From contig MGAG01000011.1 in NCBI GenBank assembly GCA_001789645.1, positions 1 to 32,475 on the forward strand: DNA of 32,475 nt. The letters are read 5' to 3'. The notes under the pieces were generated by a model. That model saw only the letters and a list, made by a program, of their open reading frames with translations. It did not search any database and was not told the origin of the DNA. Origin of the DNA: Candidatus Roizmanbacteria bacterium RIFCSPLOWO2_01_FULL_37_12. Lineage in GTDB: Bacteria > Patescibacteriota > Microgenomatia > UBA1406 > GWC2-37-13. Below, one piece after another: positions 1 through 32,475 of this stretch (position 1 is the stretch's first letter; each line of letters opens with the position of its first letter). Position numbers and translations under genes: made by a program.

Positions 1-365
1 AATGTGGTCGGCCACATGGCGTCTTCGTCAAGATTTGCCACGTCGCTGAAGCCGAAAGTCGCATATCTTGCCTTGAATTTATGCGCGCTTTGAAAGAAGC
101 AAACGACCTTGCCGTCCTTATTTGCATACGCGGGCATCCCGTACCAGGTTTTAGGTGAAAGGGATGGCGCGTTGGCTTTGATGATCGCATGGAGCCGTTT
201 GGCCATGGAGCGATCCGATTCCGGCATCTTTGCAATCGCTGCAAGTACCATACTTTCCCCGTCTGTCTTGCCTGCTCTCAATTCTAGGGCACGCTCCTTT
301 ATTGCTGTTCGCTCAAAATCAGAGAATCCCTTGAACTTCTTGCCCTTCTTGATTTTATTTGTCAT
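1..365 (-). CDS. DUF1801 (YdhG-like) protein, 3' end outside window
   Basis: The reading frame starts at the ATG complementary to 363-365 and runs off the left edge after 121 codons with no stop. The start is fixed by a strong GGAGG about 9 nt upstream (around 373-378). The motif WYGMPAY followed by a hydrophobic strand (KVVCFFQ) and FGF near residues 75-105 is typical of the DUF1801/YdhG fold, sometimes labelled iron-chaperone-like. The biochemical role of the family is not settled. Codons are visibly GC-richer than those of the downstream genes, which suggests acquisition from another lineage. Family assignment is fairly confident; function is not. Confidence 0.75.
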
Positions 366-421
366 AGTCTATCTACCTCCTTTCATTTTTATTTACTCCT
401 GCATTATTTTTTAGTTATTGA

Positions 422-727
422 CTAAATCAAACCTGAAAAAAGAAGAAACAAAAACACCGCTGTAATGGTTCCGAAGACACCAACGGTTTGAACAAATAGA
501 TTTACCGCTGTTTTTTTCTTCCCTTCAATAAAAATCTGGAGCGGTTGATAAAAAAACAGATACGCCATTACGGCAACAGAGAGGGTAAGCAATGATAGAA
601 ATGTGATTGGAGCGAAAATAGTATCAGGTTTATTCTTTTGAGTTTGCGACACAAAAGTCGTAATAGTGACAACGAGGATTATGTAAGTTGAAGCACTAAA
701 GGCATTAATAATGGGATTCTTAGACAT
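422..727 (-). CDS. small membrane protein, three predicted TM helices
   Basis: This 101-residue protein has three hydrophobic stretches, near residues 12-28, 40-62 and 78-101, joined by short polar loops. A basic segment (EGKKK) precedes the last helix. I do not recognise a family and no catalytic motif is visible. A TATCAT hexamer (734-739, minus strand) ends 6 nt before the ATG, matching the leaderless promoter layout seen elsewhere in the window. The neighbours, a DUF1801 protein and a P-loop kinase on the same strand, give no functional hint. It is probably a real gene, because length, composition and promoter all fit. Confidence 0.65.
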   Translation of the reverse strand: MSKNPIINAFSASTYIILVVTITTFVSQTQKNKPDTIFAPITFLSLLTLSVAVMAYLFFYQPLQIFIEGKKKTAVNLFVQTVGVFGTITAVFLFLLFSGLI

Positions 728-783
728 TTATTAATGATACCAAATTAGCTCACCCTTACTGAAGTAATCCGAACTTTAATTCG

Positions 784-1269
784 TTAAGAAGCTAAAAGAA
801 TACCTTCTTCTTTCTTTGGTGGTTCCCAATATTTCAAATATTTGTCAAACATTTCTCCATTTATTTCAAAGGAATCTGTAGGTGGATTTTTACTTCTAGC
901 AATAACCCTTTCTTTCATTTTGTTTATAGAACATTCGACATAATAAAAAATTGGCTCTGCTCCCACATTTATTATTTTCTTTTTTATATCATCTCTTTGG
1001 GATTTAACCCAAAAACCTTCATCTATTATCACATCTTTTCCAGCTTTCAGGATTTTGAAAGCAAAATCTCTTGCTAATCCAGTAATATTTTTATCGAATA
1101 CTGCAAAGTTTTTGTCTGACGTTATTTTATTTCCGAATATTTTAATAATCCATTCATCTTTGGTTACTCTGATTGCTCCTGTTTCTTTTTCAAGTTTTCT
1201 AGCAAAAGTCGTTTTACCTGCTCCGATGAATCCGCAAATAACGTAAGCGGTAGGTTGTTTTTTACTCAT
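784..1269 (-). CDS. AAA_33 / zeta-toxin-like P-loop kinase
   Basis: A Walker A motif (GFIGAGKT, residues 13-20) follows the first beta strand (AYVIC), and KDEWI around residue 37 fits the acceptor-binding helix of small-molecule or nucleotide kinases. DVIIDEGFW near residue 79 resembles the Walker B or lid-side strand, and IARSKNPPTD supplies basic lid residues. At 161 residues it matches the short predicted kinases of the AAA_33 / zeta-like group. The substrate cannot be read from sequence. It probably phosphorylates a small cytoplasmic metabolite, and no antitoxin gene is seen beside it. The -10 box at 1276-1281 lies 6 nt before the ATG. Confidence 0.8.
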   Translation of the reverse strand: MSKKQPTAYVICGFIGAGKTTFARKLEKETGAIRVTKDEWIIKIFGNKITSDKNFAVFDKNITGLARDFAFKILKAGKDVIIDEGFWVKSQRDDIKKKIINVGAEPIFYYVECSINKMKERVIARSKNPPTDSFEINGEMFDKYLKYWEPPKKEEGILLAS

Positions 1270-1275
1270 GAAATA

Positions 1276-1281
1276 ATTATA
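1276..1281 (-). promoter_or_regulatory. -10 box (TATAAT) of the kinase gene
   Basis: A perfect TATAAT on the minus strand ends 6 nt before the ATG at 1269. Transcription would start at or next to the start codon, giving a leaderless mRNA. No ribosome-binding site is present. Confidence 0.6.
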
Positions 1282-1349
1282 TCAACAAGTTCGAGCGTCC
1301 ATATTGAGTCATTAAAAAATGAAGTTAATAGTTATTGCTCGCTTGTTGA
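1282..1349. repeat. long-spaced inverted repeat upstream of the kinase gene
   Basis: The left arm TCAACAAG-tt-CGAGC (1282-1296) pairs with the right arm GCTCG-CTTGTTGA (1337-1349). This makes an 8+5 bp stem with a 2-nt bulge around a loop of about 40 nt. It lies directly upstream of the kinase -10 box. It could be a protein-binding site or the remnant of a small mobile repeat. There is no T-tract, so a terminator is unlikely. Confidence 0.45.
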
Positions 1350-1398
1350 GATGAGTTTAGAAAATCACACTCTTGTTAGATCATTTTAATCAATGTAT

Positions 1399-1638
1399 TT
1401 AATTTCCAGACGTAGGCAAAAAGATTAAATCCTGACAATTAAAAATAATTCCCATACAATAATTATTAGAATTAGTATTTCTCTTTACACCTAAACATTC
1501 GCAGTATCTTCTGCCATCATAAAGTTTTTTAGGGTTAATTAAATACAGCATTATTAGCATAAATGAAATAAATAATATTATTTTGTAATTATGGTACCAA
1601 ATAACCTCTAGATGTAGTTTTTTTGATTTATTAAGCAC
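1399..1638 (-). CDS. small single-TM protein with Cys-rich C-terminus
   Basis: This 79-residue frame starts at GTG. It has one strong hydrophobic helix (about residues 18-35) after a basic N-terminus, then a domain with YCECLG and YCMGIIFNC, giving five cysteines. That layout would place an extracytoplasmic, possibly disulfide-bonded domain outside the membrane. I do not recognise the family. The start is uncertain: no good ribosome-binding site or close -10 box is seen, and the surrounding DNA is very AT-rich. It could be a diverged or decaying gene. Confidence 0.45.
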   Translation of the reverse strand: MLNKSKKLHLEVIWYHNYKIILFISFMLIMLYLINPKKLYDGRRYCECLGVKRNTNSNNYCMGIIFNCQDLIFLPTSGN

Positions 1639-1745
1639 AAATTAAGTGTAACAAATATTTAATAATAAGATTTTAATTTATTTTTTACTCTAGTGATTGA
1701 ATATTTTTTATAAATCCTTGTTTGACTTGGTGAACATTTAATAAT

Positions 1746-1985
1746 TTAAGCTTTACCTTCGGTTAACTTTTCTACTTTTTTAAAGGTTGCCTCTTTTTTT
1801 GCCGGATAAAAATGATCAAAATCATACTCAAGATTGGCAACTACATACCTACCCTTTTTCTGAACCCTATTAGCCACTTGTATTAGATATTTTTTCCAGT
1901 CTAGAGGTACGTTAGCAAGAAATTCTATAATTTCGGGTTTACTGGGATTATCGAAGGGTATTCTGATAATTAAATAATCGCTCAT
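1746..1985 (-). CDS. hypothetical small protein
   Basis: I place the start at the ATG complementary to 1983-1985 (about 79 residues, beginning MSDYLIIRIP). The longer frame's ATG at 2015 sits inside a TATAAT hexamer (2014-2019), so that codon is probably promoter rather than coding. The protein is soluble and mixed alpha/beta, with several aromatic residues and a Lys-rich C-terminus (PAKKEATFKKVEKL). I recognise no domain. Its position between other minus-strand accessory genes says nothing about function. Confidence 0.55.
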   Translation of the reverse strand: MSDYLIIRIPFDNPSKPEIIEFLANVPLDWKKYLIQVANRVQKKGRYVVANLEYDFDHFYPAKKEATFKKVEKLTEGKA

Positions 1986-2070
1986 AAATAAAAAAGGATA
2001 TTGTGTTCCAATCATTATACCAAAGATCTGGTCATAGGGAGACTAAATCAGTTTTCCGGGGTTAAAGTAA

Positions 2071-2214
2071 ATGCTCAGGAAGCGTAATCTTAATATAACT
2101 AAGTATTTTATCCGAATTATAAAGATATTTGAAGATTTTAAATTAACGCAAGAATTAAGAAAAGAAATAGAAACGATAAAACTTACTAAAAATTTACAGG
2201 ATAAGTTGCTTTAG
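2071..2214 (+). CDS. 47-residue basic ORF, possible gene remnant
   Basis: An ATG frame begins MLRKRNLNITKY and ends with a Lys/Glu-rich helical segment and TAG. A stop codon lies immediately upstream, so it cannot be extended, and neither a ribosome-binding site nor a close -10 box is evident. The composition is that of a charged amphipathic helix. It may be a real micro-protein or the tail of a decayed gene. I recognise no family. Confidence 0.3.
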   Translation: MLRKRNLNITKYFIRIIKIFEDFKLTQELRKEIETIKLTKNLQDKLL

Positions 2215-2483
2215 AATAGCAAATAGTGATATATTAATATGGCGCGTGGAAAAAGAAGTAACACAAAATAACAGTACTGCAATACCAAAATCCCAAGAAT
2301 CCCCCTCCACTCAAATCCCAGGAGCTTCTAAACAAAATTAAAACACTTCTGGAGTGTAATAGACCTTTTTGACAATCTAAATTGCTATTTCCAACTTTTG
2401 CTCGAGCGATTAGTACCACCTCTGGAGTGATATAGATTGCTTTAATAATCTAAATGCTTTACTATAATAATTTTCAATACAAT
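2215..2483. other. non-coding stretch carrying a structured direct repeat
   Basis: No convincing gene is visible here. One 31-codon GTG frame (from 2243) is Ser/Pro/Gln-rich and looks fortuitous. The notable content is the pair of repeats at 2343-2386 and 2415-2458, described separately, and the palindrome GCTCGAGC between them. Confidence 0.4.
2343..2458. repeat. two imperfect 44-nt direct repeats, each able to form two hairpins
   Basis: Copy 1 (2343-2386) and copy 2 (2415-2458) share the core TCTGGAGTG, then TA-TAGA, then AATCTAAA-TGCT. In each copy CAC(T/C)...(A)GTG closes a small hairpin around TCTGG. TAGA...TCTA closes a second hairpin, which is extended to 6 bp in copy 2. Similarity of both sequence and foldable layout suggests a duplicated element rather than chance. 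Function is unknown. Confidence 0.45.
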
Positions 2484-3065
2484 TTATAAATATTTTTCTA
2501 GGTCAATTTTGTTAAGTTTTTTATAATTAGTAGTAAGATTGAGTTCTTTTACCCAATGAGTAAGATATTTTTTATCTAATCTTTTCCTTTGGATTTGATA
2601 AGTGAAGGCAGCATCAACGATATGTTTTTCGATTTCACCATCTTTATACCAAAGCAGTTTTTGAATGATTGTATCTTCAGGTGTCGAAAGAACCATGTTT
2701 TTTCCGAGTAATTTAACTTTTTTTCGGCGCTCAAATCTTTCTTGATCAAAAATAACTTCAGTTAAAAGCCAAAAATCCAGTTTTGTATAAGTGGGCAAAT
2801 ATATTACGTTAAACATACTTTTCTTAATTACCGCATCTTCAATTGATTCTGCCTGCACCAGATATTCCGAGGAAAGGTTTTTAAAAATATTTATCACTCT
2901 TTTTACATCTTTTTTATTTATCTCAACGACAAAGTCTATATCGTGTGAAGCTCTTGGTCTGCCGTAGTACACTACTGTTAAAGCTCCTGTCAACATGTAA
3001 GGTATTTTGTGTTTTTCCAAAAAAGAGGATATTGTAATAAGTAGATTAGTTTGATCTTTTTCCAT
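2484..3065 (-). CDS. nucleotidyltransferase-fold protein (AbiEii / MNT-like)
   Basis: The motif GALTVVYYGRPRAS-HDIDFVV (about residues 27-47) is the polymerase-beta-type nucleotidyltransferase signature: a GA/GG-like helix cap followed by metal-binding Asp42 and Asp44. The rest, about 193 residues in all, fits the AbiEii or DUF6036-like families. These can act as antidefence toxins or as tRNA/protein nucleotidyltransferases. I chose the ATG at 3065 because a GGAG lies 7 nt upstream; the longer frame would need TTG. The gene overlaps the small upstream ORF by 20 nt, so the two are probably co-translated. A toxin-antitoxin role is inference from this layout. Confidence 0.75.
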   Translation of the reverse strand: MEKDQTNLLITISSFLEKHKIPYMLTGALTVVYYGRPRASHDIDFVVEINKKDVKRVINIFKNLSSEYLVQAESIEDAVIKKSMFNVIYLPTYTKLDFWLLTEVIFDQERFERRKKVKLLGKNMVLSTPEDTIIQKLLWYKDGEIEKHIVDAAFTYQIQRKRLDKKYLTHWVKELNLTTNYKKLNKIDLEKYL

Positions 3066-3201
3066 TATATTTCTCCATTGCAATTTCTCCTTCTTTTCTT
3101 ATTTTTCTTACCATTTCAGATAGGCTTAATGATATTTTTACCTTTTTATCTCCTGACATTTCCGAATATTTTTTTATTAAAAATGGGGCGAGCTTTTTCA
3201 T
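3046..3201 (-). CDS. small basic partner of the nucleotidyltransferase
   Basis: This 51-residue ORF begins MKKLAPFLIKKY and ends KYNGKRSN. I chose the ATG at 3201 because AGGGAG lies about 5 nt upstream; an earlier in-frame ATG at 3222 sits against a TATAAA. The centre (KVKISLSLSEMVRKIRKEGE) reads as a short strand followed by helices. That could be a minimal ribbon-helix-helix-like or antitoxin-like fold, but I cannot name a family. Its stop lies 20 nt inside the nucleotidyltransferase gene, a layout typical of two-gene toxin-antitoxin modules. The role is inferred only. Confidence 0.5.
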   Translation of the reverse strand: MKKLAPFLIKKYSEMSGDKKVKISLSLSEMVRKIRKEGEIAMEKYNGKRSN

Positions 3202-3383
3202 TAAGCTCCCTAATCCTAGCATCTTTATACAAAAGCTTCAAATAGACTTTGAAGCTATTATCAAAGCGTTTCAGGACATACGATACATAGGAGTATTAAG
3301 ACAGAGATGGAATGAAATAAAAAAATTACAAGAAACAACTCTAGTATTTACTTAAAATTTTCTTGTTTATTAAAGATATATTA

Positions 3384-5498
3384 TTAATTAGTTCTAAAGA
3401 TGCCTTCTTTTCTAATCTCATCTAGATCTACAATATAGCCTTTATTACTGGGTATAGAAATTGAATGTATGGGTAAATAGTTTTCCTCTCCTTTATATAA
3501 AAACTCTTTAATAAAATTTCTTTTTGCTATATCAAAAGCTTTTTCAAAAGTATATTTTTGACCTGTTTGAGGATCAAGCATTCCCAAGCATGTACATTCT
3601 AAAAAACCCATTTCAGATGTTTTGTATTTATTACCCCATCCTAAAAAGGCATGACCTGGCATAATAAAAATTAGAGGTGTTATCCCTAATCCTTCCATTA
3701 AGCTTGAAAAAAGAATTACTAAATCGATACAGTTCCCTGCTTTTATTTTTAACACTTTTTCAGGAGTAATAATCCTTTGACCTCCTGCTTTAAAATCAAA
3801 GGTAAAGGGTTGATTAACATATTTAATTTTTACTTTTTTATTCAAATAATCAAATATCGCTTTTATTTGAGTAGATTTATTTTCTAAAGTTGTATTTCCT
3901 TGCTCTCCTTCTAAAATTCCTTCCGGGTGAAAATTAGCTGCTTCTGCCCTTGTTTTATCCAGTAATCCTTGAGAATCGCTTGGAGTTATCCATGCACCTA
4001 ACATTTTTGACAAATCGTATAAATTTGAAGTTTTTGGATCTTTAATAGATCTAATAAATAAGTCTTGAGGAAGTAATTTAATTATTTTTGTACCTCTTTC
4101 TATAATTATTCTTCGTGACCCTATTTTTTTAATAATTTTAAATTCTAATGTTGCAGAAGTTGAATTCGATATTTTTGACAAGATTCCTCTTTTAAGTTTG
4201 GGTACTTGAGGTATTAAAAGGTGTTTAGAAGTATTCGGGCCATAAGGTGGTAATGTTACATTGGTTATTGCTGTGTCAGTATATCCTTTAATCTTGGAGC
4301 TTAATTCTAAATCTAATTGTTTTTCTGAAATATTAAATATATCAAACGATATTAAAAAGTCTCTATATTTAGGTAAGGCTTGCAGTTGTTCATATATTCT
4401 TACAGGTATCGGACTATCAGTTATATCAACAATCGATATAAGTTCGAGTGAATTAGACTTTTTAAGTAAAAATAAAGTCTGTAACGCAGAATAATCTCTT
4501 AATGTTATATTAAGATTCTCAGATTCGGATATAGTTCTTTCACTTTTAAATGATTCGCCAAGCATAGATTGATTCCTAAATGGATCCGCACTAATAATCG
4601 CGGGTGGCAGATTGCTTGGAATATGTTTATGCCTATACCATTCATACTCCTGTCTTTTAGGAAACTTGTCACGACGAAATGGCTCCATGAGTCGAATTTT
4701 TCTTCCAGCTAACTCAAATGAAGTTTGTGAATTTATATTCAAATTTTCAATAGTTACATATCGATATGGAAATAAAAAACCAAGTTCATAATAATAATTT
4801 ATTGCTTCTATTTTGTAATTAATTTTATACTCTCGATTTAATAATAAAGGTGAATAAAATACAGCTGATTTAGCTGAAAAAAAAGTATGTTTTTCATTAG
4901 ATGGCTTTGGATTATCCGTTAATGGAGGAAAGCAATCTGGTAACCCTATTAATTCAGCAGTATCGTTTACAAAAATTAGAATGTTCTTATTTTCGATTTC
5001 TAATCGTATAGATTCTGGTATTACCCTTAAACCAGCATGAGTGAATGTTGTAAAGATTGGACCCATGGCATATGTAACTTTCCTTTGTGCCTCTTTTAAT
5101 AAATTATCAAGATGATGAAGTTTCCATTTTTCCCCAAAATAAATAGATTCTGGAATAGTTTTATTACCTTTCAATATAAAAGTCACCTCAACTTCAATGA
5201 GGTTAACTTTAATTAAGCTAATTTTTAATTTACTAACTTTACAACTTAAAAAATGAAAGCCTCTAGGCATAAATTCTTCTGTTGTTCCTTTTATTTCACC
5301 CATCGGTGTCATTCCTACAATTGATGAAGATAATGGGTAAGTAGTTAATGAAGGAAATTTACTATCAGGGCAATTTAAATCACAAGAATGTGAACCCACT
5401 CCTTCTATTGCGCATTTTAGACATATTTTAGTTGGTAATTTGGCACATCTATGTACATGCTTTTTTGGAAATTTTTCCTTGCAGGATATACACTTCAT
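3384..5498 (-). CDS. Cys/His-cluster protein with C-terminal transglutaminase-like domain
   Basis: This is a 704-residue protein. The N-terminal 43 residues hold a dense metal-site candidate (C3, C6, H14, H16, C18, C26, C29, H37, C39, C43), reminiscent of AN1/B-box-like double zinc sites. A long beta-rich middle (about 50-530) has no motif I recognise. The C-terminal part is transglutaminase/papain-like: GNC (Cys590), PGHAFLGW (His616) and FLECT (Glu634) form a plausible catalytic triad, and RAEAANFHPEG lies before it. It may be a peptidase or amide-forming enzyme. No signal peptide or TM helix is seen, so it is probably cytoplasmic. A -10 TATAAT (5509-5514) ends 10 nt before the ATG. It is monocistronic. 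Confidence 0.7.
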   Translation of the reverse strand: MKCISCKEKFPKKHVHRCAKLPTKICLKCAIEGVGSHSCDLNCPDSKFPSLTTYPLSSSIVGMTPMGEIKGTTEEFMPRGFHFLSCKVSKLKISLIKVNLIEVEVTFILKGNKTIPESIYFGEKWKLHHLDNLLKEAQRKVTYAMGPIFTTFTHAGLRVIPESIRLEIENKNILIFVNDTAELIGLPDCFPPLTDNPKPSNEKHTFFSAKSAVFYSPLLLNREYKINYKIEAINYYYELGFLFPYRYVTIENLNINSQTSFELAGRKIRLMEPFRRDKFPKRQEYEWYRHKHIPSNLPPAIISADPFRNQSMLGESFKSERTISESENLNITLRDYSALQTLFLLKKSNSLELISIVDITDSPIPVRIYEQLQALPKYRDFLISFDIFNISEKQLDLELSSKIKGYTDTAITNVTLPPYGPNTSKHLLIPQVPKLKRGILSKISNSTSATLEFKIIKKIGSRRIIIERGTKIIKLLPQDLFIRSIKDPKTSNLYDLSKMLGAWITPSDSQGLLDKTRAEAANFHPEGILEGEQGNTTLENKSTQIKAIFDYLNKKVKIKYVNQPFTFDFKAGGQRIITPEKVLKIKAGNCIDLVILFSSLMEGLGITPLIFIMPGHAFLGWGNKYKTSEMGFLECTCLGMLDPQTGQKYTFEKAFDIAKRNFIKEFLYKGEENYLPIHSISIPSNKGYIVDLDEIRKEGIFRTN

Positions 5499-5664
5499 TT
5501 TTAATCAAATTATAACATTTTGAAGCTTTGTGACAGAACTTTATGCATATAACTTAATATATGTAATGATAATTTTTTATCTTATATAATAATGTAAGAA
5601 AAGGATATTTAGATCGTTGCAAAAATCAAAAAATATATATATGATGAAAGTATTTTTTTGTTAA

Positions 5665-6699
5665 ATGCTAAGTAAACTTATACCATTAGTCCTTAATATC
5701 ATAAGATGGTCGTTTGGAATCTTATGTTTACTTTGGGCTTTAATTTTCATAAATAGAAGTATTTATAGTACTATTGGTTTTGCTCTCTCTGCATTATTAC
5801 TTATACCTCCTCTATCAAAAAGAACCTTTCAAATAGTAAAGAAACAACTTTCACTAAAATTGAAAGTAGTTTTGCTTGCTATCTTTTTATTTCTAGGATT
5901 CTCTACTGCCCCTAAGTATGAATCTGAAAAAATAAAATCTAATAATATTAGCCCTACAGCAATTGAAAGTGTTGAACTAACTGTAACTGAATCTCCAATA
6001 AGTCCTTTACCGACTATAAATACACAAACTTATAAAGTTGTCAGAGTTATAGATGGAGATACAGTAGACGTGAATATTAGTGGAAAAACTGAACGCATAA
6101 GAGTCATTGGTATGGATTCGCCTGAAACCATTGATCCCAAAAAAACAGTTCAATGTTTTGGGAGAGAAGCGTATAACAATGCAAGAGAACTCTTAAACAA
6201 TAAAAATATCAAACTTGAAGCTGACCCAACCCAAGGGGATAAAGATAGTTTTGGTAGATTACTGCGATATATATTTTTAGACAATGATCTCAATTTTAGC
6301 TTATATATGATCTCAGAAGGCTTTGCCCATGAGTATACTTATCAAATTCCTTATAAATACCAGAAAGAATTCAAAGAAGCTCAAAGAAAAGCTGAAAAAG
6401 CAGGAAAAGGGTTATGGAATACTAATGCTTGTGTAACCCCAACCAAAATTGCAACTCCTACTATTTCATCCCCAACTCAAGCACAATCTCAATATCAATT
6501 TGTACCTCAAACTCAGCCAACAACTCCACCTAATAATAATGGCTCTAGTGGATACGCATGTGATTGTAATAAGTCGTGTAATGAAATCTCTTCTTGTGGA
6601 GAAGCACAATATCAGCTAAATAATTGCGGTTGTAGTGCTAGAGATGGAGATCATGATGGCACTGCCTGTGATGGAGCACCTTTAGGCTGTCAAAATTAA
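5665..6699 (+). CDS. membrane-anchored thermonuclease with Excalibur-like tail
   Basis: Two hydrophobic segments (about residues 8-50, as a hairpin, and 66-80) anchor the 344-residue protein. A Ser/Thr/Pro linker follows. Residues 121-252 are a staphylococcal-nuclease domain with the expected active-site residues: RVIDGDTVD (Asp130, Asp132), ERIRVIGMDSPE (Arg146, Asp151, Glu154) and SFGRLLRY (Arg198). It should cut DNA or RNA in a calcium-dependent way outside the membrane. A Pro/Gln linker leads to a Cys-rich tail ending DGDHDGTACDGAPLGC, an Excalibur-type calcium-binding motif. Surface nucleases fit a scavenging, nucleotide-dependent lifestyle. Confidence 0.9.
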   Translation: MLSKLIPLVLNIIRWSFGILCLLWALIFINRSIYSTIGFALSALLLIPPLSKRTFQIVKKQLSLKLKVVLLAIFLFLGFSTAPKYESEKIKSNNISPTAIESVELTVTESPISPLPTINTQTYKVVRVIDGDTVDVNISGKTERIRVIGMDSPETIDPKKTVQCFGREAYNNARELLNNKNIKLEADPTQGDKDSFGRLLRYIFLDNDLNFSLYMISEGFAHEYTYQIPYKYQKEFKEAQRKAEKAGKGLWNTNACVTPTKIATPTISSPTQAQSQYQFVPQTQPTTPPNNNGSSGYACDCNKSCNEISSCGEAQYQLNNCGCSARDGDHDGTACDGAPLGCQN

Positions 6700-6823
6700 A
6701 ATTCTGTTAACTTCATTAAATATTGCTACCTAGTTTTACCCGGATAATCCCCGTTGCCTTGGAGCTTCAGTGGGCGGAAAATATATATAACACTATAAAT
6801 TAGTAGGAATGGAGGTGATAGAT

Positions 6824-6973
6824 ATGGCATGGACTGAAGCTCAAAAAAGGTATGCAAAAAGTGAAAAAGGTAAGGAAGCAAGAAAAAGATATTTACAGTC
6901 AGAAAAAGGAAAAGCGATGAGAGAAAGATATTTAGCTAAAAAGATTGAAAAGAAAGAAGATTTGTTAAAATGA
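6824..6973 (+). CDS. 49-residue micro-protein with 13-residue RY...SEKGK repeats
   Basis: An ideal ribosome-binding site (GGAGGTGAT, 6811-6819) sits 4 nt before the ATG. The protein has a strict 13-residue period: Arg-Tyr at 9-10, 22-23 and 35-36, with KSEKGKEAR and QSEKGKAMR between them. The composition is strongly basic (Lys/Arg) and helical, suited to binding nucleic acid or another acidic surface. Similar SEKGK repeats occur in small uncharacterised bacterial proteins, but I cannot attach a function. The stop is 4 nt before the ATG of the EamA exporter, so the two are probably co-transcribed. Confidence 0.65.
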   Translation: MAWTEAQKRYAKSEKGKEARKRYLQSEKGKAMRERYLAKKIEKKEDLLK

Positions 6974-6977
6974 CACT

Positions 6978-7829
6978 ATGTCTTGGCCTATTCTTGCAAT
7001 CATAAGTATTTTTACAGTATCTATAGCGACTTTACTGGAAAGGGTATTAATGAAAGGAGAGGAAAGTGATCCAATCAGTTACGCAATAGTTTTCCAATTT
7101 GCCTTAGGTTTAATATCATTTGTTTTTGCGCTTTTATTCGGCAAATTTGTACTACCTAATCTTGAAGGATTAACTTTAAGATTTATACTTTCTGCTTTTT
7201 TATGGGCGGGAGCAACAGTTTTCAGCTTTAAGGCAATAAAGACTCTTAGTGCTGGTGAACTAACTATCCTGACAACAAGCAGCAGTGTAATCGCTATGCT
7301 TTTGGGTGTTATTTTTCTAAAGGAATTATTCAGTCTAAAAATTGCAATCGGAGCTTTATTAGTATTTTTGTCCATCTGGATTCTTAATAGTAAGAAACTT
7401 TCGTTTAATTCGAAACAAGGAGTAATGTTTGCTTTAATTTCAGCTTTTTGCGCTGGAATTGCTGTTGTTAATGACGCTTTTATACTTAAAACCTATGAAG
7501 CCTTTTCTTATACCGCAATAATGTCGATATTACCAGGCGTTATCCTTTCACTTCTATTTCCTAAAAAATTAGCAAAAACAAAGGAATTACTTAATCCAAA
7601 ATCAATAAAGTTAATGTTCATTTTCTGCTTATTTTATTCAATTCAAGCTATAACTTATTATTTAGCTTTTCAAAATGGCGCTCCTGTTTCTCAGCTTTCA
7701 CCTTTAACAAAGTCCTCAATCGTGTTAACTGTTATCTTGGGAGCGATTTTCTTAAATGAAAGAAAAGATTTAATGAGGAAAATAATTGCCTCTTTAGTAG
7801 TTACGAATGGTGCAATTTTATTAGGTTAG
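6978..7829 (+). CDS. EamA-family (DMT superfamily) transporter
   Basis: The 283-residue protein is almost entirely hydrophobic, with about ten TM helices arranged as two EamA repeats (roughly residues 3-137 and 148-282). Typical marks are the GAT-F-KAIKTLSAGELTILTTSS segment around residues 70-95 and the repeat-two equivalent AFQNGAPVSQLSPLTKSS. The DMT family exports or exchanges amino acids and other small metabolites, and the substrate cannot be assigned. The gene follows the repeat micro-protein by 4 nt and is followed by a separate promoter for the GNAT gene. Confidence 0.85.
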   Translation: MSWPILAIISIFTVSIATLLERVLMKGEESDPISYAIVFQFALGLISFVFALLFGKFVLPNLEGLTLRFILSAFLWAGATVFSFKAIKTLSAGELTILTTSSSVIAMLLGVIFLKELFSLKIAIGALLVFLSIWILNSKKLSFNSKQGVMFALISAFCAGIAVVNDAFILKTYEAFSYTAIMSILPGVILSLLFPKKLAKTKELLNPKSIKLMFIFCLFYSIQAITYYLAFQNGAPVSQLSPLTKSSIVLTVILGAIFLNERKDLMRKIIASLVVTNGAILLG

Positions 7830-7837
7830 TTATTATT

Positions 7838-7843
7838 TATACT
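7838..7843 (+). promoter_or_regulatory. -10 box (TATACT) of the GNAT-cupin operon
   Basis: TATACT ends 7 nt before the ATG at 7851, implying a leaderless transcript. There is no ribosome-binding site. Confidence 0.5.
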
Positions 7844-7850
7844 TTGATTT

Positions 7851-8276
7851 ATGATAGTAAGACCAGCAAAAATTGCAGATTATAAAGATATAATCCCCCT
7901 CTATAACGGATTTGTTGGAAGTGACAGATATTCTAAACTAGATAATGATTCTTTTGAAAAAGTATTAAAAAGTAAGGATAATTTTGTCTTTGTGGCTGAA
8001 GATCAAGAAAAACTGGTAGGATTTGCGTCTTTCTCAGTTAGGCTAGTTGTTAGATATCCAAAGCCAATTGCTGAACTTGATGAAATATATGTAAGTCCTG
8101 AATACAGGAAAAAGGGGGTTGGAAAGTTATTGATGAATAAAGTCTTGAAAAAAGCAAAAGAACTTAACTGTTACCGATTGTTTATAGAAAGCCATTATGA
8201 CCATAAAATCGCGCACAACTTTTATGAAAAATTAGGTTTTACCAATTACGGCTACCATTTCATCAAGAATCTATGA
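7851..8276 (+). CDS. GNAT-family N-acetyltransferase
   Basis: The 141-residue protein has the GNAT core. AELDEIYVSPEYRKKGVGKLL carries the acetyl-CoA pyrophosphate loop (Arg86-x-x-Gly89-x-Gly91), preceded by the beta4 strand. The family's C-terminal strand appears as HNFYEKLGFTNYGYHF. It transfers an acetyl group from acetyl-CoA to an amine; the acceptor is unknown. Its stop overlaps the cupin start as ATGA, and the chain continues into the next gene, so the three are translationally coupled. Confidence 0.9.
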   Translation: MIVRPAKIADYKDIIPLYNGFVGSDRYSKLDNDSFEKVLKSKDNFVFVAEDQEKLVGFASFSVRLVVRYPKPIAELDEIYVSPEYRKKGVGKLLMNKVLKKAKELNCYRLFIESHYDHKIAHNFYEKLGFTNYGYHFIKNL

Positions 8277-8653
8277 ATTCAGATAAAATAATTCAAGAAT
8301 TGAGGCTAAAGTATACAGGGAAAAATATAATAGCTATTCCTAAAGATGAACCTTCGGAGATAATTTGTGAAATTGACCCTACCTCACTTCACCCAGAAAA
8401 AAGCACAGCTTTGGCAATAGTTGACAAATCAGCTCCTCACTATCATAAAAAATCTACTGAAGTCTATGAAGTGATTAAAGGAACTTTAACTGTATATAAA
8501 GATGGAAAGGACTTTAACCTAAAAGAAAAAGATAAGATAACTATCGAGCCGAATGTAGTTCATTATGCAGAAGGCGATGAAGCGTGGTTCTACACTTATT
8601 CAACCCCAGGTTGGACTTTTGAGGATCATATATTAGTTGAGAGTAATTCATGA
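8273..8653 (+). CDS. single-domain cupin protein
   Basis: The small beta-barrel signature is clear: HYHKKSTEVYEVIKG gives metal ligands His56, His58 and Glu63, and NVVHY supplies His97. At 126 residues it is a minimal cupin. Such proteins bind a divalent metal and act as isomerases, dioxygenases or ligand sensors. The substrate is not evident. The gene overlaps both neighbours by 4 nt (ATGA), placing it in one translational unit with an acetyltransferase and an unknown protein. Confidence 0.85.
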   Translation: MNSDKIIQELRLKYTGKNIIAIPKDEPSEIICEIDPTSLHPEKSTALAIVDKSAPHYHKKSTEVYEVIKGTLTVYKDGKDFNLKEKDKITIEPNVVHYAEGDEAWFYTYSTPGWTFEDHILVESNS

Positions 8654-9195
8654 AACTTTATAAATTTAGTCCAATTAAAAATAAAAAAGAACTGATCGAG
8701 GCTATAAAACATACTCATTTTGAGTGTTATAAACTCTGCAAACAATCTTTCGGATATTATCTGCCAAACGCTGGGAATATAGGAATTTTTTGTCATTACG
8801 AAGAAGAGTATGAAAAACTAATTAAAATTAGAAAAGAGATTACTGAATCCTCTGAAAATTTTAATCAAAAATACTTTAAGTTTTACAATCCAATTGTAGT
8901 TCCTGCAAAAAATGACGTTCCTCAAACGACCTATACCTATCTTTATATAAGAAAACCTGATCCTTACCGCTCTCAAGTGGGAGATGTTGATTTCTATCTG
9001 GAACTAGATGAATATAAAAAACTTAAAACTACAATGCAGGCAGGAAAAAATATTAAAGGAGCAAGGCTTTTTGATAGAAAAGACTTAGATATGATTGAAC
9101 TTTATGATCCAGATGTAGACACCTTAGGATATGTCAGTACCCACAAAATGTCTCAGATGGTGAGAACAAAATTATCAGATGCTACCAAACTATGA
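8650..9195 (+). CDS. hypothetical protein, third gene of the GNAT-cupin unit
   Basis: This is a 181-residue soluble protein without signal peptide or TM helix. Visible features are an aromatic, Cys-containing N-terminus (HFECYKLCKQSFGYYLP), a charged middle, and YLYIRKPDPYRSQVGDVDFYLE. I do not recognise a family. The 4-nt overlap with the cupin gene argues that it is a real gene acting with its neighbours. Its last codons run into the region carrying the promoter of the cyclase gene. Confidence 0.7.
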   Translation: MKLYKFSPIKNKKELIEAIKHTHFECYKLCKQSFGYYLPNAGNIGIFCHYEEEYEKLIKIRKEITESSENFNQKYFKFYNPIVVPAKNDVPQTTYTYLYIRKPDPYRSQVGDVDFYLELDEYKKLKTTMQAGKNIKGARLFDRKDLDMIELYDPDVDTLGYVSTHKMSQMVRTKLSDATKL

Positions 9196-9214
9196 GCTTT
9201 TTTATAACTTTTGC

Positions 9215-9220
9215 TATAAT
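9215..9220 (+). promoter_or_regulatory. -10 box (TATAAT) of the cyclase gene
   Basis: A perfect TATAAT ends 6 nt before the ATG at 9227. This decides the start: the longer frame from 9179 begins inside the preceding gene and would run through the promoter. It implies a leaderless mRNA. Confidence 0.6.
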
Positions 9221-9226
9221 CCAATC

Positions 9227-9856
9227 ATGAAAAATAAGATTGTAGATCTTACTTATACTTTCACTGACAATATGCCTGTTTATCCTGGCGATCCACCTTC
9301 TTCATTAAAACAAGTTGCAAGTATAGAAAAAAATACATATACGGATCATGAAATAAAATCACTAATGCATGTTGGTACTCATATGGATGCTCCGTTACAC
9401 ATGATTGAAAACGGAAAAACTATAGATAAAATTAATCCTGATAAATTCTTTGGAAAAGGAGTCTTAATTGATGCTAGAAATCAAAAAGAGATTGGAACTT
9501 CTTTATTAAAAGATGTAATCATTCCAGAAGGAGCAATTGTTCTTATTTATACAGGCTTTGCTGAAAAATATAGAACTAAAGAATACTTTGAAAATTATCC
9601 CTCAATGACCAAAGAATTTGCTCAAGCTATGGTTGATAAAAAAGTAAAGATTGTAGGAATGGATATTTTAGGACCTGATACGGATGTATCTTGGCCTACT
9701 CATAAGATTTTACTTGGCAAAGAAACACTTATCATCGAAAACTTGTCAAATCTAAGTGACTTATTAAATGTTAAAGCGTTTGATGTTGTGGCTTTACCTG
9801 CTAAATATAAAGCCGAAGCATCGCCTGTTAGAGTTCTTGTCTTAATTAAAGAATAA
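9227..9856 (+). CDS. cyclase-family hydrolase (kynurenine-formamidase-like fold)
   Basis: The defining HxGTHxDxP motif is present as HVGTHMDAP (His48, His52, Asp54), a divalent-metal site. The start matches the family (VDLTYTFTDNMPVYPGDPP). The length of 209 residues is normal. Members hydrolyse amide or lactam bonds (for example N-formylkynurenine), but the substrate here is unknown because no tryptophan-catabolism neighbours are visible. I use the ATG at 9227, 6 nt after a TATAAT. The gene is convergent with the MOSC gene; only 2 nt separate their stops. Confidence 0.85.
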   Translation: MKNKIVDLTYTFTDNMPVYPGDPPSSLKQVASIEKNTYTDHEIKSLMHVGTHMDAPLHMIENGKTIDKINPDKFFGKGVLIDARNQKEIGTSLLKDVIIPEGAIVLIYTGFAEKYRTKEYFENYPSMTKEFAQAMVDKKVKIVGMDILGPDTDVSWPTHKILLGKETLIIENLSNLSDLLNVKAFDVVALPAKYKAEASPVRVLVLIKE

Positions 9857-9858
9857 AT

Positions 9859-10812
9859 TTATCTCACCTGAATAACATTCACTTTATCTCCAATACTAAT
9901 AATGGGATTATCAATTAAAAATGCCGGTTGAGCGTTTACACCAAAAAGGTCGCCAGTCTTTCCTGGCCAATATTCCATGTCTCTGTGATTATGAAGTGAA
10001 AATAATGGCTGCATAGCATTCTTTTGTTTTGTTTCAATAAATTCTGAGATCTTTGGATTGTTGCTTCCATCTTTTTGTCTTGTGGTTACTACACATCTAG
10101 CATTTAACCAAGGAAGGTGTAATCTCAGACTATCTCCTATTTGAGCAACCAGTATTTGATCTTCATAAAAAGGACCACCAAAGGAATCAACCTCGATATT
10201 AGTTCTGAAATTTCTAAAAGAAATAGGAGGATAACCAGGAGTATCTTCTTGAACCCACAGATTAAGCTGAGCTAAGGATGCCTCTGATGCAATTGAAATT
10301 GCAGCTCCATCTGCAAAACCTACCTGATTTGAAACTCCTAAAGGTATTGCGCTTGCATACTCAGGTTTAATAATTCTTTGATAGTCATTAGCCAATCTTA
10401 CAATTCGGGTTTTCTTCCCTAGAACTTCTGATGCAAATTCAGCAGCTAAATCTCCTTGATCAACTGACCTTAATCCTGTCGAGCTGTGAACTGTTGTTTG
10501 TAGTGTTTTTCCCTGATGCAAAACATCAAAAACTACTTCGCTTCCACCATTTACACTCATTGACACAATATTTCCCACATCAACAAAATGAGTTGCTATC
10601 AAAGCCAATTTGGGATCTTTTCTTTGTGTTAACATCATTCCTGTCTCATCAACCGCCATAAATTCTCTATCATGCTCGAATCCTCTAGGAGTTACTCTTA
10701 CAGAATCAACCATTTCTCCTTGCCCACCTTTAAGTAAGAAGCGATTTAAAGCTGAAATTTTCGCAGGTTTGAAAGCATATTCTGTTTCAACTGCTCTCCG
10801 CAGGTCTGTCAT
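9859..10812 (-). CDS. MOSC-domain protein (YcbX-like)
   Basis: The 317-residue protein has a MOSC N-terminal beta-barrel (ALNRFLLKGG, GFEHDREFMAVDETG, LTQRKDPKLALI) and a C-terminal MOSC domain. The latter includes FRTNIEVDS and NARCVVTT with the conserved cysteine. YcbX-type enzymes reduce N-hydroxylated compounds using molybdenum cofactor, and related domains carry sulfur for Moco sulfuration. No 2Fe-2S ferredoxin tail follows, and no Moco-biosynthesis genes are in the window. The promoter is divergent with the methyltransferase gene (-10 at 10821-10826, 8 nt before the ATG). Confidence 0.85.
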   Translation of the reverse strand: MTDLRRAVETEYAFKPAKISALNRFLLKGGQGEMVDSVRVTPRGFEHDREFMAVDETGMMLTQRKDPKLALIATHFVDVGNIVSMSVNGGSEVVFDVLHQGKTLQTTVHSSTGLRSVDQGDLAAEFASEVLGKKTRIVRLANDYQRIIKPEYASAIPLGVSNQVGFADGAAISIASEASLAQLNLWVQEDTPGYPPISFRNFRTNIEVDSFGGPFYEDQILVAQIGDSLRLHLPWLNARCVVTTRQKDGSNNPKISEFIETKQKNAMQPLFSLHNHRDMEYWPGKTGDLFGVNAQPAFLIDNPIISIGDKVNVIQVR

Positions 10813-10820
10813 AGAGCCTT

Positions 10821-10850
10821 ATTATAGCAAAAACTATAATATTGTATAAT
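10821..10850. promoter_or_regulatory. compact divergent promoter, MOSC / methyltransferase
   Basis: A minus-strand TATAAT (10821-10826) and a plus-strand TATAAT (10845-10850) each end 8 nt before their start codons, at 10812 and 10859. A further TATAAT (10835-10840, plus) lies between. Only 18 bp separate the outer boxes, so the plus-strand -35 position overlaps the minus-strand -10. Both transcripts would be leaderless and could interfere with each other. Confidence 0.6.
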
Positions 10851-10858
10851 TGCTCTAT

Positions 10859-11545
10859 ATGTATAAATATTCAGATAACAATGCTCAAACATACAGTCAA
10901 CTAGGTATAAAAGGAACTACCTATGAATCCGGCTTCAATGAAACTAAGAAAATTCTCGGAGATTTAACTAATAAAAAAGTTTTGGATTTTGGATCGGGAG
11001 CTGGAAGAACTGCGCAATTATTACTTTCGATGGGCGCTGAAAAAGTTGTCGGGGTTGACCACAACCAAAGCATGATTGATCAAACTAAAAAGATACAAAA
11101 TGAAAAATTAGAGTTTGTTAAAGTAGATTCAACATTACCATTTGAAGAAAATACTTTTGATGGAGCACTAGCAGCTCATGTATTTGTTGAAGTAATCAGC
11201 TTGGATGAAATGAAGCAAGTATCGAGCGAAGTATTTCGTGTATTAAAACCAGGTGGAATTTTTGTAATAATTACTAATAACTCAAAATCTATCGGTATGA
11301 ATTATTTAAGCTACGGTTATTCTAAAAACGATAATCTAAAAAGCGGAGATAAAATCCCCTGCACAATCAAAAAGGGAAAAGACAGTTTTGTTATCGATGA
11401 TTATTTTTGGTTTGAGGAGGATTATCAAAAAGTACTAGAAGAGGTTGGATTCAAAGTATCTATGACTTTTCCTTTGGTAAGCGGTGATGAATGGCTAGAT
11501 GAATCAAGGGTAGCTTCTCACGTTGTAGTTAAGGCAGTAAAATAA
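10859..11545 (+). CDS. class I SAM-dependent methyltransferase
   Basis: Motif I (VLDFGSGAGR, about residues 41-50) and the acidic end of strand 2 (VVGVDHNQSMI) bind S-adenosylmethionine. DSTLPFEENTFDG and EVFRVLKPGGIFVI complete the Methyltransf_11 pattern. The length of 228 residues is typical, and the acceptor is unknown. I start at the ATG 10859, 8 nt after TATAAT, rather than the TTG at 10850. It is the first gene of a tight operon with the small protein and two alpha/beta hydrolases (gaps of 5, 3 and 0 nt). Confidence 0.9.
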   Translation: MYKYSDNNAQTYSQLGIKGTTYESGFNETKKILGDLTNKKVLDFGSGAGRTAQLLLSMGAEKVVGVDHNQSMIDQTKKIQNEKLEFVKVDSTLPFEENTFDGALAAHVFVEVISLDEMKQVSSEVFRVLKPGGIFVIITNNSKSIGMNYLSYGYSKNDNLKSGDKIPCTIKKGKDSFVIDDYFWFEEDYQKVLEEVGFKVSMTFPLVSGDEWLDESRVASHVVVKAVK

Positions 11546-11550
11546 AAAAT

Positions 11551-11859
11551 ATGGGTTACATGATTGAATTGAATACATTATTAAGACCACCGAAAGACTT
11601 TGATTTCGCAAAATTAGCAGTTGGTCAAAAATATAAAGTTGTTCTTGATCGGGAAAGAGCATTTCCACTTCATATTGCAATCCTTCTAATTGATAGTGAT
11701 TGGAACTTTTATGGATATGCAGTTGCTCATTCCGCAGCTGTAGATGATAAAAGGACGACAATTGAGTTTGAAATGCTTACCTTATTCTCAGAAGATGAGA
11801 AAAAAATATATAAAGAGAAATTTGTTGAAGCTGCAAAATTAACCGGGGAAATTAAATAA
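11551..11859 (+). CDS. hypothetical 102-residue protein in hydrolase operon
   Basis: This is a small alpha/beta protein without signal or TM segment. The N-terminal half (KLAVGQKYKVVLDRERAFPL) and the strand AILLIDSDWNFYGYAVAHSA suggest a beta-barrel-like fold, followed by a charged C-terminal helix. An alternative start is the second Met (11560). I recognise no family. Spacing of 5 nt and 3 nt to its neighbours places it in the methyltransferase-hydrolase operon. Confidence 0.65.
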   Translation: MGYMIELNTLLRPPKDFDFAKLAVGQKYKVVLDRERAFPLHIAILLIDSDWNFYGYAVAHSAAVDDKRTTIEFEMLTLFSEDEKKIYKEKFVEAAKLTGEIK

Positions 11860-11862
11860 AGT

Positions 11863-12591
11863 ATGGAAAACATAGATTTTGTTGTAGATGGATTAAAACT
11901 TAAGGCAGATATTTTTTATCCTGAAAAGCCAAAAGATAAAAATCCTGCAATCCTTTTTATCCACGGTTGGACTGCTGAAAAAACAAGAAGTTATCAATAT
12001 GCAGAGGCATTAATAAAGCTCGGCTACGTAGTAATGCTATTTGATATGAGAGGGCATGGAATCAGCGAAGGAAATATCAAAATCCATACTCCAAGAGAAT
12101 TCCTAAATGATTGTATTGTAGCTTACGATTATTTAGCTTCATTAAAGCAAGTCGATTCCAACAATATTAATGTTTCAACTAGTAGCTTTGGTGGATATCT
12201 AGGTTCAATATTAACAATAAAAAGAAAAGTTAAAAATCTAGCGATGAGAGTACCTGCAGATTATGTCAATGATTCTTTTGATAAACCTAAGTGGGGAAAC
12301 GCAGGAGAAAATCCAGAGGTATTTAAGTGGAGGTTAATTCCTAAAAAATACAATGAAACATTTGCCCTACAGGCATTGCATGATTTTAAGGGAAACATTT
12401 TAATAATAGAATCTGAGAAAGATACTGTCGTTCCTCATCAAATAATCCAAAACTTTGTTGAAGCAGTTCAGGATAAAAGTAAATTAACCCACATTGTTCA
12501 AAAAGGAGCTTCACATAGCACAAAAGCTGGACCTTTCAGAGACGAGGTTACTAGAATATTAGTTGATTGGTTTAAAAACAAGGCTAAATAA
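11863..12591 (+). CDS. alpha/beta hydrolase with variant nucleophile elbow
   Basis: The 242-residue protein has the oxyanion-hole strand ILFIHGW (HG at 34-35) and RGHGISEG after strand 4. Its nucleophile elbow is TSSFG (Ser108), where the usual first Gly of GxSxG is Thr. SEKDTVVP supplies the acid and GASHST the His, so the triad looks complete. It is probably an esterase or peptidase-like hydrolase of the BAAT/S9-like group, with unknown substrate. Its stop abuts the ATG of a second hydrolase with the canonical elbow; the two are likely ancient tandem duplicates. Confidence 0.85.
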   Translation: MENIDFVVDGLKLKADIFYPEKPKDKNPAILFIHGWTAEKTRSYQYAEALIKLGYVVMLFDMRGHGISEGNIKIHTPREFLNDCIVAYDYLASLKQVDSNNINVSTSSFGGYLGSILTIKRKVKNLAMRVPADYVNDSFDKPKWGNAGENPEVFKWRLIPKKYNETFALQALHDFKGNILIIESEKDTVVPHQIIQNFVEAVQDKSKLTHIVQKGASHSTKAGPFRDEVTRILVDWFKNKAK

Positions 12592-13350
12592 ATGGAAAGT
12601 GCAATATTATTTAATGATTCAAATGGAGATAAATTAAGCGGAATAATCAATAATCCCTCAGGAGATAAAAACAAGTTAATTGTTATACTTGTTCACGGCT
12701 TTCATTCAAGCAAAAATACAAAGAGCTTTGGTTTATTAAGAGAACTTCTTGAAAAGAAAAATATATCTACATTCAGAATTGATATTTGGGGACACGGAGA
12801 AAGCGAGGGATTGTTTGAAAATATAACAATATCAGAAGCAGTTGATGATATTTTACAAGCAATTAAATTTCTTAAAGAGCAAGGATATAAAAAGATCGGG
12901 TTACTCGGTTCAAGTTTCGGAGGTAATGCCAGTATAATGGCTGCATCAAAAACTAACGATTTAGTATTTTTAACTCTTAAATCACCCGTGTCAGATTACG
13001 GTGGGTATTATGAAAAAGAGTTTACCCCAGATCAAATAAAGGATTGGAAAGTGAAAGGATATACATATCGGGCAGATGGTGAGGACAATCTTAAATTAAA
13101 CTATTCTTTTTATGACGATATTAAGAATAATCTTGGATATGATGTGGCTTCACAAATCAAAATACCAACTCTTATAGTTCATGGAGACGCTGATCCAGTA
13201 GTTCCAGTAGAACAAAGCGTTAAAACTTCAAAACTTATTCCTAACTGTAAATTAGTTCTAATCAAAGGAGCAGACCATACTTACACAAATCCAGATCACT
13301 TCAAAGTAATGTCAAATACTTTCGCAGAATTTATTTCAAGTTATATTTGA
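12592..13350 (+). CDS. alpha/beta hydrolase
   Basis: The 252-residue protein shows VILVHGFHSS (oxyanion hole, HG at 35-36), DIWGHGESEG, the canonical elbow GSSFGG (nucleophile Ser108), DADPVVP (acid) and GADHTY (His). It resembles feruloyl-esterase or S9-like cytoplasmic hydrolases. The start codon follows the previous stop without a gap, which implies translational coupling. Nucleophile position and flanking layout are the same as in the upstream hydrolase, supporting tandem duplication. Confidence 0.9.
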   Translation: MESAILFNDSNGDKLSGIINNPSGDKNKLIVILVHGFHSSKNTKSFGLLRELLEKKNISTFRIDIWGHGESEGLFENITISEAVDDILQAIKFLKEQGYKKIGLLGSSFGGNASIMAASKTNDLVFLTLKSPVSDYGGYYEKEFTPDQIKDWKVKGYTYRADGEDNLKLNYSFYDDIKNNLGYDVASQIKIPTLIVHGDADPVVPVEQSVKTSKLIPNCKLVLIKGADHTYTNPDHFKVMSNTFAEFISSYI

Positions 13351-13406
13351 AAATCTTAGTCAACATTAAGTATCATTGAAACCTTAAATTACTACGCAAA
13401 TCTTTT

Positions 13407-13880
13407 ATGGCAATACGCAGGGCTTCGCTTAACGATATTCCATTTATAAAGGAATGTCTTATTGACTCTTGGGTAGAACATGCAAAGAATCATCCTGAAT
13501 TGATGACTGAAGAAAGAATGCGGAATTCTAAAGTTGAAGATTATTATTCTGATGCAATAAAGAATAATAAAGGCTTTACTTTTATAGTAGAAACTGAAGG
13601 TAAAAAGACAGGATTAGTCAGAGTTTACCAGGATAAAGTAGCTAATTTCTTCAAAGACCCTGATATTTTATATATTGATGACATATATGTGGTAAAGAAA
13701 TTTAGAAGAAAAGGCGTCGCTAAGCTTCTTTTAAAGGAAGTAGAAAAAATAGCTAAACAACTTGGCATCAAGAGAATCGATGCAAGAGTCTATACATTCA
13801 ATAAACCAACGCAAAAACTTTTAGAATCTATGGGTTTTAAACCTCCCCACTCTACATGGACAAAAATAATAAATTCTTAA
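13407..13880 (+). CDS. GNAT-family N-acetyltransferase
   Basis: The 157-residue GNAT has DDIYVVKKFRRKGVAKLLL, with the RRKGVA pyrophosphate-binding loop after strand 4. The C-terminal part (ARVYTFNKPTQKLLESMGF) carries the alpha4-beta7 signature. The N-terminal acceptor-binding part (SWVEHAKNHPEL) gives no substrate clue. The gene stands 56 nt after the hydrolase operon with no obvious promoter or ribosome-binding site, so it may be read through from upstream. Confidence 0.9.
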   Translation: MAIRRASLNDIPFIKECLIDSWVEHAKNHPELMTEERMRNSKVEDYYSDAIKNNKGFTFIVETEGKKTGLVRVYQDKVANFFKDPDILYIDDIYVVKKFRRKGVAKLLLKEVEKIAKQLGIKRIDARVYTFNKPTQKLLESMGFKPPHSTWTKIINS

Positions 13881-13905
13881 ACCTATAATTTTTTAGGGTG
13901 CTCCA

Positions 13906-13923
13906 TTAACTAAATTTAGTTAA
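13906..13923. repeat. perfect 18-bp palindrome
   Basis: TTAACTAAATTTAGTTAA reads the same on both strands. It lies between the GNAT stop and the convergent XRE gene, where the DNA also carries TGCTCC (13900-13904 region) and GGAGCA (about 13964). It may be a protein-binding site or part of an element border. There is no T-tract to support a terminator. Confidence 0.5.
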
Positions 13924-14016
13924 GTAGTATTAAGGCTATAAATTGAAACTGACTGGGTATTTAGGGGAGCATTTTGCCCGTTTTCGGGTATTTTCATTTA
14001 GTCTTATAGCTTTTAT

Positions 14017-14229
14017 TCAGAAGGTAAACAGATCGGCTACTTTTACTTCTAGAGCGTGAGCAATTTTGTAAGCTGTTTTAACAGATATATTTCTACCATT
14101 CTCAATATCCCAGAAATATGCTCGATGAAGTCCTGATTTTTCGGCTAGCTCCTCTTGTGTTAATCCCTTTTTCTTCCTAAGTTCTTCAATTCGTTGAGAC
14201 AGCTTTTGGTAAAGATTGTTGTAATTCAT
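14017..14229 (-). CDS. XRE/Cro-CI family HTH regulator
   Basis: The 70-residue protein is a single HTH_3 domain: IEELRKKKGLTQEELAEKSG, HRAYFWDIENGR and a third-helix region ending VADLF. Such proteins repress promoters as dimers. A perfect 9-bp inverted repeat (14229-14252) touches its start codon, which predicts autorepression. The gene diverges from the 14332 membrane protein, so it may control both. It marks the left side of the mobile-element-like region and could be its repressor. Confidence 0.9.
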   Translation of the reverse strand: MNYNNLYQKLSQRIEELRKKKGLTQEELAEKSGLHRAYFWDIENGRNISVKTAYKIAHALEVKVADLFTF

Positions 14230-14252
14230 AGCAATATCAAAGCATATTGCTA
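14229..14252. promoter_or_regulatory. probable XRE operator (inverted repeat)
   Basis: TAGCAATAT, a 6-nt spacer, then ATATTGCTA form a perfect 9-bp inverted repeat whose first base is the last base of the XRE start codon complement. Arm length and spacing suit a Cro/CI-type dimer. It would block transcription of the XRE gene and lies about 80 nt from the divergent gene. Confidence 0.6.
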
Positions 14253-14331
14253 TATAAATCTTTACCAGATATATCTTGCTTTTTTATTGAATTAGGCTTA
14301 TAATAAAGGTAGATCGATCACATCATTACTT

Positions 14332-15135
14332 ATGGATAAATCAATTCAAACTAAGAAAGAATGGTATAAAACTAAATGGGGTATTTTTGGAATGCTTCTT
14401 CTACTTCCCCTTACTCTAATCGTACTTTTTATTTATTTGATGGTTAAGCTATCAGGCTTAATCTGGAAACAAAAATGGAATACTAAAGTAAGGATTGCTT
14501 TAATTATGTTCCTTTGGGGAATTCTGCCTTTTCTTGGTTTGGTTAGCGATTATGGAAGTAATTCAGCAAAAACAACTTCAGAACAAGAAGAAGTAGTTGT
14601 TTCAAATTCTATATCTCAAGTTACCACATCTCCAACAAATTTACCTATTAATTCTTTAACATCCACTCCTAACATAGAAGCAACAAATACTCCTACTCCT
14701 AGTAAAATACCGGAAAAGAAAACTAAAGCTAAACCAAAACCTGAGCAAATATTTGAAGGTATCTGTCAAAAATATGGAGGATCAAATAATTGTTCCTACT
14801 TTGAAGATGAAATAGGGAATTGGTCAGTAACCCAACTAATTCAACCTAAGGAAGATTTTATGTTGTTCTCGACTTCTAAGCAATTAAGCAGGGATTTCAT
14901 ATTTGCAGTTTACGCAACAAAACTACCAATAAGTCATGCAAGTATAACAATATCTATGTCTGGTAAATATTATCGAGCAGGTCTGGGAGCAGACGTTGCG
15001 GATACCCAACCCGATACTACATGGACAAATAAAGATGTTGGTCCTTCTATTTTTCACGATTTTTTGAAGGAAAAAACCAATGGATCTGCTGGAGATGATT
15101 TGGACTCAACCTACCTAGAAACAAATTTTGATTAA
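14332..15135 (+). CDS. two-TM protein with extracytoplasmic unknown domain
   Basis: The 267-residue protein has a short basic cytoplasmic N-terminus and two TM helices (about residues 17-38 and 52-73). A Ser/Thr/Pro-rich linker spans about 78-135, followed by a compact domain (about 140-267) with two Cys residues (CQKYGGSNNC). I recognise no family for this domain. Its layout resembles other surface-exposed CPR proteins and the anchored nuclease at 5665. A TATAAT (14299-14304) lies 27 nt upstream of the ATG. It diverges from the XRE gene, which could regulate it. Confidence 0.65.
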   Translation: MDKSIQTKKEWYKTKWGIFGMLLLLPLTLIVLFIYLMVKLSGLIWKQKWNTKVRIALIMFLWGILPFLGLVSDYGSNSAKTTSEQEEVVVSNSISQVTTSPTNLPINSLTSTPNIEATNTPTPSKIPEKKTKAKPKPEQIFEGICQKYGGSNNCSYFEDEIGNWSVTQLIQPKEDFMLFSTSKQLSRDFIFAVYATKLPISHASITISMSGKYYRAGLGADVADTQPDTTWTNKDVGPSIFHDFLKEKTNGSAGDDLDSTYLETNFD

Positions 15136-15151
15136 ATTTAAAAGAAAAAAA

Positions 15152-15355
15152 ATGTATAAAGTAAATTATCCGATCTACTATGACGTTGAGGGTATTCCGG
15201 TTATTTTAAAATTGGAGGGAAATGAAGTTGTTGGAAAATGTGCAAATGGACAACCCTACGCTATTGGAAAAGCTATTGTACTAGGATGCATGATATCTAA
15301 GAAGGAATACATAAAACTTTCAAAAATAATTTATGGTTGTCGTCATGTTTCTTAA
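15152..15355 (+). CDS. hypothetical 67-residue protein
   Basis: I start at the ATG 15152 (MYKVNYPIYYDVEG) because the longer frame needs a TTG inside the previous gene. The protein is a mix of short strands, with three Cys residues (KCANG, LGCM, YGCR) and a central GQPYAIGKAIVLG segment. The small beta-rich composition could form a barrel. I recognise no family. It lies 16 nt after the two-TM protein gene and is probably co-transcribed with it. Confidence 0.5.
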   Translation: MYKVNYPIYYDVEGIPVILKLEGNEVVGKCANGQPYAIGKAIVLGCMISKKEYIKLSKIIYGCRHVS

Positions 15356-15404
15356 AAATCCATAGAAAACATTTGGTTTAATTATAATTAAGCTTAAAAT
15401 AAGC

Positions 15405-15456
15405 ATCAATCTTCTTTAAAAATCTAATTTGGAGCGTATAATAAGCATAGATTGAT
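15405..15456 (+). promoter_or_regulatory. promoter with flanking 8-bp inverted repeat
   Basis: TATAAT (15437-15442) lies 14 nt before the ATG at 15457. ATCAATCT (15405-15412) and AGATTGAT (15449-15456) form an inverted repeat that brackets it, and each arm lies beside an AAGCAT copy. Placement around the -10 suggests operator half-sites, though the long spacing makes this tentative. Confidence 0.35.
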
Positions 15457-16161
15457 ATGGAAACTAAAATTGAGATTAATAAGGAAGTGGAGAATAACAA
15501 AAGACACTACTACGACATAACCTTACTTGTAGATCGACCTGATTTTATTGAATGGATTGTTGAATTAAGAAAAAAGTGGAAAATAAATAAATTATTTGAA
15601 GACTATCATGAATTTTATTCCCATATATGGAAAATCAGTAATAAAAACTGGGGCTTATTTAAAAAAGATATTGAAAAAGTAAGACAATCATTTGGTCGAT
15701 TGCCCAACTTTGATGAGGTAATAATGTATGCTCTTGCTTTCAATGAGATTCCAGATGGCATTTATAAAAGCTGTTATCTTGAAACAATAGAAGATCCTGC
15801 AGATCCAAACAATGATGAAAAATATAAATATGCAATTATAGTCACACCAAATACTATTAAAGATGATCTTGCAGTTGTCTTAAAGGAATTTAAGCAAAAA
15901 GTTAAGAAAGGCTTAATACAAAAGAAAAGTAAGAAAGTTATGGACGAAGCAGTGGTAAATTATGAATTCGAATTAGGACCGAACTATGCTCCTCCCCCAA
16001 ATAAGATAGCAAATATTGTTCGGGATAGAAAATGGTATTGGCTACAGAAAAAGGGAGATAGTTATCGCCAAATATGGGAAAAAACGGAAAGAAAAGATAA
16101 AACATTTGATAAAGATGGTGTTACTAAAGCGATAAAAGCTCTTAAAAAACGTCTTACGTAA
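15457..16161 (+). CDS. hypothetical 234-residue protein
   Basis: This is a soluble, Lys-rich, mainly helical protein. Visible segments are DRPDFIEWIVELRKKW, GRLPNFDEVIMYALAFNEIP and a C-terminal KKGDSYRQIWEKT...GVTKAIKALKKRL. The last part has the cadence of an HTH-like DNA-binding tail. I recognise no family. It lies within the element-like region between the XRE regulator and the DUF5659 and winged-helix genes, so an accessory or mobile-element role is likely but unproven. Confidence 0.6.
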   Translation: METKIEINKEVENNKRHYYDITLLVDRPDFIEWIVELRKKWKINKLFEDYHEFYSHIWKISNKNWGLFKKDIEKVRQSFGRLPNFDEVIMYALAFNEIPDGIYKSCYLETIEDPADPNNDEKYKYAIIVTPNTIKDDLAVVLKEFKQKVKKGLIQKKSKKVMDEAVVNYEFELGPNYAPPPNKIANIVRDRKWYWLQKKGDSYRQIWEKTERKDKTFDKDGVTKAIKALKKRLT

Positions 16162-16239
16162 AATTCAAGATACTTAAACTCTCCATAGAGAATTTAACAC
16201 CCTTCGATCTCTCAATATCCAAAATTTATTTCTCCAAGT

Positions 16240-16260
16240 ATTATGAATTCATAATTTTTT
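16240..16260. terminator. AT-rich palindrome followed by T-tract
   Basis: ATTATGAATTCATAAT is a perfect 16-bp palindrome followed immediately by five or more T residues. It lies 79 nt after the stop of the 15457 gene. The hairpin is AT-rich and therefore weak. It could be a terminator for that gene or an operator for the next one. Confidence 0.35.
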
Positions 16261-16271
16261 GTAAACGATAA

Positions 16272-16415
16272 ATGGATACTAAATTAGATTTAGAAAATAA
16301 ACAAATTGACTACATTGCAGATCAATTAGCTCGAATTTTAATCGAGCAAATAATAAGTAAAAAATATAAATCAAAAAAAATTGAAAAAGATAAATATGGA
16401 AAACAAAACAATTAA
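16272..16415 (+). CDS. 47-residue micro-protein overlapping the DUF5659 gene
   Basis: An ATG frame begins MDTKLDLENKQIDYIADQLA, continues with a helical IEQII segment and ends with a Lys-rich tail. Its last 20 nt overlap the next gene's start, a common arrangement for small phage and plasmid genes. I recognise no domain. Overlap, normal codon composition and position support it as a real gene. Confidence 0.45.
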   Translation: MDTKLDLENKQIDYIADQLARILIEQIISKKYKSKKIEKDKYGKQNN

Positions 16416-16647
16416 TTTTTCCACATCTGACATAAAAGTTGCCTCTTTCATTTTGAGTAAAAGTGTTTCTCTAATTGGAACTGAAAGACCACAAAAAAGA
16501 AAGGTAGTATTTCTATTCGAAAGGACTCCTGAATTATTGCAATTAATCAGTGACTATCTGACCAATAAAGCTTTAGTTAATCCACGCTTACTATTTGAAA
16601 GTTTTGATAATTTAAAACGGATAATTTTCAAAGAAATTGAATATTAA
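16396..16647 (+). CDS. DUF5659-like protein
   Basis: From the ATG at 16396 the protein is 83 residues. Its pattern is NFSTSDIKVASFILSKSVSL, then a basic turn, then a strand VVFLFE before a helix (TPELLQLISDYL). This is the short DUF5659 layout (ST-SDLxLAxxLxxxG...VxFxFExT), a family common in mobile elements and CPR-like genomes, with no known biochemical role. An in-frame TTG at 16381 is a less likely start. It overlaps the 47-residue ORF by 20 nt and precedes a winged-helix gene by 18 nt. Confidence 0.65.
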   Translation: MENKTINFSTSDIKVASFILSKSVSLIGTERPQKRKVVFLFERTPELLQLISDYLTNKALVNPRLLFESFDNLKRIIFKEIEY

Positions 16648-16665
16648 AAATCAGATTGAGAATAT

Positions 16666-17193
16666 ATGAAAATTTCGTTTCCCATAAATTATTCAGGATA
16701 TCTACCTCTTTTAAGAGGTATTTTATTTTTGGTAAAAACCGATGTCCTCTCTTTGTCTGAACTTGGCATTTATATTTGCTTTATAACCCAGGTATCCTTT
16801 GATCAAAGACATCCACATTATAGAGCCATATTAAGGGACGATAAACAAATAGCAAAAGAGTTTGGGGTTAACAAAACTACAATCTATAGAGCACGAAAAT
16901 CCTTTATAAGAGCCGGACTATTCATAGAAAAAGCTGGAAAAACAATTGTGCCAAACTACTACATGTTTGAGATTAAACATGTAAAAAGAATTGCAAAATT
17001 GCCTGCGATAGAATTGCAAGAACTTTTTGCAAATCCGCAAGAAGGCATTGCATTTATAGAAGAATTAAGTGCAAATTTGCAACAAAGTCAGCCTCATAAA
17101 CCCGATCAAAGCTTTGACTTTCCTTCTAAGGTTGAAGCTTCTTTTACCGAAGAAGATAAGGAGTGGATTAAAAATAATGTAAAGGAAGAATGA
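16666..17193 (+). CDS. winged-helix DNA-binding protein of the element
   Basis: The 175-residue protein has an N-terminal helical region (LSLSELGIYICFITQVSFD) and then a clear HTH: DDKQIAKEFGVNKTTIYRARKSFIRAGLFIEKAG, with the wing following. This matches replication-initiation or helix-turn-helix proteins of phages and plasmids (MarR/GntR-like winged helix). The Gln/Ser-rich and acidic C-terminus (FTEEDKEWIKNNVKEE) may contact a partner. It sits in a run of short mobile-element-type genes, so a replication or regulatory role for the element is inferred. Confidence 0.7.
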   Translation: MKISFPINYSGYLPLLRGILFLVKTDVLSLSELGIYICFITQVSFDQRHPHYRAILRDDKQIAKEFGVNKTTIYRARKSFIRAGLFIEKAGKTIVPNYYMFEIKHVKRIAKLPAIELQELFANPQEGIAFIEELSANLQQSQPHKPDQSFDFPSKVEASFTEEDKEWIKNNVKEE

Positions 17194-17233
17194 ATAATTA
17201 AAAGTTAACTTAATTTTATTAATCGATAAATAT

Positions 17234-17515
17234 ATGGATAGTCGACCAGTAAAGATATCAATCTTTAACAAAATAGTTAAAAGAAGACGAATCATACATC
17301 TAGTTACTAGAACTAAAGAAAAATCCTTTTTGTTTGCTTCAATAAATAGCAAAAATTGGGTGAAAAAGTACGGATTCCCATTCAGTATAAAAGTTTCTTA
17401 TGGAATGCATTTGGATCAATACGATAAATGGTGTGAATCTATAAATTGGAAGGAATGTGAAAATATAGAAGAATTTGAATATGCTCTGGAAGCATTTGTT
17501 AAAGACTATATGTGA
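17234..17515 (+). CDS. hypothetical 93-residue protein
   Basis: This small alpha/beta protein has a basic N-terminus (KIVKRRRIIHLVTRTKEKS) followed by aromatic segments (KKYGFPFSIKVSYGMHLDQYDKW). An acidic C-terminal helix (ECENIEEFEYALEAFV) ends the chain. I recognise no family. Position 40 nt after the winged-helix gene and ahead of a 32-bp palindrome suggests it ends one transcription unit of the element. Confidence 0.55.
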   Translation: MDSRPVKISIFNKIVKRRRIIHLVTRTKEKSFLFASINSKNWVKKYGFPFSIKVSYGMHLDQYDKWCESINWKECENIEEFEYALEAFVKDYM

Positions 17516-17528
17516 TCTTTGTAAAGTA

Positions 17529-17560
17529 AAAAGATTTTATAACGCGTTATAGAATCTTTT
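17529..17560. repeat. 32-bp palindrome centred on CGCG
   Basis: The arms around the centre ACGCGT pair at every position except one T-G, over 16 bp each side. A-runs on the left and T-runs on the right flank it. It starts 14 nt after the stop of the 17234 gene. A bidirectional Rho-independent terminator is the simplest reading, although the stem is almost loopless. A recombinase or replication-protein site is the alternative. Confidence 0.55.
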
Positions 17561-17675
17561 GGAAGTTTGATTCCTAAATCAAAAAGGGTTATTAATTAAT
17601 ATCAGGTTGTTACAAAGCCAAAAGACGTTGATTTTTGTTAAAAGATTTGATTAGAATAAAATTATGTTATAAAAA

Positions 17676-17820
17676 ATAGAGCCTCCAGGCGTGATAAACC
17701 AAAGGTAGGCTCTATTACGCTTAAGGCTGGTCCATTTTCATGTCCATGCCTTATCAGTATGAAAAATATACCAAATAGATTTAATAATTTGCAAGAACGA
17801 AAGAATGGAGGTGTCCTTAT
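17676..17820 (+). ncRNA. candidate structured 5' leader (two-state or pseudoknot)
   Basis: ATAGAGCCT (17676-17684) pairs with AGGCTCTAT (17707-17715). GCGTGAT (17689-17695) pairs with ATTACGC (17714-17720) and is extended by CCAG (17685-17688) with CTGG (17727-17730). The two helices interleave and share two bases, so they form either a pseudoknot or alternative folds, as in attenuators. A TATAAA (17668-17673) places transcription start near the first helix. The leader ends in a GGAGGTG ribosome-binding site for the zinc-ribbon gene. I match it to no known riboswitch class. Confidence 0.4.
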
Positions 17821-18030
17821 ATGAAGCCGTCAAATCCTGACATAAATTCTAATTTAGAAAAGGGAATTGATATAGATCAAATTGAAGAAAAAGGCTATGT
17901 ATTTATTAGTTGTTTTAGATGTGGATGGTATGGGGAAGGACGACCCTCAGTTAAATGGGAGGTGTATAAAAATGGGAAAAAGACAATAAAAAAAGGTTAT
18001 TTAAGCGCTAAATGTCCGTATTGTGATTAA
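17821..18030 (+). CDS. zinc-ribbon micro-protein
   Basis: The 69-residue protein has two CxxC knuckles (Cys31/Cys34 in CFRCGW, Cys65/Cys68 in CPYCD) with a strand-rich insert between them, the layout of a zinc ribbon. A strong GGAGGTG lies 8 nt upstream. It stands directly before the recombinase genes in the element and could be a small DNA-binding or transcription-associated factor, perhaps helping control integration. That role is inference from position. The long structured leader suggests post-transcriptional control. Confidence 0.7.
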   Translation: MKPSNPDINSNLEKGIDIDQIEEKGYVFISCFRCGWYGEGRPSVKWEVYKNGKKTIKKGYLSAKCPYCD

Positions 18031-18055
18031 AAATTAATATTTTCAAATTAAACAT

Positions 18056-18475
18056 ATGAAAAAAACCTGTTATATCTATGCAAGGACAGCGAATGCGCTT
18101 CAGAAGGAAGCAAAAAGAGGAGCAAGTTCGTCAATAAATAAGCAGATTAACGACTGTTCAAAATATGCCAAGAAAAAGAACTTTAAGATACTGGGTATTT
18201 TTAAGGATATTGGTAAAGGAGGTCATAGTCTTAGAAGAAAAGAACTTATAAATTTATTTGCATTAAGCAGAGTTAAACCAGCTACAGCGGTTATTATCAG
18301 TGATACGAGTAGGATCTCAAGAAATTTTACTAATACCGTCAATATTCTAAGTAGACTCTCAAGACATGGAATAAAACTAATTTCCCTTAAAGAAGGAGTA
18401 TTAAGCATGGATGCATATCTTATTAATGTTCTTAATCCAAAAATTTTAGATACAGAGAGGGGGCGATCAAATTGA
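18056..18475 (+). CDS. serine-recombinase N-terminal domain lacking the catalytic Ser
   Basis: The 139-residue protein follows the resolvase fold: CYIYARTANALQ, SINKQINDCSKYAKK, VIISDTSRISRN and GIKLISLKEG. The usual YxRVS is YARTA, so the nucleophile Ser is replaced by Ala12. The Asp of the DRxxR motif is also lost (TSRISR), while Arg10, Arg86 and Arg89 remain. The DNA-binding half is absent. It should be unable to cleave DNA but could still dimerise with the neighbouring integrase, as a regulator or directionality factor. That is inference. Its TGA overlaps the next start codon (TTGA). Confidence 0.75.
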   Translation: MKKTCYIYARTANALQKEAKRGASSSINKQINDCSKYAKKKNFKILGIFKDIGKGGHSLRRKELINLFALSRVKPATAVIISDTSRISRNFTNTVNILSRLSRHGIKLISLKEGVLSMDAYLINVLNPKILDTERGRSN

Positions 18476-18678
18476 AAAACTGTTTTATTTATTTAAGAGT
18501 TAGCACATTGGAGCAATCTAACGAGGGATTTTCTATTGAAAATCAAAAAAGAACCTGTATTGAATTTGCTAAATTAAAAGGCTATCACGTCAAACAGGTA
18601 TTTATTGATGATAAAAGTGGTAGAACAACTGATCGACCAGCTTTGCAGGAAATGTTAAAAATTATTAACAAAAAGTAA
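18472..18678 (+). CDS. serine integrase, N-terminal fragment (catalytic Ser)
   Basis: Sixty-eight residues with the active-site segment CFIYLRVSTLEQ (nucleophile Ser11), SIENQKRTC and FIDDKSGRTTDRPALQEML, which is the first half of a resolvase domain. Start is TTG, overlapping the previous stop and preceded by GAGGGGG about 8 nt upstream. TAA (18676-18678) ends the frame in the loop before the DAVIVLKIDR strand. The next ORF starts 1 nt later in the +1 frame and continues the domain exactly. This is either a split gene read by coupled reinitiation or +1 frameshifting, or a recent indel. Confidence 0.8.
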   Translation: MKNCFIYLRVSTLEQSNEGFSIENQKRTCIEFAKLKGYHVKQVFIDDKSGRTTDRPALQEMLKIINKK

Positions 18679-18679
18679 T

Positions 18680-20020
18680 ATGAGTGATAACAATAATGTT
18701 ATAGACGCTGTGATTGTGCTTAAAATTGATCGGTTTGCACGCAATGTATCTGATTTCGGAAAGATGCTTACTGATTTTAAGCAGAAGAGTATTAAGTTGA
18801 TCTCAGTTAATGAAGGTGATTTAACTGAAGGAACAAGCTTGATACCAAATATATTTGCGAGTGTGGCTCAATGGGAGAGTGAGGTTAACAGTCAAAGGAC
18901 TCGTGATGCAATGATGCAGAAATTCAGAGAAGGCTGGCAACCAACTCCACCTCCAATTGGATATCGAAGTATTGGAGGGGAAAGGGAAAGAAAAACGTGT
19001 GAGCCTGATCCTTATACAGCTCCGATAATAAAAGAAATGTTTGAGCTTTATGCCACAGGCAATTATTCAATTCTTGAGATTACTGATTGGTTGAGGGATA
19101 AAAATATTGTTTCCAAAAGCGGGACACCTTTAGGTCATAGTGTAGTGTGTAATATTCTCAACAACCCTTTTTATTACGGGCTAATTCGGTGGCATGGACA
19201 GTCAAAAATAGGAAATCATAAGCCGATTATTAAAAAGGAATTATATGAAACTTGCCAGTATGTTCTTTTAAAACACAGGGACTTTTTACTTAGAAGACGG
19301 GTGCATGATTTTTTGCTTAGAGGATTTGTTATCTGTGGCGAATGCGGACAAAGATATACTGCAGAGTGGCATAAAAATGAAAAGAAGTTTAAGCATCGTG
19401 GAGGCAAAATCGCTTACTATCACTGCCAAAAAAGGGAGAGAAACGGGTGTCAAGCTCCTTATGTCGAGATGATGATTCTAGAGAAACAGGTAGCAGCTCA
19501 ATTTAAAAACATGCAGTTTTCTCAAGAATTCATTAATTTGGTTGTTGAAAAAGCCAAAAAAAGGCTTGAAGACAATCGTAAATCAGCTTTGTCTCAAAAA
19601 CAATCAATTATTAATATAAAGATGTCATTGGAAGCAAAAAGAAATAAGCTTGAGGATAATTTGCTTGACGAAACTATTGATAGGGAAACGTATAGGAGAA
19701 AGCATGGAGAAATTCAGATGAAAATTCAGAATACTGACACTCAGTTATCCGAGATAGAGGAAAATTGCAATATAGATATGAATTTAATTGAGGAAGTATT
19801 AGCTTTCACAAGAAATATCTATCAAACCTATCTAGATGCCCCAAACTTCTTAAAAAGACATTATATGCGGTTTTTCTTTGAGAAATTTGAAGTTAAAAAC
19901 AAGATAATTGTCAAATCAGTACCTACTCCGATCTTCTTGATATTACAAGCTAATAAGTCGGTTATAATAAGCGAGCTTCAGCTCCCCGGTGTGGATTCGA
20001 ACCACAAACCTCGAAGTTAA
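18680..20020 (+). CDS. large serine integrase, main part
   Basis: The 446 residues complete the integrase begun in the preceding ORF. The remaining resolvase half contains VLKIDRFARN (catalytic Asp and two Arg) and SVAQWESEVNSQRTRDAM. A recombinase domain follows (PPPIGYRS...TAPIIKEMFELYATGNYSILEITDWL), then a zinc ribbon (CGECG...CQKRERNGC, about residues 218-258), a long coiled coil, and a C-terminal strand. Joined length is about 514 residues, normal for phage-type large serine integrases. It would integrate or excise the element. The last 12 residues (LPGVDSNHKPRS) come from the antisense strand of tRNA-Asn. Confidence 0.9.
   Translation: MSDNNNVIDAVIVLKIDRFARNVSDFGKMLTDFKQKSIKLISVNEGDLTEGTSLIPNIFASVAQWESEVNSQRTRDAMMQKFREGWQPTPPPIGYRSIGGERERKTCEPDPYTAPIIKEMFELYATGNYSILEITDWLRDKNIVSKSGTPLGHSVVCNILNNPFYYGLIRWHGQSKIGNHKPIIKKELYETCQYVLLKHRDFLLRRRVHDFLLRGFVICGECGQRYTAEWHKNEKKFKHRGGKIAYYHCQKRERNGCQAPYVEMMILEKQVAAQFKNMQFSQEFINLVVEKAKKRLEDNRKSALSQKQSIINIKMSLEAKRNKLEDNLLDETIDRETYRRKHGEIQMKIQNTDTQLSEIEENCNIDMNLIEEVLAFTRNIYQTYLDAPNFLKRHYMRFFFEKFEVKNKIIVKSVPTPIFLILQANKSVIISELQLPGVDSNHKPRS
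19982..20020. other. probable integration junction: integrase 3' end over tRNA-Asn 3' half
   Basis: The integrase frame reads 39 nt into the complement of the tRNA-Asn gene and stops at a TAA formed opposite the anticodon loop. The tRNA stays complete from the chromosomal side. This is the layout expected for an attachment site located in the tRNA. No second copy of the tRNA 3' end was found by eye on the left, so the other boundary is not located. Confidence 0.5.
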
Positions 20021-20053
20021 CAGCTTCTTGCTCTACCGTTGAGCTACCGGGGA
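19982..20053 (-). tRNA. tRNA-Asn (anticodon GTT)
   Basis: All parts of the cloverleaf are visible. The acceptor stem TCCCCGG/CCGGGGA has 7 bp. The D stem is GCTC/GAGC with AACGGTA. The anticodon loop is CTGTTAA (GTT) on a stem with four good pairs and one A-G at the outer end. A 5-nt variable loop is followed by a T arm TGTGG-TTCGAAT-CCACA. The discriminator is G, which suits asparagine. CCA is not encoded. Its 3' half overlaps the serine integrase gene. Confidence 0.95.
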
Positions 20054-20195
20054 AAACAAAAATAAACAAATTCTATGAATAATCAAATCACAAATTATTT
20101 TGTCAAAGAGCAAAGTTATTATAACCAAAACACCCCAAAAATCCAACATCAGAATTATAAAGTTCAAGGCTCACTCAACGTAGTAAAATTAGTCA

Positions 20196-21353
20196 ATGCT
20201 CAATGTCAAGTCCATTATCTTAATTTTTTTAATCTGGCGTGTTTTGATTTTTATTCCACTTATAGTCGGAAATAAATATCTTCCTTACCGGGCCAACTCT
20301 TCCTTTACAAATATTTGGCACTACACCAAGCCTTACTTCCCAGTTGATAGTCCACTTCTTTATCCCTGGGCGAACTTCGACGGCGTACATTATCTGGCTA
20401 TTGCTGCGCAAGGCTATTCGAACAACGAAAGATTTTTTCCTTTGTACCCTATGCTTATATCTATAGTGTCTAAATTTTTTGCTGGGAGTTCCGCATTCGG
20501 CCCAGTGGAATTTTTTACGGCTTTATTTTTAGCCAATATTTTTTTTGTTTTGAGTCTGATCAATCTTTACAGACTTATCCTCTTGGACTTCAAAGAGTCT
20601 GTTGCACGCTTAACAGTTTTTTACCTTTTGCTTTTTCCAACCTCATTTTTTTTCGTAAGTATTTATTCAGAGAGTTTATTTTTACTTTTGCTTTTATTAA
20701 GTTTTTATTTTGCCAGGCAAAAAAAATGGCTGCAGGCTAGTTTGTGCGGAATGCTTGTGACGGTAACCCGACCCGTTGGATTTGCAATAATTCCGGCCTT
20801 ATTTTTTGAATTTTTTAAAACTGAATTATCAAAAAACAAGAACTTCTCCTTTAAAAAGTTCATGCCATTATTGCTTCTTCCTTTGGGAATAATTTCGTAT
20901 CTGGTCTATAATTTCTACCGTTTTGGGAACGCTTGGTATTTTTTAAAAGCTCAAGGCGAACTTGGTAACAGCAGATCAGTAAACGCACTAGTTTTTCCAC
21001 TTCAGACAATATATCGTTATTTTAAAATATTACTGACTGTGCCGCGAGTTCAGTATGAATGGTGGATCGCCTTACTTGAACTTACTGTCTTTGTTATCTC
21101 CTGCGTGCTACTTTACATAGCTTGGAATAAAGTGCGGACATCTTATTTTATATTTGCCGCAATCGCATTTTTAATACCCGCATTCTCCGGCACATTCACC
21201 GGGCTCCCGCGCTACTTGGCTGTGTTATTCCCGCTGTTTATCGCATTAGCCTTAAGCAGAAATAGAATAGTGATAGTCGTTTATACCGTATGCGCTTCAC
21301 TGCTTCTTTTTATTTTACTCATGTTGTTCAGCCGGGGATTTTATATTGCCTAG
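20196..21353 (+). CDS. PIG-V-like mannosyltransferase (GT-C membrane glycosyltransferase)
   Basis: The 385-residue polytopic protein has about nine to ten TM helices. The luminal/outer motif FDGVHYLAIAAQGY...FFPLYPML (about residues 62-85) is the hallmark of PIG-V-type mannosyltransferases. These use a lipid-linked sugar to mannosylate glycolipids or glycoproteins on the outer face. The ATG at 20196 follows TAAAAT (20184-20189) by 6 nt. It is the first gene on the chromosomal side of tRNA-Asn and fits the later glycosyltransferase cluster, which suggests an active surface-glycan pathway. Confidence 0.8.
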   Translation: MLNVKSIILIFLIWRVLIFIPLIVGNKYLPYRANSSFTNIWHYTKPYFPVDSPLLYPWANFDGVHYLAIAAQGYSNNERFFPLYPMLISIVSKFFAGSSAFGPVEFFTALFLANIFFVLSLINLYRLILLDFKESVARLTVFYLLLFPTSFFFVSIYSESLFLLLLLLSFYFARQKKWLQASLCGMLVTVTRPVGFAIIPALFFEFFKTELSKNKNFSFKKFMPLLLLPLGIISYLVYNFYRFGNAWYFLKAQGELGNSRSVNALVFPLQTIYRYFKILLTVPRVQYEWWIALLELTVFVISCVLLYIAWNKVRTSYFIFAAIAFLIPAFSGTFTGLPRYLAVLFPLFIALALSRNRIVIVVYTVCASLLLFILLMLFSRGFYIA

Positions 21354-21419
21354 TGCTTCGGAAAGCTCGCGAATTATTTTTTCAATATTTTCATTTGGGG
21401 CTATATGATAGAATATCAT

Positions 21420-21833
21420 ATGAAATTACTGAAGGAATATTACTTTGATGTTTCGTTTGTCATTCTGATTATTTTTTACAACTACTTAACAAAAGTCTGG
21501 GACAAATTTAATTTGATCGGGCTTTCCCTGATCATTATTTCTCTTCCTTTTTGGTTACTCGCCCGAGAACAACTGGGAGATAGTTTTACAGTCAAGCCTA
21601 GGGCAATTAAGTTGGTCACTTCCGGACTATACTCAAAAATCAGAAATCCAATCTATCTTTTTTCCTCGCTTACGGTATTTGGCGCAATCTTACCTTCAAG
21701 AAATTTAGTCCAGTATTTTTTGTTTTTTATCTTAGTGATAATTCAAATTGTTAGAATTAAAAAAGAAGAGCGGGTTTTGGAAAAAAAATACGGCAAAAAA
21801 TATCTAAGATATAAGGCAAAAACTCCGCTATGA
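21420..21833 (+). CDS. ICMT-like membrane methyltransferase
   Basis: The 137-residue protein has about four TM helices and the conserved C-terminal signature of isoprenylcysteine/phospholipid methyltransferases: SGLYSKIRNPIYL, then EERVLEKKYGKKYLRYK. It probably methylates a membrane lipid or prenylated group using S-adenosylmethionine; the substrate is unknown. I prefer the ATG at 21420 (MKLLKEYYF); an upstream in-frame ATG at 21405 lies in the AT-rich promoter-like stretch. Its stop overlaps the original start of the next gene as ATGA. Confidence 0.75.
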   Translation: MKLLKEYYFDVSFVILIIFYNYLTKVWDKFNLIGLSLIIISLPFWLLAREQLGDSFTVKPRAIKLVTSGLYSKIRNPIYLFSSLTVFGAILPSRNLVQYFLFFILVIIQIVRIKKEERVLEKKYGKKYLRYKAKTPL

Positions 21834-22309
21834 AAAAAAAGCAAGTTTTAAAATAAAAAATAGATTTTCTTAGGAAAAATTTCCAGATGGTCGTCGCCAC
21901 CTACGGCAGTCATCCCTGGATCGCGACGGTTTATTACACTTTAGATCAGGACTTAAACATTTACTTCCTGAGTGATCCTAATACGATTCATTGTCGGCAG
22001 ATTGCAAAAAACCCAAAAGTAGCTATAACCATCGCGGATTCTCCCCAAAGGCCAACCAGCAAGAAAAAAGGGTTGCAGATATTTGGACTGGCAAAACAAA
22101 TATCAGGAATGCATAAAATAATTCATGCACTGAATTTATGGCGAAAAACATTGGGGGTAACTAGTGAGGCCTATACTTACACAGGAATGATGAAAAAAGC
22201 TATCAAGGGTAGAATGTATAAAGTGGTTCCAAAAAAAATCAAGTTTTTCAACGAAGAACTTTGGGATGAAGGTAAAGAACCAACAATAAAATTAAGCATT
22301 GACAAATAA
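21830..22309 (+). pseudogene. PNPOx/flavin-reductase-like split-barrel protein with in-frame TAA at codon 9
   Basis: The frame begins MKKKQVLK at an ATG overlapping the previous stop, meets TAA (21854-21856), and continues KIDFLRKNFQMVVATYG. That is just what the N-terminal helix and first strand of an FMN-binding split-barrel protein should look like. The rest (SHPWIATVYY, IYFLSDPNTIHCRQIAKNPKVAITIAD, KGLQIFGLAK) matches the pyridoxamine-phosphate-oxidase-like fold. Restart at the ATG 21887 would give 140 residues lacking the first helix. The gene is either recently broken, read through, or affected by a base-call error. Confidence 0.7.
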
Positions 22310-22327
22310 AGTTTAAGTTAATATAAT
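22299..22327 (+). promoter_or_regulatory. consensus promoter TTGACA-N17-TATAAT, leaderless
   Basis: A perfect -35 (22299-22304), 17-nt spacer and perfect -10 (22322-22327) are followed 6 nt later by the ATG at 22334. It overlaps the end of the split-barrel gene. This is the clearest promoter in the window. Confidence 0.8.
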
Positions 22328-22333
22328 CGTCTA

Positions 22334-22972
22334 ATGAATAAATCGCTCCCGATAATTGCCGTTGTACTTCTGCTTATTATTGGCGGAGGAGCCTATCTAA
22401 CTTTTAAGAATAAACCGGTACAACCAGGAGCGGTCAATACAAACATAAATCAGGGACAACCACAGGACGGAAATGTTTTTACCTCGATAAAAGATGCACT
22501 CTCAAAGTCTTTAAGTCTGGAATGTAAATATAATGATGAAAAAGGCACGGAATCAACGACTCACATCAAAGGGGGAGCGGTCCATGTTGCAGCCAAAACC
22601 CTGGCCGACGGAAAGGAAACGAATACGCAGGTAATCATGAAAGACCGAAAAATGTATACCTGGGACGAAGCTACCAAAAAAGGCGTTGTTTTTGACATTC
22701 CTGAAGAAAACCTCCAAACTACTCCGTCTACGCAAGCGCCTTCAGGCGATAACAAAGGAGAGTCATTTCTTGCCGAGATAGAAAAATATAAAGACGCCTG
22801 TAAACCGGCAGTTGTTTCCGATTCCCTGTTTACGCCTCCAACAGACGTTGAGTTTCAGGATTTCAGTAAAATGTTCCAAAACCCACCAACCGGAACAATG
22901 CAAGATAACAGTGTTCCTTCCGAATTCGATTTAGAAGAACTTAAAAGACAGTACTCTCCTGAAGGTCAATAA
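22334..22972 (+). CDS. membrane-anchored secreted protein, unknown family
   Basis: One N-terminal TM helix (about residues 5-24) follows a short positive N-terminus and would anchor or export the protein. The 212-residue chain then has a Gln/Asn/Pro-rich linker. Next is a beta-rich domain (SLECKYNDEKGTESTTHIKG...VIMKDRKMYTWDEATKKG) with two Cys residues, and a disordered Pro/Gln-rich C-terminus. The domain recalls lipoprotein-like beta-sheet proteins of CPR genomes, but I cannot name a family. It is driven by the strong consensus promoter immediately upstream, so it is probably well expressed. Confidence 0.65.
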   Translation: MNKSLPIIAVVLLLIIGGGAYLTFKNKPVQPGAVNTNINQGQPQDGNVFTSIKDALSKSLSLECKYNDEKGTESTTHIKGGAVHVAAKTLADGKETNTQVIMKDRKMYTWDEATKKGVVFDIPEENLQTTPSTQAPSGDNKGESFLAEIEKYKDACKPAVVSDSLFTPPTDVEFQDFSKMFQNPPTGTMQDNSVPSEFDLEELKRQYSPEGQ

Positions 22973-23053
22973 TACCACTCATCGTCCCCAGTTAGCAGTC
23001 TAACAAATTTAGTGCTATTTTGCAACCGTAAAATTCACCGGCCTGAAAAAAAA

Positions 23054-23635
23054 TTAAAACGGGAGAGTTAAATGGGATTCGCTTTTACCCGGATCTTCCA
23101 GATATTTTTTCCATTCAACTTTAACCGTGACTTTGCCTTTTTCATTAAGATACATAACTTCGCCTTTTTCCGACCCGTACTCAAACAATTCCTTTGTCAA
23201 CATCACATCGTCCAGACAGTATTTCTTCAACTCGTCCATTTTTCCCTCCTTATATAATTCTATCGCCTGTAAACCATGACCTGTCTTTTTTTTACCCAGA
23301 GTGGCAATTAAAAAATCGTTTAAAGACAACCTTTTGCCGATTTTGCTCTTGATATCATCAAGCAGATCAAACGTAGGAAAGTGCTGAATATTTCCTGGGT
23401 AATAGGCTTGCAGTACCGCCATATCAAAACTCCCAACATTAAAGCCGATGATGTATGAACTTGCTTCAAGCAGGGAAAAAAGCTTTGTCAACTCCTTCTC
23501 ATCAAATATCTTAGTCTTATTATCGCGATAATCAAACAATCCCACCACGGTAATTCCCAGTTTTTTTGGGTTGTTGTTAACATCACGAAGAGTATATTTT
23601 GTTTCTAAATCAAGCACAACAGGGAGCTTATTCAT
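23054..23635 (-). CDS. DEDD-type 3'-5' exonuclease / RNase H-like protein
   Basis: The 193-residue protein shows exonuclease motif I (VVLDLET, Asp8/Glu10), motif II-like (GFNVGSFDMAVL), an acidic FDLLDDI, and motif III (YCLDDVMLTKEL). This matches the YprB-like RNase H-fold nucleases. It should trim single-stranded nucleic acid using two metals. The start codon overlaps the stop of the upstream gene (TAATG), so the two are translated together from the divergent promoter at 24041-24050. Confidence 0.75.
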   Translation of the reverse strand: MNKLPVVLDLETKYTLRDVNNNPKKLGITVVGLFDYRDNKTKIFDEKELTKLFSLLEASSYIIGFNVGSFDMAVLQAYYPGNIQHFPTFDLLDDIKSKIGKRLSLNDFLIATLGKKKTGHGLQAIELYKEGKMDELKKYCLDDVMLTKELFEYGSEKGEVMYLNEKGKVTVKVEWKKYLEDPGKSESHLTLPF

Positions 23636-24036
23636 TAATTTGCTTTCTTTTTTGTAGATATATCCTTAAAAATTTCCATCTCCAAGACCTGAGTCAGATT
23701 GGGTCTAGTTTCTTTCTGTATATTTACTTTACTCAGCTGATTTTGCAGTTGATGATAAAGATTGTCAAAAAGACTGAAGAAAACCTCCTTTTGCTGGTTT
23801 CCTAATTTATCATATTCACGTTGAAAAACCTCGTCAAGCTTTCCCAAACCCCAAAGGGTTTCAATTAGGTGGTGGCTTTTTAACTGAAATAAAGAAATAT
23901 CTCCGGAGATAGGTCTGATTTTAAAACGCATCATGCGGATCTCCTCGTACATTTTTTCCACTGTCGGCTTAGCACCCAGGGTTTTTTTTAGTTTATTGAA
24001 AATCTCAACGATGTCGTGATTGTCTCTTTTACTCAT
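23635..24036 (-). CDS. hypothetical helical protein coupled to the exonuclease
   Basis: The 133-residue protein is predicted mostly helical, with no TM segment or recognised domain. Segments include NKLKKTLGAKPTVEKMYEEI and REYDKLGNQQKEVFFSLFDN. It is transcribed from a leaderless promoter (-10 at 24045-24050, 8 nt before the ATG), and its stop overlaps the start of the exonuclease gene, suggesting a joint function. Nothing more specific can be said. Confidence 0.6.
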   Translation of the reverse strand: MSKRDNHDIVEIFNKLKKTLGAKPTVEKMYEEIRMMRFKIRPISGDISLFQLKSHHLIETLWGLGKLDEVFQREYDKLGNQQKEVFFSLFDNLYHQLQNQLSKVNIQKETRPNLTQVLEMEIFKDISTKKKAN

Positions 24037-24040
24037 ACGC

Positions 24041-24050
24041 TATAATTATA
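24041..24050. promoter_or_regulatory. shared palindromic -10 element for two divergent leaderless genes
   Basis: The palindrome TATAATTATA contains TATAAT on the plus strand (24041-24046, 6 nt before the ATG at 24053). It also contains TATAAT on the minus strand (24045-24050, 8 nt before the ATG at 24036). The two hexamers overlap by 2 bp, and only 16 bp separate the start codons. Each -35 position would lie inside the opposite gene. Confidence 0.65.
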
Positions 24051-24052
24051 CT

Positions 24053-24496
24053 ATGTTAAGAAAAAAACTTGTTGCTGATCAAATCCAATCTCTCAAAAGT
24101 CGCAACCCGGAAAAGTTATCTATTTTAAGATATATTTTAGCACAAATCAAAAACAAGGAGATCGATAAAAAATCTGATCTTAACGATGAAGAAGTAATCT
24201 TCGTTCTCAGAAAAATTGCTAAAGAACTAAATGAGTCGATTGAGGCCTTTACAAAGGGAAAGAGAGAAGATCTTGTCTTAACTAGCCAAAATCAGCTCCG
24301 GATAGTCACCACCTACCTGCCAGAAGAACTTTCGGATGATCAACTGAAAAAAGAGATCGAGAAAATTATTAGTGAAAATCAAGACGTCTATAAGCAAAAC
24401 CCCAAAGCCATAATCGGCGTATGCATTGGAAAGCTCAAAAACCAAGCAGATTCTTCAAGAATAGTCAAACTGTTACATTCAATCATTAAGCTATGA
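24053..24496 (+). CDS. yqeY: GatB/YqeY domain protein
   Basis: The 147-residue protein matches the YqeY family along its length: KSRNPEKLSILRYILAQIKNKEI at the start, DEEVIFVLRKIAKELNESIEAFTKGKRED in the middle, and the tail domain (YLPEELSDDQLKKEI, AIIGVCIGKLKNQADSS). The tail domain is shared with GatB and likely binds tRNA; YqeY's own role is not settled. The ATG at 24053 follows TATAAT by 6 nt. The stop overlaps the FtsB-like start as ATGA. Confidence 0.9.
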   Translation: MLRKKLVADQIQSLKSRNPEKLSILRYILAQIKNKEIDKKSDLNDEEVIFVLRKIAKELNESIEAFTKGKREDLVLTSQNQLRIVTTYLPEELSDDQLKKEIEKIISENQDVYKQNPKAIIGVCIGKLKNQADSSRIVKLLHSIIKL

Positions 24497-24825
24497 AAAT
24501 TTTAAGAAAGATTGTTTTTATTCTCTTATTGCTCTTCTTTTTCTCATCTTTAACCAAGAATCTTTTTGACTACCGGAGCAAAGTATCATTTTATCAAAGC
24601 TACTTAAAAGACTACGAGAACGAAAAGAAAAAAAATTCAAAACTTAAAACGCAGCTTTTAAAAAAAAGTGATTCTTATGAGATTGAAAAAACCATCAGAA
24701 ATAAGCTAAATCTCTTGAGGCCGGACGAGGTTGCCGTCATTCTTCCCCAACCGTCTCCAACTCCCGTTGTCATCACTCCGACTCCTCTTCCCAACTGGCT
24801 GCAGTGGAAGAAGGTATTTTTTTAG
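24493..24825 (+). CDS. FtsB/DivIC-like septum protein
   Basis: The 110-residue protein has a basic N-terminus, one TM helix (about residues 7-21) and a coiled coil (SYLKDYENEKKKNSKLKTQLL). It then has the FtsB/DivIC signature YEIEKTIRNKLNLLRPDEVAVILP. These bitopic proteins bridge division proteins FtsL and FtsQ. The Pro/Thr-rich C-terminus (PSPTPVVITPTPLP) is an unusual addition. It is coupled to yqeY by ATGA, and its 3' end overlaps the convergent GT-C gene by 53 nt. Confidence 0.75.
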   Translation: MKILRKIVFILLLLFFFSSLTKNLFDYRSKVSFYQSYLKDYENEKKKNSKLKTQLLKKSDSYEIEKTIRNKLNLLRPDEVAVILPQPSPTPVVITPTPLPNWLQWKKVFF

Positions 24826-26260
24826 TAAATATTATAGCAACACGATCCTGATAAATTTCTTTGAAATTATTATTTTTAAGTTTTTTTATGAATTTGCTGA
24901 CATAAATTTGCATAATATCTTTACTTTTTTCATCTTTCCAACTGCGGGGCAGAAGTACAGTATCGACTTTGTATTTTTCAAACACTTTAACCAATGAAGT
25001 TTTTGAAGTTATAAGTGACATGTACTCGCCAAAAATATAGTCGCTTTCTCCTGCTCTGTTTTTTTGGCGCATGCTTGACATTCTTCCGTCAATAAAAACC
25101 CTCTTTTGCGGCAGCTTCCAAATCAGATACCCGCCCCAATCGTAACTGCTGAAAATCTGTCCTTTTGGCAGATGATTAGTCAAATAGTTAACAGCCAGAC
25201 GCGGATAATAACTATCTTCGCTAAGGCTTTTTCCGGCCTCATAGTCGCCCCATAACTGAATTAAGGCCAGGAATGATGTCAACGCAAAGAAAATAATCCA
25301 GAATGTCTTAAAACGGGAAATCCTTAGTCTGTTTACGGCGATATCAGACATAAAATTTGCTATACCTTTGCGGATCAAAATTAAGGCATAAATTAGAAAT
25401 AAAGGAAAATTTCTGGTAGATGAAAAAGCGGCTAAAAACAAAAGGACAGCCAGCAAAATTTCGTGTTTCTCATACTTTTTTCTATAATGCAAAATAAAAG
25501 CCCAACAGTAAGCCACTGAAAGCAGTTCAACTGACGTTATGGCAAAAACAATAGATCTCCATTCCAAGATAAAAAAACGAATGTATGGATCTTTGACAAA
25601 AATCCAAACTTCCTTCCATAGCCCTAGTCCGTACGGGTTGACTAAAGTAACTAGAATACTTATCAGTAATATCAAGATTTCCGGTATCTTTCGCCTCTTA
25701 ATAGTTATGACGACCAAAACGATCAAGCCGATGATAAATCCTCCGTGCAGGTTCGCCCAGAACAAAAAAAGGAGCGGCAGAAAAAATTTATACTTATCCC
25801 ACCACTTTTTATCCAAAATAGACCTACAGAGAACAGCAAAGAATAACCAGGTAATTACCTGCGACCTTATTCCGAAATAGGAAAGAAGAACTAAACCGGC
25901 AAACAAAATCTGTATCGGCATGAATCTGAAATCCGAATTCCAGACTACAACCAATATCGCGCCTATTGCTATCAATGTAAAGATCAAGGCTAAACCGGTG
26001 TATCCTGTAAGCGAATAAAGCTTGGCCATGCCAATATGGATGAGCCATTCATGATCCGCATAAGCATAGCTTGGCATTGTGTAGGAAAAAGGGTCACTGG
26101 TCGGAAAACCGCTTTTTAAGATAATCTCTCCCAACCGCAGTCCCCAGCCAAAATCCGAATCAAGATATATCTTTGCTCTGATTAAAAAAACCGTCGCATA
26201 AATAATTAACAATAGTAGGGATATCAGCTTTAAAATAAAACCCCTTTTACTCAATTCCAT
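24773..26260 (-). CDS. GT-C-type membrane glycosyltransferase, unknown subfamily
   Basis: The 495-residue protein has about ten to twelve TM helices. The first outer loop holds DSDFGWGLRLGEIIL, SGFPTSDPFSY and ADHEWLIHIGMAKL, the acidic DxD-like loop and aromatic residues of GT-C transferases that use lipid-phosphate sugars. The C-terminal soluble domain (about 370-495; GGYLIWKLPQKRVFIDGRMS...VDTVLLPRSW) resembles that of related CPR proteins. It probably adds sugars to surface polymers. Its start overlaps the GT87 stop by 10 nt, making a two-gene unit. Confidence 0.65.
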   Translation of the reverse strand: MELSKRGFILKLISLLLLIIYATVFLIRAKIYLDSDFGWGLRLGEIILKSGFPTSDPFSYTMPSYAYADHEWLIHIGMAKLYSLTGYTGLALIFTLIAIGAILVVVWNSDFRFMPIQILFAGLVLLSYFGIRSQVITWLFFAVLCRSILDKKWWDKYKFFLPLLFLFWANLHGGFIIGLIVLVVITIKRRKIPEILILLISILVTLVNPYGLGLWKEVWIFVKDPYIRFFILEWRSIVFAITSVELLSVAYCWAFILHYRKKYEKHEILLAVLLFLAAFSSTRNFPLFLIYALILIRKGIANFMSDIAVNRLRISRFKTFWIIFFALTSFLALIQLWGDYEAGKSLSEDSYYPRLAVNYLTNHLPKGQIFSSYDWGGYLIWKLPQKRVFIDGRMSSMRQKNRAGESDYIFGEYMSLITSKTSLVKVFEKYKVDTVLLPRSWKDEKSKDIMQIYVSKFIKKLKNNNFKEIYQDRVAIIFTKKIPSSTAASWEEESE

Positions 26261-27393
26261 AGTTTGCGTCTGTTTAAAATAAAAACTGTAAATAATAACA
26301 CAAACGGTCCTAAATTAAAGTTCAAGCCGAAAATAACCGGCACAATCAAAAAAAATATCAGGGAGTATAGTAGCACGGCTACAAAAAAAATAACCCTCTT
26401 GTTATTTTTTCCTAACTGATAATATTTATCAAACAGGATTAGTATTGTAACATTTAAAACGGTTAAATCATGGGCCAGAAAATGCACGGCAAAAAGCGGG
26501 GCCAAAATTGACGAGAGGGTAAAATTTTGCTCAAAACTGCGCTTTTTTAAATCAGCGGCGAAAAATAAAAACGCTAAGATATATAGCAATATATTCGCTA
26601 TCAATAACCCTCCTCCGTTAATTCCAAGCCAGGATAACAAAGAAGCCAAAGAAAATGAGTCCCATAAATTGCTTCCATAAGCTCCATTTTCAGTTTTGAA
26701 AATAAATCCGGGGTAACTTAATAGTCCGGGCAAACCAACTACTTGAAGGCTGATAAATAACAAAACAATCAAGCTCAAGCCAAAACCCGCCATAAACTTT
26801 TTTCGATTCTTAGAAATGAGATAAAAAAAAGGTAAGAGCAAGATTAGCTGTATTTTCAAAAAAAATATCAATCCGCCGACCACCCCTGCCATAAACCAAT
26901 CTTGACGTTTGAGATAACTAAAAAGAGCCAGCAGTATAAAAGATAACAGTATTGGCGTTTGACCCGTCAGTAAAGTACGAAGTGCTGGAGCGGATAAAAA
27001 TATCAATACTACAAAAAGAAGATTGCTGGAAATATGTACGAATATCTTCTTTGCCGCCAAATAAAATAAGACTAAACCTAATATATTAAGATAGGCAAAA
27101 AGAAGATATGCCTTCTTGAAACTCAGATTACTTAAAGGCGATAATAACCAAGCGATAAGCGGAGAGTGCCTAAAAGGCAACGACCTTATTTGCGTATATC
27201 GAACAATGTTTTTTTGATATGTCTCCTGCCAATCCAGATCATAAAGATTTTTTCCTTGTCCGTTTTTTATCATAGAGACTGCCGTATAGATATTCACGAA
27301 GTCGCTTCCCAAGATTAAATTCTGCGAGTAAAAGCTGAAACTGATAAAAAGACCGACGACAATCGAAATTAGAAAAATATTAGTTGAAGACAT
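26251..27393 (-). CDS. GT87-like (DUF2029) membrane glycosyltransferase
   Basis: The 380-residue polytopic protein shows the GT87 layout: GSDFVNIYTAVSMIKNGQGKNLYD after the first helix, FRHSPLIAWLLSPLSNLSF, and LTGQTPILLSFILL in the central helices. GT87 members are polyprenol-phosphomannose-dependent alpha-mannosyltransferases. It has a clear paralog in opposite orientation starting at 27481. A TATAAT (27401-27406) ends 7 nt before the ATG, so the mRNA is probably leaderless. It overlaps the following GT-C gene by 10 nt. Confidence 0.8.
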   Translation of the reverse strand: MSSTNIFLISIVVGLFISFSFYSQNLILGSDFVNIYTAVSMIKNGQGKNLYDLDWQETYQKNIVRYTQIRSLPFRHSPLIAWLLSPLSNLSFKKAYLLFAYLNILGLVLFYLAAKKIFVHISSNLLFVVLIFLSAPALRTLLTGQTPILLSFILLALFSYLKRQDWFMAGVVGGLIFFLKIQLILLLPFFYLISKNRKKFMAGFGLSLIVLLFISLQVVGLPGLLSYPGFIFKTENGAYGSNLWDSFSLASLLSWLGINGGGLLIANILLYILAFLFFAADLKKRSFEQNFTLSSILAPLFAVHFLAHDLTVLNVTILILFDKYYQLGKNNKRVIFFVAVLLYSLIFFLIVPVIFGLNFNLGPFVLLFTVFILNRRKLWN

Positions 27394-27400
27394 ATGCTTA

Positions 27401-27406
27401 ATTATA
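27401..27406 (-). promoter_or_regulatory. -10 box (TATAAT) of the minus-strand GT87 gene
   Basis: Perfect TATAAT, 7 nt before the ATG at 27393. No ribosome-binding site is present. Confidence 0.55.
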
Positions 27407-27468
27407 ATTGTATTTCCAGGCGTAATCCTTGAAGTCCCGTTTTAAATTTTTTAAGCGATTTTTTGCTT

Positions 27469-27474
27469 TATACT
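27469..27474 (+). promoter_or_regulatory. -10 box (TATACT) of the plus-strand GT87 gene
   Basis: TATACT ends 6 nt before the ATG at 27481. It argues against the upstream in-frame ATG at 27463, which would place the promoter inside the coding region. Confidence 0.55.
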
Positions 27475-27480
27475 TATTGG

Positions 27481-28641
27481 ATGTCCACGCATAATATTTA
27501 TCTTATTGCTATTATTCTTGGTCTTTTTATATCTGTCTCTTTCTTTTCTGAAGATTTTAATTTGGGGAGCGATTTTATCAGTTATTATACTGGGGCGTCA
27601 TTATTAAAAAATAGGCAAGGTAACCGTTTATATCATATTGAGGAGCAAAAAAGTTTTCAAAAAAAATTCCCCAAGTATTCCGATTTAATACTTCTTCCCT
27701 TCAAAGCCGTGCCTTTTGTTGCGCTATTTTTCTTACCCTTAAGTTATTTGAGGCTTGAAAACGCCTATCTAATTTTTGCCTATCTTAATATATCGGTTCT
27801 ATTTTTAATTTATCTCATCGCAAAAAAAGTATTTATTCATATAACCGGCGAGCGTCTTTTTTTAATATTGATTTTTTTATCTCCTGCGCTTTTCTTGGCA
27901 CTTTTAAATGCCCAAACATCGATATTCTTAACATTGGTTATGCTTTTAATTTATATATCTCTTAAGAAGCGAAGTTGGCTTATGGTCGGAATACTATCCG
28001 GATTTATATTAATTAAAGTCCAGCTTATTACCCTCATTCCTTTCTTATTTCTTTTATCGAAAAATAAAAAAAAATTTCTCCTGGGATTAATCTTAAGTTT
28101 AACTTTACTGTTCCTGGTAAGTTTGCATGCGGTAGGTCTGTCGGAATTATTGCGCTATCCTGACTTCATACTAAAAACAGAAAACGAAGCTTATGGAAGT
28201 ATCATCGGAGATTCTTTTTCTTTGTCGTCTTTGTTTTCGCCTTTGGTAAAGATTGGTTTAATTAATATGCGCCAAATATTTCTAGGAAATGTTTTTTTCT
28301 ATATGTTAGCGCTGTTCCTTTTTAATATTCAATTGAAACGTCATAATCTTTCCTGGCTATTTATTTTGTCTTCAATACTGGCTATACTTTTTTCGATGCA
28401 CACTTTAGCATACGATCTTAGTATCTTGACCGTTTCAATTTTTATTTTACTTGACCAGTACTTTCAGTTGAAAAATAAGATGAGAAAAAATACTTTAGAA
28501 ATCGCTAAGTTATTATTCGGTCTGGTATTTTTTCTAATTATTCCTATAATTTTTGGGGTCCATTTCAATTTCGGACCTTTGGTATTATTGGTAGTGATTT
28601 TTACCCTATTAAAAAATCCGCTTCCTAATTATGTTCAGTGA
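27481..28641 (+). CDS. GT87-like (DUF2029) membrane glycosyltransferase, paralog of the 26251 gene
   Basis: The 386-residue protein aligns with the divergent neighbour throughout: MSTHNIYLIAIILGLFISVS against MSSTNIFLISIVVGLFISFS, GSDF, NRQGNRLYH, and NEAYGS...DSFSLSSLFS against NGAYGS...DSFSLASLLS. It has about ten TM helices and is probably a polyprenol-phosphate-sugar-dependent transferase acting on the outer membrane face. I start at 27481, because paralog alignment and the -10 box agree and the longer frame adds six residues with no counterpart. Confidence 0.8.
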   Translation: MSTHNIYLIAIILGLFISVSFFSEDFNLGSDFISYYTGASLLKNRQGNRLYHIEEQKSFQKKFPKYSDLILLPFKAVPFVALFFLPLSYLRLENAYLIFAYLNISVLFLIYLIAKKVFIHITGERLFLILIFLSPALFLALLNAQTSIFLTLVMLLIYISLKKRSWLMVGILSGFILIKVQLITLIPFLFLLSKNKKKFLLGLILSLTLLFLVSLHAVGLSELLRYPDFILKTENEAYGSIIGDSFSLSSLFSPLVKIGLINMRQIFLGNVFFYMLALFLFNIQLKRHNLSWLFILSSILAILFSMHTLAYDLSILTVSIFILLDQYFQLKNKMRKNTLEIAKLLFGLVFFLIIPIIFGVHFNFGPLVLLVVIFTLLKNPLPNYVQ

Positions 28642-28734
28642 GGAAAAAGATGGAATCCAGAACAACCAGATTTAATAAACGATAGGTAAAAAATTTCTTG
28701 AAAAATGACTTATATATTTAATTTCTTTCATTTG

Positions 28735-29415
28735 TCATTTTAAGTTTAGACTAATCCCCTCAATAAATCCATAAATTTTTCTTAATAAATTAATACTTTT
28801 TCTGACCTTAATTCTAATTACTCCATGGTATTGATCTTTATTTTCATATTCTTTTTTCCAAACTGTTTTTTGAAAATAAGGTTGTGAAAATTGAAATGGT
28901 TGAATATTGAGTTCTTTTGACCAATATGCCACTAAATCATTAATTTTGTTTTGATAAGAAATATTTGCTGTAACTCTAAAGATCAAACTCTTACTCGTAA
29001 TCTGAAAAGATTCTTTTAACCAATAGAGAAAAAATTTTGCCATGCTCATATCGCTCGTTGCAAATCCCACAAGATGATCTTTTTTAAAACCTTCTCCCCA
29101 GTACAATGTAACTCCAATAAGAAAAATTTCTCTTTTGCTTAACTTTCCAATCTCTTTGATTCCTTCATTTTTCAACTCTTTAATTTTTTTATTTAAGCTA
29201 TCTTTCACTCGTTGCAAGTATTTGACTCTGTTGCCGTAATTAACGTCCAGCATTCGCTCCTGAAGAACTTCAATCTGATGAGTAGTAAGTTCGATATCTC
29301 TACACCAAACACTCACGCTTCCTGGAGAAACTTTGAGTATTTCAGCTATCTCTTTAATACTTTTACCCTTTTGTCTTAACTCTCTTGCTTGAAGCTTTGC
29401 CTTTGACTTTGCCAT
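28735..29415 (-). CDS. HTH protein with LAGLIDADG-reminiscent domain
   Basis: The 226-residue protein starts with a clear HTH (LRQKGKSIKEIAEILKVSPGSVSVWCRDIEL, residues 13-45). A domain around FLIGVTLYWGEGFKK...GFATSDMSMAKFFLYWLKESF follows. The first segment and the following strand-helix pattern recall the LAGLIDADG homing-endonuclease fold, but the motif is not canonical. Similar HTH plus LYWGEG proteins are common in CPR genomes without known function. The start lies 12 nt after the 3' end of the intron-bearing tRNA on the same strand, so the two may be co-transcribed. A link to intron mobility is inference. Confidence 0.6.
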   Translation of the reverse strand: MAKSKAKLQARELRQKGKSIKEIAEILKVSPGSVSVWCRDIELTTHQIEVLQERMLDVNYGNRVKYLQRVKDSLNKKIKELKNEGIKEIGKLSKREIFLIGVTLYWGEGFKKDHLVGFATSDMSMAKFFLYWLKESFQITSKSLIFRVTANISYQNKINDLVAYWSKELNIQPFQFSQPYFQKTVWKKEYENKDQYHGVIRIKVRKSINLLRKIYGFIEGISLNLK

Positions 29416-29426
29416 ATATTATTTTG

Positions 29427-29687
29427 TTACGGGGCCGGGAGTTGAACCACGGTCTAGGAGATTATGCAACTGTTTCTCCCGTTACCGAGAGTGTCGGACT
29501 ATATCTTTCCCGATTTAATCGGGATTCGGCGTATAGTCTCTACGGACTCGCCCCACCAGCTGGCAGGGATTGCCTCGGTATTGTCCCAACACAATGCAAT
29601 AGGATTTTACCGATACAGCCGAATTCTCCATCAATAGTTTGATAGAGCCCATTTTGAGCCTCCTGTGCAACCGTACACTACCCCGTA
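29427..29687 (-). tRNA. tRNA with CAT anticodon (Met or Ile2), split by a group I intron
   Basis: Exon 1 is 29657-29687 and exon 2 is 29427-29466 (71 nt joined). The acceptor stem TACGGGG/CCCCGTA is perfect over 7 bp, with discriminator A. The D stem GTGT/GCAC closes a short loop containing GG. The anticodon arm is GGAGG-CTCATAA-TCTCC, giving CAT, with the intron placed between U33 and C34. The T arm is odd: CCG-T-GG against CCCGG, a 5-bp stem only if one U is bulged. The anticodon stem lacks the GGG/CCC of initiators, so this is elongator Met or lysidine-modified Ile. CCA is not encoded. Confidence 0.8.
29467..29656 (-). ncRNA. group I self-splicing intron (190 nt, tRNA type)
   Basis: Read on the minus strand, the catalytic core is visible. 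P3 is ATTCGGC with GCCGAAT. P7 is formed by GAGACTATA with the element AAGATATAGTCC. P8 is the hairpin TCCCGAT-TAA-ATCGGGA, and P9 has a GTAA tetraloop (CTCTCG-GTAA-CGGGAG). The 5' exon ends in U pairing as G-U with an internal guide (GGCU with GGCU), and the intron ends in G. P2 is a 9-bp hairpin near the start. There is no ORF inside. Size and site resemble the tRNA introns of subgroup IC3. Confidence 0.9.
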
Positions 29688-29797
29688 TTTTTTAGAACAA
29701 AATTATTATACAATCCAACTTATAATTTGTCAATAAAATTGAATAACCTACATATAGATAATAGTACTCGTATATTAAAATTCATCTATTTTTGTGT

Positions 29798-29803
29798 TAT
29801 ACT
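29798..29803 (+). promoter_or_regulatory. -10 box (TATACT) of the GT2 gene
   Basis: TATACT ends 6 nt before the ATG at 29810 and decides that start over the ATG at 29792. Confidence 0.55.
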
Positions 29804-29809
29804 AATTGC

Positions 29810-30745
29810 ATGTCCTCTAATTTTCTCATTTCCATTGTTATACCTGTCTACAATGAGGAAAAAAACATAAAGCCTCTTCTGCAAACTTTACTTCCAATTA
29901 TAAAACTCTATCAATATGAAGTAATCTTCGTCGACGACGGTTCATCTGACAAAACCGTTGAGAACATAAAAAAAGAAACGGCCAAATCCCAAAATATAAA
30001 ACTTATCTCTTTCCAACGGAACTTCGGTCATCAGATGGCGTTAACCGCAGGATACGAACATACGTCCGGAGACTGTGTAATTACGCTTGACGCTGATCTT
30101 CAAGATCCTCCGGATATAATCCCGCAGCTTATTGAAAAATGGCAAAAAGGAGCAAAAATCGTCTATGCCAAAAGAGAGAAAAGAGACGTCGACGACTCAT
30201 TTAAAAAAATAACTGCCGGACTTTTTTACAAATATATTAATTTTTTTTCGGATACTCCTATTCCAAAAGAAGTAGGTGATTTTAGACTTCTTGATAAAGA
30301 CGTAGTTAAATTTCTCAACGGTCTTCCTGAACAATCGCGCTTCCTGAGGGGATTAACTGCTTGGGGAGGATTTCCTGCCGAATACGTTAAATTTAGTAGA
30401 GAAAAAAGGCGCGCTGGACAAACTCATTATACCTTGTCTAAAATGCTCAATTTTGCTCTCGAGGGAATTACTTCATTTTCTATTAAGCCGCTTCGTCTGG
30501 CTACTTATCTTGGATTTATAACTTCTGCTTTTAGCATCCTTGTAATATTATTCAAGTCGATTCAACATTTTATTTTTAACCAGGGTGACTGGCTTCCCGG
30601 CTGGGCCTCTCTATTTTTTTCTATTGTTTTTTTGGGAGGAGTTCAGCTTATCACCATTGGCATCATCGGAGAGTATGTAGGGAAAATCTACCAAGAAGTC
30701 CAAAATAGACCGAAATATTTGATAAAAGAAAAAATAAATCTATGA
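29810..30745 (+). CDS. GT2 family glycosyltransferase (polyprenol-phosphate sugar synthase, GtrB/DPM1-like)
   Basis: The 311-residue protein has a GT-A catalytic domain (ISIVIPVYNEE, VIFVDDGSSD, ITLDADLQDPP with the DxD metal site, and FQRNFGHQMALTAGYEH). Two C-terminal TM helices follow (about 225-250 and 268-290). Such enzymes load a sugar from a nucleotide donor onto polyprenol phosphate at the inner membrane face, making the donor used by GT-C and GT87 transferases. It is therefore a plausible supplier for the neighbouring membrane transferases. The stop overlaps the start of a micro-protein (ATGA). Confidence 0.9.
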   Translation: MSSNFLISIVIPVYNEEKNIKPLLQTLLPIIKLYQYEVIFVDDGSSDKTVENIKKETAKSQNIKLISFQRNFGHQMALTAGYEHTSGDCVITLDADLQDPPDIIPQLIEKWQKGAKIVYAKREKRDVDDSFKKITAGLFYKYINFFSDTPIPKEVGDFRLLDKDVVKFLNGLPEQSRFLRGLTAWGGFPAEYVKFSREKRRAGQTHYTLSKMLNFALEGITSFSIKPLRLATYLGFITSAFSILVILFKSIQHFIFNQGDWLPGWASLFFSIVFLGGVQLITIGIIGEYVGKIYQEVQNRPKYLIKEKINL

Positions 30746-30891
30746 AGCTTATTGGCGGAATTCTTATAACCGTTGGTCTGGCTCTTCTTCTTTTTGTAGC
30801 CTTCAACCTGATTAAAGAAAGGAACCGTACCGTGTCACCGGTTCCCGAAGATAACGGAGTAAAGGTAATCTTTGTCACACCGGTAAAATGA
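30742..30891 (+). CDS. 49-residue single-TM protein coupled to the GT2 gene
   Basis: It begins MKLIGGILITVGLALLLFVA, a TM helix, followed by a short polar tail (VSPVPEDNGVKVIFVTPVK). The ATGA overlap with the GT2 stop implies coupled translation, so the protein may help anchor or regulate the glycosyltransferase. I recognise no family. The stop is 1 nt from the end of the convergent pilin gene, and an inverted repeat (GGAACCG/CGGTTCC) lies within the coding region. Confidence 0.6.
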   Translation: MKLIGGILITVGLALLLFVAFNLIKERNRTVSPVPEDNGVKVIFVTPVK

Positions 30892-30892
30892 A

Positions 30893-31252
30893 CTACGGCG
30901 CTGGAATTTCAAACTTAAATAGCTTACAGTTATTTCCTATCCCTCCCAAAAACAGGAAACAGATTACATTAAGTATCAGGTATGAGCTGATAAACAGAAT
31001 AAAACCGATGAGGGCATATCTCAGGGTACCTTGCGCTTTTTTGACATTTTCCGGGTTGCCGAATGAGGTGAGATATCTAAAGGCTCCTACGACAAACATT
31101 ATAAATAACACAAGGACAATTAAAGCCGAAGACATGAAGATTATGTTGCCGAAGACTACCTCAAGACATTTTAAGGTTGGGATTCCATCAACAATACAGC
31201 CTGAAGATTGCCAATCCTTTATCTGGGCATAAACAGCAAAAGGAGTAAACAT
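30893..31252 (-). CDS. T4SS-type pilin-like protein (TrbC/VirB2, Mbov_0395-like)
   Basis: The 119-residue protein has two TM helices (about 37-60 and 78-100) separated by a short basic loop YLTSFGNPENVKKAQGTLRYA. This is the characteristic small-pilin layout, with the G-N-xENV-KAQ pattern found again in the downstream-read neighbour. Only a rudimentary signal (MFTPFAVYAQ) precedes the mature region. In CPR bacteria such pilins are usually linked to conjugation-like or competence machinery at the surface. It is the second gene of the pair read from the 31699-31727 promoter. Confidence 0.7.
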   Translation of the reverse strand: MFTPFAVYAQIKDWQSSGCIVDGIPTLKCLEVVFGNIIFMSSALIVLVLFIMFVVGAFRYLTSFGNPENVKKAQGTLRYALIGFILFISSYLILNVICFLFLGGIGNNCKLFKFEIPAP

Positions 31253-31284
31253 TGAAGCTGCAAATTAAAAATATAAACGAGTCA

Positions 31285-31686
31285 CTACAATAGAGCCGGT
31301 ATTACTAAATTACAACTTAAACCTAAGCAAATCTGTTGTCTGAATATTACCTGCTCAAAAGTTACGATGATTGCTAATACTGCGACTATGATTATCAGTC
31401 CTAATACGGCTGCCGTAATCTTGTCTCTGGCTTTATCAACATTCTCCTTATTACCTCCGGATGTCACCCAAGCTAATGCACCCAGCAAAAGATATAGCAA
31501 AGCCGCTAATCCTGCAATAATGAAAAATGCGCGGATCATAAACGTTAAGATCGTTGATAAAGTTGGAGCATTAAAACCTAGACTAGCTCTAATCGTTTGG
31601 GCAGAAACTGGAGAAACAAAACTAAAATAGGCAAGAAGTTGTAAGTATTTAAAAACCGACAGTGAATTTTTTATTTTACTTAACAT
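31285..31686 (-). CDS. T4SS-type pilin-like protein (Mbov_0395 family-like)
   Basis: The 133-residue protein has a cleavable-looking signal ending in VSPVSAQ (about residue 30), two TM helices (about 46-72 and 90-110), and the loop WVTSGGNKENVDKARDKI typical of the CPR pilin family. These proteins would assemble into a surface filament or transfer apparatus. A TTGACA-N17-TAGGAT promoter lies upstream, with the -10 12 nt before the ATG. It is followed by the second pilin 32 nt later, so they probably form one transcript. Confidence 0.75.
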   Translation of the reverse strand: MLSKIKNSLSVFKYLQLLAYFSFVSPVSAQTIRASLGFNAPTLSTILTFMIRAFFIIAGLAALLYLLLGALAWVTSGGNKENVDKARDKITAAVLGLIIIVAVLAIIVTFEQVIFRQQICLGLSCNLVIPALL

Positions 31687-31698
31687 AGGATAAAATCA

Positions 31699-31727
31699 AT
31701 CCTACTCTACCTTTTTTTGTTTGTCAA
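31699..31727 (-). promoter_or_regulatory. pilin operon promoter (TTGACA-N17-TAGGAT)
   Basis: A perfect -35 (31722-31727), 17-nt spacer and near-consensus -10 (31699-31704) end 12 nt before the ATG at 31686. The expected 5' leader is only about five bases. Confidence 0.6.
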
Positions 31728-31746
31728 GGGGCATTGCTAATTTTTC

Positions 31747-32223
31747 CTAATCTTCCTTTGCCCGATACTGCAGAGCTTCTGCAATATCTGAAACTTCTAT
31801 TTTGTCCTTACCGTTTAGGTCGGCGATAGTCTGAGCTACTTTTATAACTTTGAAATATGATCTGGCTGAAATAGATAATTTAGAAATTGCCTGTTTTAAA
31901 AGATTTTGGGAGGAGCTGGTTAATTGGCAATAGCTTTTAACTTGCGCAGAACTCATCTCGCCATTGGTCTTGACGCGGGAGTTTTTAAATCTTCGCAGTT
32001 GTCTCACTCGCGCTCTGGATACTCTTTCCCTTACCCTCGTGCTCGACTCTGCTTTTGTTGTCAAATCTAAACTTTCCTCCTTAACCGGAGGGACATCGAC
32101 GTGGAGATCGATTCGGTCAAGCAGCGGCCCTGAGAGTCGCTTACGGTATTTGATGATTGCGCCGGGCATACAACGACAGCTCCTTTTGGGATGACCCAAG
32201 AATCCGCAGGGATAGGGATTGAC
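31747..32223 (-). pseudogene. comM: comM (YifB-type Mg-chelatase-like ATPase), C-terminal part cut at NPxPCG
   Basis: The fragment (about 158 residues) starts VNPYPCGFLGHPKRSC, the family's NPCPCG zinc-like motif. It continues with RLSGPLLDRIDLHVDVPPV, SSTRVRERVSRARVRQ, and the Mg_chelatase_C tail (SARSYFKVIKVAQTIADLNG...IAEALQYR). ComM is a hexameric helicase acting in branch migration during natural transformation. The N-terminal two-thirds are missing: the frame continues to 32283 but loses all similarity just before NPxPCG. A serine-recombinase gene starts 33 nt beyond the junction, so an integrated element probably broke the gene. Confidence 0.75.
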
Positions 32224-32255
32224 ATTGTTTATAAATATGTATACTATTTCTCTGT

Positions 32256-32475
32256 ATGAGAGCTGTTGTTTACGCAAGGACAAGCACTTTAGACCAGGCT
32301 CGTGAAGAAAAAGTTTCTATTCCTGACCAGCTTACTTGGGCAAAAACTTTCGCACTAGAAAGGGCATGGGAATGGCTGGGGGAATATATAGAACCGGGAG
32401 TCTTTGGCGATATTGAACCTGAACAAAGAGAGGCTATGAATAGGATGATACAAGAAGCACGAAGTGATAAATTTG
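32256..32475 (+). CDS. serine recombinase, N-terminal part (right edge of window)
   Basis: The 73-residue visible portion begins MRAVVYARTSTLDQ, with nucleophile Ser10 in the canonical YxR-(V/T)-S site. IPDQLTWAKTFALERAWEWLGEYIEPG matches the resolvase-domain helix and strand. The frame is open to the window end. It is a second, unrelated integrase, distinct from the tRNA-Asn one. Its position at the broken comM gene implies that it catalysed the insertion. A TATACT (32240-32245) precedes the ATG by 10 nt. Confidence 0.85.
   Translation, partial: MRAVVYARTSTLDQAREEKVSIPDQLTWAKTFALERAWEWLGEYIEPGVFGDIEPEQREAMNRMIQEARSDKF

Follow-up and report, generated by a model that had tools for sequence, protein, structure and literature searches.

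Group I introns are known in the tRNA-fMet genes of cyanobacteria, some of them with an internal ORF (PMC5733544, PMC3073962), and fMet or Ile2 predictions have been lost to such introns in 36 bacterial genomes (PMC8450103). Bacteria of the CPR carry group I introns, often with LAGLIDADG ORFs, in their 16S and 23S rRNA genes; the main text of the paper on these rRNA introns makes no mention of tRNA (PMC11270868). A further arrangement, collaborative (trans) homing, has been described in phages, namely in cyanophage psbA/F-CphI, in T3-like phages and in ICP1 (PMC3984707, PMC10448857).

The locus described here lies in a stretch of 32,475 nucleotides (contig MGAG01000011.1, positions 1-32,475) from Candidatus Roizmanbacteria bacterium RIFCSPLOWO2_01_FULL_37_12, which is called the window below. 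On its minus strand, positions 29687-29427 read TACGGGGTAGTGTACGGTTGCACAGGAGGCT, followed by 190 nt of intron and by CATAATCTCCTAGACCGTGGTTCAACTCCCGGCCCCGTAA, so that a CAU tRNA, almost certainly the initiator, is split by a group I intron. Like the cyanobacterial tRNA-fMet intron, this is a sporadic, laterally transferred group I intron in the initiator anticodon loop (PMC5733544, PMC8450103). It differs from the Synechocystis intron, in which a PD-(D/E)XK ORF (I-SspI) lies inside P1 (PMC3073962), in that it is ORF-less and its candidate endonuclease is encoded outside. With the CPR rRNA introns (PMC11270868) it shares the radiation, the group I class and a possible LAGLIDADG association, but here the host gene encodes a tRNA, and the candidate endonuclease again stands outside an ORF-less intron. 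The arrangement of an ORF-less intron beside a free-standing gene, here for a putative endonuclease, recalls phage collaborative homing, although the pair in the window is on a bacterial chromosome, the target would be a tRNA gene and the endonuclease activity is putative. The initiator-tRNA intron itself is thus known from cyanobacteria, and the Microgenomates (CPR) member is new. In a literature search outside which most subscription papers lay, we found no account of CPR tRNA group I introns or of the tRNA-adjacent ORF family described below. Taken as a whole, the locus is very probably best explained by an initiator tRNA gene that contains an ORF-less, self-splicing intron, which the adjacent protein may mobilise. 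The features of the locus are as follows.

29657-29687, minus strand: 5′ exon, nucleotides 1-33 of the initiator tRNA, 3′ end GGAGGCU (U33); identical to the intron-less tRNA in G001 and G004
29467-29656, minus strand: group I intron, 190 nt, terminal G, no sense-strand ORF (RF00028, 54.4 bits; homologues; covariation)
29427-29466, minus strand: 3′ exon of the initiator tRNA, from anticodon CAT through discriminator A73 (ARAGORN; identity to G001 and G004)
29646-29649, minus strand: guide GGCU, forming P1 with exon GGCU (29660-29657), with U33·G at the 5′ splice site (U·G in 13 of 13 genes)
29650-29652, minus strand: AUG, forming P10 with exon CAU (29466-29464), immediately beside P1 (97% of cells paired, 13 genes)
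29533-29538, minus strand: P7 5′ strand GACUAU (Rfam alignment; 13-gene alignment)
29497-29502, minus strand: P7 3′ strand AUAGUC, inside AAGATATAGTCC (Rfam alignment; 13-gene alignment)
29476-29491, minus strand: P9 hairpin with GUAA loop (6 pairs, 5 with two-sided changes, 100% paired, 13 genes)
28735-29415, minus strand: putative homing endonuclease of 226 aa with an HTH, a member of the tRNA-adjacent family (homologues next to intron-bearing initiator tRNAs; weak I-DmoI profile match)

An initial annotation, made from the sequence alone, had proposed a group I intron inside a CAT-anticodon tRNA gene and had suggested an Rfam covariance search for group I introns. This search scored the intron above the gathering score of RF00028 (54.4 against 50 bits, E 3.1e-13), which, together with empty sites in two genomes of the same genus, bears the proposal out. 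The individual elements that had been named, that is, P3, P7, P8, P9, the GUAA loop, AAGATATAGTCC, the terminal G and the U at the 5′ splice site, were all found, on the minus strand, and the intron was rightly described as 190 nt long, inserted between U33 and C34 and free of an internal ORF (the intron sense strand has none). Excision had been predicted to restore a 71-nt tRNA in which all 7 bp of the acceptor stem are paired and the anticodon is CAT, and ARAGORN indeed calls the joined exons tRNA-Met(cat).

The empty sites came from a comparison in which the interrupted gene served as query against 83 genomes of the order and gave matches in 70. In G001 and G004 the tRNA is uninterrupted and 71 of 71 nucleotides are identical to the joined exons. 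Since CA starts both the intron and the 3′ exon, the empty sites alone permit three junctions; we chose 29657/29656 and 29467/29466 because they place a U at the 5′ splice site and a G at the end of the intron, which upholds the exon junction 29466/29657 of the initial annotation. An intron at the same site was found in 13 other genomes; in 12 of them the exons are intact and the intron measures 183-247 nt, and in one, G015, the 3′ exon is truncated. This intron family is recurrent in Microgenomates. The G015 locus (L042, on contig C5) has an intact intron, a truncated 3′ exon and ORF remnants close by, and looks like a decayed initiator locus. Group I introns also occur in the 23S rRNA genes of two relatives (L082, L083).

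Covariation was assessed in an alignment of 13 genes, the window's and 12 others. Cells in which both sides of a pair have changed number 62, against 25 ± 4 after shuffling, and none of 500 shuffles reached this count; nor did any shuffle reach the observed covariation score, and the covariation measures taken together lie above all or nearly all shuffles. The intron structure is thus not due to chance. Two-sided changes occur at 29 pairs, with 85.9% pairing in P7 and complete pairing in P9, and the terminal G and the U·G splice pair are invariant. P3 and P8 gave low counts, for which misalignment near variable loops is at least partly responsible; the window's own P3 forms a perfect helix of 7 bp. 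Other tRNA group I introns belong to subgroup IC3.

The gene is probably lost in routine annotation, because three tools fail on it: a default fast-filter Rfam scan of the whole window missed the intron, ARAGORN in intron mode gave a misplaced Leu(caa) call, which we reject in favour of the tRNA-Met(cat) of the joined exons, and a tRNA covariance model run over the whole genome did not list the interrupted gene. A match resembling AAGATATAGTCC at C9:88425 of the same genome was considered as a second intron and rejected, since a weak T-box score was all that it gave. T-box-like matches below threshold (43 bits, where the gathering score is 93) are found at L078 601-836 (contig C9 of the window's genome) and at L084.

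With regard to the identity of the tRNA, we consider it almost certain that the intron-split gene is the single initiator tRNA (fMet, CAU) gene of this Roizmanbacteria-like member of the Microgenomates. C1×A72 is the mark of bacterial initiators, and it is present at the same locus in deeper relatives (Levy-, Davies-, Gottesman- and Shapirobacteria). In the window, the 1-72 pair is U1-A72, and the anticodon stem (A29-U41, G30-C40, G31·U39) is without the three G-C pairs usual for an initiator tRNA, so it is the other features, together with the lack of another candidate, that identify the initiator. Both deviations would suit an elongator Met tRNA or a tRNA-Ile2 (CAU), yet such an assignment is very improbable in view of the C1×A72 of the deeper relatives, of a separate elongator Met gene elsewhere in the genome (with G1-C72), and of a tRNA-Ile(UAU) in a genome where the search for tilS gave nothing credible (one weak match, 20.9 bits). 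The genome also has fmt, whose match of 150.8 bits lies under the curated cut-off of 201.5. No second, intron-less initiator copy appeared in any intron-bearing genome in our tRNA census (genome searches plus ARAGORN on loci); the assembly is 90.75% complete, and an overlooked second copy would have to be absent from all intron-bearing assemblies. Because no second copy was found, splicing is presumably constitutive and essential. The tRNA further has a one-base bulge in the T stem and a short D loop, which, with the truncated 3′ exon of G015, might suggest a decayed pseudogene and an intron that is its relic. This is scarcely credible, since the exons are identical at 71 of 71 positions to intact copies of the genus, the gene is the sole initiator copy found, the splice elements are conserved and intron-less relatives keep the same bulge. 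As these relatives have the odd anticodon stem as well, both are lineage traits.

We compared the history of the intron with that of its surroundings. The intron tree joins the window to G054, a genome from another genus (support 100/99), and a single clade of the four same-genus introns is rejected (AU p 0.00017). In a tree of the adjacent glycosyltransferase, the genus as one clade is not rejected (p 0.16), whereas the clade in which the intron tree unites the window, G054, G072 and G077 is (p 0.003), and a pairing of the window with G054 alone is borderline (p 0.052). The conflict between the intron tree and the flanking-gene tree indicates that at least some introns here have moved between lineages. 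Among close relatives (L032-L061), the initiator tRNA occurs in either orientation beside the same flanking glycosyltransferase and FtsB-like genes, and so seems to have been inverted.

The neighbouring ORF (28735-29415) starts 11 nt past the end of the tRNA. The eight best-scoring ORFs of its kind in the order, the window's included, all adjoin intron-bearing initiator tRNAs. An intact neighbouring ORF is found in 8 of 14 intron-bearing genomes, against none of about 54 intron-less ones (Fisher test about 4e-7, or 3.2e-7 with 56 intron-less genomes, with related genomes treated as independent), and it is missing at the initiator locus in the other six. In GTDB, the subfamily extends through Roizman-, Woese-, Shapiro-, Gottesman-, Ames-, Levy- and Daviesbacteria, where about 31 of 36 loci adjoin an intron-bearing initiator tRNA, nearly always at a distance of 55-140 nt. 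At most loci the ORF lies upstream of the tRNA and is read divergently from it; the window and three other cases have it downstream on the same strand. In many Levybacteria and Woesebacteria, the ORF adjoins an elongator tRNA-Met as well.

This subfamily is part of a wider family of tRNA-adjacent ORFs. Counting the members away from contig ends (a few loci represent one genome in two collections), 70 of 75 lie at most 140 nt from a tRNA gene, and by our estimate from two flanks, ~43 tRNAs and ~1,400 genes, at most about 6% of genes should neighbour a tRNA by chance. The five that are not adjacent comprise two halves of broken ORFs, one ORF beside an Rfam intron (L155), one near a contig start (L152) and one that is unexplained (L148). 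The tRNAs beside the family are initiator and elongator Met, Asn, Gln, Ile(UAU), Trp, Arg, Ala, Ser, Gly, Val and Tyr. In most cases the tRNA follows the ORF immediately and in the same direction, and the ORF often has its stop codon within the tRNA. Stop codons at or inside the 5′ end of intron-less tRNAs are seen, for example, with Gln (L107, L108, L114, L216), Trp (L122, L123, L220) and Arg (L124, L125). Among the family-associated tRNAs seen, only initiator and Asn tRNAs have introns.

In about 12 genomes of the order, a group I intron sits between U35 and U36 of the tRNA-Asn(GUU) gene, and in six of these an ORF of the same family is directly upstream. The loci (L164-L182, L109, L112) are in G001:C13, G005:C89, G003:C27, G071:C24, G069:C1, G079:C16, G019, G061, G034, G082, G045 and G018. 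The window's own genome has a second family member (L223, C10:11463-12011), between tRNA-Phe and tRNA-Ile(UAU). Elsewhere in the window, there are serine recombinase ORFs at 18056-18475 and 18680-20020; the second ends inside an opposite-strand tRNA-Asn gene (19981-20053), which suggests an integrated element with tRNA-Asn as its site.

The protein encoded beside the intron has a clear N-terminal HTH match, and this is the only part to which Pfam, NCBIfam and PHROGs give a name; its C-terminal domain matches no family in them. The family profile resembles I-DmoI in the second LAGLIDADG helix, in a weak match (E 0.001 and 0.004) over 50-70 residues only, and the invariant Glu of its LYWxEGxK motif aligns with the acidic residue of the second LAGLIDADG motif of that enzyme. 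Profile comparison with LAGLIDADG_3 gave E 0.14, and a Pfam search of the ORF gave no LAGLIDADG match. The protein departs from I-DmoI in its additional HTH and in a helix that separates the predicted later strands. The AlphaFold models have high confidence (pLDDT 90 and 94), and Foldseek, run with the full and the C-terminal model, found no significant match to any fold or known endonuclease. Because the sequence match is weak and Foldseek gave no significant match, we do not file the protein as LAGLIDADG, although it may work like such an enzyme. As an inverted repeat, the anticodon arm would be a plausible target for a homodimer.

From the conserved splice elements, we infer that the initiator pre-tRNA is spliced. 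P1 (exon GGCU with intron guide GGCU) would set the 5′ splice site at the U·G pair, P7 would bind the guanosine for the first splicing step, P10 (intron AUG with exon CAU) would bring in the 3′ exon, the final G would define the 3′ splice site, and ligation would yield the restored 71-nt tRNA. The intron would spread as DNA: the 226-aa protein, as a sequence-specific endonuclease, would cut initiator tRNA genes that have no intron, in or close to their anticodon arm, and repair would copy the intron and the neighbouring gene together. We regard the case for this collaborative homing, in which a free-standing putative endonuclease mobilises an ORF-less intron, as evenly balanced.

The ORF could instead encode a maturase or splicing cofactor and play no part in mobility. 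It does adjoin the intron in many genomes, and LAGLIDADG-type proteins can serve as maturases (PMC3073962); however, 6 of 14 intron-bearing genomes lack an intact ORF at the locus, and most other family members adjoin intron-less tRNAs (Gln, Ile, Trp, Arg, Ala, Ser, Gly, Val, Tyr), which makes such a role improbable. A somewhat stronger candidate, if still an unlikely one, is a DNA-binding regulator or a site-specific inserting element that lands at tRNA genes, with the co-occurrence of the intron being incidental. In keeping with this, the HTH is clear, no significant nuclease fold match was obtained, and nearly all members adjoin tRNAs, whether or not these have introns, and often end within the tRNA; but within the order the initiator subfamily is found only with intron-bearing initiator genes (8 of 8, none intron-less), and the invariant Glu in LYWxEGxK aligns with the second I-DmoI motif.

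If the protein is a homing endonuclease, the pattern could be extended, tentatively and with somewhat more doubt than confidence, to the family at large: CPR bacteria might possess a so far unnamed family of endonucleases dedicated to tRNA genes, in which every subfamily keeps to a single tRNA gene (about a dozen tRNA species were seen) and the initiator and Asn subfamilies mobilise the ORF-less group I introns of their tRNAs. Collaborative homing would then act on essential tRNA genes of the chromosome, and the catalytic fold might be a divergent one. The locus shows how CPR initiator tRNA genes can escape annotation, and natural pairs of an ORF-less intron and a free-standing gene, with empty sites in sister genomes, offer a test of how composite mobile introns originate. 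For the organisms themselves, the findings indicate that, in some of the reduced CPR bacteria, translation initiation depends on a ribozyme.
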